Assembly (NCBI RefSeq): GCF_026000775.1
Contig: NZ_AP026830.1
Coordinates: forward strand, 2,131,056-2,195,055
DNA: 64,000 nt
Direction of reading: 5' to 3'
Origin: Vulcanisaeta souniana JCM 11219
GTDB taxonomy: Archaea; Thermoproteota; Thermoprotei; Thermoproteales; Thermocladiaceae
Of the stretch, positions 1-64,000 are shown piece by piece; the stretch's first letter is position 1, and each line of letters begins with the position of its first letter. The position numbers and the translations under genes are program-made. The notes beneath the pieces are model-generated. The model was given only the letters and a program-made list of their open reading frames with translations, was not told where the DNA came from and ran no database searches.

Positions 1-687
1 CATGGTCAGCTCAGCCCTTAAGATTGCTAATTCCTTGGCCGTGGCGTTTGAATAAATACTAGCATTACTTAGGTTATTACTTACACTGGTTAGTATGTAT
101 ATCGCAGTGCTTAAGCCGGTTAGTGTTCCAGGCGTTGCATTTGCGCCCAGCAGTGTCCTTGCGTTACTCAGGGCTGTCAAAACCACGTTCATTATAATTG
201 GCGTGCCATTTATTACAGGGGAGGAGAGAGTCTTGATCACGAAATTAGCTATTGTTTCGTTATTAGCCAGGTTATTGATAACCGTCGAGTTCACACTGGT
301 GGCCATTTCATGGAGATTATTTAACACCGATTGGGTCACATTGTAGTTAACGCCAGCCATTAACCCAGTCGCTAGTTTTATGGCTGAATTAAGCGTGGCA
401 ATGGCATCAACGTAATCACCCTCCGAGGCATAGGCCTCGGCTTTATTAATCAATTCAACAACAGTCGTTGAGTTAATACCAGAGGCATTCAGAGCAGTGA
501 CCCAGTGCTCGGCAATAAGTAGGTGCACATTATACGAAGTAATCAAACCACTGGAACCAACAGAGATGCTTGAGGACGCGTTGTTAGTAGTTACAGTCTG
601 TGTTGCCATACCCTGAGCATGTAGGTTTGCTCCAAGGGCTAAGGCAATTATTACCGCACCAATCAGTAGTAATGTTGGTAGACGCAT
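1..687 (-). CDS. Secreted Asn/Thr-rich protein, 3' part outside window
   Basis: I do not recognise the family. Read on the minus strand from ATG at 687, the frame stays open for 229 codons to the window edge, so the C-terminus is missing. Residues 1-20 form a signal peptide (start MRLPTLLLIGAVIIALALGA), followed by a predicted cleavage region near Ala-Gln. The mature part is rich in Asn, Ser, Thr, Val and Ala, with many N-x-S/T sequons, and has helical stretches such as LINKAEAYASEGDYVDAIAT. It is therefore probably an exported, possibly glycosylated surface or solute-binding-type protein. The minus-strand TATA (TTAAATA, about 709-715) lies 25 nt upstream of the ATG, which supports a leaderless start there. 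Function unknown. Confidence 0.7.
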   Translation of the reverse strand, partial: MRLPTLLLIGAVIIALALGANLHAQGMATQTVTTNNASSSISVGSSGLITSYNVHLLIAEHWVTALNASGINSTTVVELINKAEAYASEGDYVDAIATLNSAIKLATGLMAGVNYNVTQSVLNNLHEMATSVNSTVINNLANNETIANFVIKTLSSPVINGTPIIMNVVLTALSNARTLLGANATPGTLTGLSTAIYILTSVSNNLSNASIYSNATAKELAILRAELTM

Positions 688-1029
688 CACATTATGAGTT
701 GAGTGGGTGTATTTAAGGAAGCCGTGGTGAAAAGACCGTGGAAGGCCAGGGAGTACCGTGAAAAGTTAAAGTATATAATGGGCACAGTTAGGGCGCCAGC
801 CACTGTCAAGGTCTCGAGTAGCGCAAGACAGTTGGACAGCATTAAGCCCTAAGCTTGGCAGTGTCATTGCTACCGTCCAGGAAAACAGTATGATACCCAC
901 GGTATTTCACCCAGAACTAACAATAACGAAGAACCATAAACCCTTGCTCGAATTAACACAAGGTAAACGATGAATCCTTAATAATTTCAATAGGTCTTCC
1001 AAAATTAAGTCTAAAATCAACACCATGCA
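688..1029. other. Intergenic stretch with a small ORF and a possible RNA stem
   Basis: This 342-base stretch has no recognised gene. A GTG-started plus-strand frame at 703-852 could encode 49 basic residues (containing KRPWKAREYREKLKYIMG), but no homology or clear promoter is visible and I give it low weight. Bases 801-810 (CACTGTCAAG) can pair with 854-863 (CTTGGCAGTG) through ten pairs including one wobble, enclosing a short inner GTCT/AGAC stem. This could be a structured RNA or chance. The TATA for the minus-strand secreted protein sits at about 709-715. Confidence 0.3.
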
Positions 1030-2517
1030 TTATCGACTTATCTTTTTAGGAGCCTCGTACAGCCTTGTACCCCTCCAAAATTCCTCCTCGGCCTCACTTG
1101 GTAGGTCATACTCCACGGGATCTCTAACGCCATTAATCTTAAACGCCCACCTCCTCATATAGCAGGGTCCGCATCTGCCGCAGTGTTTCTCGCCATTGTC
1201 ATAGCAACTCCAGGTCAGGTGAAGCGGTGCACCAGTCTCGAGACCCAGCCTAACGATTTCATGCTTAACCAAGTGCCCCACGGGCATTATCAACTCCACA
1301 TGCTTATTAGGCCCAACTGCGTACGGCATCACTTTATTGAGCAATCTAATGAACTCCATCTCATTGTCTGGATAGGCACCAGCCTCCTCCAAGTTAATTC
1401 CAGTGGCTATGTAGTCAAAACCGTAAGCCTCAGCAATGGCTGTTGCCAGAGCTATGAAGACGAAGTTCCTAGCCGGAACCCACTCATGCGCAAACTCCGC
1501 CCCTTCCCTACCTCTGTCAATCCTATTGATCTCACCATCACCAAGGAGTGGCGAGTGCCTAACTACCCTGAAGAAGTCCATGTTTATCTCGAGCAATGGA
1601 ACACCGAGAAACTCCACAATCCTCCTGACAGCCCTATCCTCCTGAGTCTCAGCCCTATGCCCATAATTAAAGTGTAGCAGTGTCACATCGTAACCCTGCC
1701 TAAGTAGGTACGTGGCCGCTGTGGTTGAGTCAAGCCCACCGCTTGCTATTACGAGAACCCTCCTCCTACCCTGCTCCTCCCTCCTCAGCGATACCGTGGA
1801 CCAGGTACCGTCAACCCCAACCTCCATGGCCGTGTACGGCTCCACACGCCTTATGGCCGGCGTGTCCCAAATGGGCCTGCCTTGATCATCAATTAAGTAA
1901 TCATCTAGGCTCGCGAAGAATAGGGCCTTCAGGTCACTGTACCAGGCCATGTACAGCGGTTTAAAGTTTGTGACGAACCATACCCTGCCGGGCCTGTGGG
2001 TATCCATTATCGCCAGCGCGTAACTACCAATGACGTGGTTAATCAACGCATCCCTAAGCCCATTCAGCGATCCATCCCAAAGCCTCTCAAGTAGGGGTGG
2101 GAGTATTGCCGTATCTATCCTGGATCTACGGGTCAGGTTAAACTTGGTCTCCAAGTCCTTATCGTTCGCTATCGTGCCGTTGTGGGCCACCACCACGTGC
2201 TCGCCAATCATCGGCTGTATGTCATCCTCCGTCTTAGCCCTCACGTACTCCGTCGTTGGCTCAGCCCTATTGTTGAATATTACAGCCACCGTATTCTCAT
2301 TGATGATGCTGGGCATCCTACTCACCGCAATGCTTGGTCTATCCCTGCTCTTGAACACGTTCAACTCGCCGTTTTTGTCCAGGGCAACGATGCCGAAGCT
2401 GTCACGGCCCCTCTCCTCGCCCTTAACAATGATCATCCTCAGAACCTCCTCAATCCTCTTGGCCCTATCCCTATCTAACCTATCGCCAAAGATCAGTACC
2501 CCACCAATTGTGCACAT
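1030..2517 (-). CDS. GAT-QueC: glutamine amidotransferase fused to QueC-like domain (archaeosine synthesis)
   Basis: Two domains are visible. Residues 1-240 are a class II glutamine amidotransferase: nucleophile Cys2 (MCTIGG), RGRDSFG at 37-43, NNRAEPT at 82-88 and AHNGTIAND at 111-119. Residues about 252-480 are a QueC-type PP-loop ATPase: SGGLDS at 259-264, YGHRAETQE, and a zinc site of Cys438, Cys446, Cys449 and Cys452. This fusion is known in Crenarchaeota that lack ArcS, where GAT-QueC is implicated in turning preQ0 in tRNA (position 15) into archaeosine. It lies directly downstream of queE, as expected for a preQ0/archaeosine locus. The start is fixed by catalytic Cys2; a TATA (TTAAATA, about 2539-2545) inside the end of queE suggests its own leaderless transcript. 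Confidence 0.92.
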   Translation of the reverse strand: MCTIGGVLIFGDRLDRDRAKRIEEVLRMIIVKGEERGRDSFGIVALDKNGELNVFKSRDRPSIAVSRMPSIINENTVAVIFNNRAEPTTEYVRAKTEDDIQPMIGEHVVVAHNGTIANDKDLETKFNLTRRSRIDTAILPPLLERLWDGSLNGLRDALINHVIGSYALAIMDTHRPGRVWFVTNFKPLYMAWYSDLKALFFASLDDYLIDDQGRPIWDTPAIRRVEPYTAMEVGVDGTWSTVSLRREEQGRRRVLVIASGGLDSTTAATYLLRQGYDVTLLHFNYGHRAETQEDRAVRRIVEFLGVPLLEINMDFFRVVRHSPLLGDGEINRIDRGREGAEFAHEWVPARNFVFIALATAIAEAYGFDYIATGINLEEAGAYPDNEMEFIRLLNKVMPYAVGPNKHVELIMPVGHLVKHEIVRLGLETGAPLHLTWSCYDNGEKHCGRCGPCYMRRWAFKINGVRDPVEYDLPSEAEEEFWRGTRLYEAPKKISR

Positions 2518-2550
2518 CCTGACCTGGGCCGTGCATGAGTATTTAAGCTT

Positions 2551-3213
2551 TCACTTGAACCCCATTAAAATATGGAGTCTCGGTGTGTAATTAACGCCGA
2601 GCTTCACGGCCATGGGCTTGGTAACGCCCTCATCCTTTGCAATGCACTCCTCACGTGTCGTGCACTGACTCATTAAGTAGACCCTATCACGTGGTATGCT
2701 GAATTTATTAATGAACCAAAGAACCTCATTAACATCCCCAGGCTTATCAACAACAAATTTAAAGATGGCCTTGCCACTCATCACGAAATCCCTAATGGCC
2801 AACTCATTAACCCTAAGCCTTACTGAAACGCCCGAGTTGGATAGCTTGGGCGATACGTTGAACTCATCGACGTAGTTAACGAGCTCGCCGGGCCTAAGTG
2901 TGCCATTCGTCTCAACCTCCACGAAGAATCCCTGGGCCTTCATGAAACGCAATAATTGGAGTAACTCACGGGACCAGAGCAGCGGCTCACCGCCAGTCAC
3001 CGCCAAGTGCCTTACGCCGCCGGCGGTCTTCATTAGGGCTTCATACACGTCATGAACGCTCATTTCAGTTCCGCCAAACCATGAATACTTAGTGTCACAC
3101 CACGAACACCTTAGGTTGCAAAGGGCCAGCCTTAGAAAGACGGCCTCCCTACCCGCGTTGGGTCCCTCACCCTGCCAAGACTTGAATATCTCAATAACCC
3201 TCACGGATTTCAT
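2551..3213 (-). CDS. queE: 7-carboxy-7-deazaguanine synthase (radical SAM)
   Basis: QueE rearranges 6-carboxytetrahydropterin into 7-carboxy-7-deazaguanine, the step before QueC in preQ0 synthesis. The protein begins with the QueE signature EIFKSWQGEGPNAG. The radical-SAM cysteine motif is CNLRCSWC (Cys32, Cys36, Cys39; CxxxCxxC), followed by DTKYSW. A GGEP-type SAM contact (TGGEPLL) is also present. At 220 residues it is normal length. It is followed within about 35 nt by GAT-QueC on the same strand, so both serve archaeosine formation. The start faces a ketopantoate reductase gene across a 37-bp AT-rich spacer (TTATTTTAAG at 3225-3234) that probably serves both directions. Confidence 0.93.
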   Translation of the reverse strand: MKSVRVIEIFKSWQGEGPNAGREAVFLRLALCNLRCSWCDTKYSWFGGTEMSVHDVYEALMKTAGGVRHLAVTGGEPLLWSRELLQLLRFMKAQGFFVEVETNGTLRPGELVNYVDEFNVSPKLSNSGVSVRLRVNELAIRDFVMSGKAIFKFVVDKPGDVNEVLWFINKFSIPRDRVYLMSQCTTREECIAKDEGVTKPMAVKLGVNYTPRLHILMGFK

Positions 3214-3250
3214 GCGTATAATGCTTATTTTAAGGATTAATCAGGGATTA

Positions 3251-4090
3251 ATGGTGTTTGGGATAATTGGACTTGGCGGTGTGGGTATTCTCCTCGCCCA
3301 CTTCCTCAATAATGCTGGTTACGTGCCGTATGTCGTGACGAGGACTCACTATGGTCGTTACATTATCAGATTTGGTGAAGAGCATGAGGTCAGGGTGAAG
3401 CTCGTTGATAAATTACCCAGTGGTGTTAAGTATACTTTAATTGCCGTTAAGGCCTATGACACGGAGTCCATAATTGATAAGGTGGTTAATACTCCCGTGG
3501 CATTTCAGAACGGCATTGGCAACGTTGAATTAATCCGGGAGAGGCTCGGTATTGGTTATGGCGCTGTCATTACGTACGGCATTACGAGGAGTGGCGGTGT
3601 GGCTGAGGTTAGGGGCGTTGGTGAGGTGATACTGCCGAGCTCCGTGGGTGAGGTTGCCGATGTCCTAAAGGCCGGGGGTGCCAATGTTAGGGTGGTTGAT
3701 GATATTGAGCCCTACAGGTGGTTAAAGGTTATTATTAACGCGGCCATAAACCCAATAACCGCGATACTGAGGGCTAGGAATGGCGTGATTCTTGAGGATC
3801 CTAATGCTAGGGCGTTGGTGGGGGCGGTGGTTATGGAGGGTGTTGATGTGGTTAATAGGCTGGGCATTGGGTTGCCCAGTGATCCATTGGCCGAGACTTT
3901 AAGGGTTGCTGAGGCCACTAGGGATAATCAATCATCAATGTTGCAGGACGTACTTAATCGTCGTAGGACCGAGGTCGATTACGTAAATGGAGCCATAGTG
4001 ACTAGGGGTAGGGAGGTTGGCGTGAGTACTCCCGTTAATTACGTGCTTTGGTTGCTGGTTAAATCGCTGGAGGTAAGTACTTATAAGTAG
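3251..4090 (+). CDS. panE: Ketopantoate reductase family protein (2-dehydropantoate 2-reductase)
   Basis: This would reduce 2-dehydropantoate to pantoate with NADPH on the way to CoA. The N-terminus is a Rossmann fold with GLGGVG at residues 7-12. The family's catalytic Lys lies in RWLKVIINAAINPITA, and the C-terminal helical domain holds the SSMLQDVLNRRRTEVDYVNG motif that binds substrate. At 279 residues it has the usual length. I chose ATG 3251 rather than an upstream ATG because MVFGIIGLGG starts exactly at the fold and TTATTTTAAG lies about 22 nt upstream. ApbA/PanE homologues of other specificity are possible, but pantoate formation is the likeliest role in an archaeon. Confidence 0.85.
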   Translation: MVFGIIGLGGVGILLAHFLNNAGYVPYVVTRTHYGRYIIRFGEEHEVRVKLVDKLPSGVKYTLIAVKAYDTESIIDKVVNTPVAFQNGIGNVELIRERLGIGYGAVITYGITRSGGVAEVRGVGEVILPSSVGEVADVLKAGGANVRVVDDIEPYRWLKVIINAAINPITAILRARNGVILEDPNARALVGAVVMEGVDVVNRLGIGLPSDPLAETLRVAEATRDNQSSMLQDVLNRRRTEVDYVNGAIVTRGREVGVSTPVNYVLWLLVKSLEVSTYK

Positions 4091-4110
4091 GATTCCTATC
4101 CTAACTCGTT

Positions 4111-5202
4111 ATGGAGGCAGTAACAGTTCATTTGGGCGATTTCTCAAGCCATATGCGGGAGTTAGGCAAAGGCTTCCTTTTCACCCTGGTCATAGGAACC
4201 ACCGACACGAGCCTGGTGCCGGGAATAACCATCGCCGGGGCCAAGCCCGAACTAACCCACTACACACCGGCGGCTGATGCCGAGTACCTAGTGCTTGGTA
4301 GATGCCGCGTAATACCCACCGTGCCCATGACACCAGATGGTAAGCCAACACCGGCGTTAATCACCAGGTCCGCGATCAAGCTAACGGGCTCTGGGGTCCT
4401 CGTTGTCAATGCAGGAACTAGGGTTAGGCCGAACATACCCATCATTGACCTGCAGGGTGAGCCTGGTAGGGACATTAAGACTGGCCTTGCAATTAATCGA
4501 AACGTCGTTAATAGAGCCTTCGATAATGGAGTTATCCTCGGTGAGAACCTAGCGAGGGTGAGTGGGGCAATTGTTATTGGCGAATCAATACCTGCGGGAA
4601 CTACTACGGCCATGGCGTTCCTAGTGGCCATGGGCTACGACGCGTGGAATAAGATGTCCAGCGCATCCCCCGTTAATCCAAGGGACTTAAAGATCACGGT
4701 TGCCAGAGAAGCCTTGAAGAACGCGGGTATTGATAAGCCGTTGGAGGACCCGTTGGAGGCCGTGTCAAGGGTTGGTGACCCAGTGATTCTAGCTATTGGT
4801 GCAATAGCCATTGGTGCCGCTAGGCAGGGCGCCAAGGTACTCCTGGCTGGTGGTACTCAGATGGCTGCCGTCCTTGCTTTCATTAAGCACTTGGACAAAG
4901 GCACGCTTAGTAACGTGGCGATTGGAACAACTGAGTGGCTAATTGGTGATAGGACGGCGGATCTCGTTGGTCTTATTAGGGAGATAGCGGAGGTTCCGTT
5001 GGCCTCAGTGAATCTGAGCTTCAGTGATATGCCGCATGAGGGTTTGAGGGCTTATGAGGAGGGTTTCGTGAAGGAGGGTGTTGGTGCTGGTGGTGTGTCT
5101 ATTGCAGCAATTGCAAGGGGTTTCACAATTAAGCGGTTGAAGGAAGTTATTCTCGGTGATTATAGGGTGTTGTTAAGGGGCGTTGGCGGTATTGATCATT
5201 AG
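4111..5202 (+). CDS. cobT: UPF0284 family, CobT-like nicotinate-nucleotide:dimethylbenzimidazole phosphoribosyltransferase
   Basis: A 363-residue protein of the archaeal UPF0284/TIGR00303 group, distantly related to CobT, which activates the lower base of cobamides. Recognisable stretches are FTLVIGTTDTSLVPGITIAGA near the N-terminus, EYLVLGRCRVIPTVPMTPDG, GAIVIGESIPAGTTTAMAFL and VLLAGGTQMAAVLAFI. They fit the glycine-rich phosphoribosyltransferase fold. TATA-like ACTTATAAG about 27 nt upstream supports ATG 4111. The gene ends four bases into the convergent gltX stop region. No other cobalamin genes lie in the window, so the substrate in vivo is inferred from the family only. Confidence 0.85.
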   Translation: MEAVTVHLGDFSSHMRELGKGFLFTLVIGTTDTSLVPGITIAGAKPELTHYTPAADAEYLVLGRCRVIPTVPMTPDGKPTPALITRSAIKLTGSGVLVVNAGTRVRPNIPIIDLQGEPGRDIKTGLAINRNVVNRAFDNGVILGENLARVSGAIVIGESIPAGTTTAMAFLVAMGYDAWNKMSSASPVNPRDLKITVAREALKNAGIDKPLEDPLEAVSRVGDPVILAIGAIAIGAARQGAKVLLAGGTQMAAVLAFIKHLDKGTLSNVAIGTTEWLIGDRTADLVGLIREIAEVPLASVNLSFSDMPHEGLRAYEEGFVKEGVGAGGVSIAAIARGFTIKRLKEVILGDYRVLLRGVGGIDH

Positions 5203-6965
5203 TCGTGTACGTATATGAAATTGCCATCTGAAGTCTTCTTCACGAAGCCGTACCTCATAAATTGAATTATTTCACCATTACTTACCTGTCCAACGGCTGG
5301 TTCTGCCAGTCCCTTGTCAGTAATTAGTTTCATGCCATCGGGTCTCTCCACGCTTATTGATACTCCATCCAATGGCACCCACTGTATTATTGGTGCGTTG
5401 GTTTTCTTTGCGCTCTCTAGGTCCTTGCTGTGCATGTGTGCAATTAAGGCATTGTCGAGTTTCTCGGTTACCTCAATGTTTATGAGCTCCATGAGTCGAA
5501 TCACGGAGCCCCTACTTGCCTTATCGTAATCCGACCTGCTTATGAATAGTTCGATTCTGTTATTACCTGGTTTAAGGGTGATTGACCTACGTCCTCGTTC
5601 TGGGTATGATGGGTGCATTGGCAACCTAGCAGTTAGCGGCTCATTAATGCCCTCAATAATCACCTTAATGGGGCCTATCACTGCCATGTACCTATTGGCC
5701 CTTGGTTCAATTAGTTTCCTGTTCTCTGCAAAGAGGTTGTCGGAGGTTATTGTGGCATCCGTTGGCTTAACGCCAACCTGAAGCATTATATTCCAAATGG
5801 CCTCAGGTTGAATACCCCTATTCCTAAGGCCCGCCAGTGTTGGTAACCTAATATCATCCCACCTAATGCCCAGGGACTTAAGCCTAGTCTTGCTCAGTGT
5901 CATGCCCACTATTTTGAGCCTACCGAAGTGTATGGCTTCAGGTTGTTCCCAGCCCATGTGTGCATAGACAAAGGATTGCTTGGTTGTATTCACGGAGTGC
6001 TCCTGGGCCCTGAGTATGTGTGTTATACCCATTAGGTGGTCGTCGATTGATACGGAGAAGTTATACGTTGGCCAAACAATGTACCTAGAACCAACCCTCG
6101 GGTGTGGGTACTTGGTGGTGTCTATTATCCTCATGGCGACCCAATCTCTAACGCTTGGGTCTGGGTGCTGTAAGTCCGTCTTTAGCACCATCACTGCCTC
6201 GCCCTCCCTGTAATGCCCACCTAGCATTTTATCGAAAAGCTCTAGGTTAACGCTTGGGTCAGCTACCCTATTCTTGCATGGTTTTCCCGTTACCTTGGAC
6301 TTCTTCCAATCATCTGGCGTGCACTCAGTGTCCTTTGCGGCGATGTAAGCATTGCCTTTGGCGAGTATCTTCCTGGCCATGTCATAGTAAATCTCCAACC
6401 TATCCGACTGTATGTACTCTTCATCCCACTTAATACCAAGCCACCGGAGGTCCTCTCTGACGGCGTCATAGGCCTCAAGAAGCGGTCTCTTGGTCCTTGG
6501 GTCGGTGTCCTCAAACCTAAGTATGAACTTAGCCCTTTTACCAAGGCCCTCGTACTTCAGTTTATAGGCGTAGTTAATTATCGCAGGCCTTGCGCTACCC
6601 AGGTGTAGAACGAAATCAGGATTTGGGGCAAACCTAAGGGTTATTGTCTCATACCTATTATCATTGGGTAACGGTGGCAGATCCTCAATGCCCTTCCTAT
6701 AGGACTCGGTCTTCTTCTCACCAAGGGCCTCAGGCCACCTACTCATTAGCAGGTTCCTTTGTTCATCAATGTTCAGGGAGTTCACGTAATCAACTACCTC
6801 CTTAACGATCTGCGCCACGTCCCTGCCCATGGACTTCAGAGATGGGTCTTCGGCAAACACCTTGGAAATCACGGCATTAATGCTCGCCTTACCATTGAAC
6901 CTAACCGCATTAACCAATGCATGCTTAAGGGCAATGTCCTTAATCCTCTCTCTATCCATTGCCAC
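5199..6965 (-). CDS. gltX: Glutamyl-tRNA synthetase (archaeal type)
   Basis: Charges tRNA-Glu, and in many archaea also tRNA-Gln for later transamidation. The archaeal/eukaryotic-type enzyme has an N-terminal helical region (1-100), the class I HIGH motif as HLGS (121-124, in APNPDFVLHLGSARP), the sequence FEDTDPRTKRP, and a KMSKS-like MTLSKTR. The C-terminal half is the beta-barrel anticodon-binding domain of the GlnRS-like class. Length 588 is normal. A GTG at 6965 (VAMDRERI) or ATG at 6959 may start it; the palindromic TTTTTAAA at 6988-6995 is 26 nt from 6965 and equally far from the divergent hutI ATG, favouring GTG 6965. Confidence 0.95.
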   Translation of the reverse strand: MAMDRERIKDIALKHALVNAVRFNGKASINAVISKVFAEDPSLKSMGRDVAQIVKEVVDYVNSLNIDEQRNLLMSRWPEALGEKKTESYRKGIEDLPPLPNDNRYETITLRFAPNPDFVLHLGSARPAIINYAYKLKYEGLGKRAKFILRFEDTDPRTKRPLLEAYDAVREDLRWLGIKWDEEYIQSDRLEIYYDMARKILAKGNAYIAAKDTECTPDDWKKSKVTGKPCKNRVADPSVNLELFDKMLGGHYREGEAVMVLKTDLQHPDPSVRDWVAMRIIDTTKYPHPRVGSRYIVWPTYNFSVSIDDHLMGITHILRAQEHSVNTTKQSFVYAHMGWEQPEAIHFGRLKIVGMTLSKTRLKSLGIRWDDIRLPTLAGLRNRGIQPEAIWNIMLQVGVKPTDATITSDNLFAENRKLIEPRANRYMAVIGPIKVIIEGINEPLTARLPMHPSYPERGRRSITLKPGNNRIELFISRSDYDKASRGSVIRLMELINIEVTEKLDNALIAHMHSKDLESAKKTNAPIIQWVPLDGVSISVERPDGMKLITDKGLAEPAVGQVSNGEIIQFMRYGFVKKTSDGNFIYVHD

Positions 6966-6987
6966 GTTGATTGGTTAAAATGAAATC

Positions 6988-6995
6988 TTTTTAAA
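6988..6995. promoter_or_regulatory. Shared bidirectional TATA box for gltX and hutI
   Basis: The palindromic octamer TTTTTAAA is centred 25.5 nt from the plus-strand ATG at 7017 and 26.5 nt from the minus-strand GTG at 6965. No other AT-rich element fits either gene. One TATA box therefore probably drives both leaderless transcripts. Confidence 0.6.
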
Positions 6996-7016
6996 CATAC
7001 ACCAAGCAGTCGCCGT

Positions 7017-8267
7017 ATGGGCAGGGTCTCCCTACTCATTGGTCCAATAGGGCAGTTGGTCACGGCTAAATCAATGCCCTGGAGGTATGGTGACCAGGTC
7101 TTAATTATGGAAAACGCGGGTATTGCGGTTGATGGCAATAAAATAATTGAAGTGGGTTCGTGGGATACCATAGGTAGTAAGTATGAGGGTGAGTGCAGGA
7201 TACCTGCGGAGGAGTCCTTGGTGACTGCTGGACTCATTGATCCGCACACACACTTACTCTTTTCCGGTTCTAGGGAGGATGAACTTGAACTTAAGCTTGA
7301 GGGTGTTCCGTATGAGGAAATACTCAGGAGAGGTGGTGGTATTTACAGGACTGTTAGCGCCACGGTTGGTGCAACGGATAATGAACTTAGGAGGATACTA
7401 CTTAACAGGTTGTTTGAGGTTGCTAAGTACGGCACGACTACGATAGAGGTCAAGAGCGGCTATGGCATTGAACTAAACCAAGAAATCAGGCTTCTCAGGA
7501 TAATTAATGATCCATCAATCAAGGCGCCCATTGATGTCGTACCGACGTACCTGGTTCACGTGCCACCAAGGGACATGGATAGAGGGGAGTACGTTAACAT
7601 GGTGATGGGTTCTCTCGATAAGGTAAAAGGCTTGGCAAAGTTTGTTGATGTGTTTTGCGATGAGGGGGCTTTTACGGTACAGGAAACCAGGGGCATCCTT
7701 AGAGAGGCATCGAGGAGGGGCTTTGGGCTTAGGCTTCATGCTGATGAAATAGCCTATATCGGGTGTAGTGACTTGGTTAGGGAATTCAGCATTGCATCAC
7801 TTGATCACCTACTGAACTTACCCGAGCAGAACGCTAGGTTAATTGCCGAGGGAGGTTCGGTGGCGACCCTATTGCCTGTAACGATACTCTCACTAATGAG
7901 TAGTAAGAGGCCGCCAGTTAAGGCATTAAGGGGTGCGGGCGTACCCATTGCGCTTGGCTCGGACTTCAGCCCAAACTCCTGGTCCCTAAACATGCAATAT
8001 GCCATGGAACTAGCCACGTACTTACTCGGTATGGCTCCCATCGAGGTCTTAATGGCGGCCACAGTAAACGCGGCATACAGTCTCGGTTTCAGGGACAGAG
8101 GCATTATACAGCCTGGTTATTTGGCGGACATAGTCGTTTGGGATACGCCTAACTATAGATGGTTAAGTTACGAGTTGGGTAGGAATAAGGTCTTGGCCGT
8201 TATAAAGAGGGGTGCGGTACTTGATTCAACGCCTATGGGTACCGTGATTAGTAAAGAATGTGCTTGA
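7017..8267 (+). CDS. hutI: Imidazolonepropionase
   Basis: Amidohydrolase that opens 4-imidazolone-5-propionate to N-formimino-glutamate in histidine breakdown. Visible features are the metal-binding HTH motif (LIDPHTHLLFSGSRE), substrate loop RGGGIYRTVSAT, and EVKSGYGI. Also present are HADEIAY, DHLLN and the metal-binding Asp in ALGSDFSPNSW. The 416 residues match the family. No hutH, hutU or formiminoglutamate enzyme is nearby, so it stands alone here. It starts at ATG 7017 from the shared TATA with gltX. Confidence 0.92.
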   Translation: MGRVSLLIGPIGQLVTAKSMPWRYGDQVLIMENAGIAVDGNKIIEVGSWDTIGSKYEGECRIPAEESLVTAGLIDPHTHLLFSGSREDELELKLEGVPYEEILRRGGGIYRTVSATVGATDNELRRILLNRLFEVAKYGTTTIEVKSGYGIELNQEIRLLRIINDPSIKAPIDVVPTYLVHVPPRDMDRGEYVNMVMGSLDKVKGLAKFVDVFCDEGAFTVQETRGILREASRRGFGLRLHADEIAYIGCSDLVREFSIASLDHLLNLPEQNARLIAEGGSVATLLPVTILSLMSSKRPPVKALRGAGVPIALGSDFSPNSWSLNMQYAMELATYLLGMAPIEVLMAATVNAAYSLGFRDRGIIQPGYLADIVVWDTPNYRWLSYELGRNKVLAVIKRGAVLDSTPMGTVISKECA

Positions 8268-8308
8268 AAGCTTTATTTACTGATTCCAGGACTTGCTAAT
8301 GATCGCCA

Positions 8309-8743
8309 ATGGACGTTAAACCTGACCCTGAAGAGGAATACGTAATAATGCCATTGGGCGTCTTGGAGAGGATTTTGAGATATGCAATGATTGTTTGTCA
8401 GGAACATTGCCCAGCTGGTAGGGACCCAGCGACATGCCCATACATAGTTAATTTAACGAGGCAAGTTGGGTTGAGCCCACCACCCTGTCTTAATGACTAT
8501 GGTGAGTATAGGCGGGAGACGTTTAAGGTGATGATTAAGGACTTAGAGCGTAAGTACAACATGGGCATTGAAGAATTCATAAATACGGTCAGGAAGAGGA
8601 AGCCCAGGAGCCTTGAGGAGCAGACGGACTTCATGGAGGCAACATTTTACCTCGGTGTTCTCAGGGAACTAAGTAACATGAGAAATATATACATTGCCAA
8701 GGGTTCGAACATAAACTTGAAGGAGGCCGTCGTGGTTAAATAA
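8309..8743 (+). CDS. Hypothetical protein with N-terminal cysteine cluster
   Basis: I do not recognise this 144-residue protein. After an acidic start (MDVKPDPEEEY) it has CQEHCPAGRDPATCPY, a Cys-x3-Cys-x8-Cys cluster, then another Cys in PPPCLNDYGEY. The cluster could bind zinc or an iron-sulfur cluster. The rest is helical and charged. It follows hutI by 41 bases in the same direction and overlaps the end of the convergent membrane transferase gene by 8 bases. Codon use is like its neighbours, so it is probably a real gene; function unknown. Confidence 0.65.
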   Translation: MDVKPDPEEEYVIMPLGVLERILRYAMIVCQEHCPAGRDPATCPYIVNLTRQVGLSPPPCLNDYGEYRRETFKVMIKDLERKYNMGIEEFINTVRKRKPRSLEEQTDFMEATFYLGVLRELSNMRNIYIAKGSNINLKEAVVVK

Positions 8744-9692
8744 TGAATGCCAAAAGGATGAGTGCGGCAAGGCTCGTTATTAGGAACAGAAGCAGTATAT
8801 CCCGTACAACCTCCCTCTCTGTCTTTGGTCTTCTCATAACGATTAACTTGACTAGTGTTGTCGGTGAACCTGGTGTCTTGTTTGCATGTATCACTCCGTC
8901 ATTTACAATTACTGGTCTCTTCAGTGTTTCCCTGGGCCTGAAGCCCCTTGCTGTTATGACTATTAGGAAGCCATTTATTATGTATGGTAGTGAGGCTATG
9001 AGTCCCTGGGTGCCGGCGTTGTATAGCACCATGAAGGCGCCAATCATGGCACCAAGCGCGTAACTACCAACATTACCATTGAAGACCTTGGCTGGGTACT
9101 TATTATAAATGGCGAGTGGTAGGATCATCATTATTAATATTAACGTGGCCGGTAGGGCATAGCCATAACCCGCAAAATATGAGATAACACCACTAACAGT
9201 TATTATCATGAGCGTTGAGATGGGCACTATGCCGTTCATTACATCCATCATGTTAACTGCATTAGCCATAACAGTAACCGCGAGCAGCGAGAGGAAGGCA
9301 ACCACAAGGAAGTAGTGGACATGCCCAATCAGTAGTATGTATATGTAGCCATGAACAACCACCGGTATTATTAATGCCGGAACAAGAGGCAGGAAAACCC
9401 TAACACTGACTGGTAATCCCCTAAGGTCATCAGCCAGCCCGATCAAACCCACGGTTATAGTCACTAAACCAAGGGCAAGTAGTCTCAAGTCATTTATTAT
9501 ATAGGCATAAACAGTAACGGCGGACATGGAGATCAATATGGAGATACCACCTATCTTTGGTACCAGGACCTTGTATGGCTTATGTGCATCTGGCGCGAGT
9601 AACCTAGGGTTTCTCACCCTGGATACTACGTGTACAGTGATTAATGATAAGAAGAAGGATAATACGGCAATTACTACGTAATTAGTGATCAT
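8736..9692 (-). CDS. Glycosyltransferase family 4 (polyprenyl-phosphate sugar-1-phosphate transferase)
   Basis: Integral membrane enzyme of the MraY/WecA/GPT superfamily, which moves a sugar-1-phosphate from a UDP-sugar to a polyprenyl (dolichyl) phosphate and so starts lipid-linked glycan assembly. About ten membrane segments are visible. Signature motifs are DAHKPYKVLVPKIGG (first cytosolic loop), the catalytic Asp pair in GLADDLRG, NAVNMMDVMNG and FNGNVGSYALGAM. ATG 9692 overlaps the TGA of the upstream epimerase gene (ATGA), a typical coupled start, so I prefer it to an ATG 18 bases earlier. The epimerase and DUF354 neighbours suggest N-glycan or glycolipid synthesis. Confidence 0.88.
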   Translation of the reverse strand: MITNYVVIAVLSFFLSLITVHVVSRVRNPRLLAPDAHKPYKVLVPKIGGISILISMSAVTVYAYIINDLRLLALGLVTITVGLIGLADDLRGLPVSVRVFLPLVPALIIPVVVHGYIYILLIGHVHYFLVVAFLSLLAVTVMANAVNMMDVMNGIVPISTLMIITVSGVISYFAGYGYALPATLILIMMILPLAIYNKYPAKVFNGNVGSYALGAMIGAFMVLYNAGTQGLIASLPYIINGFLIVITARGFRPRETLKRPVIVNDGVIHANKTPGSPTTLVKLIVMRRPKTEREVVRDILLLFLITSLAALILLAFII

Positions 9693-10570
9693 GGGTTTCG
9701 CCTGAACCAATCAATGGTGACCCTCAAGCCGCTGGCTAGGTCATATCTTGGTTTGAATCCGAGGATCCTCATCGCCTTACTAACGTCTGGGTAACTCCTG
9801 AAGGGTTCCGCGGTCTGCGGCTGTACGGTAATCCTGGAACTGGAACCTGTTAATTTGACAATTAACTTAGCCAAGTCAAGTATTGATGTCTCGATTCCAA
9901 GTCCAATATTAAATGCTTGACCGACGGCTTCATTTTTTCTAAGCGCCATGTCAGTTGCATCACATAGGTCCTCAACGTAAAGGAAGTCAGTGGTGTCCAC
10001 ACCACCATTATTAACGAGTAACTCCTCGTTCTTAAGCGCCTTGGCTATGAATATCCCGACTACGCCATTATCGTAGGGTCCATAGGGCTTCCACAGCCTG
10101 AATATTGTGACTGGCAGCCTGTGAACAACGTGGTATGACATGGAGACAGCCTCAGCAGCAACCTTACTCCAGCCATAACCCTCAAAGGGCCTTAATGGGT
10201 CATCCTCAGTGACGGGTAATTTAAGGGGCTTACCATACACGTTAGATGTGGAGTATAGTAGGAACCTTGCGTTCAAGGACTTGGCTAGCTCCAACATGTT
10301 TATTGTACCAACTACATTAACATCAAGTCCCCTGAGTGCGCCTGCGTTAGTGAACGTCCTTGGGTTTGGAAAGGCTGCAAGGTGCACTATTGCATTGAAT
10401 CCCTCCCTTGAGAGATCAAGAACGCTATCCCTCTTAGTTATGTCTATTATGTAGTCCGTGGTTTCCGACTTAACAACGTCAAGCCCCCTTGCGTCATGGC
10501 CTCTACTCCTCATGCAATTAACAAGGTTCTTCCCTAAAAAACCTGAGGAACCGGTTATTAAGATCCTCAT
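9689..10570 (-). CDS. NAD-dependent sugar-nucleotide epimerase/dehydratase
   Basis: Extended SDR enzyme of the UDP-glucose 4-epimerase type, expected to act on a nucleotide sugar. The NAD-binding motif is GSSGFLG near residue 7-13 (start MRILITGSSGFLG). LLYSTSNVYG supplies the active-site Ser region and YGWSKVAAE the Tyr-x3-Lys pair. RLWKPYGPYDNG and DFLYVEDLCDAT are typical substrate and C-terminal motifs. Length 293 is slightly short but complete. Translationally coupled to the membrane sugar-phosphate transferase downstream (ATGA overlap). The exact sugar cannot be told from sequence. Confidence 0.88.
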   Translation of the reverse strand: MRILITGSSGFLGKNLVNCMRSRGHDARGLDVVKSETTDYIIDITKRDSVLDLSREGFNAIVHLAAFPNPRTFTNAGALRGLDVNVVGTINMLELAKSLNARFLLYSTSNVYGKPLKLPVTEDDPLRPFEGYGWSKVAAEAVSMSYHVVHRLPVTIFRLWKPYGPYDNGVVGIFIAKALKNEELLVNNGGVDTTDFLYVEDLCDATDMALRKNEAVGQAFNIGLGIETSILDLAKLIVKLTGSSSRITVQPQTAEPFRSYPDVSKAMRILGFKPRYDLASGLRVTIDWFRRNP

Positions 10571-10632
10571 CGTGTCATCGATAACAAACCACCTTAATAA
10601 TAATTACCCACTAAGAATACTTAGGAATAATG

Positions 10633-11703
10633 TCACTTTCTAGACGTATCCACGAGTCTCCTCATCTCACTAATGATGAGGCCGGTGGGATCCTCCATTT
10701 TACTCACAACATTACTTGTATCCACATGCTCAATGTCAGACTTAAGGATAGACTCAAGTATATCCATGCAATCATCACCAACGCATCTATGGAGTGGTAA
10801 CCCCTTACTCACCAGGTAGTCATCTATGTAGTAATGCTGTGGGAAGTAGCTAATAGCCGGTGTGCCCAGTAACGCGGCTTCGTGGGCCATCGTTGAGCCC
10901 CCGGTGATCACGAGCCTTGCATGCCATGATAAGTCGAGTCCATCAAGTCTCATGCCCCTCGGTATTATTAACTTACCGAGCCTTAGGAACAAGCCTAACT
11001 CGGACTTAATCATTTCCTCTTGGTATGGGTACCTTGGGAACATGACCACGTAATAGCCTCTCTCAAGTATGTTTCTAGCTATTCTGATTAATAATCGTGA
11101 TTTGTCACCATAGTCATAGTAAGAGGCTCTTGCTTCCTCAAACCTAATTACAGCGAACTCCCTACTCCTGAGACCAAGCCTGCCTATGGACTCACCCGTG
11201 GGCCTAAACCTGTTAATCCACATAAGTTCAAACAATCCGTCAAAAGCCCTAACCTTATCAATCTCTGCACTTGGTATATAACGGGCCCACTCACTCATGG
11301 GTATAGCGTATGGCGCTATTATGGAGTCTGCCAACGGAAGGGTCAACTTATTAACGAAGCGGGAATGCACCGTGTCAGTTAATGCCACTATGGGTTTACC
11401 TAGGCCAAAGGCTATCCTGATCGCGTCGGGCGATGTCAATGAAACATGAACATCAAAATCCTTAACCACATCAAGCAATGCCAACTGCCTCTCAATGCCT
11501 TTAGCTAGTTTATCCCTTGGGCTTTCTCCATGGCGGCCGACGCATTCATAACGTAATCCAAACATGCCCAGGACTTCCTCAACGTAGTCATAGTTTCTAC
11601 ACGTGATTATGAAGTCAATGTCCTCCTGCCTGCTCTCAAGGCTTAGTACTGCGGCAATCCTGGCCTGCTTAGCCGTTAATGCATCGAACCATGCCTTAAT
11701 CAT
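10633..11703 (-). CDS. DUF354 family protein (GT-B-like)
   Basis: The 356-residue protein fits DUF354, a group related to UDP-GlcNAc 2-epimerase/GT-B folds and found in polysaccharide clusters. Visible: start MIKAWFDALTAKQARIA, HVSLTSPDAIRIAFGLGKPI, a DTVHS motif, and a C-terminal GGSTMAHEAALLGTPAISYF, the usual nucleotide-sugar-binding segment. It sits 62 bases upstream of the epimerase on the same strand, supporting a role in surface glycan or nucleotide-sugar chemistry. TTAAAAATAG upstream suggests its own leaderless promoter. No reaction has been assigned to the family that I can name with certainty. Confidence 0.75.
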   Translation of the reverse strand: MIKAWFDALTAKQARIAAVLSLESRQEDIDFIITCRNYDYVEEVLGMFGLRYECVGRHGESPRDKLAKGIERQLALLDVVKDFDVHVSLTSPDAIRIAFGLGKPIVALTDTVHSRFVNKLTLPLADSIIAPYAIPMSEWARYIPSAEIDKVRAFDGLFELMWINRFRPTGESIGRLGLRSREFAVIRFEEARASYYDYGDKSRLLIRIARNILERGYYVVMFPRYPYQEEMIKSELGLFLRLGKLIIPRGMRLDGLDLSWHARLVITGGSTMAHEAALLGTPAISYFPQHYYIDDYLVSKGLPLHRCVGDDCMDILESILKSDIEHVDTSNVVSKMEDPTGLIISEMRRLVDTSRK

Positions 11704-11749
11704 AGTACAGAGCTACCTAACAAGGTCTATTTTTAACTTTAATAATGAA

Positions 11750-11920
11750 TTAGGGCAAGACTGAACCCTTTACGCGTTTAGACAGGGGAATCTTACTCAA
11801 GGGACTTAGGCATACTGGGCATCTGTAGCCCCATTGCCTGAGTACCTCATCGATACTCTTGAGTTGTTCATCATTATAGAATATGAAACCACAGGAGTGG
11901 CATTTAATGATTATTGGCAT
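11750..11920 (-). CDS. Small zinc-ribbon protein (56 aa)
   Basis: A 56-residue minus-strand gene too short for many gene finders. It carries a zinc ribbon: Cys7-x2-Cys10 (IKCHSCGF) and Cys34-x2-Cys37 (YRCPVCLS), separated by an acidic helix. The ATG at 11920 lies about 24 nt from a strong minus-strand TATA (TTATAAAATAA, about 11939-11949), which fits a leaderless transcript. Small archaeal zinc ribbons of this shape are common and usually bind nucleic acid or protein partners. Start, promoter and paired cysteines make a real gene likely; the function is unknown. Confidence 0.7.
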   Translation of the reverse strand: MPIIIKCHSCGFIFYNDEQLKSIDEVLRQWGYRCPVCLSPLSKIPLSKRVKGSVLP

Positions 11921-12044
11921 CGGTAGTTTTCATGATAATTATTTTATAAGGATTACTGTTATTATGCGCATGAATTTAGTATATTCTACAGGTATTATAG
12001 CAATATTATGTATATAATACTTTATTACAAGTGCTGGGGGCGGT

Positions 12045-12641
12045 TCATGATTGCGTGGTTGTGAGTCCAGTAAAGGCGTACACGAGGCTGTCAAGTTCAT
12101 CAATAGTTAAGTAGGGATACCTGCTTCTAAACAGGTTCTTCTTTCCATTGACCATGTCCTCATTGATGACCTTTACCTTAACATTAACGTCACTCAGTGA
12201 CTCAAGGAGATCCCTAACTAAACTAGAGACACCGGGACTCGTACCAATTATCAAGTTAACACTTAGCTGTCTGGATATCCTTCTCATGAGCCTCATGAGT
12301 CTAGCGAACCCAAGGGTTACGTGCATTATTGGGATATCTTCCACAAGAACAATGACACCACACCTGGAATTACCAACGTCAATACCAACGTTCAAGTAGC
12401 TAAGTCCTAAGCCCTTGATCACGGTCTCTATGACACCATCGATACTGGCATCGCTGAGAAGGAAGGATTTCTGACAATGAACAAGGTCAGCCATGTACCT
12501 CTCCACAATAACTAAGTCAAGTTCCTTGCAATCGTGATCATCATTAACGTATCTCAACGAGACATAGTCAGGGAAGACCAGGCTCTTGAGTAGGCTCCAG
12601 GTTGATGACTTACCAACGAAGCCTAGTCTAAAGCCATTCAC
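12045..12641 (-). CDS. Hypothetical protein, possible RNase H-like fold
   Basis: A 198-residue protein I cannot assign. The middle reads GIDVGNSRCGVIVLVED, the beta-hairpin pattern with a leading Asp and two small residues that opens RNase H-like folds (RuvC, YqgF, actin-like). Later come NLIIGTSPG, VKVINED and a C-terminal DELDSLVYAFTG, which could supply further acidic residues. This is pattern reading, not homology. It is divergent from the UPF0282 gene and shares its TATA region (12663-12673). The earlier N-terminal part (KSSTWSLLKSLVFPDY) has no motif I know. Confidence 0.6.
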   Translation of the reverse strand: MNGFRLGFVGKSSTWSLLKSLVFPDYVSLRYVNDDHDCKELDLVIVERYMADLVHCQKSFLLSDASIDGVIETVIKGLGLSYLNVGIDVGNSRCGVIVLVEDIPIMHVTLGFARLMRLMRRISRQLSVNLIIGTSPGVSSLVRDLLESLSDVNVKVKVINEDMVNGKKNLFRSRYPYLTIDELDSLVYAFTGLTTTQS

Positions 12642-12662
12642 CGAGACATAGAAAGACTAAAG

Positions 12663-12673
12663 ATATTATAAAT
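12663..12673. promoter_or_regulatory. Shared bidirectional TATA region
   Basis: ATATTATAAAT is centred about 27 nt from both the minus-strand ATG at 12641 and the plus-strand ATG at 12695. It is the only TATA-like element in the 53-bp spacer, so one box probably serves both leaderless genes. Confidence 0.55.
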
Positions 12674-12694
12674 CTTACACGCATTAACTGGGCA

Positions 12695-13642
12695 ATGGAG
12701 TTAATACCGATAGCCGAGGAAAGCCTTGGCGTCAGGTCAATGGCTATGTTCATAAGGACCAAGGACTTATCAATACTCCTGGACCCAGGAATAAGCCTAT
12801 CACCAAATAGATATGGATTACCACCGCATCCCCGCGAACTAGAGAGGGTCAAGGCGTTAAGGGGTATCCTTGAGAAATATGCTGAGGAGGCGAAATACGT
12901 ATTCATAAGCCACTACCACAGGGATCATTTCACTGTGCCGTACCCAAGTATTTACATGTACACGACAAGCGAGAGCTATAGGAAAGTATACAACGATAAA
13001 GTTATATTAATGAAATCACCTGAAGATGAGAATTGGAGCCAAAAAAGGAGGTACTATGGTTTAAGGCAGGCCGTTGACGGTATTGCGAAGGACTTGGTGC
13101 TTGCTGACGGTAAAGAGTTCACCATGGGTTCAACGAGACTAGTAACATCGCGGTCATTGCCACACGGTGAAGATAACGCAAAGACCGGCAAGGTTATAGC
13201 AATCACCGTGATTGATGGGGATGAATCATTAACGTTCATGCCAGATGTTGAGGGGCCAGTCTCGCAATTAGCAATCGATTATATAATGGCCATGAAACCA
13301 CAGACATTAGTGGTTGGTGGGCCACCCATATACCTAGCAAGAAGGGGCTTTGGTGAGGAGTACCTCGGCACCGCCCTTAGGAGTCTCACTACGATAGTAA
13401 GGGCTGGTTTCCTCAATAAATTAGTCATAGCCCACCACACACTAAGGGACCTAAACTGGAGAAACACATTGAGGGTACTATTCGAGGAGGCAGATAGGCA
13501 GGGAATCTCGATAATGACGTACGCTAGACTGCTCAATCGTGAAGATGAATTACTAGAGGCAATGAGGAAGGAACTATACGCAAGAGAACCACCACCAAAG
13601 GACTACCTCAAGCAGTTCAGGAGTACTGAGGATGAGGCGTAA
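12695..13642 (+). CDS. UPF0282 family metallo-beta-lactamase-fold hydrolase
   Basis: The 315-residue protein belongs to the archaeal UPF0282 family of MBL-fold proteins. The first strand region MELIPIAEESLGVRSMAMF leads to the metal-binding HYHRDHF motif (FISHYHRDHFTVPYP). LPHGED and TFMPDVEGP provide further ligands, and AHHTLRDLNWR carries a late His. Substrate and role are not known for the family. The start is set by ATG 12695 and the TATA at 12663-12673. Downstream and convergent lies the L37e gene. Confidence 0.85.
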   Translation: MELIPIAEESLGVRSMAMFIRTKDLSILLDPGISLSPNRYGLPPHPRELERVKALRGILEKYAEEAKYVFISHYHRDHFTVPYPSIYMYTTSESYRKVYNDKVILMKSPEDENWSQKRRYYGLRQAVDGIAKDLVLADGKEFTMGSTRLVTSRSLPHGEDNAKTGKVIAITVIDGDESLTFMPDVEGPVSQLAIDYIMAMKPQTLVVGGPPIYLARRGFGEEYLGTALRSLTTIVRAGFLNKLVIAHHTLRDLNWRNTLRVLFEEADRQGISIMTYARLLNREDELLEAMRKELYAREPPPKDYLKQFRSTEDEA

Positions 13643-13664
13643 TGGATATTGTGGATTAATGTAT

Positions 13665-13853
13665 TTAACGGACCCTGACCTTATTGACCTTCTTGTTCTG
13701 CCATGAGTAGCGCCTGATCTTCTTTGATTTGCCCCAGCCGCAGGCCGCGCAGTAGCCCTTTACTGGGTTGTAGGCATGCCTACCGCACCTTGGGCATCTA
13801 ATGTGTGTCCAGCCATTGTTCATTCTTCCGAATGATGGTGTTCCCTTCCCCAT
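13665..13853 (-). CDS. rpl37e: Large-subunit ribosomal protein L37e (eL37)
   Basis: The 62-residue zinc-finger ribosomal protein eL37 begins [20 protein letters not shown], the family hallmark. The zinc site is CPRCG ([11 protein letters not shown]) plus CAACGWG, four cysteines in all. A basic tail ([19 protein letters not shown]) binds 23S rRNA. In many archaea rpl37e is linked to the LSm gene; here LSm is divergent and 128 bases away. Confidence 0.96.
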
Positions 13854-13981
13854 AACTCCTGGATCAAGGCGTTTCCTCCTTATTTAATAAGTTTAACTTT
13901 TTCGCCGGGGAAGGTTGGGTTTATTACAATGGTGTTTCGTAAAGATTAACCTTTAAAATAAGGTTTGTGGGTCATCCCGTA

Positions 13982-14215
13982 ATGCCTCGCTGTATGGAGA
14001 TAGTTAATGAGGAGTTACAGAGGAACCTGAATAAGGTGATACTTGTGAAGCTGAGGAATGGTTCGGAGATAAGGGGTGTGCTGATTGGTTATGATCAGCA
14101 CCTAAACCTACTGTTAACAGATACCGAGGAAATAAACCAAAGGAGTGGTGTCAAGAGCAGTTTAATGATTATCAGGGGCGACACCATACTCTTCATAAGC
14201 CCATCAATACTATGA
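13982..14215 (+). CDS. LSm (Sm-like) archaeal RNA-binding protein
   Basis: Sm-like proteins form heptameric rings that bind U-rich RNA. Sm1 is seen as VILVKLRNGSEIRGVLIGYDQHLNLLL and Sm2 as the hydrophobic C-terminal IIRGDTILFISPS. I place the start at ATG 13982 (MPRCMEIV, 77 aa) because TTTAAAATA lies 27 nt upstream; a GTG 15 bases earlier is in frame but too near the TATA. The stop overlaps the end of the convergent alpha-mannosidase gene by six bases. Confidence 0.92.
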   Translation: MPRCMEIVNEELQRNLNKVILVKLRNGSEIRGVLIGYDQHLNLLLTDTEEINQRSGVKSSLMIIRGDTILFISPSIL

Positions 14216-17137
14216 CCTAACTAAAATAGTCCTCACCTCATAGGGCCTAAAGCAAAGATTGCCCAGATCAACCTCGCCATACCTATTAAGCTCCAGTAGA
14301 TCCACCTCGATACCATTACCACCGATTAAGCCCTTGATACCAGTGCATGTGTTGATGCCATAGGTCTCGTATAACCTCAGAGCAATCCCCGAATCCTCAC
14401 CCCACTTAAGGACTTCAAGCATTATTGCTGGATTCGTAATTTCGAGGAATGAGGAATCGCCACCAGCCGTACCCTCAACAACTATTGGTGGTTGGTTGAA
14501 CTCGTAGGCCCTCCTTGGTACCTGAGCAGTTCTCCAGTCGCCCAGGTGTGGGTATATGGCATAGGTGAATTTATTGTGTCCGTAATCAAGGAATGGATTT
14601 GGGTAAATGGGCGACCTGAGTAGCGTTATTGCTATAGTATTCTCCTCCACCGAATAACCCTGTCTACCATCATTAATAATTGCAATACCGTAATCAGGAT
14701 CCCAAACATCAACCCAACGCAGGGCAGGAACCTCAAACTTTGCAACCTCCCAGGTATTGCTCGGTCTCGTCGGTCTATTAATTACGCCATAGGGTATCTC
14801 AAAGGATGCATTATGCCCGAAGATCCCAAGCCTATACATGGCCTTAAGTAACGTAAATCTCTCCTTCCAATCAGTCTCGTTCTCCACATCAACACGTCTA
14901 CTGAGGGCGTTTACGCAAATCCTTTGCCTAATGCTCGAGTCCCTAAACCCATAATTGACCTCGATGCAACCCCTCAACGGGCCCCTCTCCACTACACTAA
15001 AGCCAATAGGCTCCAACCTACTGCAAACCCTCCTGTAGTAGGCCTCTATGTCCCAACCATCCCAGCGGCCCGGCATGTCCTCACATGCCACTAGGTAGCC
15101 CTCCTCGACTGCCCACCTATTGGTCTCCTTATCGTAGATTTTAAGCGAGCCATCAAAGATAACCTTAATCATGGAATTCTCTACATAGTTATTGCCAACA
15201 CTGACGTCACCAGAGGAATCGCCACTGCCGGCCTTAAAGGACCTCCAGCCCAGTGCTGGGATGTCAACAAGGGCTAAGTAACCACCATCAACTCTCTGAG
15301 TGGGTATGCCGCTCAATTCCTCCCTAACCATGACCACCTCTCTACGGGTCCAGGGTAATGAATTAACAATGGTTATGAAGGAACCTGCGCCAAGAACACC
15401 TCTGAGTACATTCATTAGCTCATTATTAACATTCTTCAGGTCCTCCTCAAGCTCATTAATAATTTCTTCATAAACGGCCTTAGTGGACGTGGCCCCCATC
15501 GGATCATGATACTCAGCCTCAAGGAGTGGGTACCAAAACTCCTCATGGCTTCTCCTAACGCCCGCAATCACGCTAAATGTCTCTAACTCTTTGAGTCTTG
15601 TTTCGAGGGCTCTAACCAATTGCTTGAGCCTAATGCCATTAGTGTAGACGCCCCTGTGAATCTCCAGGTAAAGCTCGCCCCTCCACCTAGGCAGTGAGTT
15701 GTCTTTCACGACTTCGTTAACGAAATCCCTTAAATTACCCATCACAAGTCTCGGCATACCAGGCAAGTCCCTATACGCCCTGAACCTCTCTAGCATTAAC
15801 CAAGTTGGTCCACCACCGCCATCACCTTTACCGAAGGGTAGAAAGGCAGGTAATTCAGGGCTTGTGTGGTCTGACCAGGCCCTAGCTATCTGCCTAGGCG
15901 TTAGGTCGGCGCCGTAGGTTGCGTAGTTTACTGTGGGTATTACTGAACCGTCAATTCCCTCCCAAAGGAATACTGAGAATGGGAATTTATTGATGGTATT
16001 CCAATACATCTTATGCTCAAAGAACACCTTGATACCGGCCTTCCTGAGTATCTGTGGCAATGAGGCAGGGAAACCGAAGGTGTCGGGTAGCCACCCAATC
16101 TCCGTGGCGAAACCAACTTCTCTAAGCAGAAATCTCTGTCCATATAGGAATTGCCTGGTCAGGGACTCACCACCGGGCAGGTTAACATCACTCTCAACCC
16201 ACATACCACCCACTGGTATTATCCTACCAGCCTTAACTGCCTCCTTAATCCTAGTCCACAGATCCTTATCCTCACTGAGCCACCTTAGGTATGCCATGTT
16301 TGAGACCAAGAATGTGAGCTCCGGGTATGACTGAATTAGAGATAGGACGTTGATAATCGTCCTCCTAACCTTCTCCCTAGTCACGTCCCTATTCCACAAC
16401 CAACCAAGGTCAATATGGGCATGACCAGCCACATAAACAATACCCCTAGGGCCCCTCCTAACCCTCAAGCCCTCAACACCCTCCTCAAGAATCCTCACCC
16501 CCTCTCTAGCCGCCCTACCAAGCTCGCCAAAGTCAGGTGGCCTAAGATGCGTGAGTTCCTTGGGATCATAGTAATTAAACAAGTCTCTAACAAAGCCCGG
16601 CGGCTCGACAATATGGGCCTTAACGGCAAACTCCAACTGCCAATTAGCCACCGAGTCCAGGGAAATAACGTCAAGGGCATCATTAAGCACCTTAAGGTAG
16701 TCGGCCCTCAGATCCTCAAAGGCCTCGGCAACATCAAGTAAGAGCTTGGTCCTTAGGACGAAGTTGAATAGAGAAGGTTCCCTATAGACGACGTATATAC
16801 CGTTGAAGCCAACCCTACGCTCACCAAACATCCTAACCGGGGACAAAACAAGCGACAAGGAGTGCCTACCTGGGGAAGCCCTAACCCACCTACTCTCACC
16901 CTCATCACCGTAATTAAAAACCGCGAACTGAAGATCATCAACCCTGAGAGTACCCTCACCAACAACATCAACGAAAAACCAAGGCTCACCAAAATCCCTA
17001 ACCGTGACAGAGCCGCAGAGGGCACCACCGCAAGCCTCAAGATTAACGGCATCAACACCCATTATGGAAGCAGCCTCAAGATAAAACAACTTAGTCCTAA
17101 CACTAACAGCATCTCTCAAATTAAATCCCACAGACAC
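14210..17137 (-). CDS. Alpha-mannosidase, glycoside hydrolase family 38
   Basis: A 975-residue GH38 enzyme, likely intracellular (no signal peptide), trimming alpha-mannosides from glycans. Visible: an N-terminal beta domain (1-225); the metal-binding HAHIDLGWLW motif (His239, His241, Asp243); the catalytic nucleophile Asp352 in IGWLPDTFGFPASLP; FEHKMYWNTINKFPF; and a long C-terminal beta-sandwich half. The GTG at 17137 starts the frame 25 nt downstream of TTTTTAAATTG on the minus strand. A 36-bp inverted repeat 100 bases further upstream (17234-17269) may regulate it. Other archaeal GH38 enzymes cleave alpha-1,2/1,3/1,6-mannosides; linkage preference cannot be judged here. Confidence 0.93.
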   Translation of the reverse strand: MSVGFNLRDAVSVRTKLFYLEAASIMGVDAVNLEACGGALCGSVTVRDFGEPWFFVDVVGEGTLRVDDLQFAVFNYGDEGESRWVRASPGRHSLSLVLSPVRMFGERRVGFNGIYVVYREPSLFNFVLRTKLLLDVAEAFEDLRADYLKVLNDALDVISLDSVANWQLEFAVKAHIVEPPGFVRDLFNYYDPKELTHLRPPDFGELGRAAREGVRILEEGVEGLRVRRGPRGIVYVAGHAHIDLGWLWNRDVTREKVRRTIINVLSLIQSYPELTFLVSNMAYLRWLSEDKDLWTRIKEAVKAGRIIPVGGMWVESDVNLPGGESLTRQFLYGQRFLLREVGFATEIGWLPDTFGFPASLPQILRKAGIKVFFEHKMYWNTINKFPFSVFLWEGIDGSVIPTVNYATYGADLTPRQIARAWSDHTSPELPAFLPFGKGDGGGGPTWLMLERFRAYRDLPGMPRLVMGNLRDFVNEVVKDNSLPRWRGELYLEIHRGVYTNGIRLKQLVRALETRLKELETFSVIAGVRRSHEEFWYPLLEAEYHDPMGATSTKAVYEEIINELEEDLKNVNNELMNVLRGVLGAGSFITIVNSLPWTRREVVMVREELSGIPTQRVDGGYLALVDIPALGWRSFKAGSGDSSGDVSVGNNYVENSMIKVIFDGSLKIYDKETNRWAVEEGYLVACEDMPGRWDGWDIEAYYRRVCSRLEPIGFSVVERGPLRGCIEVNYGFRDSSIRQRICVNALSRRVDVENETDWKERFTLLKAMYRLGIFGHNASFEIPYGVINRPTRPSNTWEVAKFEVPALRWVDVWDPDYGIAIINDGRQGYSVEENTIAITLLRSPIYPNPFLDYGHNKFTYAIYPHLGDWRTAQVPRRAYEFNQPPIVVEGTAGGDSSFLEITNPAIMLEVLKWGEDSGIALRLYETYGINTCTGIKGLIGGNGIEVDLLELNRYGEVDLGNLCFRPYEVRTILVRS

Positions 17138-17233
17138 AAAGCAATGAAAACAAACATCAATTTAAAAACAACCCACAAGCCACGAAAGGTAACAAAAACG
17201 CCCGGTGGAAAGAAACTAGAAGTATATTTCTTG

Positions 17234-17269
17234 GATTGTTCCGTTGCAAAATTTTGCCATGGAGCAATC
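17234..17269. repeat. Nested inverted repeat with perfect 12-bp palindrome
   Basis: The core GCAAAATTTTGC (17246-17257) is a perfect palindrome. It is flanked by arms GATTGTTCC (17234-17242) and GGAGCAATC (17261-17269) that match with one mismatch. It lies after the stop of the CBS-protein gene and about 65-75 bp upstream of the alpha-mannosidase TATA. It could be an operator for a dimeric regulator or, as RNA, a terminator of the CBS transcript. Confidence 0.5.
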
Positions 17270-17313
17270 TAGGGTTGATCCATTGGTGTGCGTTCCTCGG
17301 TTGATGCTTTGCG

Positions 17314-17700
17314 TTATGGGTAAGCTAGTTCCTGGGTCATTAGCGCCCTTACTAGGTCTCTAATGCTTATCATACCTATTGCTCTATTTTCCTCAACCAC
17401 TGGTAGGTGTCTTATGTTGTTCTCGATCATTTTCATGGCCGCTGATACTATGGATTCCGAGGCGTTTGCTGTTATGAGTTTCCTGCTCATGACCTTGACT
17501 AACGGTGTGTCCAGGTTTATCCCCTCAGCCACCACCCTTACCAAGTCTCTTTCAGTGAATATTCCTGCGGGTTTTTCGTTTTCATCAGTTATGAGGACGC
17601 TGCCAACGTTGTTCATGTACATTTTTGCTACGGCGCAGGTTATTGGATCAGTGGTCTTGCAGGATATGACCCCGTCCTTGATTAATTCCTTGATTCTCAT
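17314..17700 (-). CDS. Two-CBS-domain protein
   Basis: 128 residues forming one Bateman module. CBS1 is about 7-55 (MNNVGSVLITDENEKPAGIFTERDLVR) and CBS2 about 68-125 (NIRHLPVVEENRAIGMISIRDLVR). Such small archaeal proteins bind adenosine ligands (AMP, ATP, SAM) and act as sensors or regulatory partners. It is divergent from the GAPOR gene 120 bases away. No partner enzyme is fused, so the target is unknown. Confidence 0.88.
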   Translation of the reverse strand: MRIKELIKDGVISCKTTDPITCAVAKMYMNNVGSVLITDENEKPAGIFTERDLVRVVAEGINLDTPLVKVMSRKLITANASESIVSAAMKMIENNIRHLPVVEENRAIGMISIRDLVRALMTQELAYP

Positions 17701-17798
17701 GTTGGGTCTACTGGGTATACTAAGTGTAATGAGTTAATAAGCATTTCTCTAAAGACCCCTATTAAGCGGGTGTTACCTATTCACAGATTGTTCAAGAA

Positions 17799-17814
17799 AG
17801 CCTATTATTAGGCT
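17799..17814. promoter_or_regulatory. Hairpin/palindrome covering the GAPOR TATA box
   Basis: AGCCTA and TAGGCT are perfect 6-bp inverted arms around TTAT. The enclosed CTATTATTA is TATA-like and centred 25-26 nt upstream of GTG 17831. An operator overlapping the TATA would block TBP when bound by a repressor, so regulated expression of GAPOR is plausible. Confidence 0.4.
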
Positions 17815-17830
17815 GAAGAGTGTGCTTCTC

Positions 17831-19717
17831 GTGAAGGTACTTAGGATTAACCTTAGTGATAATTCCTGGAGGATTGAGGACACTACGGCACAGGGACCAG
17901 TGACACTCGGTGTAAAGGTTCATAATGAGGCTAATTCCTGGGGCCTAGACCCATTTGATCCCCAGGTGCCCTTCGTGATCGGTATGGGTCCCTTCGTCGG
18001 AGGCAAAATGCCAGGTTTTCATAGGTTAATGGTGGTCTTTAAGAGCCCAATGACAAGGACACTTCATGTGGCCGCCCTGGGTGGTGCTGCCTATAAGTTC
18101 ATGGGGTCAGGTATTGATGTTGTGATTATAACGGGCAAGTCAAAAAGTCCTGTAGTTGCCTTTCTATCGAGTGACGGTGTTGAATTGAGGGTTGTGGAGC
18201 CCATCTTTGAGTATGGTAATTACCACGGAGCCTACGCCTTCACAAAGTACCTACTCGACACTTACAGGGAATTCTTCGTTAAGTATAATGCCAGGGCTGT
18301 GGTTGTGGGACCCGCTGCATTAAGTACATATAACGGTGCCCTTGTTTCGATCGATGTCAATCCATTGAAGGGTGAGTTCAGACCTGGGGCTGAGGACTTC
18401 GCCGCCAGGGGTGGTCCAGGCACTGCCCTAGCCATGGGTCATAACATGGTTGGTATTGTGGCCGGTGGCACGTATAGGGCGAGGTACGCCAAGGTCAATG
18501 ACATGGAGTTCATTAATAAGGTTATGATTGAGTCCTTCAAGAAGCCCTTTAGGCAAGTGATGGATGAGAAGACAATTAAGTATAGGTTCGACCCAGGCAT
18601 AGGTACCGGAGGTACCTTCGGTGTTAACTACCCGCACTACCGCGAGTTGCTGCCACTCTTTGGCTACAAGTCCATATATCTGCCCAGAGAGGTCAGAGCT
18701 CAACACGTGGAGGCAATACTGAGGCTTTTCTGGAAGCCCTTCAATGACGAGGTCTTCGTCAGGAGCAAGAGCTGGTATAACTGTGGTGACTTCGGGTGCT
18801 CAGTGGTTTGCAAGAAGGTTTGGCATGGTAAGAAGGTGGATTATGAACCATTCCATGCCATGGGCCCATTCATAGGTAATTACATATTTGAAGAGGCGGT
18901 ACCGCTAGTTGATCTTATTGATCAGTATGGTCTGGACGCGATTGAGATGGGGCACGTGGTGGCGTGGCTATTTGATTCACTGGAGCATGGTCTGCTTAAG
19001 CCGGAGGAGGTTGGGCTTAATGATAAGCCTGTCTTCGACCCACTAAGATTTAATCCAACAATTGATTCACGGAAGAACGCCAGGTTGGCCGATGAATTGA
19101 TCAGGGGGTTTGTTGGGAGATCCACGGAGGTCCTAAGGCTAGTTGCTGAAAATGGAATTAGGGCAGCAGCCAGGAAACTCGACGAGATGTTCCATGAGAG
19201 GGTACTGAAGGTTGGTAGGTCGTTTAGGGACTTGGTGGTTTATGCGGCCTACGGTGGAAGTGGCTACATGACGCCAAACCTGTACTGGGCGCCGGGCATG
19301 GTTGCGCCAATGTACGTTCTTGGCAGGTATTGGACCAACTACACGCCGACCTTCATGGGCCCCGAGGATTTCGCAAAATCCTCGCTTGGCAGGGCCGTGA
19401 TGGAGGCGTTGATTGATGATGCAGGGCTTTGCAGGTTCCACAGGGGTTGGGTAGAACCTGTGCTGGATAGGCTGTACACTGAGGTAATAGGCATGCAGCC
19501 AAATAAGGACCTGTACAAGGAATTCGCAGAGTACTCAATGAAGGCAAACGCGGAACCAACACCCTGGGAGAGCGAGAGGGCCAGAGACGTAGTAGCTACA
19601 ATGGCAAAGGAAATAGGATCCAAGGAATGGATATTCGAGGACTACGAAGACTACGTAAATTGGTGGAGAAGATTCAAAGCAACAATAGATGCAGGGTTAG
19701 GCGTAATCACTAGGTAA
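17831..19717 (+). CDS. gor: Glyceraldehyde-3-phosphate ferredoxin oxidoreductase (tungsten AOR family)
   Basis: Oxidises glyceraldehyde-3-phosphate to 3-phosphoglycerate with ferredoxin, replacing GAPDH and PGK in the archaeal modified glycolysis. The N-terminal AOR domain resembles GAPOR more than AOR or FOR: VHNEANSWGLDPFDPQVPF, GMGPFVGGKMPGFHRLM, GGAAYKFMGSGIDVV. Pterin and [4Fe-4S] ligand regions include CGDFGCSVVC and the late Cys in DDAGLCRFHRGW. The tungsten bis-pterin cofactor is inferred from the family. GTG 17831 (MKVLRINLSD, 628 aa) fits the TATA inside the 17799-17814 palindrome better than GTG 17822. It ends 60 bases before the tRNA-Arg gene. Confidence 0.87.
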   Translation: MKVLRINLSDNSWRIEDTTAQGPVTLGVKVHNEANSWGLDPFDPQVPFVIGMGPFVGGKMPGFHRLMVVFKSPMTRTLHVAALGGAAYKFMGSGIDVVIITGKSKSPVVAFLSSDGVELRVVEPIFEYGNYHGAYAFTKYLLDTYREFFVKYNARAVVVGPAALSTYNGALVSIDVNPLKGEFRPGAEDFAARGGPGTALAMGHNMVGIVAGGTYRARYAKVNDMEFINKVMIESFKKPFRQVMDEKTIKYRFDPGIGTGGTFGVNYPHYRELLPLFGYKSIYLPREVRAQHVEAILRLFWKPFNDEVFVRSKSWYNCGDFGCSVVCKKVWHGKKVDYEPFHAMGPFIGNYIFEEAVPLVDLIDQYGLDAIEMGHVVAWLFDSLEHGLLKPEEVGLNDKPVFDPLRFNPTIDSRKNARLADELIRGFVGRSTEVLRLVAENGIRAAARKLDEMFHERVLKVGRSFRDLVVYAAYGGSGYMTPNLYWAPGMVAPMYVLGRYWTNYTPTFMGPEDFAKSSLGRAVMEALIDDAGLCRFHRGWVEPVLDRLYTEVIGMQPNKDLYKEFAEYSMKANAEPTPWESERARDVVATMAKEIGSKEWIFEDYEDYVNWWRRFKATIDAGLGVITR

Positions 19718-19776
19718 GGCAACGAATCCGTATGGAATAAAAGCTTAAATACGATAAGGGAAGGTTCAGAAAAAGG

Positions 19777-19851
19777 GGCCCCGTAGCTCAGTATGGACAG
19801 AGCGGCGGCCTGCGAAGCCGTAGGTCGTGGGTTCAAATCCCACCGGGGCCG
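19777..19851 (+). tRNA. tRNA-Arg (anticodon GCG)
   Basis: All four arms fold. The acceptor GGCCCCG pairs with CGGGGCC; D arm GCTC/GAGC with a 10-nt loop; anticodon stem GCGGC/GCCGT with loop CTGCGAA, giving anticodon GCG (reads CGC and CGT). The T arm is GTGGG/CCCAC with loop TTCAAAT. The discriminator is G and CCA is not encoded. There is no intron. TTAAATA about 30 nt upstream is the promoter; the T-rich stretch after the gene (GTTTTTGGTTTTATTT) may terminate it. Confidence 0.95.
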
Positions 19852-20292
19852 CTAGTTTTTGGTTTTATTTGGTTCCGTGGGTCTTGGTCGGGGTTCGTCA
19901 TGTCCTAGGTTCGTCAATGCCGTGATCATTTTCAGTACCTTCTTCATCCTGTTCGATGTTTCACTATGCATTCTCTTTAATCTGCTTGTTTGAGGAAGAC
20001 GGCAAACAAGTGGGCGGCTATGAATTGAAGTTTATGAAGAGAGAAACAAAGCCAGGTGGGTGCAAGGGTCTAGTTTAAAATTCCGTAGTAAAGTATCATT
20101 GGTGCCCATGATAAGGATACATAACTAGGTAATACACTAAGAATAAGGCATGGGTTTGGGTAATTACCTGGTTGGGACTCTTAGGTTTTGCTTTCGTGTC
20201 TTTCGCACCTCACTGCAACAAGTGGGTTCCTTTACAAGTACTTGGGTAGTTGTGCTTTGTTTTTAACGAGGATATTGGTTTTATATTATTGC
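19852..20292. other. Gene-poor stretch with one perfect hairpin
   Basis: This 441-base stretch starts with the T-rich tail of the tRNA. It contains a perfect 8-bp inverted repeat, CTTGTTTG (19985-19992) and CAAACAAG (20003-20010), around a 10-nt loop. Short open frames of about 40 codons exist on both strands across the same place, but none has a convincing promoter or motif. I see no rRNA, RNase P or C/D box signature. It could carry a small structured RNA. Confidence 0.3.
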
Positions 20293-20991
20293 CTATTCGC
20301 CTATCATTGATCGTTCTTCTGCGGTGATTTCCTCTTCCGAGTCTGCGTGTATTCTTCTTGTTTGTATGCCGTCTGGTGTCAGTAGCGCCATCTTAATTGA
20401 GGCTCCATCCTCGCCAAACCTCGTTAAGTACCTAATTAACACCCTATTAGCTAGTACTATGCCTATGTGTTGTGTCTTACCATTTAGTGAGACGCTCTGG
20501 TGGTAGTGCCAAATCTCCTTCTTTGTTACTATGTTGAATTGCTTGACTATCGAGTCCTTATAGTCATCCAACACCAGGTTATAGATGCCTAGGACTCTCC
20601 ATATTCTCTTTGCTGGGTTTATCTCACCGTAAATAACAACGACCGGTCTCTCCATCTTCTTCTCCCTAACCCTCGACTGGTAAATGGCTGTTATCACTGG
20701 TTTTGAGTCAAGCATTAATAAGTCCTTAATGAACTGCCTATACCTAACTACGGCAGCCATGAATGGCATTAACAATCTGAACCTGAACTCAACACCGTTG
20801 GGTATTTTTACACTGTCGAAATTGCAATTATGGCAATGAACCCTAACAATGGCTGGTGAAGGTTCTATTATCCTCCTTATTAGATCCTGACTTTCCTCAA
20901 TGATTTTCCCATTATCTGCCTTTTTTGATTCATCGTTAATAGCCATCAATATTCTATCACTACTATAGAATTTATTAAATTTATGGTTCAT
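20293..20991 (-). CDS. Hypothetical protein (232 aa)
   Basis: Not recognised. The sequence is soluble and charged, with VHCHNCNFDSVKIP near residue 50-63 as a possible half metal site (His-Cys-His-x-x-Cys type), then KPVVTAIYQSRVREKKM-like basic stretches and a C-terminal acidic tail (DSEEEITAEERSMIGE). ATG 20991 gives 232 residues. An in-frame ATG at 20946 (MAINDESKK) lies 25-29 nt from an AT-rich TTTATTAAAT, so the shorter form is equally possible. It stands alone between two gene-poor stretches, as lineage-specific genes often do. Confidence 0.55.
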   Translation of the reverse strand: MNHKFNKFYSSDRILMAINDESKKADNGKIIEESQDLIRRIIEPSPAIVRVHCHNCNFDSVKIPNGVEFRFRLLMPFMAAVVRYRQFIKDLLMLDSKPVITAIYQSRVREKKMERPVVVIYGEINPAKRIWRVLGIYNLVLDDYKDSIVKQFNIVTKKEIWHYHQSVSLNGKTQHIGIVLANRVLIRYLTRFGEDGASIKMALLTPDGIQTRRIHADSEEEITAEERSMIGE

Positions 20992-21075
20992 AATGATAAT
21001 ATTGCTATATGGAAATTGTGCAGATTATGCACCTTACAAACTGCTTTTTAATTCCTCTTTACATACAATAATTGT

Positions 21076-21249
21076 ATGACGAGGTATGAATTAAGAAAAT
21101 ACATAACCTATGGACAATTAATTATTTGGCCTAGATTGATAATTAGCATTAGGGATCACGTAGTACCTATATTACTAGTCAGTGCAATGGATAGAGATGA
21201 AAGAAGGAGCATTAGATGTACTAGCATTAAGGCCAGGCATTTAGCGTGA
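21076..21249 (+). CDS. Small basic protein (57 aa)
   Basis: A 57-residue plus-strand frame with ATG at 21076 and TGA at 21247-21249. TTTTTAATT is centred about 26 nt upstream, the spacing used by confirmed leaderless genes in this window. The protein begins MTRYELRKYITYGQLIIWP, has a short hydrophobic segment (VVPILLVSAM) and a basic tail. No family is recognised. It overlaps the 3' end of the NAD kinase-like gene by 9 bases. The promoter is the main support. Confidence 0.4.
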   Translation: MTRYELRKYITYGQLIIWPRLIISIRDHVVPILLVSAMDRDERRSIRCTSIKARHLA

Positions 21250-22227
21250 CATGGACGGTAATGAGTATATCGCAACCTCCTTATTACCCCTGAGGATCAC
21301 TTGCCTCTTGATTAGCCCCTTCCTAATTAAAATATTCAATGCATTTCTGACGGTTCTGCTTGGGAGCATGGTTTTTTCCATAATCTCCTTTTGCGTTAAT
21401 TGCCCTTCATATTCCAGGATCTTAAGTATGAACTTGGCACTTGGTGGAAGGTCCATGTTGGATAGTAGGCTTAGTTTCTTTTCGTAACGTCCTATGCTAC
21501 TCGACATGTTACCGATCCTGATGAGTTTTATCGGTCTGCCAGACATTATTCTAACTTCGCTTCCCGCATAGGACCTAATACTACCGTCTATTATGATCTC
21601 CACCCTGGACCTGGAAATTAGGTCCCTTATCTCTATTGTTGAGTCGCTGGGCACTATAATTGGTACCCTCGCTAAGTTCGTACTGTTCACCGTAACGATC
21701 TCAAGTACGCGGGCTCTCGAGTGTATCAATGGTCCTCCGGCTGACATTGCATACGCCGTGGAACCCGTGGGTGTGGACACGATTAAGCCATCAGCTACAT
21801 CGTGCCAAACGTACTCCCCATTCACATAAAGACTATACTCAATGGTTATTGCGCTCTTTGCTGGAAATATGGCAACCTCATTAACGGCATTAGGTAGTCT
21901 TTTTCCCTTAATGTCCACTGCGAGTCTCAGTATTTCCTCGGTATCATAATTGCCGGTGATTATGTTAGGTATTGCCTTGTCGAGGCTTGTTATGTCTATT
22001 GAATTTAGGAAGCTTATTCCAAAGCCGACAGTAAGTATTGGTCCATCCCATGAATTTAGCCTATGCAGGTTCATAATAATGAACCTATCAGTACCAACAA
22101 TACCAATGATATCATAACCACTTAGGTCATTGCCTAATTCCGTGGTTACTTCAAATGACGAATAGTTACTAAGGACTTTCTTGACCTCATTGATCGCACT
22201 GGGCATGGATACTATTAATCCCCTCAT
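21241..22227 (-). CDS. NAD kinase-like protein with C-terminal winged-helix domain
   Basis: Residues about 35-255 match the NAD kinase fold: the NE motif (NEVAIF, 116-121) and DGLIVSTPTGSTAY (146-159), with SAGGPLIH, are well conserved. The GGDGT catalytic loop is not: the aligned segment reads GIVGTDRF (42-49). A winged-helix domain follows at about 258-328 (QLTQKEIMEKTMLPSRTVR, NALNILIRKGLIKRQ). NAD kinase makes NADP by phosphorylating NAD. Loss of GGDG together with a DNA-binding-like tail suggests an altered enzyme or an NAD(P)-sensing regulator. The minus-strand TATA (AATAATAATTA) is 26 nt upstream of ATG 22227. Confidence 0.8.
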   Translation of the reverse strand: MRGLIVSMPSAINEVKKVLSNYSSFEVTTELGNDLSGYDIIGIVGTDRFIIMNLHRLNSWDGPILTVGFGISFLNSIDITSLDKAIPNIITGNYDTEEILRLAVDIKGKRLPNAVNEVAIFPAKSAITIEYSLYVNGEYVWHDVADGLIVSTPTGSTAYAMSAGGPLIHSRARVLEIVTVNSTNLARVPIIVPSDSTIEIRDLISRSRVEIIIDGSIRSYAGSEVRIMSGRPIKLIRIGNMSSSIGRYEKKLSLLSNMDLPPSAKFILKILEYEGQLTQKEIMEKTMLPSRTVRNALNILIRKGLIKRQVILRGNKEVAIYSLPSMSR

Positions 22228-22354
22228 TCTTGATACTGTAATTATTATTGCGGGGAATTTTATTTTTTATCTACATTCTCTATGTATCTCTATACTTTAT
22301 GGAATCGACAAGGGAGCATCACGCATTTAAATAAAGACATTTATGGATGGCTTA

Positions 22355-22609
22355 ATGATCCCGGTGACAATAATAGGCATACTTGGATTGATATCAATAG
22401 TTGTGGGTTGGGTATTAGCGTTAGGTGACGTGCCTCCATTGAGGCTAACAATACCGTATTTACTGGGAAGCACCCTACTAACGATATACTCAGTGCTTAA
22501 TTGGGACGTGGTATTCATAGTACTTAATGGAGCCGCCACATTACTATCAACCATGAACCTAGTAAGGAGGGTTAGGGAGCTCAAGGGTAGCGTCAAAAAT
22601 AACAGATAG
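22355..22609 (+). CDS. Small membrane protein, three helices
   Basis: An 84-residue hydrophobic protein with membrane segments at about 3-22 (PVTIIGILGLISIVVGWVLA), 30-48 and 50-68, ending in a basic tail (RRVRELKGSVKNNR). No family is recognised. ATG 22355 is preferred to ATG 22343, 12 bases earlier in frame, because TTTAAATA (22326-22333) is 26 nt upstream of it. Its last 51 bases overlap the end of the convergent gene at 22559, which is a large overlap. Confidence 0.6.
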   Translation: MIPVTIIGILGLISIVVGWVLALGDVPPLRLTIPYLLGSTLLTIYSVLNWDVVFIVLNGAATLLSTMNLVRRVRELKGSVKNNR

Positions 22610-23149
22610 CATCAAAATTTCTGGGACCAAATCGCCATCAGTGATGTAAAGATTTTCCGCCAGCCTCAGCAACCAATTGGCGCTCGTGCCAATAATGAGA
22701 GTATTCCTCGTTGTACCCCTACCCAACACAGCCCTATAGTTATCATGATGTTCTCGATCACGGATATACGTAATAAGGGTATAGACCCTGCCAGGTACAA
22801 CCCGTGTATTCAACGTTACCTCAGTGGCCCCAGCAAGGCCGATTGCCCTAGCCTCCATGAAGCCCAGTGCCGTTAGTGCCTCGGTCATTGAATTGGTATT
22901 ATGCACCTTCCTTAGCAGTTCAAGTGCGGTCTTCAATACACTCTTCGCCGTGGCCCTCCGGATAGTTATTGAACCGCCTTGAGGCACTAGGGTTAATACG
23001 ATGGAGCCCTTGGCGAGGCACGATCCATCTGCACTAATTACTATGCTACGCGGAGGGACATAACAATTCTCAACCCTAATGACCTCTTCCCCCAATTCCT
23101 TAACTATATCAATTAACCACTGAGGTAATTCACCAATTACATAGAGCAA
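22559..23149 (-). CDS. Hypothetical protein downstream of rpoL
   Basis: A 196-residue protein I cannot assign. It has alternating strands and helices with no membrane segment: MLYVIGELPQWLIDIV, SIVISADGSCLAKGS, TALGFMEARAIGLAGATEV, IIGTSANWLLRLAENL. It follows rpoL by three bases, so the two are almost certainly co-transcribed and the gene may serve RNA metabolism. The 3' end overlaps the convergent membrane-protein gene by 51 bases. Confidence 0.6.
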   Translation of the reverse strand: MLYVIGELPQWLIDIVKELGEEVIRVENCYVPPRSIVISADGSCLAKGSIVLTLVPQGGSITIRRATAKSVLKTALELLRKVHNTNSMTEALTALGFMEARAIGLAGATEVTLNTRVVPGRVYTLITYIRDREHHDNYRAVLGRGTTRNTLIIGTSANWLLRLAENLYITDGDLVPEILMLSVIFDATLELPNPPY

Positions 23150-23152
23150 GTA

Positions 23153-23425
23153 TTAACCACCTAGGAATCCCTTCTCGAGTTCCTCAATATCCCTTAGTAC
23201 ATCATTCACCGCTTCCTTAATTACGTCAAGTGGTGGTCTTCCCTTAGTCCTTATTTTAAACCTGACGTTTTGTGTCAGTGGGTGGTCAACATCGTACATT
23301 GCGTACTCCACATCTGGTTTCTTGAGTAGGTACTCAATTAATGGTGCGAATAATGTGTATGTCTCACCCTGTATAACTGCCTCCAGGTAGCTATCCTCAG
23401 CCTTAACAATGCTTATCTTTATCAC
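23153..23425 (-). CDS. rpoL: DNA-directed RNA polymerase subunit L (Rpb11 homologue)
   Basis: RpoL pairs with subunit D as the assembly platform of RNA polymerase. The signature is VDHPLTQNVRFKIRTKGRPP followed by the long C-terminal helix (LDVIKEAVNDVLRDIEELEKG). The frame is open further upstream, but GTG 23425 (VIKISIVKAEDSYLE, 90 aa) matches the family's N-terminus and has TTTTTAATT (23447-23455) 26 nt upstream. The extra 19 residues of the longer frame are hydrophobic and unlike the family, so I reject them. Confidence 0.9.
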   Translation of the reverse strand: MIKISIVKAEDSYLEAVIQGETYTLFAPLIEYLLKKPDVEYAMYDVDHPLTQNVRFKIRTKGRPPLDVIKEAVNDVLRDIEELEKGFLGG

Positions 23426-23497
23426 GAAAATGTAGGGTAGATAGAGAATTAAAAACTTTAACTCCAGGTAATTCGGTAGCATTTAGGGATTATCCAA

Positions 23498-23547
23498 GTG
23501 ATGAGAACCCCCGTAGCCGATAAATGAGGAATTCACGTACCGGCTGA
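23498..23547 (+). ncRNA. Candidate C/D box sRNA
   Basis: Box C GTGATGA (23498-23504), 12-nt guide, D' CCGA (23517-23520), 3-nt spacer, C' ATGAGGA (23524-23530), 13-nt guide, box D CTGA (23544-23547). The total of 50 nt matches the architecture of thermophilic archaeal sRNAs that guide 2'-O-methylation. D' and C' each have one deviation from consensus. The rRNA or tRNA target was not identified. Confidence 0.6.
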
Positions 23548-23556
23548 TTACCCTTA

Positions 23557-23605
23557 TCAGCCGTTGGCGATGAAATCACCGGTCATTAAAGGGTGCGCTC
23601 ATCAT
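23557..23605 (-). ncRNA. Candidate C/D box sRNA, convergent with the previous one
   Basis: On the minus strand: box C ATGATGA (23605-23599), 12-nt guide, D' ATGA (23586-23583), C' GGTGATT (23580-23574), 13-nt guide, box D CTGA (23560-23557), 49 nt in all. Boxes C and D are perfect; D' and C' are weak. It lies 12 bases beyond the stop of the CBS-HPF gene, so it could be processed from that mRNA. Confidence 0.4.
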
Positions 23606-23617
23606 TGCTTCATTTAA

Positions 23618-24781
23618 TTACTCGCCGGTTGGCGGCCCTCCACGCATCTTACCCCTTCTCCGAGTGTCCCTTACCCTATTTATTTCCCTTTCAATTCTCC
23701 TGATCAAGGTCTCGAAGGCATACCTGACGGCATTCACTGGATCCCAATCAACCTCGTTCACGGCATACACATTCACGTTATCCTTAAGCATTATGTGCAC
23801 TGAGAACTTACTCCTCTTTTCTTCGCCACCCTTTTCATACTTCTTAATGTTTATTTTTAGGTCTATGACGTTAGTCATCCTATTGATCTTAGCCACGTAA
23901 TTCGTTATCACCTTCTCAATCAATGACTTGGTATTCTCATCTACATCAGCGAGTTTCGCCTCTATGGGTATTTCCTCGTATGGCTTAATGGCAGTCTTTA
24001 TCACATCATAGCTCGATAATACGCCTACCACGGAATCCCCTGAAATAACCGGCATGCCGGATATCCCATTATCGAGCATTACATTTACGGCTGTGTAAAT
24101 ATCATTATTATCACTTATGGTTATTACCGGTGTCGTTGCCACGGCCTTCACGGGTGCCGCAAGTATGTCATCCTCAGTTCCAACTACATCGCCCCTCCGG
24201 CTGCGCCTTGGTATTGATGCGTAGTAAAGCCTCTCCACTATGTCCCTCATGGAGACGATGCCATATAATTTACTTGACTCGAGTACTGGCAGTCGTGTTA
24301 TCCCATGCCTAATCATGAGCCATTTAGCCCTGGCCACGGCTTCATCAGCCTCGATTGTAATCGCGGGCTTTGACATTACCGATGATATGTTTACACGGGG
24401 CAGCAACCTACTATCCAGCAGGTACCGCAACACCTTCTCCCTTGTTAGGATGCCAACTAGATTCATACTGGAGTCCACTACGGGTAGCGCCCTAACCCTT
24501 AGGATGAGGATTTTGCCCATTGCCCTTGTCAAGTCTGAATCCTGACTTATTGAGTATGGTGGCGACATTGCACTGGAAACCTTGGACCTGAGACTAACCC
24601 TGCGCTCAAGAAGTTCCCTATAGCTTAGGACGCCAACTAGTTTACCGTTATCGTTGATCACAGGGACGACCCATACCCTGTGGTCCCTCATGTCGGAGAT
24701 AACCTTTGATATAATGTCCTTTGGTTTTGCAATGACTATTGCGTTATTCATGAGCTCGTTAACTAGTGGTGCGCTCATCAT
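23618..24781 (-). CDS. Four-CBS-domain protein with HPF/RaiA-like C-terminal domain
   Basis: Residues 1-245 hold four CBS repeats (two Bateman modules), each ending in a VGVLSYRELL, VGILTREKVL, YGIVSMRDIV or VGVLSSYDVI type strand-helix. Residues about 250-365 resemble the ribosome hibernation fold: alternating strands with KRSKFSVHIMLKDNVNVYAV, then DWDPVNAVRYAFETLIRRIE as in HPF/RaiA. A basic tail follows (RRRGKMRGGPPTGE). CBS domains sense adenine nucleotides, so an energy-dependent ribosome-silencing role is attractive; CBS-containing hibernation factors have been described in archaea, to my recollection. Minus-strand TATA about 26 nt upstream of ATG 24781. Confidence 0.8.
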   Translation of the reverse strand: MMSAPLVNELMNNAIVIAKPKDIISKVISDMRDHRVWVVPVINDNGKLVGVLSYRELLERRVSLRSKVSSAMSPPYSISQDSDLTRAMGKILILRVRALPVVDSSMNLVGILTREKVLRYLLDSRLLPRVNISSVMSKPAITIEADEAVARAKWLMIRHGITRLPVLESSKLYGIVSMRDIVERLYYASIPRRSRRGDVVGTEDDILAAPVKAVATTPVITISDNNDIYTAVNVMLDNGISGMPVISGDSVVGVLSSYDVIKTAIKPYEEIPIEAKLADVDENTKSLIEKVITNYVAKINRMTNVIDLKINIKKYEKGGEEKRSKFSVHIMLKDNVNVYAVNEVDWDPVNAVRYAFETLIRRIEREINRVRDTRRRGKMRGGPPTGE

Positions 24782-24855
24782 AATTCAGTAATTAAAACCC
24801 TTTAATAATTTAATTTTGGGCATAATTTTATAAAGAGCAAGGGAAACTCGACTAC

Positions 24856-25305
24856 GTGGATTGCCAACAAGCAGTGAATAATGTAATACCGGTAATACAC
24901 AACCCAGCCAGTGTTCAGAAACTTCTTGATGCAGTCAGGGTATCCCTTGGTTTTGGTGTGAGGACCATAGTGGTTACCAAGGCCGTGGGTACCGCGGCAC
25001 AGCAGGGAATACCGGAGGCATTCAGGCTTGTCCTTAAGTCGGGCGTGGCACTGGTGGTGTTGCCGGATATTAAGGATGCCGTTGAGTTACTACGACCAGA
25101 CAACATTTACTTCCTGAGTACCAGGGGTGATTCCATGGGTGAGATTAAGGGTAAGTCGTTAATGGTGATCCAAGCCTCAGATCAGCCGTTCATGCAGAGT
25201 GAGTTGGCCCTTGGTAGGCAAGTCAGGGTTGTGGGTAGGGACATAGGCAGTACGGCGCTTCTTACCCTGGCCCTTACCAGGGTTCTTGGTCCATGCATTG
25301 AGTGA
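24856..25305 (+). CDS. COG4080-type SPOUT-like protein (annotated elsewhere as RecB-family nuclease)
   Basis: A 149-residue protein resembling a conserved archaeal family: VIPVIHNPASVQKLLDAVRV, TIVVTKAVGTAAQQGIPEAF, LVVLPDIKDAVELLRPDNIY, ending in GRDIGSTALLTLALTRVLG. Family members are labelled either SpoU/SPOUT-like methyltransferase or RecB-family nuclease; the alpha/beta layout fits SPOUT better to my eye. Either way RNA or DNA metabolism is implied. GTG 24856 has TTTTATAAAG 26 nt upstream. It precedes nuoA with 45 bases between but has its own promoter. Confidence 0.7.
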   Translation: MDCQQAVNNVIPVIHNPASVQKLLDAVRVSLGFGVRTIVVTKAVGTAAQQGIPEAFRLVLKSGVALVVLPDIKDAVELLRPDNIYFLSTRGDSMGEIKGKSLMVIQASDQPFMQSELALGRQVRVVGRDIGSTALLTLALTRVLGPCIE

Positions 25306-25350
25306 GGTTATTACTTAAAAATACCCCGTCACTTGGTATTACTGGTCGTA

Positions 25351-25746
25351 ATGTCGGCATTCATAGATGCATTAGCGATATTAATAGTACTTGTGGTAAT
25401 AGCAATAATAGCTGATGTTGCTATAATATATATAGCAAGGAAGGTTGCCGCAAGGAACCCGAATGCTTCCAAGCTACAGAGGTATGAGGCGGGTAACCCA
25501 CCTGTTGGTGAAGCTAGGTACGTATTTCCGATACAATACGTTGGTTTCCTGTTGATGTTCCTGGGCATTGAACCAATCATAGTAATACTGCTGATTTTAT
25601 CATCAGTTGTGTCGGCTACCCTGCCAATAACCTATGTAATACTTGCATTACTAGTAATAGCGCTACCCAGTGTTTATGTAGGTTATAAATACGCATTGAG
25701 AATAGCCTATCCCAAAGGATTTATAAAAAAGTCAAGCGGTAGGTGA
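25351..25746 (+). CDS. nuoA: NADH:quinone oxidoreductase-like subunit A
   Basis: Complex I-type membrane subunit, 131 residues with three membrane helices. The conserved loop after helix 1 reads SKLQRYEAGNPPVGEARYVFPIQY (compare the family E-C/A-G-x-P motif). No NADH-binding subunits are in the window, so electrons may come from ferredoxin or another donor. ATG 25351 is preferred; an upstream in-frame TTG (25333) is too close to TTAAAAATA. Its TGA lies inside the GGTGAT ribosome-binding site of the next gene, so nuoA and nuoBC are translationally coupled. Confidence 0.9.
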   Translation: MSAFIDALAILIVLVVIAIIADVAIIYIARKVAARNPNASKLQRYEAGNPPVGEARYVFPIQYVGFLLMFLGIEPIIVILLILSSVVSATLPITYVILALLVIALPSVYVGYKYALRIAYPKGFIKKSSGR

Positions 25747-25751
25747 TGAGG

Positions 25752-26942
25752 ATGTCACTTAACAAGGCATTGGAACCCTACAGGAAGTGGGGCACGAAGT
25801 ATTCCCTATGGCCGGTACACCTCGTAACGGCATGCTGCGGTGTTGAGATGGCGCACACCTGGAATCCAACGTATGACGCAGAGAGACTCGGTTCACTGCC
25901 ATGGCATGCACCGAGGCAGACAAACCTAATCCTTGTTGAGGGTACAATATCCTTCAAAATGGCTAGGGTCCTCAGGTATGTTTGGGAGCAAATGAGTGAT
26001 CCTAAATACGTGATTGCCATGGGCTCCTGCGCCGCAGAGGGGGGTGTATTCTGGAATAGTTACCACGCGGTCCCCGTTAATAAAGTAATACCCATCGATG
26101 CATATGCCATTGGCTGCCCACCAACACCTGAGGCCGTTATTCAAATGATTAGGATCGTCCAAAGAAAGATAGAGACAGGCGAGGCGAAGGCCAACGTTAA
26201 GCCAAAGACAATCGACCTAACCAAGATATTCACACCAACACCAACCAAGCAACCAGCGCCAAACCCACCCCACAGGATAACACCTAACCCCCACATACCC
26301 ATTTGCCAGGAGAAGAAGGTGGAGTGGCCCCTCGGTTATGAATTAGTAAATAATCAATTAATGCCAACGCTTAAGGAATCAGCTAGGAAAATAATAGTAA
26401 CAGAAGTAAACAGGGTATGTGTGGAATCGGAGCCCGGCAAGCTAAAGGACGCTGCATTGTTGCTCTCGAAATTAGGGTTTGACCATGTTAAGTCGGTAAA
26501 CGTTATCGATGCGCCTCACGAAAATAAATTCTACATTGAGTATTGGGTATCAAGTTACGGTAAGAAGGAGTTGATGCCCGTACTAGTTACATTGACGACA
26601 GAAATACCGAGGGACAACCCCAGGGTACCAAGTTTAATCGATATCTGGCCGAGTGCGGATTACATGGAGCGCGAGATGTATGATTTCTTCGGTGTATGGT
26701 TTGAGGGTAATCCATGGATGGGAAGGAACTTCCTACTCGACCCAGATACGCCAATTAAGTTTCCCCTTAGGAAGGATGTGCCATTGGTTAGGGAATTCTA
26801 TATAGTAGATAGAGAATTTCCAGGACAGTCAGTTGCGCCACCACAACCCAAGCCATCACAGTCAACTGTGCCTCAACCAAAACCAACGCAGGAGAAACCA
26901 AGTGAGGAAAAACAAAAAACGGGAAGTGAAGCCAGTGGGTGA
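25752..26942 (+). CDS. nuoBC: Fused complex I subunits B and C (NuoBC)
   Basis: One 396-residue frame joins two peripheral-arm subunits. The N-terminal half is NuoB, which holds cluster N2: adjacent cysteines in TACCGVEM, MGSCAAEGG and GCPPTPEAV. A proline-rich linker (TPTPTKQPAPNPPHRITPNP) connects to NuoC at about 210-345 (VKSVNVIDAPHENKFYIEYW, DYMEREMYDFFGVWFEGNP). A Pro/Gln-rich tail follows. NuoB-NuoC fusion is different from the NuoCD fusion of enterobacteria. I chose ATG 25752 because GGTGAT (25742-25747) lies 4 nt upstream and contains the nuoA stop. Confidence 0.92.
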   Translation: MSLNKALEPYRKWGTKYSLWPVHLVTACCGVEMAHTWNPTYDAERLGSLPWHAPRQTNLILVEGTISFKMARVLRYVWEQMSDPKYVIAMGSCAAEGGVFWNSYHAVPVNKVIPIDAYAIGCPPTPEAVIQMIRIVQRKIETGEAKANVKPKTIDLTKIFTPTPTKQPAPNPPHRITPNPHIPICQEKKVEWPLGYELVNNQLMPTLKESARKIIVTEVNRVCVESEPGKLKDAALLLSKLGFDHVKSVNVIDAPHENKFYIEYWVSSYGKKELMPVLVTLTTEIPRDNPRVPSLIDIWPSADYMEREMYDFFGVWFEGNPWMGRNFLLDPDTPIKFPLRKDVPLVREFYIVDREFPGQSVAPPQPKPSQSTVPQPKPTQEKPSEEKQKTGSEASG

Positions 26943-26947
26943 GTCTC

Positions 26948-28225
26948 ATGAGCAACGATAATGGAGAAAAGTATGCGGAATTACCGGTTGGGATGGAGGT
27001 TCCTGAGGAATTTACAAGGAACTTTGTGCCAATACCCAAGGAGTACGTTGAGGCAGCATATAAAGGCGAGGAATACCTGGTTTTCATAGGTCCCCAGCAT
27101 CCGGGGAGTGGTCACATGAGGATAATACTGAGGCTTAAGGGTGATTACGTGGTTGATGCAATACCGGACCCGGGCTATGTACATAGGGGCGTGGAGAAGT
27201 TGGCCGAAACAAGACTGTACATACACGTGATACCTCTTATTGAGAGACCCACTATTCAGGACTCGGCGAACTTCGACCTTGGCTATTCACGCGCAGTGGA
27301 GAAATTGGCTGACCTTGACGTGCCAAAGAGGGCCCAGTACATTAGGGTAATACTGGCTGAGTTAAGTAGGATAGCCACGCACCTATACGATACTGGAATA
27401 CTCGCCGTATTCATTGGTCACAGCACGGGTTACATGTGGGCCTTTGGACTTAGGGACGTGATTAACGAAGCCTTCATAAGAATAACAGGTACAAGAACCA
27501 CATTAAGTTACACAATACCTGGTGGTGTTAGGTGGGATGTTAAGCCCGACGTACTCAACTTCGTTTATGAATTAACGAATTACCTGGAGAGGAAGATGAA
27601 GGACATGGAGTCAATATTCGTTAAGAATCCAGTGACGATACATAGGCTTAAGGAGGTAGGTGTGTTGACGAAGGAGGATGCCATCAAATATGGCCTAGTT
27701 GGGCCATTCCTAAGGGCGTCTGGCGTTGAGTATGATGTTAGGAAGGTTGAGCCCTACGATGCATATAACGAGTTTGACTGGGATATACCAGTGGCTGATG
27801 AGGGCGATTCATACTCAAGGTTCCTGGTTAGGGTTGAGGAAATTAGGCAGAGTATAAAGATAATTAGGCAGGCGGTTAAGAACATACCCGACACGCCAAT
27901 AATCAGTGAGAAATTACTGTCAAGAGTACCACCGAAGGATAGGCCACAGGCGGCTAAAAGCGTTTGGACGTTCCTAACGAAGACCCATGTCGGATTAACA
28001 CCGGGTGCTGGTGAGGCGACGACATTGACAGAAGCGTCGAGAGGGCTATTACTGTTCACATTAATATCTGACGGGCACAGCAACGTACCATATAGACTAA
28101 GGATGGTCACACCATCGTGGCTACTGCTTAGAGGTTTCATGGAGGCATTAAAGGGCTATAGACTAGCTGATGTGCCGGCCATATACGGAAGCTTCGGCTA
28201 CTTCCCACCCGAAGCTGATCGTTGA
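26948..28225 (+). CDS. nuoD: Complex I subunit D (49-kDa, NuoD)
   Basis: NuoD forms the quinone pocket with NuoB. Motifs: GPQHPGSGHMRIILRLKGD, YVHRGVEKLAE, PGGVRWDVKPD, and the C-terminal PYRLRMVTPSW of this hydrogenase-like fold. The family's Ni-binding cysteines are absent, as expected for complex I rather than hydrogenase. ATG 26948 has GGTGAG 4 nt upstream, overlapping the nuoBC stop. No nuoH, I, J, K, L, M or N follows: an islet of minus-strand ORFs begins inside the last 28 bases. Confidence 0.93.
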   Translation: MSNDNGEKYAELPVGMEVPEEFTRNFVPIPKEYVEAAYKGEEYLVFIGPQHPGSGHMRIILRLKGDYVVDAIPDPGYVHRGVEKLAETRLYIHVIPLIERPTIQDSANFDLGYSRAVEKLADLDVPKRAQYIRVILAELSRIATHLYDTGILAVFIGHSTGYMWAFGLRDVINEAFIRITGTRTTLSYTIPGGVRWDVKPDVLNFVYELTNYLERKMKDMESIFVKNPVTIHRLKEVGVLTKEDAIKYGLVGPFLRASGVEYDVRKVEPYDAYNEFDWDIPVADEGDSYSRFLVRVEEIRQSIKIIRQAVKNIPDTPIISEKLLSRVPPKDRPQAAKSVWTFLTKTHVGLTPGAGEATTLTEASRGLLLFTLISDGHSNVPYRLRMVTPSWLLLRGFMEALKGYRLADVPAIYGSFGYFPPEADR

Positions 28226-28389
28226 CAAACCAACTCTTGTACGTTACCGCCCTCAGTAGGCGTAATTAGTCTTTTTAAATTCTCAATTATTATTCGTTTC
28301 CTCCTTTCATCGTTGGCGTTCTCATATTTTTTACACAATACCTCAATAACCTTTATTTTAATATCGTCATATCTTTCGAAGACGTACAT
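28198..28389 (-). CDS. Small hypothetical protein of the AT-rich islet
   Basis: A 63-residue charged protein (MYVFERYDDIKIKVIEVLCK, then basic and acidic helices). It could also start at 28428, which would overlap the upstream ORF by 62 bases; the shorter start leaves a 23-base overlap. Its end overlaps nuoD by 28 bases on the other strand. Base composition is AT-rich like the three ORFs upstream. No family is recognised. It may be the last fragment of a longer broken gene. Confidence 0.4.
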   Translation of the reverse strand: MYVFERYDDIKIKVIEVLCKKYENANDERRKRIIIENLKRLITPTEGGNVQELVCQRSASGGK

Positions 28390-28834
28390 GGGTATTACAA
28401 TAGATAGGCTTTTTTCCTTCATAAACATGAATTAATTCAATAAACCTTTCACCGTACACCTTCTTTAATGCGTCAAGAATTTTCTTAACCTTATTAGGAT
28501 CTTTGGTGTTGATTACTAATTTGGTCGTACCATTATAAGTAATTACTGTGAACTTAAAGCCAGCTATCACTATTTGCATTTTGCCTTTCTTAAATTTCAG
28601 TTTCATATTTGCTATATTTTTTATATTAATACATTTCTCAGCATTGAATGCGTCTAAGATATCTCGTAATATGTGCGGCAAAGAGTTTATCATAGCCTTA
28701 GCAAGGTCTATCGCATTACCACTGTAGAATCTAATGCTAATCCAACTTTCATATTGATCTTCATCCCATTTAAACCCCATTTCGCTCAATTTATTAAGTA
28801 CCTGTTTCCATATGTTATATTTAGTTGTTGACAT
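28367..28834 (-). CDS. Hypothetical protein of the AT-rich islet
   Basis: 155 residues rich in Lys, Ile and Asn. Segments such as IDLAKAMINSLPHILRDILD and LVINTKDPNKVKKILDALKK suggest an alpha/beta fold. The start overlaps the previous ORF's end by 14 bases in a different frame. By composition and arrangement it resembles the degenerate PaREP2-type protein families of Thermoproteales, but I cannot confirm homology. Confidence 0.5.
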   Translation of the reverse strand: MSTTKYNIWKQVLNKLSEMGFKWDEDQYESWISIRFYSGNAIDLAKAMINSLPHILRDILDAFNAEKCINIKNIANMKLKFKKGKMQIVIAGFKFTVITYNGTTKLVINTKDPNKVKKILDALKKVYGERFIELIHVYEGKKPIYCNTHVRLRKI

Positions 28835-29261
28835 TTGATATTTTTATCTCTGGTTCACTATACTTACCCTTTCTTAACCTTATGAATGCACTACCGTCGC
28901 CTAACACTGCTGTAAGCATGAAGGCATGTAATGTTTCCTTATTATTTATCTCTTCAATTATCTTTGAAATTTCATCCTTAATTGAGTTGTAGTCATTGGC
29001 AATTAAGAACCACAATATTGATACATTATTTTCATTTACCTTAATGCTATTTATACTTACGTACATTGTACCTGGGTAAAATAATGACCAAGTAATAACC
29101 TGCCATATCTGTGTTGTGCTCATTGCAGGTTTACCTTTATGAATATTTTCATCTGTTACAGCAAATCCGCCACGTAATGCCTTAATTAACTCCTTAATGA
29201 ATCGTTCATATTCACTCTTACTTAACATTCTTCTAAATATGTTAAGTACCTTAAGCTTCAT
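28821..29261 (-). CDS. Hypothetical protein with LTAVLGDG motif
   Basis: 146 residues. The C-terminal LHAFMLTAVLGDGSAFIRLR looks like the Gly-Asp-Gly core of LAGLIDADG-type or PaREP2-type proteins. The N-terminus is helical and basic (RRMLSKSEYERFIKELIKAL). The ATG overlaps the upstream stop (ATGA), so it is either coupled to it or the continuation of one ancestral gene after a frameshift. No intact homing endonuclease domain is visible. Confidence 0.5.
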   Translation of the reverse strand: MKLKVLNIFRRMLSKSEYERFIKELIKALRGGFAVTDENIHKGKPAMSTTQIWQVITWSLFYPGTMYVSINSIKVNENNVSILWFLIANDYNSIKDEISKIIEEINNKETLHAFMLTAVLGDGSAFIRLRKGKYSEPEIKISNVNN

Positions 29262-29815
29262 GCCTTTAAGCCCTTAAGCCGTAACTGAATTATTATACTA
29301 TTCTCATTTGGTTTATCCACCTCTAATGTTATATGTCCTTTATATACACTAATTCCGTTATTTCTCCTAACAATTACTTCAGCTTTACCGCTTACTAAAT
29401 CTTCAATGAGCCTTTTAATCTCTTCATTAATGTTATTCCTCGGCCAGTACTCCTCAAGCTTATCAATATACTTAATGTATTTATTAATGAGCCTTAAAAT
29501 GGCATTGGCTATCTTATCACTGTATTTCTCTCTAAGCATTAATTCAACGTTATCTCTCGCCTTTAACCACTCCTCCTTCCATGCGATTATCCACCAATCA
29601 TCCCAAATACGCCATTTTAGCATTCGATTAATCATCTCAATGATTAGCTTAGTGGTCTCATTAATGGATCTTGGATCATCAATCTTATTACTGCATCGAT
29701 ACTTCTTACCACTCCTCTTACCTCGGCAAAACTTATTTTTCCTAGTGAATTCCTCGTTTAATTCATAGTTCGCCGTTGTGGCCTCAGATTGAGCAAATTG
29801 AGAAGCGGCCATCAT
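29258..29815 (-). CDS. Hypothetical protein, first ORF of the AT-rich islet
   Basis: 185 residues, basic at the N-terminus with KFCRGKRSGKKYRCSNK and a Trp-rich segment (MLKWRIWDDWWIIAWKEEW), then charged helices. A minus-strand TATA (TTATTAATTTG, 29833-29843) lies 24-27 nt from ATG 29815/29812, so it starts a transcript that may run through the next three ORFs. Codon use is more AT-biased than in the nuo genes. No family is recognised with certainty. Confidence 0.5.
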   Translation of the reverse strand: MMAASQFAQSEATTANYELNEEFTRKNKFCRGKRSGKKYRCSNKIDDPRSINETTKLIIEMINRMLKWRIWDDWWIIAWKEEWLKARDNVELMLREKYSDKIANAILRLINKYIKYIDKLEEYWPRNNINEEIKRLIEDLVSGKAEVIVRRNNGISVYKGHITLEVDKPNENSIIIQLRLKGLKA

Positions 29816-29880
29816 TATTAACTTCTCAAAACAAATTAATAAGGCATTAAAAGGTGAAGTAACTATTACATACAGTTACT

Positions 29881-30343
29881 ATGGAGGAATTGATTAGGAT
29901 CGCTGAGGAGCGTGGTATTGACGTTGAGGACTTAATAATAAATGCTTCGTCAGGAATTGATCCTCTGGAGGGGGTTGAGGATGAGGATGGAACTCGCCAA
30001 GAGATATTTAACTGAGATGGATGAGTATCTGAGAAAAGGTGATGCTGTTCAGGTCAGTGAGAAGGCATATAAGGCGGCTGAGGAGATTGTTAAGGCTTTG
30101 ACCAAGAAATTCAACGTACCCGAGCATCAGCAAGCCGTAAAGGAGGGCATGTGGTATACTTACTTATTAACGAGGGCTGCGGACACGCTTTCTGTGTGAT
30201 TGGGTGTCTAATGGGTGGAGCAGTGCTTACGTGCTGCATGTGTGGGGTTTCATGAAACTAAAATGAGCGTGAATGATTTAATGCCTTGCATTGATAAGGT
30301 TAGGGCATTAGTTAGAGAGACTGAAAATGTATTAAGTCAGTAA
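29881..30343 (+). pseudogene. PaREP1 family gene broken by three frameshifts
   Basis: PaREP1/HEPN-like proteins are a multicopy family of Thermoproteales. Here the coding sequence is split. It starts in one frame (MEELIRIAEERGIDVEDLII from 29881) and moves after GIDPLEG to another frame (LRMRMELAKRYL, then GDAVQVSEKAYKAAEEIVKA to RAADTLSV). It then shifts to DWVSNGWSSAYVLHVWGF and returns to HETKMSVNDLMPCIDKVRAL up to TAA at 30343. Single-base changes restore it: one G too many in the run 29970-29974, one extra base near 30197, one T missing near 30253-30255. The restored protein would be about 153 residues. Either a decayed gene or sequencing error in short repeats. Confidence 0.75.
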
Positions 30344-30412
30344 GTACTTAGGAAAGTAATTGCAAACCTTACTCATTAGTGCTTTATATATCTCTCTGTG
30401 TTTATTTCCTAG

Positions 30413-31609
30413 ATGTTACCCAGTGATTATGGACCTGGAGACATTGAGTTTTGGATTGAGCCTCCATTACTGCTTTCCATACAATCTGATGTAAAGGAAA
30501 TACTCGACAAGGGCATGGACTCCCGGGTACTATCCATAATACGCGAACTAAGGGGTATACTGGAGGGCAGAGGTTTAGTGAGGAACCTGGGTTCATCAAT
30601 AAGGGCACTTAATGCGTATGCCATTGACTCAAGTTACCCAACGCCACCCCTTGAATTAATTGGAGGCGTCATGACCGTGCTTTCCTATGGTTATGTTGGT
30701 TACCTTAATGGTTCCTATGATAGGTATATGACCGGTGAGGTTGTTTTTGAGGATGTAGGTGAGTTTGAGAGGGTGATTACCAGGAAAGCCCAGATTAGGG
30801 AGAGGGAATTGGCGATCAGGCTACTTAAGGATAAGTTGAAGGGTAGGAGGGATATCGACCTTGTAATACTTGATGGTGAGATACCCATCCACCCACTACC
30901 CTATAACCTACCCGTCGAAGGTGGTGTATTGGCACGCGTAACCAGTGTGATTGGGAACCTACTCGACCTATCGGCAAGGACTGGAACACCAATCATTGGT
31001 GTTGTTAAGAGGGTCAGGTCCAAGTTCCTATCCGTGTTAATTAATAGGTGTTTACCAATGAATGACAAACTCATTGCAAGTCTAACCCTTAATAATGGCG
31101 AGTACATGGTACTTGGCAGTTATGGCGATATCCTACCACCGTGGATCCAGATTAATTATAACGATTGCGAACTAAGAAAAAGGTGCAATGGAAAGGAGTG
31201 TGACGGCGTTAGGGAGTTAATGAGTAGAAGGCTCAGTGAGGGTTTGGTTAATATCGAGCATGTATTTAGTGGATCAACGCATCCCGGATTGAAAATGCTT
31301 AAGGAGGTTATTGTGGCCTTTTATAAGCCGCGTAATGGTTCGCCGGCAGTTAAGCTCGAGATCTATAACCCAAGTGATAGGTTCAATATTGAGGAGTTAA
31401 TTACATACCTTGAGTCGCAGACTACGGATACGGGCTACCCATTCCTAATTGATAGGGTTGATGAGTATGTCAGGCTTGACCCGAGGATCCTGGACTACGT
31501 GAGAAGCCTGATAATTAAAGGCTCGAAGGACCTAAACCCAGCGTTACTAACGATGCTGCAACTAACGAATCCACAAAAGGCGTACCTAGTGAAGAGACTG
31601 GAGGCGTAG
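30413..31609 (+). CDS. nurA: NurA-domain nuclease
   Basis: NurA is the 5'-3' nuclease that works with the HerA helicase and Mre11-Rad50 in archaeal end resection. The N-terminal catalytic Asp is in NAYAIDSSYPTPPLELIGG and the second acidic motif in DLVILDGEIPIHP; later come GVVKRVRSK and a C-terminal DTGYPFLIDRVDEYVRL typical of the fold. The 398 residues are normal. CTTTATATAT is 26 nt upstream of ATG 30413. HerA, Mre11 and Rad50 are not in the window, unlike the operons of many archaea. Confidence 0.85.
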   Translation: MLPSDYGPGDIEFWIEPPLLLSIQSDVKEILDKGMDSRVLSIIRELRGILEGRGLVRNLGSSIRALNAYAIDSSYPTPPLELIGGVMTVLSYGYVGYLNGSYDRYMTGEVVFEDVGEFERVITRKAQIRERELAIRLLKDKLKGRRDIDLVILDGEIPIHPLPYNLPVEGGVLARVTSVIGNLLDLSARTGTPIIGVVKRVRSKFLSVLINRCLPMNDKLIASLTLNNGEYMVLGSYGDILPPWIQINYNDCELRKRCNGKECDGVRELMSRRLSEGLVNIEHVFSGSTHPGLKMLKEVIVAFYKPRNGSPAVKLEIYNPSDRFNIEELITYLESQTTDTGYPFLIDRVDEYVRLDPRILDYVRSLIIKGSKDLNPALLTMLQLTNPQKAYLVKRLEA

Positions 31610-31661
31610 GATTATAAACTAATTCTTTAATAAGACCCTGTAAATCAACAAAGCGATTGCG

Positions 31662-32063
31662 ATGCAGTTCGGCTTTAGAATGAGGGGACTCATCATTAAG
31701 GTGGCTGTGTTCCTACCAATGGCCGTAGCCACGGTTGTGAGCATTAAGTTTGTTCCCCCAATCTTTGCACCAGTCATAGTATTGGCACTCCTGATCCTAG
31801 TGATACTTCTTAACAAGGCGATCAATAAGAGGTTGGCAGGTATGTGGGGACCACAATTGTTTAGTATGGACAACTACATCATTTATGAGAGGGGCGTTTA
31901 CGTGAAGCCCATTGACATCTTTTACCCATGGAGTGAGGTGGTCTCCATGGGTAGGGATCAGTCATACGTAACGTTCATGTTTAATGACGGTACCGAAATA
32001 TCACTACCCAGGGATATTATTGATGGCATACAGGGTTGTCCATGCACTGCAATTGCTAGGTAA
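31662..32063 (+). CDS. Membrane protein with two helices and a cytosolic tail
   Basis: 133 residues. Two closely spaced membrane helices (about 10-30 and 33-52) form a hairpin, followed by a soluble domain (YIIYERGVYVKPIDIFYPWS, then VTFMFNDGTEISLPRD). This layout is like bacterial PH-domain/YdbS-like membrane proteins, but I am not sure. TATA-like CTTTAATAAG is about 28 nt upstream of ATG 31662. Function unknown. Confidence 0.6.
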   Translation: MQFGFRMRGLIIKVAVFLPMAVATVVSIKFVPPIFAPVIVLALLILVILLNKAINKRLAGMWGPQLFSMDNYIIYERGVYVKPIDIFYPWSEVVSMGRDQSYVTFMFNDGTEISLPRDIIDGIQGCPCTAIAR

Positions 32064-32107
32064 GCGTTAAATAATAGTGTTATTGTTCTAGGTATGGTGA
32101 CCGGTCA

Positions 32108-33433
32108 TTGCGGAGGGTAATAATACTGGGTGCGGGTGGTCGAGACCTGCACGTATTCAATACGTACTTCAGGCATAACCCAGAGTATAGGGTTGTTGCT
32201 GTAGCTCAGGTACAGATACCGGGTATCGGCGGTAAGCGCTACATAAAGGGTTCAGGGGATCTTTACCAACCAGGTGGTGTACCATTAATTGGCCTTGGGA
32301 ACCTAGAGGACTTAAGCCGTTTAATAAGGGATCTCGGGGCTGACGAGGTTATCCTGGCGTACAGCGACCTGCTCTATAATGATGTTGGTAGGATAATAAG
32401 CATAGTCCTTGCAAATGGCGCGAGCTTTAGGATACTAGGTCCTAGGGATACCATGATAAGATCCTCAAGGCCGATGCTGGGTGTCGTGGCAACGAGGACG
32501 GGGGCTGGTAAGTCAACAGTATCGCATGAAGTAACGCTGGAGTTAATTAGGAGAGGCTTGAGGGTTGCGTCCATTAGGCACCCAATGATTTACATGAACC
32601 CTGACGACATGCTAGTGCAAGTATTTAAGACCAGGGAGGATCTAATGAAAATAACCTTTGAGGAGAGGGAGGAGTATGAGCACTACATTGAGATCGGTGT
32701 GCCGGTACTTGCGGGTGTTGATTATGAAATGATACTCAATGAGGCAGAGGCCATGGCAGATGTAATACTATGGGATGGTGGCAATAACGACTTCCCATTT
32801 TACTACACCGATTACTTAATAACAGTTACTGATGCCAGGAGACCGGGGCATGAGGTTGGTAGCTTCCCTGGCGAGGTTAATACAAGGCTTGCTGATGCCG
32901 TGATAGTTACTAAGGTCTCTGACTCAACCCCTGAGAATGTTAAGACCATAATTAGTAATATTAAAGCCGTAAACCCAAGGGCATCAATAACACAGGCAGA
33001 TCTTGAGGTTTATTTAGACAATCCAAATGCCGTGGCTGGTAAGAAGGTCGTAATCATCGAGGACGCCCCAACAGTAACGCATGGTGGTTTACCATACGCG
33101 GCAGGTTACATAGCTGCTAGGAAGTACAATGCTGAGATAGTTGATCCAAAGCCATACGCCGTGGGCATAATAAAGGAGACCTACGCAAAGTACACGCACA
33201 TGGGACCAGTACTACCAAGCCTGGGCTACACCCCAGAGCAAATAAGGGATTTGGAGGAGACCATAAGGAGGATACCCGCCGACGTAGTCATTATGGGCAC
33301 CCCAGCCCACATTGAGGATGTTGTTAAGATTGATAAGCCCATAGTTAGGGCTAAGTGGAGGCTCAAGGTTCTTGAGGGGCCAACAATAAGCCAATTAATT
33401 GATGAGTTTCTCGAGCGTGCAAGGCTTAAGTAG
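32108..33433 (+). CDS. COG2403-type P-loop protein, cyclic 2,3-diphosphoglycerate synthetase-like
   Basis: The 441-residue protein matches the archaeal family often annotated as cyclic 2,3-diphosphoglycerate synthase or predicted GTPase. It opens with a Rossmann-like VIILGAGGRDLHVFNTYFR, then a P-loop (TRTGAGKST, about residues 128-136). EREEYEHYIEIGVPVLAGVD, ILWDGGNNDFPFYYTD and VIIEDAPTVTHGGLPYAAGY complete the signature. True cDPG synthetase makes a thermolyte in methanogens; whether this homologue does is unknown. The only start in frame is TTG 32108. It converges with the next gene, overlapping it by 8 bases. Confidence 0.75.
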   Translation: MRRVIILGAGGRDLHVFNTYFRHNPEYRVVAVAQVQIPGIGGKRYIKGSGDLYQPGGVPLIGLGNLEDLSRLIRDLGADEVILAYSDLLYNDVGRIISIVLANGASFRILGPRDTMIRSSRPMLGVVATRTGAGKSTVSHEVTLELIRRGLRVASIRHPMIYMNPDDMLVQVFKTREDLMKITFEEREEYEHYIEIGVPVLAGVDYEMILNEAEAMADVILWDGGNNDFPFYYTDYLITVTDARRPGHEVGSFPGEVNTRLADAVIVTKVSDSTPENVKTIISNIKAVNPRASITQADLEVYLDNPNAVAGKKVVIIEDAPTVTHGGLPYAAGYIAARKYNAEIVDPKPYAVGIIKETYAKYTHMGPVLPSLGYTPEQIRDLEETIRRIPADVVIMGTPAHIEDVVKIDKPIVRAKWRLKVLEGPTISQLIDEFLERARLK

Positions 33434-34055
33434 GTTTACGTTGCGCAATTAAGTCCGTTAAATACTTCGGTATTGGCTTATTATTCGTACTCATGGGTGT
33501 GCCGTAACTAATGACTATCGGTACTACACCCTCCCAATGACTATCGCCACTTATCGTTGGTCCACCCTCCCTCCTCTTAATTGCAAAGTCCTCAATACTA
33601 ACCCTAACGACGGCGACGGAATTCAATTCCTCAATAGACGGCAACTCAGTATCGTCAAGCCTCCCAGGTACCAACCTATCCATCATCAGCTGGAAAACCC
33701 GAAGCTTCTCACTTGGATCGTCAACGAACGAGCCTCTACCATATATAATGGCTGATTCATAGTTTATCGAATTATTGTATAGATTACTCGCAAGAACTAT
33801 GCCGTGCACCTCGGTAATAGCAATGACAATCGGCAAGCCACTACCAATTATCCTAATTAGCCTACTATCGGGTGAGCCGTGCATGTATACGTACTGATCA
33901 TCATTCACGTAAAGCATTGGTATCACGTATGGTTCACCACCGTCAATGAAGCCCACGTGGCATATGAAATTCCTGCTTAACAACTTCATGAGTTCATCCC
34001 TATCGTAGGACGCCCTCTCACTATACCTCACAACCTTAACCTTACGAGAACCCAT
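33426..34055 (-). CDS. Pyridoxamine 5'-phosphate oxidase-family flavin-binding protein
   Basis: 209 residues with the split-barrel FMN-binding fold: FICHVGFIDGGEPYVIPMLY, YVYMHGSPDSRLIRII and YESAIIYGRGSFVDDP. It resembles the NimA/Pyridox_ox_2 subgroup, which binds flavin, F420 or heme, not classical PdxH. A minus-strand TATA is centred 26 nt from ATG 34055. It lies beside the acyl-CoA dehydrogenase pair on the same strand, but the 94-base gap and own promoter leave a link to that pathway open. Confidence 0.8.
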   Translation of the reverse strand: MGSRKVKVVRYSERASYDRDELMKLLSRNFICHVGFIDGGEPYVIPMLYVNDDQYVYMHGSPDSRLIRIIGSGLPIVIAITEVHGIVLASNLYNNSINYESAIIYGRGSFVDDPSEKLRVFQLMMDRLVPGRLDDTELPSIEELNSVAVVRVSIEDFAIKRREGGPTISGDSHWEGVVPIVISYGTPMSTNNKPIPKYLTDLIAQRKPT

Positions 34056-34149
34056 GCAACACGTGCATCTTGAATTAATTTAAGAATTACCACTATAACA
34101 CGTTATACCAACCAACTCCTTTTGAGAAATCACTTAGCGGTCTTAACAA

Positions 34150-35064
34150 TCATACTTCACGAGCCCTCGACCTATCGTAAGACTCCCACAGCTCATCCAT
34201 GTTGAAGCCATAGACCTTACTTAACGTTACACTACGCCTCAGGTATAGGTGCAAGTCGAGCTCATCGGTGAACCCTATACCTCCATGTACCTGGATACTG
34301 TCCCTAATTGTGTTTGGGATAATCCTTGATGCGTAATCCAACGCCATGGGTGCCAGCTTCAAGTCATCAGCAGCCCTTAGGTATAGTGACCTGGCGAGCT
34401 CTATGTTAAGTGCCATGTTCACCAATTTATGTTTCACGGCCTGGAATGCACCTATTGATCTACCGAAGGCAATCCTCTTCTTTGCGTAATCCACCGATAA
34501 CTCAAGCGGTGGTTTACCAGTACCCACTATGGCTGCGGATAGTAGGAGCGCTACTAAGTCTCTATTCACACTTACCTTAGTACTCCTCCTAAAGTTGACT
34601 TGGCACCACCTCATCGAGTTATCGAAGGAGTTCAGTGGCTTTACCGAGGCATCATCCTTCCAGATTAGGTTATCGCCAATTACTATGACGTCGGCCCTAT
34701 GCGCCTCGGGCGCCATGTTTGCGGTGCTTGATATCGATATTTTCAACTTACCCTCATACTTCTCATTACCTAATTCATTACCCGTGGCTACGGCACCTAT
34801 TATTGTCGTTATGACAATACCAGGCGGAAGCCTTGAGCTCGCCTCCTCCATCAGTATTGCTGCATCCCTCGGCTTGGCGTCCCTGAAGAACTCAAACAAT
34901 CCGAAATCCACCAAGGCCTTCCATAACTCATCAAGTACTGATGTATCGCCTTCACTATAACTCCTTAGTTTGGCGGTTGACCATACCTTATTGAAGAGTT
35001 CATTCAGATTATTCAGTATTAATTTCAGTTCCTCATTTAGGTAATCCTTAATGCCGATAATCAT
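34150..35064 (-). CDS. Acyl-CoA dehydrogenase, short partner subunit
   Basis: 304 residues of the acyl-CoA dehydrogenase family with a reduced middle domain. The C-terminal helical domain is clear: YAKKRIAFGRSIGAFQAVKHKL and SIQVHGGIGFTDELDLHLYLRR. The N-terminal part is weakly conserved (LVDFGLFEFFRDAKPRDAAI). ATG 35064 follows the stop of the longer paralogue by one base, so the two are coupled and likely form a heteromer like the FadE26-27 or FadE28-29 pairs of actinobacterial steroid breakdown. The longer frame start at 35103 would overlap the neighbour by 38 bases. Confidence 0.85.
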   Translation of the reverse strand: MIIGIKDYLNEELKLILNNLNELFNKVWSTAKLRSYSEGDTSVLDELWKALVDFGLFEFFRDAKPRDAAILMEEASSRLPPGIVITTIIGAVATGNELGNEKYEGKLKISISSTANMAPEAHRADVIVIGDNLIWKDDASVKPLNSFDNSMRWCQVNFRRSTKVSVNRDLVALLLSAAIVGTGKPPLELSVDYAKKRIAFGRSIGAFQAVKHKLVNMALNIELARSLYLRAADDLKLAPMALDYASRIIPNTIRDSIQVHGGIGFTDELDLHLYLRRSVTLSKVYGFNMDELWESYDRSRAREV

Positions 35065-35065
35065 A

Positions 35066-36199
35066 CTAAACACCCTTTGGAAGCCCAAGCACGAGCTCTC
35101 CAAGGAGGTTACGCAGGATTTCAGAGGTGCCGGAGAGTATTGTATAGCCCTTACTATCTATATACCCAAAGGACCACTCGAATAGATCACCCTCAACAAG
35201 AGTCTCGGGACCCAGCTTCGACACTGCCGCTATGTATATCTTATCGAGAATCTCGGACGCCAACAACTTTATTGAAGCAGCCTCGGGCCCTACTATCTCA
35301 CCCCTCAGTGCGAGCATGAGCATCCTATCATAAAGCTCCTTAATGGCTAGCGACTCCTCGAGGAGCGCCAACGTATCCGCATCGCGTCTCACCTCCACCA
35401 GGTGCCTGGCGGCACTTGCTGCGGCGTAGGCGAAGGCGCCGCCTATGTTCAGTCTCTCGAAGTTCAAGGTGGTCATGGCAACCCTCCAGCCATCGCCAAC
35501 TTTACCAACCACGTTCTCCTTGGGAACCTTGACATTATCTAGGAAGACCTCACTAAATCCAGGCCTGCCGTTAATCTGCTTTATCGGTCTATAGGTAATT
35601 CCCTCAGACCTGGTGTCTACGATAAACATCGTTAAGCCCTTATGCCTTTCCTCAGGTGAGCCGGTCCTAGCGAGTACTAGGTAGTAATTAGCCAGGTGGA
35701 AGTCACTGCTCCAGACCTTCCTACCATTCAGTACAAAGTAATCACCCCTATCCTCAGCCTTGGTGGTTATTGCCGCCAGGTCCGAGCCGCAGCACGGCTC
35801 GGAGAAGCCCTGGGCCCAGACATCCTCACAAGTCAACATCCTCCTTAAATACCTCCTTTTCTGCCCTTCATTGCCATGAAACAGAATGGCGGGGCCTGCT
35901 ACGGATAAGCCAATTCCTGGGCAGCCGGGGTAGACAATGCCGAGACTAAGCGCCACATCCCTAACTACTAACTCCTTCCTTACGTCATCGCCATACCCAC
36001 CATACTCCTTAGGCCAACTTATGCCGACTAAGCCGGCATTATATAATGTCCTGTGCCACCTAATGGCGGCATCAATAAACCTGGGGTCCTCATAGTACCA
36101 ACCAATACCACCACGCCTAATCCTCATCTCAGGAGGAGCATTCTTAATGAACCAATCCTTAACGTAATCCCTAAACCTCTCGAGTTCCGACTCAGACAT
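35066..36199 (-). CDS. Acyl-CoA dehydrogenase, full-length partner subunit
   Basis: 377 residues with all three acyl-CoA dehydrogenase domains. Visible: FAD/substrate-contacting motif WAQGFSEPCCGSDLAAITT, NGRKVWSSDFHLANYYLVLA, the beta-domain FSEVFLDNVKVPKENVVG and C-terminal SKGYTILSGTSEILRNLLGE. It oxidises an acyl-CoA to enoyl-CoA, passing electrons to an ETF-like carrier that is not in the window. Its TATA (TTTATTAAG, about 36222-36232) lies 27 nt upstream, with CATTATTA repeats on both sides. Divergent from the acyl-CoA ligase. Confidence 0.92.
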   Translation of the reverse strand: MSESELERFRDYVKDWFIKNAPPEMRIRRGGIGWYYEDPRFIDAAIRWHRTLYNAGLVGISWPKEYGGYGDDVRKELVVRDVALSLGIVYPGCPGIGLSVAGPAILFHGNEGQKRRYLRRMLTCEDVWAQGFSEPCCGSDLAAITTKAEDRGDYFVLNGRKVWSSDFHLANYYLVLARTGSPEERHKGLTMFIVDTRSEGITYRPIKQINGRPGFSEVFLDNVKVPKENVVGKVGDGWRVAMTTLNFERLNIGGAFAYAAASAARHLVEVRRDADTLALLEESLAIKELYDRMLMLALRGEIVGPEAASIKLLASEILDKIYIAAVSKLGPETLVEGDLFEWSFGYIDSKGYTILSGTSEILRNLLGELVLGLPKGV

Positions 36200-36203
36200 A
36201 TAA

Positions 36204-36259
36204 CATTATTAGTTAATTGATTCTTAATAAACATTACCTCATTATTAATCATAATAATG
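36204..36259. promoter_or_regulatory. Candidate operator: CATTATTA repeats around the acyl-CoA dehydrogenase promoter
   Basis: CATTATTA occurs at 36204-36211 and 36240-36247, and its inverse TAATAATG at 36252-36259. The last two form an 8-bp inverted repeat with a 4-bp spacer. One copy sits between TATA and start codon, the others just upstream of the TATA, as expected for a repressor of the acyl-CoA genes. Part of this may be chance in AT-rich DNA. Confidence 0.4.
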
Positions 36260-36394
36260 TAAAGCAATCATACTATCAATATTCACAGTATAGTTTTGTA
36301 GTAATATATCTATCAATTCATAATTAATAATAAACGAATCAATGATATGTACTTTTGAGAAAAACTTAAATAATTTTTATTTATAATAAATTCA

Positions 36395-38164
36395 ATGAAT
36401 GAGCAGATCCAGCAACAACATAAGTATAATACAGAAGAAGAAGTCTTTAATGAAATTATACCTGGCTACCAATTAACTATTGACAAAATACTCAAGACAG
36501 GCGTAACGCTATTTCCCAATAATGAAATTGTTTATTGGCCTCCAAATGGCCGTAGGCTCCACTTCGCATTTAGCGAATTTAATGAAAGAGTTAACAGGCT
36601 TGGTTGGGTCCTTAAGGAACTCGACGTAGCTAGTGGTGACCCAAGGAGAATGGGTACGAGGGTCGCCATATTTGATTGGAACACGCATAGATTCCTTGAA
36701 TTGCTATATGCAGTGCCCATGTACGGTGCAGTGCTCCAACCAGTTAACATTAGGTTGGCGCCTGAGGAGATTATCTACGTGATGAATAAGTCCAGGGATG
36801 AGGTAGCCTTTGTAAATGCCGACTTCCTACCATTGATAAAGGCGATAGCCCCAAAGCTTGAGCACCTAAGGAAAATAGTCGTTATGCATGATGGTGAGGA
36901 ACCAATAAAGATTGAACGCATTGGCAATGCTGAGGTATACGATTATGAGGAGTTAATGAAGGAGGCCAGGGAATTCAACTACCCGGAGGAGCTTGATGAG
37001 AGGACTGTCATGGTGATGATGTACACCTCAGGCACCACAGGGTTGCCCAAGGCAACGATATTTAGGCATAGGGAGATAGTACTGCATGCAATCGCTGTAT
37101 TGATAATCGCAGTGTGGAATTGGTACCCAGCGCATTACCTAAGGTTCACTAGGAATGCCTATAACCCACTCGGTGAACCATCACTCCTCCTTGTACCGTT
37201 CTACCACGTGCTCGGTTGGGGAGCGCCGTACTACAACATCATGGGTGGTACACCGAAGATAGTACTGCCGGGTAGGTATGAGTGGAACCACATCATTAGG
37301 TTGATTAAGGAGGAAAAGGTAAAGAATGCGGCTGGCGTACCAACAATGCTATACCTAATGTTAAACAGTCCCGAGCTCAAGGACGTGGACCTAAGGGGAT
37401 TCCTATGGAGTCTTGGTGGTGCGGCGGTCACCAAGGGGTTGATTGAGGAGGCCAGGAAGAGGGGCGTGATATTGACTAATGGTTACGGATTGACGGAGAC
37501 GGCACCGGTCGTTATAGCGCCTGCACTATCGCCGGACCTAGTAATGAGCCTAAGCGAGGAGGAACTACAGGAATTAGTGGTCAATAGCATTGGAAAGCCC
37601 CTACCATTTGTCCAGGCCAGGGTGGTTGATGAGGAAGGTAGGGATGTGCCTAAGGATGGAAAAACCGTGGGCGAGCTGGTGCTGAGGGCTCCCTGGATAA
37701 CCCTGGGCTATTACGGAGACCCAGAGAAAACAAGGGCTGCCTTCAAGGATGTTTGGTTCCACACCGGTGACTTGGCAACGTGGGATGAGAGGGGGTTCAT
37801 ATACATCGTAGATAGGGCTAAGGACGTTATCAAGAGTGGCGGTGAGTGGATATCAAGCCTTAAACTTGAGAGCTTAATATCACTTCACCCAGCGGTTGCG
37901 GAGGTGGCGGTCATAGGCGCTACGCATGAGAAGTGGGGTGAGAGGCCCGTGGCCATTGTCGTGCTGAGGCCGGAATTCGAGGACAGGGTTAAGGAGGAGG
38001 ATATCATAAATCACGTGAGAGCATTCGTTGATGAGGGCGTTATACCGAAGTGGTGGGTGCCTGACAAGGTGATATTCGTTGATGAGCTTCCAAAGACTGG
38101 CGCGGCCAAGATCGATAAGAAGGTGCTTAGGGATAGATATAGGGATGTATTGATTAAGCGGTGA
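36395..38164 (+). CDS. Acyl-CoA synthetase (AMP-forming, fatty-acid CoA ligase type)
   Basis: 589 residues of the ANL superfamily. It activates a carboxylic acid to its CoA thioester through an acyl-adenylate. Motifs: P-loop-like MYTSGTTGLPKATIFRHRE, ILTNGYGLTETAPV, the hinge region WFHTGDLATWDERGFIYIVDRAKDVIKSGGEWIS (positions about 460-493) and the catalytic Lys in PKTGAAKIDKKVL. Sequence resembles medium- or long-chain ligases. It is divergent from the dehydrogenase pair and heads a plus-strand run with the thiolase-like, DUF35 and hydroxyacyl-CoA dehydrogenase genes, so it probably supplies their substrate. TTAAATAAT lies about 27-30 nt upstream. Confidence 0.92.
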   Translation: MNEQIQQQHKYNTEEEVFNEIIPGYQLTIDKILKTGVTLFPNNEIVYWPPNGRRLHFAFSEFNERVNRLGWVLKELDVASGDPRRMGTRVAIFDWNTHRFLELLYAVPMYGAVLQPVNIRLAPEEIIYVMNKSRDEVAFVNADFLPLIKAIAPKLEHLRKIVVMHDGEEPIKIERIGNAEVYDYEELMKEAREFNYPEELDERTVMVMMYTSGTTGLPKATIFRHREIVLHAIAVLIIAVWNWYPAHYLRFTRNAYNPLGEPSLLLVPFYHVLGWGAPYYNIMGGTPKIVLPGRYEWNHIIRLIKEEKVKNAAGVPTMLYLMLNSPELKDVDLRGFLWSLGGAAVTKGLIEEARKRGVILTNGYGLTETAPVVIAPALSPDLVMSLSEEELQELVVNSIGKPLPFVQARVVDEEGRDVPKDGKTVGELVLRAPWITLGYYGDPEKTRAAFKDVWFHTGDLATWDERGFIYIVDRAKDVIKSGGEWISSLKLESLISLHPAVAEVAVIGATHEKWGERPVAIVVLRPEFEDRVKEEDIINHVRAFVDEGVIPKWWVPDKVIFVDELPKTGAAKIDKKVLRDRYRDVLIKR

Positions 38165-38222
38165 AAATAATTATTCTCATTAAGAATTAAAAATAAATTT
38201 ATTCCTATTAATCAGGTAATTT

Positions 38223-39380
38223 ATGGGAAAGGCATACATAACGGGCTTTCACCAGGTAATTGAGAAGGAGAGCAGGAGAAGCTTCTTTGAATTGATTGGC
38301 GAGACCGTACAAAGGACGCTTGAGATGGGTGGTATCAGTATTGATGAGGCGGATGGGTTGGGCATTGTTCACACCACCGCGGTTGATGAAAGGCCGATCA
38401 GGATAATGCTCGCCAACCAAGTCGCCAATTATCTGGGCATTGGGAGGCTTAGGTACATTGACGTGGCCGAGTTTGGCGGTGCCTCATTCAATGCCCTTGT
38501 TTATCGGGCCGTTAAGGCAGTGGAGAATGGGCTTGCGAGGGCTGTCTTGGTAATTGGCGGTGGCAAGAGTAGCGTATTTAGGAGGAGGGGCATTGATGAG
38601 GGTCTTGTGGCTAGGAACTACGTAAGTACCCACAGGGTTATTGAGTTCCTACCAACCAGTGACTACGCCATGGTGGCCTTGAGGTACTCACACGTGTATA
38701 ACGCCACTGATGAGGGCAGGGCAATGATCGCCGTCAGGGAGAGGGCCAATGCTAGGTATAATAAGGATGCAATATTCAGGGAGCCGATAAGTGTTGCCGA
38801 TGTATTGAACTCACCAATGGTGAGTTACCCACTGAGGCTACTGGAGGTTGTGATGCCTGTGGATGGTATGTCGACTTTCCTAATCGTTAATGAGAGCTTG
38901 GCTGGGAAGTCGAAGATCACGCCCACCTCTATCCTTGGCTATGGCGAGGCCCACGATCCAAGCCCACTCTTTGATAGGGATGACATCTTGAATACGGTTA
39001 TCCCAATAAGCGCAGGCAAGGCGCTTAGCGAGGCCAACATTGGCATAAACGATATTGACCTATTCATGCTTTACGACGCATACACAATAATGATCGTGCT
39101 GGAGCTAGAGGGTATTGGCTTGGCCGAGAAGGGTTTGGGTTGGCGGTTCGCGGAGGATCATGATTTCTCGCCATCGTCAACATACCCAATAAACGTTAAT
39201 GGCGGTTCCCTAAACACCGGACAACCAGCGTACATGAGCGGCGGCGTGATACTTACAGAGGCATTAACCCAACTGTCCGGCATGGCCGGTGAAAGGCAGG
39301 TTAAGGGAGCCCGTAGGGCACTTGTCAATGCAATTGGCGGCATACTTAATCACTCAACAACCTTGGTCCTTGGTGTTTAG
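38223..39380 (+). CDS. Thiolase-like protein lacking catalytic Cys and His (Ltp2/lipid-transfer type)
   Basis: 385 residues with the thiolase fold. The nucleophile position of normal thiolases (ACASG) reads IDVAEFGGASFNAL here, with no Cys; the usual GHPLGATG reads GGSLNTGQPAYMSGG, and the C-terminal CxG site reads GGILNHSTTLVLG. So it cannot be an ordinary thiolase. This pattern is shared with Ltp2-type proteins, which act as retro-aldolases on beta-hydroxyacyl-CoAs in steroid side-chain breakdown and need a DUF35 partner. The DUF35 gene follows one base after the stop. Aldolase activity is inference; a scaffold role is possible. Confidence 0.85.
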   Translation: MGKAYITGFHQVIEKESRRSFFELIGETVQRTLEMGGISIDEADGLGIVHTTAVDERPIRIMLANQVANYLGIGRLRYIDVAEFGGASFNALVYRAVKAVENGLARAVLVIGGGKSSVFRRRGIDEGLVARNYVSTHRVIEFLPTSDYAMVALRYSHVYNATDEGRAMIAVRERANARYNKDAIFREPISVADVLNSPMVSYPLRLLEVVMPVDGMSTFLIVNESLAGKSKITPTSILGYGEAHDPSPLFDRDDILNTVIPISAGKALSEANIGINDIDLFMLYDAYTIMIVLELEGIGLAEKGLGWRFAEDHDFSPSSTYPINVNGGSLNTGQPAYMSGGVILTEALTQLSGMAGERQVKGARRALVNAIGGILNHSTTLVLGV

Positions 39381-39381
39381 T

Positions 39382-39723
39382 ATGGAACTCGAAGAATTAC
39401 TGAAGGAGTACAATAGAATCTATGAAAATGGGTTAGTGCCAATAACACGGTGCAGGGCATGTGGCTATAAGTTCCACATGCCAAGGACCAGGTGTCCCAG
39501 GTGCGGCTCAACGAACCTGGAGGTTATTGGCTACGGCGAGGGCACCATCTACTCATACACAATAATAGAGAGGGGATTGCCAACAAAGACAATAGTCGTT
39601 CTCGTGGACTTCGATGGAGCCAAGGTTAAGGCGAATTACGTTGGTGATTTGAATGCGCTGAGGATAGGGGCTAGGGTCAGGGTTGTTAGGAGGGATGGTA
39701 ATATATACTTTACAAATTATTAA
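39382..39723 (+). CDS. DUF35 OB-fold/zinc-ribbon protein, partner of the thiolase-like protein
   Basis: 113 residues. An N-terminal helix (MELEELLKEYNRIYENG) leads to a rubredoxin-like zinc ribbon with four cysteines (CRACGYKFHMPRTRCPRCGS), then an OB fold (GEGTIYSYTIIERGLPTK). DUF35 proteins bind thiolase-like enzymes and are needed for their activity or acyl transfer. ATG 39382 is one base after the neighbour's stop, so I take it rather than the longer open frame that overlaps the thiolase-like gene. Confidence 0.92.
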   Translation: MELEELLKEYNRIYENGLVPITRCRACGYKFHMPRTRCPRCGSTNLEVIGYGEGTIYSYTIIERGLPTKTIVVLVDFDGAKVKANYVGDLNALRIGARVRVVRRDGNIYFTNY

Positions 39724-39809
39724 ATAGCAATACATTTATTATATATGAAAATATATTAAGAGTAAAAATACACCTAATATTTACATTTACGGGTACTTCT
39801 ACTGATTAT

Positions 39810-41003
39810 ATGGTCGAGAGAATTCTCATAGTTGGATTTGGGACCATGGGGAGCGGTATAGCCGAGGTCTTTGCCATGAATGGCTTTGAGGTAAATGTCT
39901 ATGATGCTTACAGGGACGTGATACCCAAGAGCCTTGAGGGTATTAGGTGGAGCCTTGGTAAGCTACGTGAGAAGGGCTCTCTTCGTGAGGACGTTGATAC
40001 CGTCATGAAGAGGATTCATGTGTTTGATAATCTGGGTAATGCGGCCAGGGGTGTTGATTTGGTAATTGAGGCTGTGTTCGAGGATCCAAAGGTTAAGCAC
40101 CAGGTGTATAGGGAGTTGGAGGGTTACGTCGGTAAGGACGTAATAATAGCGAGCAACACAAGCGGTATACCAATAACCTACTTGCAATCGGTGCTTCAGT
40201 ATAAGGGTAGATTCGCGGGCTTCCACTGGTTTAATCCGCCGGTTCTCATGAGGCTTGTGGAAGTTATAAAGGGCAGGGATACCAGTGATGAGACGGCCGG
40301 CGCACTCATGGACCTGGCAAGGAGGGTTGGTAAGGAGCCTATTCTCGTTAGGCGCGATGTAAGGGGTTTCATAGCCAATAGGGTGTTTGGTGTACTGAGT
40401 ACGCAGGTCTTCATACTATATATGCGGGGCATCTATGACTATAGGGCGATGGACTCGGCGTTGATCTATAGACTTGGACTCCCCATGGGCGTCTTCGCAC
40501 TCACGGACTTCACCGGGGGAATAAAGCTAAGTTATGAGAGTAGGAACCTATTTGAGGAGATAGATAGGGTGGCGCCTGAGACCGAGTCATCCAAGGGGCT
40601 GGCTAAGGCAAGAACGTTTGTGTTCAGCCTAATTGAGAAAATGTACAGGGAGGGTAGGATAGGCATAAGGACTGGGAAGGGGTTCTATGAATACCCGGAG
40701 CCGGGCAGGTGGGTTAGGCCGGATATACCGAGGGAATTGGCTGACAGGGTGAATTTACTGGACCTGCTGGCGCCCATGGTCAACGAATCACTAAGAATGG
40801 AGAGGCTGGGTATATGCACCAGGGGTGATATAGACAAGGCACTAAAGCTTGGCTATAACTGGCCAAAGGGCTTATTTGAAATATACGGCAGGGACTTCAC
40901 TGCAACGGATGTGGTGAATACGCTTAGGAGGATGAGCGACTTGATCCCAGACCTAAGGGAGTTCTATGAACCAGACCCGGCACTACTAAATGAGGCTAAG
41001 TGA
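39810..41003 (+). CDS. 3-hydroxyacyl-CoA dehydrogenase
   Basis: 397 residues: NAD-binding ILIVGFGTMGSGIAEVFAMNG, the conserved DLVIEAVFEDPKVK, SNTSGIPITYL, and the catalytic His-Glu pair in GFHWFNPPVLMRLVEVIKG. The C-terminal helical domain occurs in two repeats (GFIANRVFG; GICTRGDIDKALKLG). It oxidises (S)-3-hydroxyacyl-CoA to 3-ketoacyl-CoA. No enoyl-CoA hydratase domain is fused, in contrast to many crenarchaeal homologues. It completes the acyl-CoA cluster, although the hydratase itself is absent from the window. Confidence 0.93.
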   Translation: MVERILIVGFGTMGSGIAEVFAMNGFEVNVYDAYRDVIPKSLEGIRWSLGKLREKGSLREDVDTVMKRIHVFDNLGNAARGVDLVIEAVFEDPKVKHQVYRELEGYVGKDVIIASNTSGIPITYLQSVLQYKGRFAGFHWFNPPVLMRLVEVIKGRDTSDETAGALMDLARRVGKEPILVRRDVRGFIANRVFGVLSTQVFILYMRGIYDYRAMDSALIYRLGLPMGVFALTDFTGGIKLSYESRNLFEEIDRVAPETESSKGLAKARTFVFSLIEKMYREGRIGIRTGKGFYEYPEPGRWVRPDIPRELADRVNLLDLLAPMVNESLRMERLGICTRGDIDKALKLGYNWPKGLFEIYGRDFTATDVVNTLRRMSDLIPDLREFYEPDPALLNEAK

Positions 41004-41038
41004 TCGTTGGCCCTAAACAGAGTCAAAATTGTAACCCA

Positions 41039-41746
41039 TCACGCGTTTATATCCCTTTCATCCCTAACCACTGTAGGATTAACGTGGGCGTTTCCTCCCA
41101 GGTACTTAACCGCCAGATTAATTATGAATTGGGCGGAATTAACTAGCCTATCTTCATCGATGCCGGGCACTCCAGCGGTTACGATTAAGACATTCCTCGT
41201 CTCAGGCCTCATCTTGGTGGTCTCGGAATCCCTATAGGGATACACATGCAGTATTAGGCCATCCACCGTCGAGAGTATGATCTGGTTGCTGGTTAAGGAT
41301 TTCCGTGGTGAGCCGATTGGGTTGAAGACCTCGCCATCCCTGGCATAACTAATGACCAAGTCTCTACCACCAAAACTATCGATGTCGTAAAGCCCAATGG
41401 GCACGAGGTACTTTATACTCGCCGCATTACCAATATCAACCATTGGGTTGATCCTCGGCAAATCCTCACCCCTAAGAACCCTCCTAAGCAAAGCCTCCTG
41501 GGCAGGCCTCTGCTTTGTCGGGTCTATACCAAGCTCGTGCCAGTAGAAGTCCCTGTAATACCTGATGATTGGGTCATCCTTGAGACTATCAAGGCTATAC
41601 CTAGACCTAACTTCCCTGACCGTATCATCAATCACACTCAACAACCCACCCGGGTACTCGCTGTTCCTAACATTACGAACAACGCCCACGCCAACGAAGA
41701 CCTTACCCCTGAGCCTAACATCTATCGAGAATCTCACAGAAAACAT
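41039..41746 (-). CDS. B3/B4 tRNA-binding-domain protein
   Basis: 235 residues of the free-standing B3/4 family, related to the editing domain of phenylalanyl-tRNA synthetase beta. Signature: YRDFYWHELGIDPTKQRPAQ, then LLRRVLRGEDLPRINPMVD and NAASIKYLVPIGLYD. Roles suggested for the family are hydrolysis of misacylated tRNA or D-amino acids, without proof here. Minus-strand TTAATATTAA is about 26 nt upstream of ATG 41746. A C/D sRNA gene on the same strand ends 35 bases upstream. Confidence 0.88.
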   Translation of the reverse strand: MFSVRFSIDVRLRGKVFVGVGVVRNVRNSEYPGGLLSVIDDTVREVRSRYSLDSLKDDPIIRYYRDFYWHELGIDPTKQRPAQEALLRRVLRGEDLPRINPMVDIGNAASIKYLVPIGLYDIDSFGGRDLVISYARDGEVFNPIGSPRKSLTSNQIILSTVDGLILHVYPYRDSETTKMRPETRNVLIVTAGVPGIDEDRLVNSAQFIINLAVKYLGGNAHVNPTVVRDERDINA

Positions 41747-41780
41747 GCGGGTACATTAATATTAAGTTTTACCGGTGAAG

Positions 41781-41829
41781 TCAGCTCTGGTGCCACTCCT
41801 CACTACTCAGAAATACCAGTCATCATCAC
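41781..41829 (-). ncRNA. C/D box sRNA
   Basis: Minus strand: box C GTGATGA (41829-41823), 12-nt guide, D' CTGA (41810-41807), spacer GTA, C' GTGAGGA (41803-41797), 12-nt guide GTGGCACCAGAG, box D CTGA (41784-41781). All four boxes match and the 49-nt spacing is ideal. TTTTAATA at 41854-41861 is centred 28 nt upstream. Guides 2'-O-methylation of an RNA I could not name. Confidence 0.75.
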
Positions 41830-41853
41830 CATAAATTCATTGGTCAAGGAAGC

Positions 41854-41861
41854 TTTTAATA
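41854..41861. promoter_or_regulatory. Shared TATA box of two divergent sRNA genes
   Basis: TTTTAATA (reverse TATTAAAA) is centred 28.5 nt from the first base of the minus-strand sRNA (41829) and 27.5 nt from that of the plus-strand sRNA (41885). It is the only TATA-like element suited to either. Confidence 0.6.
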
Positions 41862-41884
41862 CCTACCTCAACGCATTAAATGCG

Positions 41885-41933
41885 GTGATGACCACCTCGA
41901 CCCCTGAACAGTGAAGAATGGTATTACGACTGA
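41885..41933 (+). ncRNA. C/D box sRNA
   Basis: Box C GTGATGA (41885-41891), 12-nt guide CCACCTCGACCC, D' CTGA (41904-41907), spacer ACA, C' GTGAAGA (41911-41917), 12-nt guide ATGGTATTACGA, box D CTGA (41930-41933). The 49-nt layout is ideal. Box D abuts the stop codon of the convergent csl4 gene. Target not identified. Confidence 0.78.
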
Positions 41934-42503
41934 TCAAGCCCAATACTCAACAAGGCTAACCTTACGCCTAACCACGGCGCCACAATTAGGGCACTGAAGC
42001 AACTCCCCACTCTTCCACTTTAACGGATGGCCACACCTAGGGCACTTGGCATAAACCACGCCAAGCTGCGCATCCCTTAAAGTCAATGTGTAAGGTGGGT
42101 CCTTCGATATCACCCTGGCCCTAACTATATCGCCAATGCCGAGAACCTCACTGGCACTGCCGTTCCTCCCATTCAACAGTTGAGATGGCGGTATTATACC
42201 CGTCGCGTCATCCTTTAGCACTGTCCTGCTACCATTATTCTCAACACCGATTATCTTCACAATGACGACCCTATCATTTGGTATCGCCACAACCTTACCA
42301 TAAACAACATCGTTCACCCTCAACAACAAATTACTACCCCTTATGGGTTTAACACTGATCACATGCTCCTTATCATTACGTATGACCACCCCCATGACCT
42401 GAGCCCTTAATTTACCATCCACACCAACCTCCACGTTCTCCCCAGGCAGGTATTCCTCAGCAATACCAACAACATCTCCTGGAACAACAACCTCCTTACT
42501 CAT
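41934..42503 (-). CDS. csl4: Exosome RNA-binding protein Csl4
   Basis: Csl4 is a cap subunit of the archaeal RNA exosome. Three parts are visible in 189 residues: an N-terminal beta domain (VVVPGDVVGIAEEYLPGE), a central S1 domain (NDVVYGKVVAIPNDRVVIVK to GIGDIVRARVIS), and a C-terminal zinc ribbon (AKCPRCGHPLKWKSGELLQC, PNCG). Csl4 recruits DnaG-type partners and substrates. No other exosome gene is in the window. Confidence 0.93.
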   Translation of the reverse strand: MSKEVVVPGDVVGIAEEYLPGENVEVGVDGKLRAQVMGVVIRNDKEHVISVKPIRGSNLLLRVNDVVYGKVVAIPNDRVVIVKIIGVENNGSRTVLKDDATGIIPPSQLLNGRNGSASEVLGIGDIVRARVISKDPPYTLTLRDAQLGVVYAKCPRCGHPLKWKSGELLQCPNCGAVVRRKVSLVEYWA

Positions 42504-42588
42504 GGCTCATCCACCACCCAAACCCTGACTTACAGTCCTTGACTAGTGAGCACGAAACCCTTTATAAACCTATACCCTAAGAACCATT

Positions 42589-43401
42589 GTGGCCAAGATA
42601 CTCGTAACAAACGACGACGGTATATACAGCCCAGGGCTCAGGATGCTGTATGAATACGTAAAGGACCTAGGCGAGGTATATGTCGTTGCACCGGAGACCC
42701 CCAAATCGGCCTCCGGCCTCGGCATAACGCTTCACAAGCCTCTTAGGGTCTCGGTGATGGACCTATGCGGCTTTAAGGTATATGCGACATCCGGTACGCC
42801 CTCCGACACGATATACTTAGCGGCCTTGGAAATAACGGGTAATGTCGACCTCGTCCTCTCGGGTATAAACATTGGTGATAACACGTCAATGCAGGTAATA
42901 CTATCGTCAGGAACCCTCGGCGCCGCATTCCAGGCGGCACTGCTTGGTATCCCGGCCATTGCGTACTCGGTCGATGTTGAGAGTGGTGATGAGCTTGAGG
43001 GTAATGAGGAGCTTGAGCCTGTGCTTAGGGCTGTGGTTAGGGAGTCGGTTATGTTCGTGCTTAGGCACGGAATGCCCAGGGGCGTTGATGTAATTAGCAT
43101 AAACTTCCCAAGGACTATTAGTAGGGACATTAAGGTTAAGCTTGTTAGGGCTTCGAAGCTTAAGTTCTCCGAGAAGATCGACGTTAGGGTCGACCCACGT
43201 GGAGGTAAGTACTACTGGTTGTTTGGTTCATTGATTGAACCTGAGGAGAATACGGACACCTACGTAGTGCATAGGGAGGGCAATATCGCGCTTACGCCGC
43301 TGACCCTGGACATGAATGCCATGGGCCCGCGGCAGGAGGTCGGCATGGACAGCCTCAATAGGCTTGTTAATGCGCTAAATACGGCATTACCGCGCTTCTG
43401 A
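42589..43401 (+). CDS. surE: 5'/3'-nucleotidase SurE
   Basis: Metal-dependent phosphatase acting on nucleoside monophosphates. The N-terminal metal site is [14 protein letters not shown] (adjacent Asp pair), with [25 protein letters not shown] and the NIGDN motif ([13 protein letters not shown]) all conserved. The 270 residues are normal. GTG 42589 lies 26 nt downstream of TTTATAAAC. It is divergent from csl4. Confidence 0.95.
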
Positions 43402-43452
43402 GGTTAAGGGAAATAGAACTTATATAGGTCAGTTTATTGCCGTTGATTTGGT

Positions 43453-44046
43453 ATGAACGGGCATCAAATACTATATTTCGATGAGGTAAAGAGGGGTAAT
43501 TACGTGGTGTTTGTAAATCACGTACTTGAGCAAATACCGGTGGCCTATAGGGTGGGTGCGGTCGACATAGAGGTGCTCAATAAGTATAGGGATGAGTTGC
43601 TTGGCATTGCCGATGAGTTGGGTGAGACCTACTGTACGGCTATGTCGACGACGAATACGGACTTCTTTAAGGGAGGTAATTGTGTGGAATTTGTTAAGCA
43701 GTATTGGCGTGATTTCATCACTGGCATTGATAGGAATGAGCATTGGGTCAGCATGGTCATGTACATGCTCAAGCTATTTAGCGCTAATGTGGGTGTAACC
43801 GCACTGGTAACCTTGCCAATACAATTGAGTTCATTGGCTGTATCAATAATTAGCGGTGAGAACAAGCCGGTGACTCAGTTGGTGAGTGCCCTTGGAAAGC
43901 TCTCAGCGCTGACGACAGCCTTCTATGCAGAGGCACTGGTTCACTTACTGACGGAAAACGTTGGGGTGCCGCTAAGCGCCTACATGATGCTTGCGGGAGG
44001 GCTTGTAAATGAGTTACTGAAGGTCTATGGTAATGTCATTGCGTGA
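43453..44046 (+). CDS. Hypothetical all-helical protein, possible globin-sensor-like fold
   Basis: 197 residues, predicted mostly helical with no clear membrane segment. The central part (CVEFVKQYWRDFITG, then VSMVMYMLKLFSANVGVTAL and LPIQLSSLAVSIISG) has the rhythm of protoglobin or globin-coupled-sensor helices E-G. The expected proximal His at the centre of that pattern is not visible; the closest is in RNEHWVS. A heme role is therefore unsupported. It has its own TATA (ACTTATATAG, about 28 nt upstream) and precedes ileS in the same direction. I am unsure of the family. Confidence 0.6.
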   Translation: MNGHQILYFDEVKRGNYVVFVNHVLEQIPVAYRVGAVDIEVLNKYRDELLGIADELGETYCTAMSTTNTDFFKGGNCVEFVKQYWRDFITGIDRNEHWVSMVMYMLKLFSANVGVTALVTLPIQLSSLAVSIISGENKPVTQLVSALGKLSALTTAFYAEALVHLLTENVGVPLSAYMMLAGGLVNELLKVYGNVIA

Positions 44047-44079
44047 AATTTTTAAATACTCAATAAATCCTATGACTGG

Positions 44080-47000
44080 GTGTCCGTTATTGATTCACGT
44101 TTTACTCTGGAGACTCAGTTCGATGTAAAAAGGATTGAGGAGTTTGTTAGGCAGTATTGGCGTGAGGCGAACATTGAGGGTAAGTGGCATGAAGGACCTG
44201 CGAATGCCGGCAAGTGGTTTACTTTTCTTGAGGGTCCGCCAACTACTAATGGTTTTCCGCATGTTGGTCATATTAGGGGTAGGACGTATAAGGACGTTGT
44301 CCTCAAGTACCATAGGCTACTTGGTTATAGGGTTTGGGCCCAGGGTGGTTGGGATGAGCAGGGGTTGCCCGTGGAGATCGAGGTTGAGAAGAAGCTTGGG
44401 CTCAGGACTAAGAAGGATATTGAGAAGGTGGGTTATGAGAAGTTCAGCCTTGAGTGTAACTCACTGGTTGATTACTACCTTGAGAGGTGGAGGGAGATTG
44501 GCACGAGAAGGCTTGGCCTATGGCTTGACCTGGAAAGGGCCTATGAGACTAGGAGACCTTACTACATAGAGCATGTTTGGGCCTTCCTAAAGAATGCCTG
44601 GAAAAAGGGGCTTTTATTCGAGGATTATAGGGTATTACCATTCTGCCCAAGGTGTGAAACGGCGCTCAGTGATGCTGAGGTTGACCAGGGTTATGAGGAT
44701 AGGGAGGACCCATCAATATTCGTTAAGTTCCCCGTTGAGGGAGCAAGTAATACCTACTTGGTTATTTGGACGACAACGCCCTGGACCCTTGTTGATAATG
44801 AGGCCGTGGCCGTTAATCCCAATTTTAACTACGCATTGGTTAAGGTCAATGTTAATAACACCACGGAGTACCTATGGCTCGCCGAGCCCCTTGTACCCAA
44901 GTTGATGGAGAAATTCGGAATTAAGGATTATGAAATTGTTAGGGTTGTTAAGGGTTCAGAATTGGCTGGGACTAGGTATAGGCACATATACATGGAGAGA
45001 GTGCCAATACATGCAAGTCACATTGATAAGGCTCATTACGTGGTCTTGGCTGACTTCGTGACCCTTGAGGACGGTACTGGTTTAGTTCACATAGCCCCTG
45101 CTCACGGTCCTGAGGACTTTGAGGTAGCTAAGAAGTATGGTTTGCCTGTGACGAATTCCGTGGAAATAAACGGTATATTCAATGAAAACGGCGGTGGATT
45201 CCGTGGTAAGTACTGGCTCGACGTGTCCCAAGAAGTCATGGATGATTTAAAGAATAGGGGTTTGCTCCTTCGTCATGAGACCATAGTGCACGCCTACCCA
45301 CACTGCTGGAGGTGCGGTACACCACTGATCTATAGGTCTGATAGGCAGTGGTTCATTAGGGTGTCCGCATACAGGGATAAGCTGGTTGAGGAGCTTAAGA
45401 AGGTGAAGATACATCCCGACTTCCTGAGGGATAGGTTCGATAATTGGGTTGCGAATGCCAGGGATTGGACGATATCGAGAAGTAGGGTTTGGGGTACGCC
45501 ACTACCTATATGGCGTTGCAAGGATGATCCAGGCAAGGTCTTGGTCATAGGCTCAATGGATGAGTTGAGGAAGTATGCAAAGTTCATACCCAATGTGCCA
45601 AGTGAGATGCTTGTTCATAGGCCTTGGGTTGACATGGTAAGGATAGAAACCGAGGACTGCAGGGAGTGGGTTAGGGAACCCTTCGTTGTTGATGTTTGGA
45701 TGGACAGTGGCGTGGCATGGATAGCCAGTGTTGATGGTCTCAGGAATAAGGAGTTGTTTGATAGGTTGTACCCATATGACTGGGTTACAGAGGCGATAGA
45801 CCAGACGAGGGGTTGGTTCTACTCATTACTGGTGACCTCGGTGCTATGGATGGGTAGGGCGCCGTATAAGTCCATATTGATCAGTGGCCATGTTGTTGAT
45901 AAGTATGGACAGAAGATGAGTAAGTCCAAGGGTAATGTGATTTGGGCCGAGGATCTATTCAATAAGTGGGGTGCTGACCCAACGAGACTTTACCTACTGA
46001 TTAAGTCAGCCCCCTGGGATACAATGTCCGTTGACCCTGATGAAATAGCCGAGACAAGGAGCGTACTATCGATACTGTGGAATGTGGTTAAATTTGCAGA
46101 TACCTACATGGCGCTCGATAAGTTTGATCCAGCTGTGCATAGACTTGAGGAGTTAATGGGTAGGGGATTGATTGAGGATAGGTGGATGCTCAGTAGGTTC
46201 CATAGTAGGTTGCGTAGGTTCATTAGTTATATGAATAACATGGAGTTGCATATGGCGGCTAGGGAATGGGTCAACTTGGTGGTTGATGACTTGAGTCATG
46301 GCTATATTAGGTTGATTAGGCGTAGGGTTTGGACTGAGGAGAGTAGGGAGGATAAGTACGTAGCCTATGCAGTGCTGTATAGGGTCATTAAGGGTGCATT
46401 GATAATGGGCTCTGCGCTTGTGCCCCATGTAACTGAGTATCTGTGGAATGCTTTCATAAGGAAGTTCGAGAGGGAGGAAGCAATAAGTGTGCATTTAATG
46501 TCAATACCGAGGGTAAGCGAGGAGTACATTGATGAGAAGCTAGAGGGTGCCTTCGAACTGTTATTTGCCTTGTTCTCAGACATTGCTGAAATGAGGAATA
46601 GGATTAAGGTGAAGTTGAGGTGGCCATTGGCAAGGGCCATGGTTAAGGTTGAGGGAGGAGACCAAGGCATGCTGGGACAGGTAAAGCACTTACTTGAGTA
46701 CCTGGCTAATGTTAAGGAGGTTCAGTTTGTCGGCGACTTAGGTCAATGCAATGAGAATGAGTATGTTAGGGCTCAGGGTAAGGGTTATGAGATATGTCTT
46801 AGTAAGGTAATGGATAAGAGACTGTACTATGAGGCGTTGGCTAGGGAGGTAGTGAGGCGTATACAGACCATGAGGGCCAAGGCAAACCTTAGGGTTGATG
46901 AGAGGATTAGGGTTTACGTGAGTACAGGGAGTAACGATTTGCTCACTGCAATAAGTGAGTTTAGGGATTACATAATGAATGAGGTTAGGGCTGTGGATAT

Positions 47001-47091
47001 AGTGAGCAATAGGGCGTCAACCAATGCCCTTACAATGGATTGGGATATTGAAGACATGAGGGTTCAGATAGGGATAGAACGCATACCCTAA
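44080..47091 (+). CDS. ileS: Isoleucyl-tRNA synthetase
   Basis: 1003-residue class I enzyme charging tRNA-Ile. Motifs: PTTNGFPHVGHIRGRTYKD (HIGH as HVGH), GGWDEQGLPVE, a CP1 editing domain (VIWTTTPWTL, DFVTLEDGTGLVHIAPAHG), IDQTRGWFYSLLV and KMSKSKGNVIW. The C-terminal anticodon-binding region carries the archaeal/eukaryotic-type tail. GTG 44080 is 26 nt downstream of TTTTTAAATA. The stop overlaps the convergent ASCH gene by four bases. Confidence 0.96.
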   Translation: MSVIDSRFTLETQFDVKRIEEFVRQYWREANIEGKWHEGPANAGKWFTFLEGPPTTNGFPHVGHIRGRTYKDVVLKYHRLLGYRVWAQGGWDEQGLPVEIEVEKKLGLRTKKDIEKVGYEKFSLECNSLVDYYLERWREIGTRRLGLWLDLERAYETRRPYYIEHVWAFLKNAWKKGLLFEDYRVLPFCPRCETALSDAEVDQGYEDREDPSIFVKFPVEGASNTYLVIWTTTPWTLVDNEAVAVNPNFNYALVKVNVNNTTEYLWLAEPLVPKLMEKFGIKDYEIVRVVKGSELAGTRYRHIYMERVPIHASHIDKAHYVVLADFVTLEDGTGLVHIAPAHGPEDFEVAKKYGLPVTNSVEINGIFNENGGGFRGKYWLDVSQEVMDDLKNRGLLLRHETIVHAYPHCWRCGTPLIYRSDRQWFIRVSAYRDKLVEELKKVKIHPDFLRDRFDNWVANARDWTISRSRVWGTPLPIWRCKDDPGKVLVIGSMDELRKYAKFIPNVPSEMLVHRPWVDMVRIETEDCREWVREPFVVDVWMDSGVAWIASVDGLRNKELFDRLYPYDWVTEAIDQTRGWFYSLLVTSVLWMGRAPYKSILISGHVVDKYGQKMSKSKGNVIWAEDLFNKWGADPTRLYLLIKSAPWDTMSVDPDEIAETRSVLSILWNVVKFADTYMALDKFDPAVHRLEELMGRGLIEDRWMLSRFHSRLRRFISYMNNMELHMAAREWVNLVVDDLSHGYIRLIRRRVWTEESREDKYVAYAVLYRVIKGALIMGSALVPHVTEYLWNAFIRKFEREEAISVHLMSIPRVSEEYIDEKLEGAFELLFALFSDIAEMRNRIKVKLRWPLARAMVKVEGGDQGMLGQVKHLLEYLANVKEVQFVGDLGQCNENEYVRAQGKGYEICLSKVMDKRLYYEALAREVVRRIQTMRAKANLRVDERIRVYVSTGSNDLLTAISEFRDYIMNEVRAVDIVSNRASTNALTMDWDIEDMRVQIGIERIP

Positions 47092-47660
47092 TGATCATTC
47101 AAAACGCCCATATTAACTAAGTGCTTAAGTGCTCTTCTCACGATTCTCCTGATTATTACCCTGCCCTTAAAGGAACCGAACAACTTAATTGCTGCCCTAC
47201 GAATACTACCCTCATTGATTAATTCCTGGAGTATCCTCCTCTCCTCCTCGTTCATGGGCACGTTATACCTAAGCGCAAACCTGGCAATATCAACTGGGCT
47301 AAGCCCAACGGAGTCATCATCCCTATACCCAATCATTCTGGTGACCTCGAGCATTAGTATTGTGACCCAATCGTCATCGGAAACATCGTCGTAAATTCTC
47401 CTCAATTCATCAATTAAGACTTGCCTACTCGTAAAACCATCCATAACAGCATCATCATCAGTCAGGTCGGAAATCCTCTTATACGAGACATTCACAATCC
47501 TAGCCTTCGCAACCACAGCACCACCACTATGTATAAAGACCTCCCTATACCTAGGCCTAACGATACCCAGCCTAATCGTTGTGAATCTACCGTTGCTGAG
47601 TTTATCCAGGTACTTCGACTTAAGCATTAGGTGTCTACCTAGGTAAACGACCCTACGCAT
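47088..47660 (-). CDS. ASCH-domain protein
   Basis: 190 residues. The N-terminal half is an ASCH (PUA-like) domain: LMLKSKYLDKLSNGRFTTIR, REVFIHSGGAVVAKARIVNV and the loop ISDLTDDDAVMDGFTSR. The C-terminal half is a helical, basic extension (EERRILQELINEGSIRRAAI). ASCH domains bind RNA or act as nucleases/amidohydrolases; here RNA binding is the likelier guess. Shares the TTTTAAAA box at 47685-47692 with the divergent membrane protein. Confidence 0.82.
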   Translation of the reverse strand: MRRVVYLGRHLMLKSKYLDKLSNGRFTTIRLGIVRPRYREVFIHSGGAVVAKARIVNVSYKRISDLTDDDAVMDGFTSRQVLIDELRRIYDDVSDDDWVTILMLEVTRMIGYRDDDSVGLSPVDIARFALRYNVPMNEEERRILQELINEGSIRRAAIKLFGSFKGRVIIRRIVRRALKHLVNMGVLNDH

Positions 47661-47684
47661 TTATGGTGAGTGAGAGAGGAGGTG

Positions 47685-47692
47685 TTTTAAAA
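47685..47692. promoter_or_regulatory. Shared palindromic TATA box
   Basis: TTTTAAAA is a perfect palindrome centred 28.5 nt from both the minus-strand ATG at 47660 and the plus-strand ATG at 47717. It decides the plus-strand start: the earlier ATG 47663 lies upstream of the TATA and would need another promoter. Confidence 0.6.
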
Positions 47693-47716
47693 GGGTTTAT
47701 CCGCGGTATAGCGCGT

Positions 47717-48052
47717 ATGAAGCTTGATGGTGTTGTTAAGTACGCAAATGTCGTCTATGCGGGATTAATGATAGGGTTGGCGGCATACATAGCTATTCTA
47801 ATAAAGCATGGTTATACCTTTGTTCCAGTATCACCGCAAAATGTCACCAGCGTTTCCCAACTGTTTGCATCAGGTGCCTTGGGTCCATTGGCGCTGGGGT
47901 TAATACCCTGGGTGTTGATGGTAATGATAATCGCGACAGTATTTATAGTCCTGCTAAACATGGTTTATGAAAACAGCCTAAAGCCAGTGAGTAGAGAGGT
48001 AAAGAGGAAAAGAGAGGAGCCAAAGAGTAAGGGAAAGAATAAGAATAAGTAG
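47717..48052 (+). CDS. Small membrane protein with Lys-rich tail
   Basis: 111 residues from ATG 47717. Two membrane helices (about 11-30 and 60-85) flank an external loop (GYTFVPVSPQNVTSVSQLFA). A highly basic C-terminus (KRKREEPKSKGKNKNK) would face the cytosol and could contact nucleic acid or phospholipid. No family is recognised. The start was chosen from the shared TATA; a frame extending 18 codons upstream is open. Confidence 0.6.
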   Translation: MKLDGVVKYANVVYAGLMIGLAAYIAILIKHGYTFVPVSPQNVTSVSQLFASGALGPLALGLIPWVLMVMIIATVFIVLLNMVYENSLKPVSREVKRKREEPKSKGKNKNK

Positions 48053-48080
48053 GATCCTTATGAACAGGATGATTTTATCC

Positions 48081-48359
48081 CTAACCTAATTCCGTTTCAG
48101 TTAGTCTACGCTTCACTGCCCTATCGAAAACCACCCAGTTCCTATACCACTCCTCATTGGCCTTCTTAAGTTCCGTAAGTATCGCCTTGGTTAGGTCCTT
48201 GGCGGTTACCTTATCTACATCCATGAATTGACACTCAACCTTCCTGGCTATCCTCCTGGCCGCGTCTATTGGTGCGCCGGCCTTGAGAATGCTGACCACG
48301 ATCTTCTCAATTACAAAGTTCTCCTCAGAGCCGTCTCTCTTAATGACCCTGTTAACCAT
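48081..48359 (-). CDS. Stand-alone ATP-cone domain protein
   Basis: 92 residues that are essentially one ATP-cone: VNRVIKRDGSEENFVIEKIV, SILKAGAPIDAARRIARKV and DLTKAILTELKKANEEWYRN. ATP-cones sense ATP/dATP in ribonucleotide reductases and NrdR. Here there is neither a reductase nor a zinc ribbon as in NrdR, so it may act as a free nucleotide-sensing regulator. Confidence 0.85.
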   Translation of the reverse strand: MVNRVIKRDGSEENFVIEKIVVSILKAGAPIDAARRIARKVECQFMDVDKVTAKDLTKAILTELKKANEEWYRNWVVFDRAVKRRLTETELG

Positions 48360-48425
48360 TAACCACTACTAGAGAGCCGCCTAAAATTGCTTTCTCTCGT
48401 TGATAGACAATGCATGCTACTACTT

Positions 48426-49736
48426 CTATGCGCGTCTACTGCTGGATAGTAGGGATTCAAGTCTATTAATATACAGGACCTTCTCAACTTCCTCGTAATT
48501 ATCATTAACCCTGATCATGCCAAGCCTAATGTGGCTGATTGCATTCTCGTAGTTAAAGGTCCTGGGTATTGATATTACCGCCTTGCCTGTATTATAGTAG
48601 ATTCTTCGTAGCATACCCAGCGATAGTAGGTAATGGTTCTCATCCTCCAGGGCGATCAATAAGCCTCTCTCCCAATTCATGGGTAGTACCGCCACACTGA
48701 CACCGCCTAGGCTCCTGGCATGAAACTCCTTGGTGTTGCCTATGGCTATGGCCACGTTACCCCATTGCTCAACATAATACAAAGGCAGGTTGAGGCTCCT
48801 CCTGATTAGGCGAAGCATGGATCTATCGTAGGTTAACCCACTGTATAGTGGTAGGTTTATGATTGGTTTCTCCCTGAGGTTTATGCTTAGATCCCTTGAT
48901 GGCATTAGATACTTACTATAACCCATCTCCCTACGTATCTTCCTATCATCTCTATCCCTAATCCTGGCATTGGGTGATGACGGTATTATAATGGGGTTCT
49001 CAACGATCCCGGTCAACTTATTGATTAATTCATCAACTTCATTACCCCGCTTAATAACAACCACGTAATTAGCGTTCACCCTTCTAATGATCTCAAGCTT
49101 GAACCCTATGGCCGTTGTATCGGAGATCCATCCATCGGTATTTATTATCACGGTGTCGACACCGTAATTCTGCCTAAGATCATTAACCAACTTAGTGATG
49201 GAGTTCAATACGTAATTCCAAACATGCTCTATACTCGTTGTCTTAACAAAGACTGACTTCAAACCCCTTAACTGGGTTAGGTGGGTTATGAGATTGTCTG
49301 CAACGGCCGATGAAATCGTGGTTGGCGGCCCAATGTCATTCTGACCTGGGTCTCCATCAATTACACCTACCTTGAGTCCTTCTCTTACGCCCTTATTAAC
49401 GAGTATCGTGGTTACGGTGGTCTTACCAACATCCATTGCACCAAGCACCACTACTATGGAGTTCCTAAGCGGTATTGCAGCCAAGGCCCTATCCCAAACA
49501 TCTATAACTTCGTCATCGCCGCTTATTCGTTCGAGGTTACCCTCTGGACCAAGTACGACCTCTATCTTGCCATTACCTAATGACTTTGCTATTATCCTCC
49601 TGCCCCTCATTACGGTAAATGCGCTCCCTGGCCCGTATTCAACACCCAATACATACAACTTGCCATCAATTACCTTTATGTTGGCGGGTCCATCAATGCT
49701 CAGGAACTCGCTGGGTCCCACTGTGTGTATTTCCAC
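48426..49736 (-). CDS. Clp1/Grc3-type polyribonucleotide 5'-hydroxyl kinase
   Basis: 436 residues. An N-terminal beta domain (1-90) precedes a P-loop kinase domain: Walker A GAMDVGKTT (about 98-106), Walker B/lid region VGVIDGDPGQNDIGPPTTIS, and the later INTDGWISDTTAIGFKLEII typical of Clp1/Nol9/Grc3. A C-terminal domain follows. It phosphorylates 5'-OH RNA ends and may serve tRNA or rRNA processing. Minus-strand TTATTTAAG is about 26 nt upstream of ATG 49736. Confidence 0.88.
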   Translation of the reverse strand: MEIHTVGPSEFLSIDGPANIKVIDGKLYVLGVEYGPGSAFTVMRGRRIIAKSLGNGKIEVVLGPEGNLERISGDDEVIDVWDRALAAIPLRNSIVVVLGAMDVGKTTVTTILVNKGVREGLKVGVIDGDPGQNDIGPPTTISSAVADNLITHLTQLRGLKSVFVKTTSIEHVWNYVLNSITKLVNDLRQNYGVDTVIINTDGWISDTTAIGFKLEIIRRVNANYVVVIKRGNEVDELINKLTGIVENPIIIPSSPNARIRDRDDRKIRREMGYSKYLMPSRDLSINLREKPIINLPLYSGLTYDRSMLRLIRRSLNLPLYYVEQWGNVAIAIGNTKEFHARSLGGVSVAVLPMNWERGLLIALEDENHYLLSLGMLRRIYYNTGKAVISIPRTFNYENAISHIRLGMIRVNDNYEEVEKVLYINRLESLLSSSRRA

Positions 49737-49791
49737 GATGTAATTATTATTTACGTAATTATTTAAGCTTGATTATTCAATGGGTCTCTTC

Positions 49792-50172
49792 CTAGTATAG
49801 TGATAGGTCCCTAAAGTCGTACGGTATTGGCATTCCCTTCTTCTTGAGTTCATCGTATTTACTTGCCAGGAATTCCTCGAGTATTGGGCATCCTTCGTAT
49901 TTGCCCTCCCTTGGGCACTTGTGGTCTTCCGTATTGAATAGGATGAAGCAGTCACTGGATCTCGTATCGTAATATGGGCACTTCTTGTAGTAGTCCTTCA
50001 TTGACCTTATTATCCTAATGACCCATCGCTGCTTTGGGTCCTTTATTTCTCGCTTCAGTTCGTATTCATTTAAGTCTTCCTCATCCGAATAACCATACTT
50101 CACTAGAATCACCCTCTCGAGTCGACTAAGGCGTAGTTGTGCAAGGATATTAATACCTTTCTCCTCCTGCAC
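49792..50172 (-). CDS. Cysteine-containing conserved hypothetical protein
   Basis: 126 residues, strongly charged. The middle contains KKCPYYDTRSSDCF and HKCPREGKYEGCPILEEF, a four-cysteine pattern (C-x9-C, C-x8-C) that could bind zinc or an iron-sulfur cluster. The N-terminal half is helical (RLSRLERVILVKYGYSDEED). GTG 50172 begins the frame. No family name comes to mind. It lies just upstream of the Clp1-type kinase on the same strand and could belong with RNA processing. Confidence 0.62.
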   Translation of the reverse strand: MQEEKGINILAQLRLSRLERVILVKYGYSDEEDLNEYELKREIKDPKQRWVIRIIRSMKDYYKKCPYYDTRSSDCFILFNTEDHKCPREGKYEGCPILEEFLASKYDELKKKGMPIPYDFRDLSLY

Positions 50173-50266
50173 CTTATTGCGCGCCTTATTTTACGTATCG
50201 TACATTCAACTTAGAAAATGCCTATAGCACTAAAAATTTAAAGCTCAATAGGGATGTCTGAACTGA

Positions 50267-51268
50267 ATGGCAACAGGCAAGGACTTGATGGTATTACTTC
50301 CGCGACTATCAGACTTGGTTAAGAGGGAAGAGGTTCAGGTCAACAAGATGATTGCCGATGCAATAAGGACTAAGGGCGTTAAGAAAATCCTCACTGAGCT
50401 TGAGGGTGAGCTTAAGGGATTAAATGAAATAGCTATGGATGTACTGAGTAGCCTCGCCGTAGGTAGGCACATCCTCATAATGGGTCCCGTGGGCATAGGA
50501 AAAACCACCCTGGCAGAATCACTATCAGAGATACTGCACATATCGGAGCCTCCATACATTGAGGTGGCGTGTCACAGTCATATGACCGCGACGGAGTTAA
50601 CGGGTGACATTGATATAGCCGTTGCACTACAGGCAGGCCTTGACCATCCACTAGCCTATATACCAGGTCCTTTAGTGATGGCTCACGGCGGTATACTAAT
50701 ACTTGATGAAATAAATAGGTTGAACCCCTACAGCCAAGCAGCACTGCTTCAGGTTCTTCAAGAGCACTACGTGTTCATTAGGGGTTTCAAGATAAGAAGT
50801 GATTTCCTAGTGGTAGCCACATCAAACCCAGCCGAGTACTCAGGTGTTTATGAGCTCAGTGAGGCGTTGGCGGATAGGATGAAGGTTGTGGAAATACCAT
50901 ACCCAGACAAGGACCTCCTCAAGTCAATACTATCCTGGAAGAGCAGCCTATACATGGAGCACCTAGGCCTTAAGGCGCCAGATGCCATGACTGAGGTCAC
51001 CGCCACATTCATGACCTTGGTCTCCCAGGACAGCAATATAGAGGTTGGCCCGAGCATTAGGTCAGCCATTTACGCAATAACCACGGCCATGTCTAGGGCC
51101 TGGCTTGAGGGTAGGGAAGTTTCACTGAACGACTTGAAGAAGGAGATCATTAGTAACATGGTTAATGTGGTGCGTGGTAACTTCGCAAACGAGGTAGAGA
51201 AGAGGGACTACCTCTCCCGTAAGTTTGACGAAGCAGTGATGATGTACAGGAGGTACTCAAGGAAGTGA
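50267..51268 (+). CDS. MoxR-type AAA+ ATPase
   Basis: 333 residues. Walker A is ILIMGPVGIGKTTLAES, Walker B GGILILDEINRLNPYSQ, sensor 1 LVVATSNPAEYSGVYELSEA, with the arginine-finger region ADRMKVVEIPYP. MoxR ATPases work with a von Willebrand factor A protein as metal- or protein-complex chaperones; the VWA gene follows 69 bases downstream. What this pair inserts or assembles is not evident. TTTAAAG about 29 nt upstream supports ATG 50267. Confidence 0.93.
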   Translation: MATGKDLMVLLPRLSDLVKREEVQVNKMIADAIRTKGVKKILTELEGELKGLNEIAMDVLSSLAVGRHILIMGPVGIGKTTLAESLSEILHISEPPYIEVACHSHMTATELTGDIDIAVALQAGLDHPLAYIPGPLVMAHGGILILDEINRLNPYSQAALLQVLQEHYVFIRGFKIRSDFLVVATSNPAEYSGVYELSEALADRMKVVEIPYPDKDLLKSILSWKSSLYMEHLGLKAPDAMTEVTATFMTLVSQDSNIEVGPSIRSAIYAITTAMSRAWLEGREVSLNDLKKEIISNMVNVVRGNFANEVEKRDYLSRKFDEAVMMYRRYSRK

Positions 51269-51337
51269 TTACCATGGGTGGTTAAATGGGTAAGTTATTT
51301 AATACAGCGTGTGATTAATTACAACCGGGGTTAGGAC

Positions 51338-52864
51338 TTGAGCGAGAGCATTGACCCAGCGCAGGTGATAACCAAGGTCCTTAGTAGGGTTTATGAGTAT
51401 TTACAGGCAGATTCAAGGGTTGTTAGGCCGGGTTCAGTGAGGAGTTTCGAGGCGGCGGCCAGCGATATAATGATGAGGATACTACTTGAGGGCGGTGTTG
51501 ATTATGATAAGTTTAAGGAGACCGTCACCAGGATTGGCATTGAGAACCTATACTTATCAGTGGAAACTTCTAACCCTGACGATAAGAAGAGGGTCCTAGA
51601 GGAGGTCTTTGAGAGGGCCTTTGAGGATGTTGAGAGGAAGCATGGTGAGTCCGAGGAGGAACAAACAATACAACAAGTCGCTGGTTTTAATGCGGGTAAT
51701 GAGGGCGAGTCCAGTGAGGGCGAGAATACTGAGGAGAGTAATGAGGGAAGCACCAGTAATATTGGTGGTGGTTTTGGCACGGAGTATAGCACGGAGGAAA
51801 ACCAGGAGTTTATGGCCAGTAGGACAATGATTACCAACGTTGATGAGCATAGTAAGGATGCTAAGCTTGATTCGATAATATCCACGATATATGAAATATT
51901 GTATGGCGGTGTTGGTACTGTGAACTTTCTAAACCTTGCCCAGTTAATAAACATGTTCATAGATCCATACTCTAACATTGTGGAGAAGAGCAAGGTTTTG
52001 AGGAAAATGGAGCCCTACCTAAGGAATTACGGGCTTCTACCCACGGACCTCAGGAGAAGCAGGGATGGTGAGAAGATGTTCGAGGCCCTGAGGAATGTAG
52101 TTAGAAATGCCATGAGCGGTATGGGGCAGGTCAAGATTGTTAAGTTTACTGACATTGATAAGTACCCAACATACGTGGTTAGTGTCAGGGAGTATAAGGT
52201 TGGTGATAATTACTTCGACGTGGATCTCCAGAGGACCGCCATGAACCTAAGCAGGAAAACAATGATGCATAAGGTCTTCACGAACAAGGACATTGTGGTG
52301 AAGGAGTATGCTAACGTCAAGACAATAGACATTGTACTATGCCTCGATGTTTCAGGCAGCATGAGGGAACTCAGTAATGGTATGCCCAAGATAGAGATTG
52401 CCAAGGATGCCGTGACCCAATACATACAATTCCTCTCCAAAGCTAATGACAGGCTGGCAATGGTTCTCTTTAATTTCAGGGCTGATGTATTATGGGGACT
52501 GCACCAAGTTAGGAGGTATTGGCAGCAGATGAATTACATGCTTAAGTACGTATATGCTGGTGGCGGTACAAACCTGGCAAATGCCCTGGAGAGATCCAGG
52601 GACGTGCTAACCAGGTCAAGGAGTAATTCCAAGCACGTGATCTGCGTCACTGACGGCAGGACGGTGAACTCAAGTATGTGCATTAAGGAGGCCGTTAAAC
52701 TTAGGAGGAGTGGCACGACAATATCCACCATAGCCATTGGTGAAAATAGTGATGACGAACTACTAATGAGGTTATCCAAGATAGGTGGTGGATTGTTTAT
52801 TAAGATAAGTAGCATTCACGACCTAGGCAAGGCGCTAATAATGGACAAACTACATAGCATATGA
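51338..52864 (+). CDS. VWA-domain protein, partner of MoxR
   Basis: 508 residues. The C-terminal third is a VWA domain with a complete MIDAS: DVSGSM (IVLCLDVSGSMRELSNG), the Thr in GGGTNLANALE, and VTDGR. The N-terminal two thirds are mostly helical, with an acidic low-complexity stretch of Glu, Ser and Gly at about 105-150 (GNEGESSEGENTEESNEGS). Start TTG 51338 gives MSESIDPAQVITKV; no ATG or GTG fits better. This is the usual CoxE/YeaD-like arrangement beside MoxR. The window shows no Mo, Cu or methanol-oxidising partner. Confidence 0.88.
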   Translation: MSESIDPAQVITKVLSRVYEYLQADSRVVRPGSVRSFEAAASDIMMRILLEGGVDYDKFKETVTRIGIENLYLSVETSNPDDKKRVLEEVFERAFEDVERKHGESEEEQTIQQVAGFNAGNEGESSEGENTEESNEGSTSNIGGGFGTEYSTEENQEFMASRTMITNVDEHSKDAKLDSIISTIYEILYGGVGTVNFLNLAQLINMFIDPYSNIVEKSKVLRKMEPYLRNYGLLPTDLRRSRDGEKMFEALRNVVRNAMSGMGQVKIVKFTDIDKYPTYVVSVREYKVGDNYFDVDLQRTAMNLSRKTMMHKVFTNKDIVVKEYANVKTIDIVLCLDVSGSMRELSNGMPKIEIAKDAVTQYIQFLSKANDRLAMVLFNFRADVLWGLHQVRRYWQQMNYMLKYVYAGGGTNLANALERSRDVLTRSRSNSKHVICVTDGRTVNSSMCIKEAVKLRRSGTTISTIAIGENSDDELLMRLSKIGGGLFIKISSIHDLGKALIMDKLHSI

Positions 52865-53093
52865 ACCCGCTAATTACTAAATCAGTTAATCGTACAATTA
52901 GGACAATGGAGTTTTAGGTGCGGTGTAGCACCATTCAAGGTGCAATTGCGATCAGGCTTAAAATGGGTCTCAATGGTGCGATTTTAATGATTAGTTTTGC
53001 CGCAAAGCACAGTAATGGGTAGTGCACTATACCCTTGTAATATGGCAAGCCCTAAACCTAATTTCTTTATATACCAGAATGGAAGATTAATAC

Positions 53094-54209
53094 TTGGTGA
53101 GCCTTGAGGTGCTTAGGTGCTTTAATGATTACGTAAATTTTATCGTTAAGTACCCATTTAGTAAGGAGGGTCTTGCGAGGTTCAGGGAAATAACAAGCGA
53201 GAGGGGTATCTACATAAATGACTTGGCTAACTCAGTAATGGGTAGGCAACTACTGCAGAGGGCCTATGAGATACTCAGTGAGGCCGTGCTTAAGGGGTCA
53301 ATAACTGACGACCCGGACCTGGGGGATGACGAGTTACTTGCCCACTACGTGGCGGTAGCCCTGGCGGCGCACCTCGATAGATCCCTATGGAGAAGATTCG
53401 CAGATGTTGAGAGTAAGAGGTTCTCCAGCAAGTTGGCGCTTGAGGACCCGGACTGCATAACGTATGTTGCTAGGGAATTCGGTATCAACACCGTGAGGTT
53501 GAGGGATCTCGATATTTATGACGAGAACCTGGCCCTAACCTTCGACGTCGGCGTCAGGGTTTGGGATTACTTAAGATATATGCCAAGGAATGACCCATAC
53601 TGGAAACTCGTAAATAGATACCTACTCAAAGGTTGGGTTTTGGTTACGTATAAGGACCTGGTTAGGCTAATTGAGGAGGTGGTTGAGAAGAAGGTCCTTG
53701 AGTTCATAATTAAGGCGTCGGAGAATGCTGATGAGACGAAGCAATTAGTTGATGCGTTGGGCGGCATGAGGGAACTCATGGAGTATAGAACCAAGTCAGT
53801 GAGTAAGTTTAGGGTTCAAGTGAGTGGGTTAACGCCTCCCTGCATGGAGGCAATAATCAATGAAATAAAGTCTGGTGGTAACCCAAGTCACCAGGCCAGG
53901 TTTGCGGTGGCTGCCTACATGCTTAGGAGGTGCCATGACCTAGAGGGCAAGCCAATGGAGGACTGTGTCGAGGACGTGGTTAACCTATTCAAGTCCGTGA
54001 CCGACTTCGATGAGAAAGTAACCAGGTATCAAGTGGAGCACATTGCAGGCCTTAGGGGCGGGCATAAGTTCTACATGCCTCCATCCTGCCAGGAAATGAA
54101 CAGCCTAGGCCTATGCCCAACAAACCTGGGTTGTGGTGTTAAGAATCCACTACAGTACACGGTTAAGGCGATTAGGAAGTTCCAATCAATGCAGCAAGCG
54201 CAGGGTTAA
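53094..54209 (+). CDS. priL: DNA primase large subunit PriL
   Basis: 371 residues. The N-terminal helical domain (VSLEVLRCFNDYVNFIVKYP) is followed by the iron-sulfur domain: PPCMEAIINEIKSGGNPSHQ, ARFAVAAYMLRRC, RGGHKFYMPPSCQEMNSLGL and CPTNLGCGVKNPLQY. These cysteines hold the [4Fe-4S] cluster. PriL fits the catalytic subunit PriS, which is not in the window. Start GTG 53094 sits about 30 nt downstream of CTTTATATA. Confidence 0.93.
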   Translation: MVSLEVLRCFNDYVNFIVKYPFSKEGLARFREITSERGIYINDLANSVMGRQLLQRAYEILSEAVLKGSITDDPDLGDDELLAHYVAVALAAHLDRSLWRRFADVESKRFSSKLALEDPDCITYVAREFGINTVRLRDLDIYDENLALTFDVGVRVWDYLRYMPRNDPYWKLVNRYLLKGWVLVTYKDLVRLIEEVVEKKVLEFIIKASENADETKQLVDALGGMRELMEYRTKSVSKFRVQVSGLTPPCMEAIINEIKSGGNPSHQARFAVAAYMLRRCHDLEGKPMEDCVEDVVNLFKSVTDFDEKVTRYQVEHIAGLRGGHKFYMPPSCQEMNSLGLCPTNLGCGVKNPLQYTVKAIRKFQSMQQAQG

Positions 54210-54628
54210 GCATACATTGTGGTTCCTTCGCCCTGTTTCTGCTGTGGTTGAGGAACAATGGGCATTGCCGGCGGTATACCTAGCTCCTTGAGGAGTAGGT
54301 TTACCTCGAAGAATACGTATTGCCCAATCATCATTTGAATTGCTTGTGATGGTTTACCTGAATTCACGGACTTAGCCAACTCCTCGACCTGCCTTGGTTC
54401 GCCTTGAATTATCAACGCGCCTCTTATTGATATGCTGACGATTGATGGGTTTGAATTGGCGGCTAGGGAGAACGGTATTTCCACAATGTCGTTTCTCAGC
54501 GTTGCGTTGGGCCCTATTACTAGGTTTACGTTGAACGCCACCTGGGTCTGTGGCGGTATCAACTGAAGTCTCTCGGCGTGTAGGTAATCAAACCTTATGC
54601 CCACAGCCTTAAAGCCTGGAGTCGACAT
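54206..54628 (-). CDS. SecB-like protein (archaeal)
   Basis: 140 residues resembling the archaeal SecB-like family: strands NVNLVIGPNATLRNDIVEIP and PSIVSISIRGALIIQGEPR, then a helix and LLLKELGIPPAMPIVPQP. SecB-like proteins are chaperones holding unfolded clients. This is a moderate-strength call based on strand order and the Pro-rich end. ATG 54628 (MSTPGF) is preferred; an in-frame ATG 9 bases earlier is possible. Convergent with priL by a 4-base overlap. Confidence 0.55.
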   Translation of the reverse strand: MSTPGFKAVGIRFDYLHAERLQLIPPQTQVAFNVNLVIGPNATLRNDIVEIPFSLAANSNPSIVSISIRGALIIQGEPRQVEELAKSVNSGKPSQAIQMMIGQYVFFEVNLLLKELGIPPAMPIVPQPQQKQGEGTTMYA

Positions 54629-54673
54629 ACTCTGCAAAATACTTAAATTTACATGGTATTTTAAAGTCTACGC

Positions 54674-55276
54674 ATGACGAATAATCAATTGAGGGAAACC
54701 TTGGAATTAATAAAAAAAGCCTTAGTAAAGGTCGGCACGGAATTGAGCAAGAGAGGCATTGACTTCATGCTCATTGGAAGCGCGGTGCTACCCCTGCTCT
54801 ACGGCGTTAATTGGAATGTCCATGACATAGACATATTCATAATAAACAAGTCAACTGTGACAGAGCCGGAGCTCTTTGAAGAAATAGCAAAGGATAATGA
54901 TTGGGATGTGGGCATGGACATGAACGGCATGATGTACTACGAAGTACTAGTAGACGCGCAGGTGGTAAGGGTGGACCTAATGGAGAACCTGCTAGACATA
55001 TACATACCTGAGGCCATGATAAGTAAATCTCTGAGGATCAAAGTAAATGGACTAGAAATAAGAAGCATAAGACTGGAGGACTTACTTGTGCTCAAGGCAA
55101 GGGAGGCCAGTGAGGAAGGCGATGAATTTCTATCAAGGATTGCAGAAATGCTGGCGGATCCAGAGAGCAAACTAAACATAGATAGGAAGTACCTAAGGGA
55201 AGCCATTAATTATTACCCAGATGACAAGGATGCCATAGAAAGAAGGCTCGAGAAATCCGGAATTTACCTTGAATAA
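54674..55276 (+). CDS. Nucleotidyltransferase-fold protein
   Basis: 200 residues. The minimal nucleotidyltransferase motif is clear: DFMLIGSAVLPLLYG followed by VHDIDIFII (Gly-Ser and Asp-x-Asp). VDLMENLLDIYIPEAMI and IRLEDLLVLKAREAS match the DUF6036/MNT-type family. Some such proteins are antitoxins or transfer NMP to proteins; there is no HEPN partner beside it. A short TATA-like run is about 26 nt upstream of ATG 54674. Confidence 0.82.
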   Translation: MTNNQLRETLELIKKALVKVGTELSKRGIDFMLIGSAVLPLLYGVNWNVHDIDIFIINKSTVTEPELFEEIAKDNDWDVGMDMNGMMYYEVLVDAQVVRVDLMENLLDIYIPEAMISKSLRIKVNGLEIRSIRLEDLLVLKAREASEEGDEFLSRIAEMLADPESKLNIDRKYLREAINYYPDDKDAIERRLEKSGIYLE

Positions 55277-55277
55277 A

Positions 55278-55850
55278 TCATTTAATGTGTTCAACGGCAT
55301 ACACGTAGATACCGTCAAGAACACCCGGACCGCCCTCACGGCCATGCGGACTAATCCTCTCCTCGCCCCTCAACGTAGTAGCCAACTCAACGGCAGCAGC
55401 AAACTGACTAACAGTCTCCTTATCAATACCCTCCACAACAATATCATCCTTAGTAGTCGACACCTTAATACCCTTGGGTATGTTAAGGGTTATCTTCGAC
55501 CTCCTACCCATGAAATTCTCGATGATCAATTGATTACCCTGAACCTTGGCATTCATTGGAAAGTGGGAAAACACGATCTTAAGCTTATACCTCCAACCCT
55601 TTGTAACACCAAGAATCATGTTCCTAATGTGACCAGCCACAGTACCAACAACAGCCTTCTCACTCCTACCAGCGAAGTAGGACTCAACAATAACTGAACC
55701 ATCGGCAGACCTTATAATAACCGGTATGTTACCGAAGTCTCTTTCCAAGGTGCCCAATGGACCCTTAACAACAACCCTACTGCCACTAACATCAACCTTA
55801 ACACCCTCCGGAACCTCCACCTCCTCAAAAACATATGGCTGCCTAGCCAT
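55278..55850 (-). CDS. rpl6: Large-subunit ribosomal protein L6 (uL6)
   Basis: 190 residues with two alpha/beta repeats: VEVPEGVKVDVSGSRVVVKG then PKGIKVSTTKDDIVVEGIDK. GVTKGWRYKLKIVFSHFPM is typical of archaeal L6. It binds the sarcin-ricin region of 23S rRNA. ATG 55850 (MARQPYVFEE) is preferred to ATG 55862 because TTTAATAG lies about 28 nt upstream. The gene stands outside the usual spc-type ribosomal operon, and its end is one base from the nucleotidyltransferase stop. Confidence 0.95.
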   Translation of the reverse strand: MARQPYVFEEVEVPEGVKVDVSGSRVVVKGPLGTLERDFGNIPVIIRSADGSVIVESYFAGRSEKAVVGTVAGHIRNMILGVTKGWRYKLKIVFSHFPMNAKVQGNQLIIENFMGRRSKITLNIPKGIKVSTTKDDIVVEGIDKETVSQFAAAVELATTLRGEERISPHGREGGPGVLDGIYVYAVEHIK

Positions 55851-55923
55851 GACGAAAACCATGGCGCAAACCCCTATTAAAGCGTTTTTGCCCTACAACG
55901 CCCATAACTGCTTTGGAAGTTTA

Positions 55924-55950
55924 TGATCAGCTAGGTTTAAAAACTGATCA
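55924..55950. promoter_or_regulatory. Inverted repeat flanking the TATA box of the pilin-like operon
   Basis: TGATCAG (55924-55930) and CTGATCA (55944-55950) are perfect 7-bp inverted arms. They bracket the TATA TTTAAAAA (55936-55943), which is 28 nt from ATG 55968. A third TGATCA is in ATGATCA at the start codon. A dimeric regulator bound here would control TBP access, so the operon may be tightly regulated. Confidence 0.45.
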
Positions 55951-55967
55951 TTCAATTTATTAATATA

Positions 55968-57473
55968 ATGATCAATTCTAAAACAACGAATAAAGGCCAA
56001 ACAAGCGCAATCGAGATAGCAATAATAATACCAGCGATAATAATCGCAATAATAGTATTCATAGCCCTAATACCAAACTACTCCTACTCCGCAGGCTCCG
56101 AGGTAAACACTTTCCAACTAAACGCCATAGCGCAATCACTACTCCAATACATTGTCACAAACCCAGGAAACCCACAAAACTGGGGCCTAAACGCAAGCCA
56201 ACTGGCCGCCTTCGGACTAGCCCAACCAAACCAACCATACAACCTAGACCCATTCAAGGTACTAGCCCTAACCTACTGGGACTACCAAAACGGAATAAAC
56301 CCACTACCACCACCATCAGGAACAACAGCAATATGCCAAATACCGCAATCAAATAGCGGCTTCTTTGGCTACTTAAATAGTCTCAACATTACAAGCCTAT
56401 ACATAACGGATTACTTCATGATAATACCGACTACCCTATCAAAGGCATCCCTCAATTACAACAACGTAAAGGAAATGCTGGGCCTAGGCAACAACTACGA
56501 CTTCAAACTAATGATATACCCCGTGTTCAACGTAACAGTAACAAACAACACATCAACAAACACAGTAACCGTACAAGTGACCAGGTTCAACACAAAACCA
56601 CAACAACCAGTACCCAACGCAACAGTACAAATAACATACACAATTATGTATTACAGCACCACAAGCGGTAACAAATTTAGTTTCGCAATATGCGCGGGTA
56701 CATCGCCTCCAGAGACCACCAACAATAACGGAATAGCCACCTTCAACATGGCAACCCTAAGCTGCACAAGCACGACTGGCAACCTAACCGTGAACCACCC
56801 ATACATAAGCAACGCATCGAGTATATACATAGACGCATACGCAGGCATAAGCGGGATTGGAGATCACGGCTACTTAATATGGCCGAATAACATAACAATA
56901 CCACTACTAATGGTAATGATACTACCCAACAACACAAACATGAACTCAATACTCTTCATAGACCCAAGCGCCCTCAACACAACCTGCCTAGAAATCATCT
57001 ACAACAACACTGGGAAAAAATCGCTTGGACTAAGGGTAATGGCAATATATAAATCGGTCTATGGTTATGTGTTCCAAGAAACAAACTATTCCCTGAATCC
57101 AGCAAATGGTAATAGCCAGCAATCACGTCCAGTACCCTGCACGGCTACATATCCAAGTAACGGTAACCCAAATAGCGGCCAAAAGAGCTCGGTTTGCTAC
57201 TGGAATGTGCCGAGTTCACCGATGTTTCTCATAGTCACAGTCTACAGAAATTCCCAGGGACAGACAGGCAGTATACCTAAGTCGCAAATCCTTGTAATAC
57301 CCTACGGAATATCACCACAATTCTACCTAAGCAACAGAATCATAGTCTTCGGGAAATCAATAAAGAACGCCCCAGTGGGCACGGCAACATCCCTAGTCTA
57401 CATAGAGGACTCAGCCTATTACGTAACACTGTACCTATACTACGGAGGAAACGTCTTCGGCCCAATGGGGTGA
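55968..57473 (+). CDS. Class III signal-peptide (pilin-like) protein 1 of the operon
   Basis: 501 residues. The N-terminus MINSKTTNKGQTSAIEIAII has the Lys-Gly-Gln prepilin-peptidase site (residues 9-11, with Glu six residues after the Gly) and a following membrane helix (14-34). The rest is a large extracytosolic domain rich in Asn, Thr, Tyr, Pro and Ser, with many glycosylation sequons and several Cys pairs. It is far longer than a usual pilin (about 130-200). First gene of a six-gene unit, leaderless. It may be an assembled filament subunit or a membrane-anchored surface protein. Confidence 0.75.
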   Translation: MINSKTTNKGQTSAIEIAIIIPAIIIAIIVFIALIPNYSYSAGSEVNTFQLNAIAQSLLQYIVTNPGNPQNWGLNASQLAAFGLAQPNQPYNLDPFKVLALTYWDYQNGINPLPPPSGTTAICQIPQSNSGFFGYLNSLNITSLYITDYFMIIPTTLSKASLNYNNVKEMLGLGNNYDFKLMIYPVFNVTVTNNTSTNTVTVQVTRFNTKPQQPVPNATVQITYTIMYYSTTSGNKFSFAICAGTSPPETTNNNGIATFNMATLSCTSTTGNLTVNHPYISNASSIYIDAYAGISGIGDHGYLIWPNNITIPLLMVMILPNNTNMNSILFIDPSALNTTCLEIIYNNTGKKSLGLRVMAIYKSVYGYVFQETNYSLNPANGNSQQSRPVPCTATYPSNGNPNSGQKSSVCYWNVPSSPMFLIVTVYRNSQGQTGSIPKSQILVIPYGISPQFYLSNRIIVFGKSIKNAPVGTATSLVYIEDSAYYVTLYLYYGGNVFGPMG

Positions 57474-57478
57474 TGGGC

Positions 57479-59656
57479 ATGACTAGCATTAACAAGAGGG
57501 GTCAGGGACTACTAATCATTGCAATACTCCTAGTACTCCTCGTACTCGTGGTAGCTCTCATATATAGGGAATTCACCATGACCCCAGCATACATATACCA
57601 AAGGAGTGTGTACTATGCCCTTAAGTACGACCCGCAGGTAATCGTTGAACAATTAATACAGGTAATGAACGCCGTGGTAACGGGCTACGCAATTAACTAT
57701 AGTCAATTCCTAATGAATGAGGGAATCACCTTATACCTACACGCACTAACCTCCATGCCAGTATCCTACTCGCTCTCAAACGTGATTGAATCGCAACTAA
57801 AACTAATGATAAACAGCATATATACACCAACAGGACTAATAGTACCAGAGAACAACCTAAATGCAAGCATAGCTGCAGTGACCGGGTTCTATGGAGCCCT
57901 AGGAATACCCGGCATCAAATACGTATACTCAGGAGAAAACTCATCGCTAATACTGGCAAGTGCCCAACAGACCTACGACTTACCAAGCTTAGGAATACAA
58001 CACCTAACACTAAACTACTCCATAAACCTAACAGCATCAACGGCGCCAAACGGCATCTGCAACATAAGCCCAAACACAATGACATACAACACAACGCTGG
58101 AGTGTATATTCAACTTTAAAACAAACACATACACATGCAACGGGCCCGGAATATACTCCACAGGACAAGCCAACTCACTATGGGCGCCATCTTATCAAGC
58201 GTATCCAAGTCAGGAATATTATCAAAGCGACGTTGGTTGGGTAGTCTCCACAGGCACATACCCACTGGTGTTTGTATACCCAGTTGATGAACTCATGGGG
58301 CAAAATGGTTTCGTAATATCCGCGACCTTTAATGTAACGCAATCACAAAGCAACTACCTAGTGGGCATAAACTTCCTAACACCAACACCACCAACCAGCG
58401 GCACAGGCAACAACGGTTACACTATTTGCGTTATACCAAGTTCTCAGCCAAGCAATAATCAGTATAAATGCACTGTTAGCAGTACGGCAAGTTCAACAAT
58501 AATAAATGTGACGGTAATAGTAACGCCAAATGAACCTATCAATTTAATTGGCGGTAGCGTTACCGGGACTGCCTCTATATACATTAATGGTAAAACTATA
58601 GGTTCACCAATAACGGTTTATTTACCTAACTTTCACTTAATACCGAATACGTTATTCGGTAACAATGCATATATGCTGAGCGGTTATGATTCAAATAGTA
58701 AGGTATATGTTGGTTCCTGGGTGGCGCTAATACTTAGCAATGCCGCGGTAGTAAATGCATCAATAAAGTACTTCAACAGCTATACACTACCTACGAACAT
58801 ACCAATTGAGGTATCCATAAACAACAAGCCAGCACTGGGCACAACACTTAGTGGATTAACCGTAACACCTACATTAGGGGCATTAAGCTTCAGCATCAAC
58901 TACACCGTATGCAACATAACGAACAACGCAATAGTATTCAACGTACAAATGCCCTGGCCACCCACGGGCTACCCAACAACCCAGTACCTAGTACTCATTA
59001 ACTACAGTAACATAATACTAGCACTAAATCCCTGGGCCAATCCACAGAACTCGGTAATTCCTCAGGGCTATTCAGCCACATCACTTTTGCCATATATGTC
59101 CTATGTGCTTAATGAATCAGGTAATGAATTAATCGTTAATACCTACTTTATAAATCTAGGAGTGCCGACATTGCTATCGATATATGGCTCAAACACTGGC
59201 CTATACATAACTAACATAATTAACAGATATGATTACGCGGCAATGGGCACAGTAATACCAATACCATCACTAAACATACTTAAGGTTAATAATGTATTCC
59301 CAATGCATGTTATGCCCATATTTACATTTAACGAGACACTGTACAACCTAGCCGCAGGGTACACGGTAATAAGCCAGGTAGTTCCACCAACGCAAACCGA
59401 AATAACCGGTTATGGTAGTACGAATAATTACCCAAGCGGACTTTATAATTGGGTCACTGAGTATGAGCATTTCCCCAACCAAACACTGCCCTACACATAC
59501 TTCAACTACACAATACTTAACTGCTGGGGAACAACACAAAGTAATAATGAATACGTTAATTATAACCTTTACTACATATACGCAAATGGTCAGCTTCAAT
59601 ATAATGGCTATACACCTAGTCAATACCTACCATCATGTCAAGGCTCATATTGGTGA
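57479..59656 (+). CDS. Pilin-like secreted protein 2 (725 aa)
   Basis: MTSINKRGQGLLIIAILLVL carries an Arg-Gly-Gln site (residues 7-9) and a long hydrophobic helix. The remaining 690 residues form an Asn/Thr/Tyr-rich extracellular region with pairs of cysteines (NGICNIS, LECIFNF, YTCNGPG) and many N-glycosylation sequons. No repeats or enzymatic motif are seen. ATG 57479 has GGTGAT 4 nt upstream, overlapping the TGA of gene 1. The longer in-frame starts at 57470 and 57473 fall inside that site. Confidence 0.72.
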   Translation: MTSINKRGQGLLIIAILLVLLVLVVALIYREFTMTPAYIYQRSVYYALKYDPQVIVEQLIQVMNAVVTGYAINYSQFLMNEGITLYLHALTSMPVSYSLSNVIESQLKLMINSIYTPTGLIVPENNLNASIAAVTGFYGALGIPGIKYVYSGENSSLILASAQQTYDLPSLGIQHLTLNYSINLTASTAPNGICNISPNTMTYNTTLECIFNFKTNTYTCNGPGIYSTGQANSLWAPSYQAYPSQEYYQSDVGWVVSTGTYPLVFVYPVDELMGQNGFVISATFNVTQSQSNYLVGINFLTPTPPTSGTGNNGYTICVIPSSQPSNNQYKCTVSSTASSTIINVTVIVTPNEPINLIGGSVTGTASIYINGKTIGSPITVYLPNFHLIPNTLFGNNAYMLSGYDSNSKVYVGSWVALILSNAAVVNASIKYFNSYTLPTNIPIEVSINNKPALGTTLSGLTVTPTLGALSFSINYTVCNITNNAIVFNVQMPWPPTGYPTTQYLVLINYSNIILALNPWANPQNSVIPQGYSATSLLPYMSYVLNESGNELIVNTYFINLGVPTLLSIYGSNTGLYITNIINRYDYAAMGTVIPIPSLNILKVNNVFPMHVMPIFTFNETLYNLAAGYTVISQVVPPTQTEITGYGSTNNYPSGLYNWVTEYEHFPNQTLPYTYFNYTILNCWGTTQSNNEYVNYNLYYIYANGQLQYNGYTPSQYLPSCQGSYW

Positions 59657-59661
59657 TGCCT

Positions 59662-61425
59662 ATGAATAAGTCACCCGTTAGACCTGTTCGTGGACAGGTG
59701 AGGATTATAGAGGCTATTGCAGCTACCATAATAGTGCTCATACTAGCGGCCCTACTTCCAATAATCTTCAATTCACCAACAACAACCCTAAGGAGTCAAG
59801 TGCAGACAAATACCGAGTGGTATGCTTACGACGCATTATTGACTGCCATTGATAACCCGCAGTTCACGTACTATGTGCAGCATGGTAACTGGAGCGCCGT
59901 TCAATCGCTCCTTAACACAATTATTGGTCCTCAGTATGATTGGTACATTGCAGTGGTCCCGTATAAGAACGTTGTGACTATAACATCGATAATAAATTAC
60001 GGAAATTACACGTTGGTGCCACTAAGTATAATACCAAGCATTTATTATGCACCGCCGCTGGGCATACCAATACCCATGACGAGTACTAGCGTCTCGATGC
60101 TCTCAATAAACATTTATACAATAAACCCATTACTTGGCAGTGGATACTCAATAAATACAGGCGTGCCGCTTTCGAATGTAGCTTTCATACAATGTAAAAA
60201 CCCACTTGAGGAAAACATAACTCAGTGTATTAAAAATGGTAATGTTAGGATGCTCAATTGGTGGCTTGAGTATTTTGATCCACGTACTGGCGTTGCCATT
60301 ATTTGGTTAAATACCACTGGTAATGTTTACATGTTAGTGTCTAATAGCAGTACTCCCTATAATGTGCTGAGTAATTCCTATTGCCGGTCCTCATATTGCT
60401 ACCCAATTGGTGGTGTTAGTAATTTAATGGGTTCCTCACTTAATACTTTGTACAATAATGCACCGCAGTTCATTAATTACTATACCCAACAATTACTTTC
60501 ACAATGCTACTCAAGCAACAATGGTATGTATAGTGGTAGTAATTATCTAGCTGAAATAATGACAAGCGGTGGAGTGGTATCAGGACAACGCCTTAATTCA
60601 CCAACAACGGCCATCTGTTCTCTACCGGTGGGCATCAGTATTAATAACGTCGCTGGGGTTAATGCTTACTTGATTGGTCAATCATTAGTGTCAATACCAG
60701 GTACTACATTTACCTTTGGTTTTAGTAATGTTGAGGTTGAGTTGAGCGTTTGTTTTGTTAATAATACATGCGTAAGTGATTATGCTGGGTCCATGGCTGG
60801 TGCCACATTCCCAATAAGTATTGGTAATGTGAATGTTATTGAGACTTATGGAAACACCCATGAGTATCTATCTCTAAGTATTAACGGTAACACCACGACA
60901 TTACCTAGCTATTATTATGTATACCTACTCACTTTATCGATGTCTTTAAATCCAGCCAGATGTGGAATAAATATTAATGCGTCTATTTATGATCTAATCA
61001 CAATGAGTAGCGAAGCTCTTTCATACTTCTATAACTTAACGAGCAATAATGGGCTTAGCTGCAGTAAATTAATGTCGAATCCAAACATAACCAGTATTAG
61101 CCTAATGATGATACCAAATAATTTGCTAATAGAGCAAAGTACACCGCAGAATCCAAATAATGGTATTTACTATGTTTATAATGCCACAACCATAGTCTAT
61201 GACTTATGGGTAACACCAACGCCGACAACGGCTTACTACATGCCAATCAGAACCTCCTATAACTTTGCACTACTTGATAAGTACAACGTGATATCTCCGC
61301 AGTATAGAGAGAGGTTCTTCCTAAGCGGGTTTGCACCTACCGCCTCTGCTTATGCCATCATTCAGTTGCCCAATGGCACCTACTACCTGGTTTACCTGGG
61401 CTTAATGAGTGCGGCTAGTGGGTGA
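59662..61425 (+). CDS. Pilin-like secreted protein 3 (587 aa)
   Basis: The start MNKSPVRPVRGQVRIIEAIA shows Arg-Gly-Gln (10-12) with Glu six residues after Gly, the standard prepilin arrangement, followed by a helix (AATIIVLILAALLPIIF). The extracellular part is Tyr-, Asn- and Ser-rich, with cysteines such as YCRSSYCYP and QCKNPLEENITQC. ATG 59662 is preceded at 4 nt by GGTGAT, which holds the stop of gene 2. Earlier starts (59656 or before) are less consistent with that spacing. Unknown function. Confidence 0.72.
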   Translation: MNKSPVRPVRGQVRIIEAIAATIIVLILAALLPIIFNSPTTTLRSQVQTNTEWYAYDALLTAIDNPQFTYYVQHGNWSAVQSLLNTIIGPQYDWYIAVVPYKNVVTITSIINYGNYTLVPLSIIPSIYYAPPLGIPIPMTSTSVSMLSINIYTINPLLGSGYSINTGVPLSNVAFIQCKNPLEENITQCIKNGNVRMLNWWLEYFDPRTGVAIIWLNTTGNVYMLVSNSSTPYNVLSNSYCRSSYCYPIGGVSNLMGSSLNTLYNNAPQFINYYTQQLLSQCYSSNNGMYSGSNYLAEIMTSGGVVSGQRLNSPTTAICSLPVGISINNVAGVNAYLIGQSLVSIPGTTFTFGFSNVEVELSVCFVNNTCVSDYAGSMAGATFPISIGNVNVIETYGNTHEYLSLSINGNTTTLPSYYYVYLLTLSMSLNPARCGININASIYDLITMSSEALSYFYNLTSNNGLSCSKLMSNPNITSISLMMIPNNLLIEQSTPQNPNNGIYYVYNATTIVYDLWVTPTPTTAYYMPIRTSYNFALLDKYNVISPQYRERFFLSGFAPTASAYAIIQLPNGTYYLVYLGLMSAASG

Positions 61426-61430
61426 TGGAT

Positions 61431-62174
61431 ATGTCCAGGGGCTTGAGTGAGACTATTAGTATGGTCATTATGATGGGTGTCGTGATTGCCCTGGGTCTTA
61501 TATTCTACATAATTGTTGGAATTAACTTTGGTAAGGCATCAGCAAGTGTGTCAGTCTCGCAGGTTGAGACCTTATTCGATAACATAGCCACCGACCTGGA
61601 CAGCGCTTTGTCTAGTCCAATGCCCTCTAACGTGCTTAGTTACCCGGTCTTTATGACGAATTACGGGACCTACAACGTTGCGCCATCTTTCTGTAATTTA
61701 ACGATTAATGGAATAACTGTGTATAGTAGTGGCGGTGTAGTATTTGGTGTATCGCCGGGCTATGGCTCAATGCCCAGTGGTTACATTAACGTGCTCCTGG
61801 GGAATAGGAGCCTAATAGTGGCTAATGAGTCGAGTAATTTATTTAATGTGGTGTTCTATGGAGCTTCCACAGTCTCCGGCGTGACTTATGGCGAATTTAT
61901 TGCGTTGTATCCTAGGGTTGTCGTGTTCACCATGAGTAATGGTCAGTATGAGTTGTTGGTGCCGGTGTTGATTGGTCGTTTTAATCCCAGCCTTAGTAAT
62001 TTGCTTGTGTTTAATGTTACGTACCCAATCTCGGTTAATTACAACTATGACAGACCTGGGACATACGTCATTAATTACACATGCGGCGCCAGGAATGAAT
62101 TGTTAAGTAGCGACGTTGTGCTTAATGGAAAAATTGAAATACTCCCTATGTACATATATGTGTATTATGGGTGA
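61431..62174 (+). CDS. Pilin-like protein 4 (247 aa)
   Basis: MSRGLSETISMVIMMGVVIA resembles the archaeal pilin/archaellin N-terminus (Arg-Gly-x-Ser-Glu-x-Ile then helix). It is paralogous to the next gene: both have a NYGTYN motif, a segment of the form GVxPxYxSxPxGxxxV (VSPGYGSMPSGYINV here), and a later (Y/V)PRVxV strand. ATG 61431 has GGTGAT 4 nt upstream. Its size is that of a genuine pilin or minor pilin. Confidence 0.75.
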   Translation: MSRGLSETISMVIMMGVVIALGLIFYIIVGINFGKASASVSVSQVETLFDNIATDLDSALSSPMPSNVLSYPVFMTNYGTYNVAPSFCNLTINGITVYSSGGVVFGVSPGYGSMPSGYINVLLGNRSLIVANESSNLFNVVFYGASTVSGVTYGEFIALYPRVVVFTMSNGQYELLVPVLIGRFNPSLSNLLVFNVTYPISVNYNYDRPGTYVINYTCGARNELLSSDVVLNGKIEILPMYIYVYYG

Positions 62175-62178
62175 TTGA

Positions 62179-63021
62179 ATGAAGACTACGCCCAAGCCCA
62201 TCCATACCCACTGGAGGCACGGACAAAGTGACGTATTGAGCACTGTTATCCTAATTGCCGTGATAATGGTCGTAAGTGCCATATTTATAGTCTTCTCCAT
62301 GGTGCAATTTGGTAATGAGGTTTCTCAATCATCCATTGAGTACATTGCCTCGTTTCTCATAAATGTTGCAGATGATATTGATACATTCATGTTCGTTCCA
62401 GGCGCAATACTTACGTATCAATTACCGAATACAAATTATGGAACATATAATTTCGTAAACTCATTATGTAACGTATCCATTAACGCGGCTTCGAATAAGG
62501 TCATTAATGAAGTATCCGGCGGATTAGTATACGGTGTACCACCCACATATTTCTCATTGCCACCTGGGTTTAGTACGGTGTGGAGGGGTTCGACGTTTAA
62601 TGGCATACCCGCATCATCACTAAACGACTTCTCATTGATCGTCAGCTACCAAACGCACGTCTTGATGGGTACATCAATGGCTGTTCTACAGTTTGGTTAT
62701 GATAGCCTCAATGGTGCTGGCTATGGCACTTACTTGGTCATGGTTCCTAGGGTCATGGTTATAAATGGTACTGGACCTAGCGGGATTGGTTATGTGTACA
62801 TACCAGTACTTAACCTAGTCAGTAATCAGGGTAGGGGTAAGTTAATCATTAGCATTCAGAACATTAGTTCTCAGTCAATAGTTCTTAAAAATGGTGGCGC
62901 ATTGGAGATTAGCGAGGTTTGCTACTTCGGCAATGGCGTTAAGCCAATAAGCTCAAGCGCCGTTGTGGTTGGTAATACCGTGTACGTAACCATAGTTCAA
63001 ATAGGTGTTGGCTTTGGGTGA
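62179..63021 (+). CDS. Pilin-like protein 5 (280 aa), paralogue of protein 4
   Basis: HWRHGQSDVLSTVILIAVIM gives a His-Gly-Gln-Ser-Asp site at about 14-18 and a membrane helix to residue 40. Shares NYGTYN, the VPPTYFSLPPGFSTV block and YLVMVPRVMVI with protein 4, so the two arose by duplication. The prepilin leader before the Gly is long (about 14 residues) and contains several His and Pro. GGTGAT lies 3 nt before ATG 62179. Confidence 0.75.
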   Translation: MKTTPKPIHTHWRHGQSDVLSTVILIAVIMVVSAIFIVFSMVQFGNEVSQSSIEYIASFLINVADDIDTFMFVPGAILTYQLPNTNYGTYNFVNSLCNVSINAASNKVINEVSGGLVYGVPPTYFSLPPGFSTVWRGSTFNGIPASSLNDFSLIVSYQTHVLMGTSMAVLQFGYDSLNGAGYGTYLVMVPRVMVINGTGPSGIGYVYIPVLNLVSNQGRGKLIISIQNISSQSIVLKNGGALEISEVCYFGNGVKPISSSAVVVGNTVYVTIVQIGVGFG

Positions 63022-63026
63022 TGGGC

Positions 63027-63584
63027 ATGGACACGCTGGCCTTTATAATAATGACCGTGGCCCTCATGGTTCTGGTTATAGCCTTCACCTGGTACATGAA
63101 TTACTACATATCCATGAACCTGCTCAACACGGCAAATTACATAACTTCACTGGTAACGTCAGCGTTGAAGCATGAGACGGAGACCGCCATATCAATAGCC
63201 TCCTTCAGTGATGTTACTGGGAGTTTCAACTTCACTTTTATGCTGCCCACATCTTCATTCTCAACCCAGGGACTTGCCATAAACTACTACATAACCTTAT
63301 ACCCAAGGAGTGAAAGCAGCATGATAGAGCTTATGGCTAACATAACCGTGGCGGCAAGCCTAGGCCCCATAACGAGAGTAATGAGGACGACAACCCTACT
63401 CTACTCATCAACACAGCCATATAAAATTACCGCTTATAACTGCGTTAATAGAAATCGTCCAGTAAACTTAGTAAATTCCACATGGTTATATCAAGTGCCA
63501 GTGAATTTATCGAACTATAACTGTACCTGGAATAGCACTGATATTCAATCGGGCTATGCGGTAATAAGTATAAGCAAGGGTTAG
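63027..63584 (+). CDS. Membrane-anchored secreted protein 6 (185 aa)
   Basis: An N-terminal membrane helix begins at residue 4 (LAFIIMTVALMVLVIAFTWY). There is no basic-Gly-Gln site, so it is not a clear class III substrate. The outer part is a beta-rich domain (FNFTFMLPTSSFSTQG, NITVAASLGPITRVMRTTTL) with three cysteines and sequons. ATG 63027 follows GGTGAT by 4 nt. As the last gene it may be an accessory or anchor subunit. Confidence 0.7.
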   Translation: MDTLAFIIMTVALMVLVIAFTWYMNYYISMNLLNTANYITSLVTSALKHETETAISIASFSDVTGSFNFTFMLPTSSFSTQGLAINYYITLYPRSESSMIELMANITVAASLGPITRVMRTTTLLYSSTQPYKITAYNCVNRNRPVNLVNSTWLYQVPVNLSNYNCTWNSTDIQSGYAVISISKG

Positions 63585-63633
63585 TTGTTAATCCCGTGTT
63601 ATTTCTTTTGGCTTTTGAACTTAAGGCCATTTA

Positions 63634-63654
63634 GTGCAGGTTATTTACTTGCAC
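63634..63654 (+). terminator. Hairpin after the pilin-like operon
   Basis: GTGCAGGT (63634-63641) and ACTTGCAC (63647-63654) pair with one mismatch around a 5-nt loop, 50 bases after the operon's last stop. Archaeal termination usually depends on T-runs, and none strong is present here, so a terminator role is a guess. Confidence 0.35.
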
Positions 63655-63813
63655 CGTAAGAATAATTTCATGATAATGCGGGTCCCAGGATTAGCTATAG
63701 TTGTAATTAATTATTGATGTTGGAAATACTACCCAGTGGCTGCTAGCTCAGGACTAACCGTGATTGGTATTGTGGAGTTAAAGCTTTAATTTACTAGGTG
63801 GTCTTGGTCGTTA

Positions 63814-64000
63814 ATGCCAACATGTAGGCTTTGTGGTAAGACGTTTGACACAATGTCGGAGTTGTACATACACCTGCGTAGCGAGTGTGGTAAAATTCCC
63901 AGGACTAGGAAGTGCCCCGTGTGCGGTGGTAGGTATAGGTCGATTAGGTTTATGAAGCTTCACCTAATTAATGAGGCGCTCGTTGATGGTAGACACATGA
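63814..64000 (+). CDS. C2H2-like zinc-finger protein, 3' part outside window
   Basis: Open from ATG 63814 to the window edge (62 codons), so incomplete. MPTCRLCGKTFDTMSELYIH continues as LRSEC, giving a Cys-x2-Cys...His-x4-Cys finger. A second Cys-x2-Cys (RKCPVCGGRYRSI) is followed by KLHL. TATA-like CTTTAATTTA is about 26 nt upstream, supporting a leaderless start. Such short zinc-finger proteins are common in crenarchaea and their viruses; DNA binding is the usual guess. Confidence 0.65.
   Translation, partial: MPTCRLCGKTFDTMSELYIHLRSECGKIPRTRKCPVCGGRYRSIRFMKLHLINEALVDGRHM

Follow-up and report, generated by a model that had tools for sequence, protein, structure and literature searches.

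A six-gene acyl-CoA cassette of Vulcanisaeta souniana encoding a cysteine-free thiolase-like protein placed nearest the bile-acid aldolase Sal

Gene content and boundaries of the cassette

The window, a stretch of 64,000 nucleotides of the Vulcanisaeta souniana JCM 11219 genome, contains a six-gene unit at positions 34150-41003. On the minus strand, 34150..35064 encodes a short acyl-CoA dehydrogenase subunit (Acyl-CoA_dh_1 domain; about 304 amino acids from the likely Met at 35064), and 35066..36199 encodes the full-length subunit, with three ACAD domains. On the plus strand, 36395..38164 encodes an acyl-CoA ligase (AMP-binding and AMP-binding_C); 38223..39380 encodes a thiolase-fold protein (Thiolase_C_1); 39382..39723 encodes a DUF35 protein (OB_ChsH2_C and zf-ChsH2); and 39810..41003 encodes a 3-hydroxyacyl-CoA dehydrogenase (3HCDH_N and 3HCDH). 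Both gene groups diverge from an intergenic region (36200..36394), AT-rich on sequence inspection, which is a putative promoter region.

The first-pass annotation had described an acyl-CoA catabolic island at 33426-41003. All its named genes were located at 34150-41003 and matched the families claimed, and domain searches confirmed the ligase, thiolase-like, DUF35 and 3-hydroxyacyl-CoA dehydrogenase genes in position and family. The left boundary, however, had to be moved: the first gene (33426-34055), pyridoxamine-oxidase-like, is a core gene outside the unit, because in five cassette-free genomes belonging to the same genus it directly abuts the far-side B3/4-domain gene. Neither a MaoC hydratase nor a second hydratase subunit was found within 33426-41003 by domain search.

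The distribution of the cassette is patchy, with absence from those five genomes of the genus. Its GC content is 47.8% against 45.7% for the window, and its genes and their neighbours overlap in GC3, so there is no sign of recent transfer and a recent foreign origin is unsupported by base composition. Inspection of the flanks revealed neither a neighbouring tRNA nor clear repeats. A pseudogene reading of the relatives in genomes G017 and G020 was weighed and discarded, since the flanking core genes show the same frame breaks, which point to sequence errors.

The ligase passes the cut-off of the long-chain-fatty-acid-CoA ligase subfamily (521 bits against 476). The 3-hydroxyacyl-CoA dehydrogenase has no enoyl-CoA hydratase domain; its translation carries the FHWFNP and VEV motifs, and its PDB relatives are 3-hydroxyacyl- and 3-hydroxybutyryl-CoA dehydrogenases. 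Paralogues were counted by family searches. Elsewhere, the genome encodes two hydroxyacyl-CoA dehydrogenase/hydratase fusions, other crotonases and one MaoC hydratase, as well as true thiolases of the FadA and DUF35-linked types, the latter including two separate Cys/His proteins.

Acyl-CoA dehydrogenase pair

The listed ORF of the short subunit extends to 35103, while the likely start is the Met at 35064, at which the Sulfolobaceae relatives also begin. The subunit probably starts there, with a single base between its start and the stop codon of the full subunit. Its best curated family is IpdE2 (102 bits, with 66 for the runner-up and a far higher cut-off of 450), and its best PDB matches are generic ACADs. 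Among solved structures, the full subunit comes closest to subunits of the heterotetrameric steroid ACADs 6wy9/6wy8 and 4x28 and, like 6wy9 and 4x28, it lacks the canonical C-terminal catalytic Glu, with SGTSE in place of EGT. The short subunit retains an acidic residue in GFTDE, where the Sulfolobaceae relatives carry Asp. We take this acid of the GFTxE motif to be the catalytic one.

The dehydrogenase pair therefore looks like the heterotetrameric steroid type, as represented by Tcur3481-Tcur3483 (6wy8), FadE26-FadE27 (4x28) and IpdE1-IpdE2, which share the adjacent full and short subunits, the full subunit without catalytic Glu and, for the short one, IpdE2 as the best-matching curated family. 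The earlier reading of two coupled subunits of a heteromeric enzyme agrees with the gene adjacency, the catalytic-Glu signature, the best curated family of the short subunit and the PDB matches of the full one. Unlike the steroid ACADs, the pair is archaeal, scores far under the curated cut-offs and is tied to fatty-acid genes in Sulfolobaceae.

That tie is to the FadR regulon of Sulfolobus acidocaldarius (Saci_1103-Saci_1126), an acyl-CoA-responsive fatty-acid cluster (PMC6449355). In genome G116, the 908-917 kb region falls within the stretch (903-932 kb) that has been described as the FadR regulon in S. acidocaldarius, and encodes relatives of the two dehydrogenases (52% and 38%) and of the ligase (36%), together with a hydroxyacyl-CoA dehydrogenase/hydratase fusion. 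These relatives make steroid substrates unlikely and point to fatty-acid-like ones. Unlike the window, the S. acidocaldarius cluster, as read in this analysis, contains no thiolase-like/DUF35 pair of the archaeal clade described below, copies of which (apparently two) lie elsewhere in that genome; in four genomes of one genus (G122, G390, G401 and G404), the pair is near the TetR gene of the cluster.

Active site of the thiolase-like protein

Thiolase-fold aldolases are known from bacterial steroid breakdown. The thiolase-like protein of the window has zero cysteines across its whole sequence, so that no catalytic Cys occurs at another position. Active-site residues were mapped one by one onto CtSal and TcLtp2. 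The nucleophile position is Gly86, the catalytic-His position is Tyr284 and the second His position is Gln334, which bears out the earlier claim of an active site with neither Cys nor His. These residues correspond to Gly89, the base Tyr302 and Gln352 of CtSal, and each is conserved in 22/22 members of an archaeal clade. Gly at the nucleophile position in all members rules out a thiolytic acyl-enzyme. The 22 proteins, which come from distant archaeal groups, show no variation at Tyr284, Asp285, Gln334 and Asn324 or in the glycine loops.

CtSal requires Cys304, with both C304A and C304S inactive (PMC12329534). At this position the archaeal members have Ser (16/22) or Ala (6/22, including Ala286 of the window protein). 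The position of Tyr344 of Ltp2 is occupied by Gln334, and the Ltp2 motif YDHF is replaced by YDAY. With these substitutions, neither known general acid is available as proton donor. A candidate is His377, retained in 21 of the 22 members, with Asp in the remaining one. Y337 is a less likely donor, being Phe in L044, the nearest relative outside the genus.

Phylogeny and related systems

CtSal (9myr) is the best match of the thiolase-like protein in the PDB, both by sequence (4e-50) and by predicted fold. The trees join the archaeal clade of 22 members to five Sal-type proteins as its sister group (100/98) and split it from the Cys/His thiolases (100/99), while Ltp2 forms a separate clade. The stem is long (0.85 changes per column). 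As a check for long-branch attraction, four more Sal-type proteins were added to the single CtSal row, and the grouping held. In the AU test, a grouping of the archaeal proteins with the thiolases on the same side of a branch gave only a marginal result (p 0.0504).

Sequence, predicted fold and phylogeny thus point to the proteobacterial bile-acid aldolase Sal as the nearest relative. Among the retro-aldolases the protein falls on the side of Sal, and it lies outside the mevalonate-pathway and other Cys/His thiolases, as the first-pass annotation anticipated for a retro-aldolase. The special likeness it had suggested to the actinobacterial Ltp2 system is not supported, since the nearest aldolase is proteobacterial, YDHF and Tyr344 are absent, and the cassette has no MaoC. 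By its residues, we regard the protein as a variant, and not as a proven Sal or Ltp2. No activity was found for any member of the archaeal clade in the literature searched.

The stop codon of the thiolase-like gene (39378-39380) and the ATG of the DUF35 gene (39382) are separated by one base, exactly as first described. This order is repeated in the archaeal relatives, and the two genes form a tight pair almost everywhere. The DUF35 protein is stand-alone, with a zinc ribbon of four Cys (C-x2-C-x10-C-x2-C). The pair resembles CtSal with the DUF35 of CtShy (9myr, PMC12329534) in the thiolase fold, the Gly at the nucleophile position, the Tyr base in YDxY, the equivalent of Gln352 and the DUF35 partner; but it differs in the Ala or Ser at Cys304, in the absence of MaoC from the cassette, and in its stand-alone C4 DUF35, that of Shy being C3H1 and fused to MaoC. 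With TcLtp2 and its ChsH2-DUF35 (6ok1), a C3 side-chain aldolase, it shares the Gly, the Tyr base, the DUF35 partner and the C4 ribbon, but neither the motif, the Tyr344 nor the clade. The bacterial YDSF family (e.g. Sphaerobacter 4u4e) also has a Tyr base, no nucleophile Cys and, in annotated plasmid examples, OB-fold/DUF35 neighbours; however, it has His where the archaeal proteins have Gln334, and a joint clade was rejected (p 0.003).

Proposed function

We propose, with about even confidence, that the cassette is an optional catabolic set for fatty-acid-like carboxylic acids, including the retro-aldol cleavage of some 3-hydroxyacyl-CoAs. Its most likely role would be the breakdown of fatty or branched acyl-CoAs, a retro-aldol step taking the place of ordinary thiolysis where the latter fails. 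The ligase would form the CoA ester of the carboxylic acid; the full and short dehydrogenase subunits, as one heteromeric enzyme, would introduce the alpha,beta double bond; and a hydratase encoded elsewhere in the genome would add water. For secondary 3-hydroxyacyl-CoAs, oxidation by the 3-hydroxyacyl-CoA dehydrogenase would be followed by the action of the true thiolases encoded elsewhere. Others, such as the tertiary alcohols from beta-branched chains, would go to the thiolase-like/DUF35 pair, where a retro-aldol step with Tyr284 as base would release a ketone or aldehyde and a short acyl-CoA. The thiolase-like protein probably splits carbon-carbon bonds by this chemistry, and branched or isoprenoid acyl-CoAs are possible substrates. 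We infer the reaction, the substrate, the complex formation and the proton donor.

Some observations count against this proposal. The adjacent 3-hydroxyacyl-CoA dehydrogenase is superfluous in a pure retro-aldol route; the Ala or Ser of the archaeal clade matches the changes that kill CtSal (C304A and C304S, PMC12329534); and many archaeal relatives of the pair are in operons without dehydrogenases.

It is unlikely that the cassette serves ordinary beta-oxidation, with cleavage by the true thiolases and the pair as a non-catalytic scaffold or acyl-CoA carrier. In favour of this reading, every known catalytic acid is missing from the thiolase-like protein, FadA-type and DUF35-linked true thiolases are encoded in the same genome, and a true FadA-type thiolase is likewise part of the Sulfolobaceae FadR-type cluster. 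In a dead scaffold, however, the active site should drift, so the invariance in the 22 archaeal members and the tight pairing speak against it.

A different reaction of the pair on CoA esters, such as aldol condensation, decarboxylation or hydrolysis, also appears improbable. It would fit small operons with the order SDR-ligase-thiolase-like-DUF35 and no dehydrogenase or hydratase (L111, L112, L114 and L115, loci of Nitrososphaeria and Thermoplasmata), or SDR-thiolase-like-DUF35 (L045 and L048). However, the nearest characterised relatives, Sal and Ltp2, are retro-aldolases, CtSal does not decarboxylate malonyl-CoA (PMC12329534), and the window cassette includes a dehydrogenase step, which would supply the precursor for substrates of the Sal and Ltp2 kind.

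Breakdown of steroid or bile-acid side chains, of the kind known from actinobacteria and proteobacteria, is very unlikely. The heteromeric dehydrogenase signature and an aldolase-branch thiolase with DUF35 are the steroid side-chain set, but the cassette has neither the MaoC-DUF35 hydratase nor a second hydratase subunit, the catalytic residues of Ltp2 and Sal are both incomplete, and the dehydrogenase relatives are in the S. acidocaldarius fatty-acid cluster. A mevalonate-pathway acetoacetyl-CoA thiolase/DUF35 pair can practically be dismissed: the thiolase/HMG-CoA synthase complex of archaea also has a DUF35 partner (the structure matches include 6esq and 6et9), but the protein has no Cys and hence no nucleophile, the genome already has its two Cys/His DUF35-linked proteins, and the trees put it outside that type, despite the marginal AU test.

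Within the retro-aldol proposal, a rather doubtful extension would make the pair an archaeal retro-aldolase that relies on a new proton donor (candidate His377) and would cleave tertiary 3-hydroxyacyl-CoAs of beta-methyl-branched isoprenoids, including archaeal membrane lipids, without the carboxylation step of bacterial acyclic terpene breakdown. No description of archaeal lipid breakdown by such a route was found in the literature searched.

An archaeal clade that is a deep sister to Sal and lacks both known catalytic acids would reveal how the fold changes its chemistry, and would supply a testable enzyme for a metabolic gap, the archaeal degradation of branched or isoprenoid fatty acids. 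In addition, heteromeric acyl-CoA dehydrogenases, which are regarded as steroid enzymes, are hereby tied to an archaeal fatty-acid regulon.

Gene organization and boundaries of the cassette

On the minus strand, the cassette encodes a short acyl-CoA dehydrogenase (34150–35064/35103) and a full acyl-CoA dehydrogenase (35066–36199). The plus strand encodes an acyl-CoA ligase (36395–38164), a thiolase-like protein (38223–39380), a DUF35 protein (39382–39723), whose ATG lies one base from the thiolase-like stop, and a 3-hydroxyacyl-CoA dehydrogenase (39810–41003). Between the two divergently oriented groups lies an AT-rich gap of 195 bases. For the short dehydrogenase, the Met at 35064, one base past the full-subunit stop, is the probable start, because its Sulfolobaceae relatives begin there.

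The thiolase-like gene occurs in 4 of the 45 genomes of the order, all within this genus. In five relatives (loci L105, L106, L107, L109 and L110), the site without the cassette has a B3/4-domain gene directly adjoining the pyridoxamine-oxidase-like gene (33426–34055, minus strand); in cassette-free L108 the latter is also missing, and the preceding 441-aa gene adjoins the B3/4-domain gene. From this gene order, the optional unit is 34150–41003 and the pyridoxamine-oxidase-like gene is core; the interval 33426–41003 proposed in the first-pass annotation thus stands as a unit except for its first gene. The genome is a single contig of 2,432,148 bases, and base composition of the cassette gives no sign of recent transfer. 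The 441-aa protein (32108–33433), presumably cyclic-2,3-diphosphoglycerate-synthetase-like, is 85–94% identical across the genus and matches no Pfam or NCBIfam model. Genome G022, without the cassette, carries a 71-residue short-dehydrogenase remnant (77% identical, L106:7552–7764) about 4 kb away from where the cassette is normally inserted.

Active site and phylogeny of the thiolase-like protein

The best PDB sequence match of the thiolase-like protein is the Comamonas aldolase Sal (9myr, E 4e-50), which is also the best fold match of its AlphaFold model (mean pLDDT 82.7). Active-site residues were mapped by alignment keyed to the published numbering of Sal and of the actinobacterial aldolase Ltp2. 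Gly86 occupies the thiolase nucleophile site (Sal Gly89), Tyr284 that of the catalytic base (Sal Tyr302) and Ala286 that of the catalytic acid (Sal Cys304); Gln334 aligns with Sal Gln352 and Ltp2 Tyr344, and Tyr148 with Sal Tyr165. The earlier description of an active site with neither Cys nor His is borne out, and the protein has no cysteine at any other position. Gly86, Tyr284, Asp285 and Gln334 are invariant in all 22 archaeal members, while position 286 holds Ser in 16 members and Ala in the other six. In Sal, Tyr302 is required, and both C304A and C304S abolish activity (PMC12329534); the archaeal clade thus keeps the base but neither of the two known acids. A candidate proton donor is His377, present in 21 of the 22 members and replaced by Asp in the remaining one.

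In two trees, of 77 and 67 proteins, the archaeal proteins formed one clade (support 100/99 and 100/100). Placed against Ltp2 and true thiolases, as the first-pass annotation had proposed, this clade was sister to Sal (100/98 in both trees), with the Cys/His thiolases across a 100/99 branch. A topology that places the archaeal proteins and the thiolases together on the same side of a branch was marginal (p 0.0504). Because of the long archaeal stem (0.85), the identity of the exact sister is more uncertain than the support values imply. A clade uniting the archaeal proteins with the bacterial YDSF family was rejected (p 0.003). This large thiolase-like family without the nucleophile Cys (L116–L190) is mostly bacterial but includes haloarchaea, and its sole solved structure matched here, 4u4e, is of unknown function. 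A second thiolase-like protein of the same genome (G000:C1:180489-180764, L006) is likewise without the nucleophile Cys (ESGDGSSG) and carries HDTY and GFP motifs; in the trees it grouped, on a very long branch, with Sulfolobus ST0096 and a Pyrococcus thiolase.

Dehydrogenase pair and hydratase step

Among solved structures, subunits of heterotetrameric steroid dehydrogenases (6wy9/6wy8 and 4x28) are nearest to the full subunit, which shares with them the absence of the C-terminal catalytic Glu. For the short subunit, IpdE2 is the best curated family, with a score far below the family cut-off, and generic dehydrogenases match best in PDB. Where a subunit of a heteromeric dehydrogenase does bear the catalytic Glu, this is presumably the GFTxE residue. 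Heteromeric dehydrogenases of the steroid type carry the catalytic Glu on one subunit only (PMC8399759). Steroids themselves are unlikely substrates of the cassette.

No hydratase is present among the cassette genes. In the genome there are seven crotonase matches, of which two lie within hydroxyacyl-CoA dehydrogenase fusions, and one MaoC gene, 61% identical to a MaoC gene of genome G122 that is located with ligase and thiolase-like/DUF35 genes.

Genomic context of relatives

Short-subunit relatives are present in Sulfolobaceae-like genomes. In G116, which we take to be S. acidocaldarius, the stretch at 908–917 kb, beside a TetR gene, contains relatives of both dehydrogenase subunits and of the ligase, along with a hydroxyacyl-CoA dehydrogenase/hydratase fusion. 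These genes fall within the FadR regulon of fatty-acid genes, which spans 903–932 kb (PMC6449355). Genomes G122, G390, G401 and G404, of one genus, have a similar cluster that additionally contains a true FadA-type thiolase, and a thiolase-like/DUF35 pair near the TetR gene. In Sulfolobaceae-like fatty-acid clusters, a ribonucleotide-reductase-small-chain-like protein, possibly an R2-like ligand-binding oxidase, directly precedes the short dehydrogenase (L236:8925-9848, L231:15038-15964).

In a second arrangement, found in Nitrososphaeria and Thermoplasmata loci (L111, L112, L114, L115), a conserved operon encodes SDR, CoA ligase, thiolase-like and DUF35 proteins, without dehydrogenase or hydratase; L045 and L048 have SDR, thiolase-like and DUF35 genes. 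Plasmid-borne bacterial Sal-type genes neighbour OB-fold, MaoC, acyl-CoA dehydrogenase, ligase or CoA-transferase genes. One of these Sal-type genes has a coniferyl aldehyde dehydrogenase gene nearby. In G122, L044:7373-17126 holds two thiolase-like/DUF35 pairs inside 10 kb, plus MaoC and ligase genes and genes resembling amidohydrolase and enolase-superfamily genes; one of these pairs is the closest relative of the pair described here outside its genus.

Proposed function

An acyl-CoA catabolic role for the cassette is well supported. Retro-aldol cleavage would be the most likely reaction of the thiolase-like/DUF35 pair, because thiolysis via an acyl-enzyme requires a nucleophile that this protein lacks, and its closest relatives of known function are retro-aldolases; with the catalytic acid missing, our confidence in it stays close to even. 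No ketone can form by oxidation of the tertiary 3-hydroxyacyl-CoA that arises from the steroid C3 side chain (PMC8399759). Beta-methyl-branched chains would give a tertiary 3-hydroxyacyl-CoA that is likewise not oxidisable, and such an intermediate may be the chemical reason for an aldolase beside a normal beta-oxidation set, an explanation that, by analogy, could extend to archaeal substrates.
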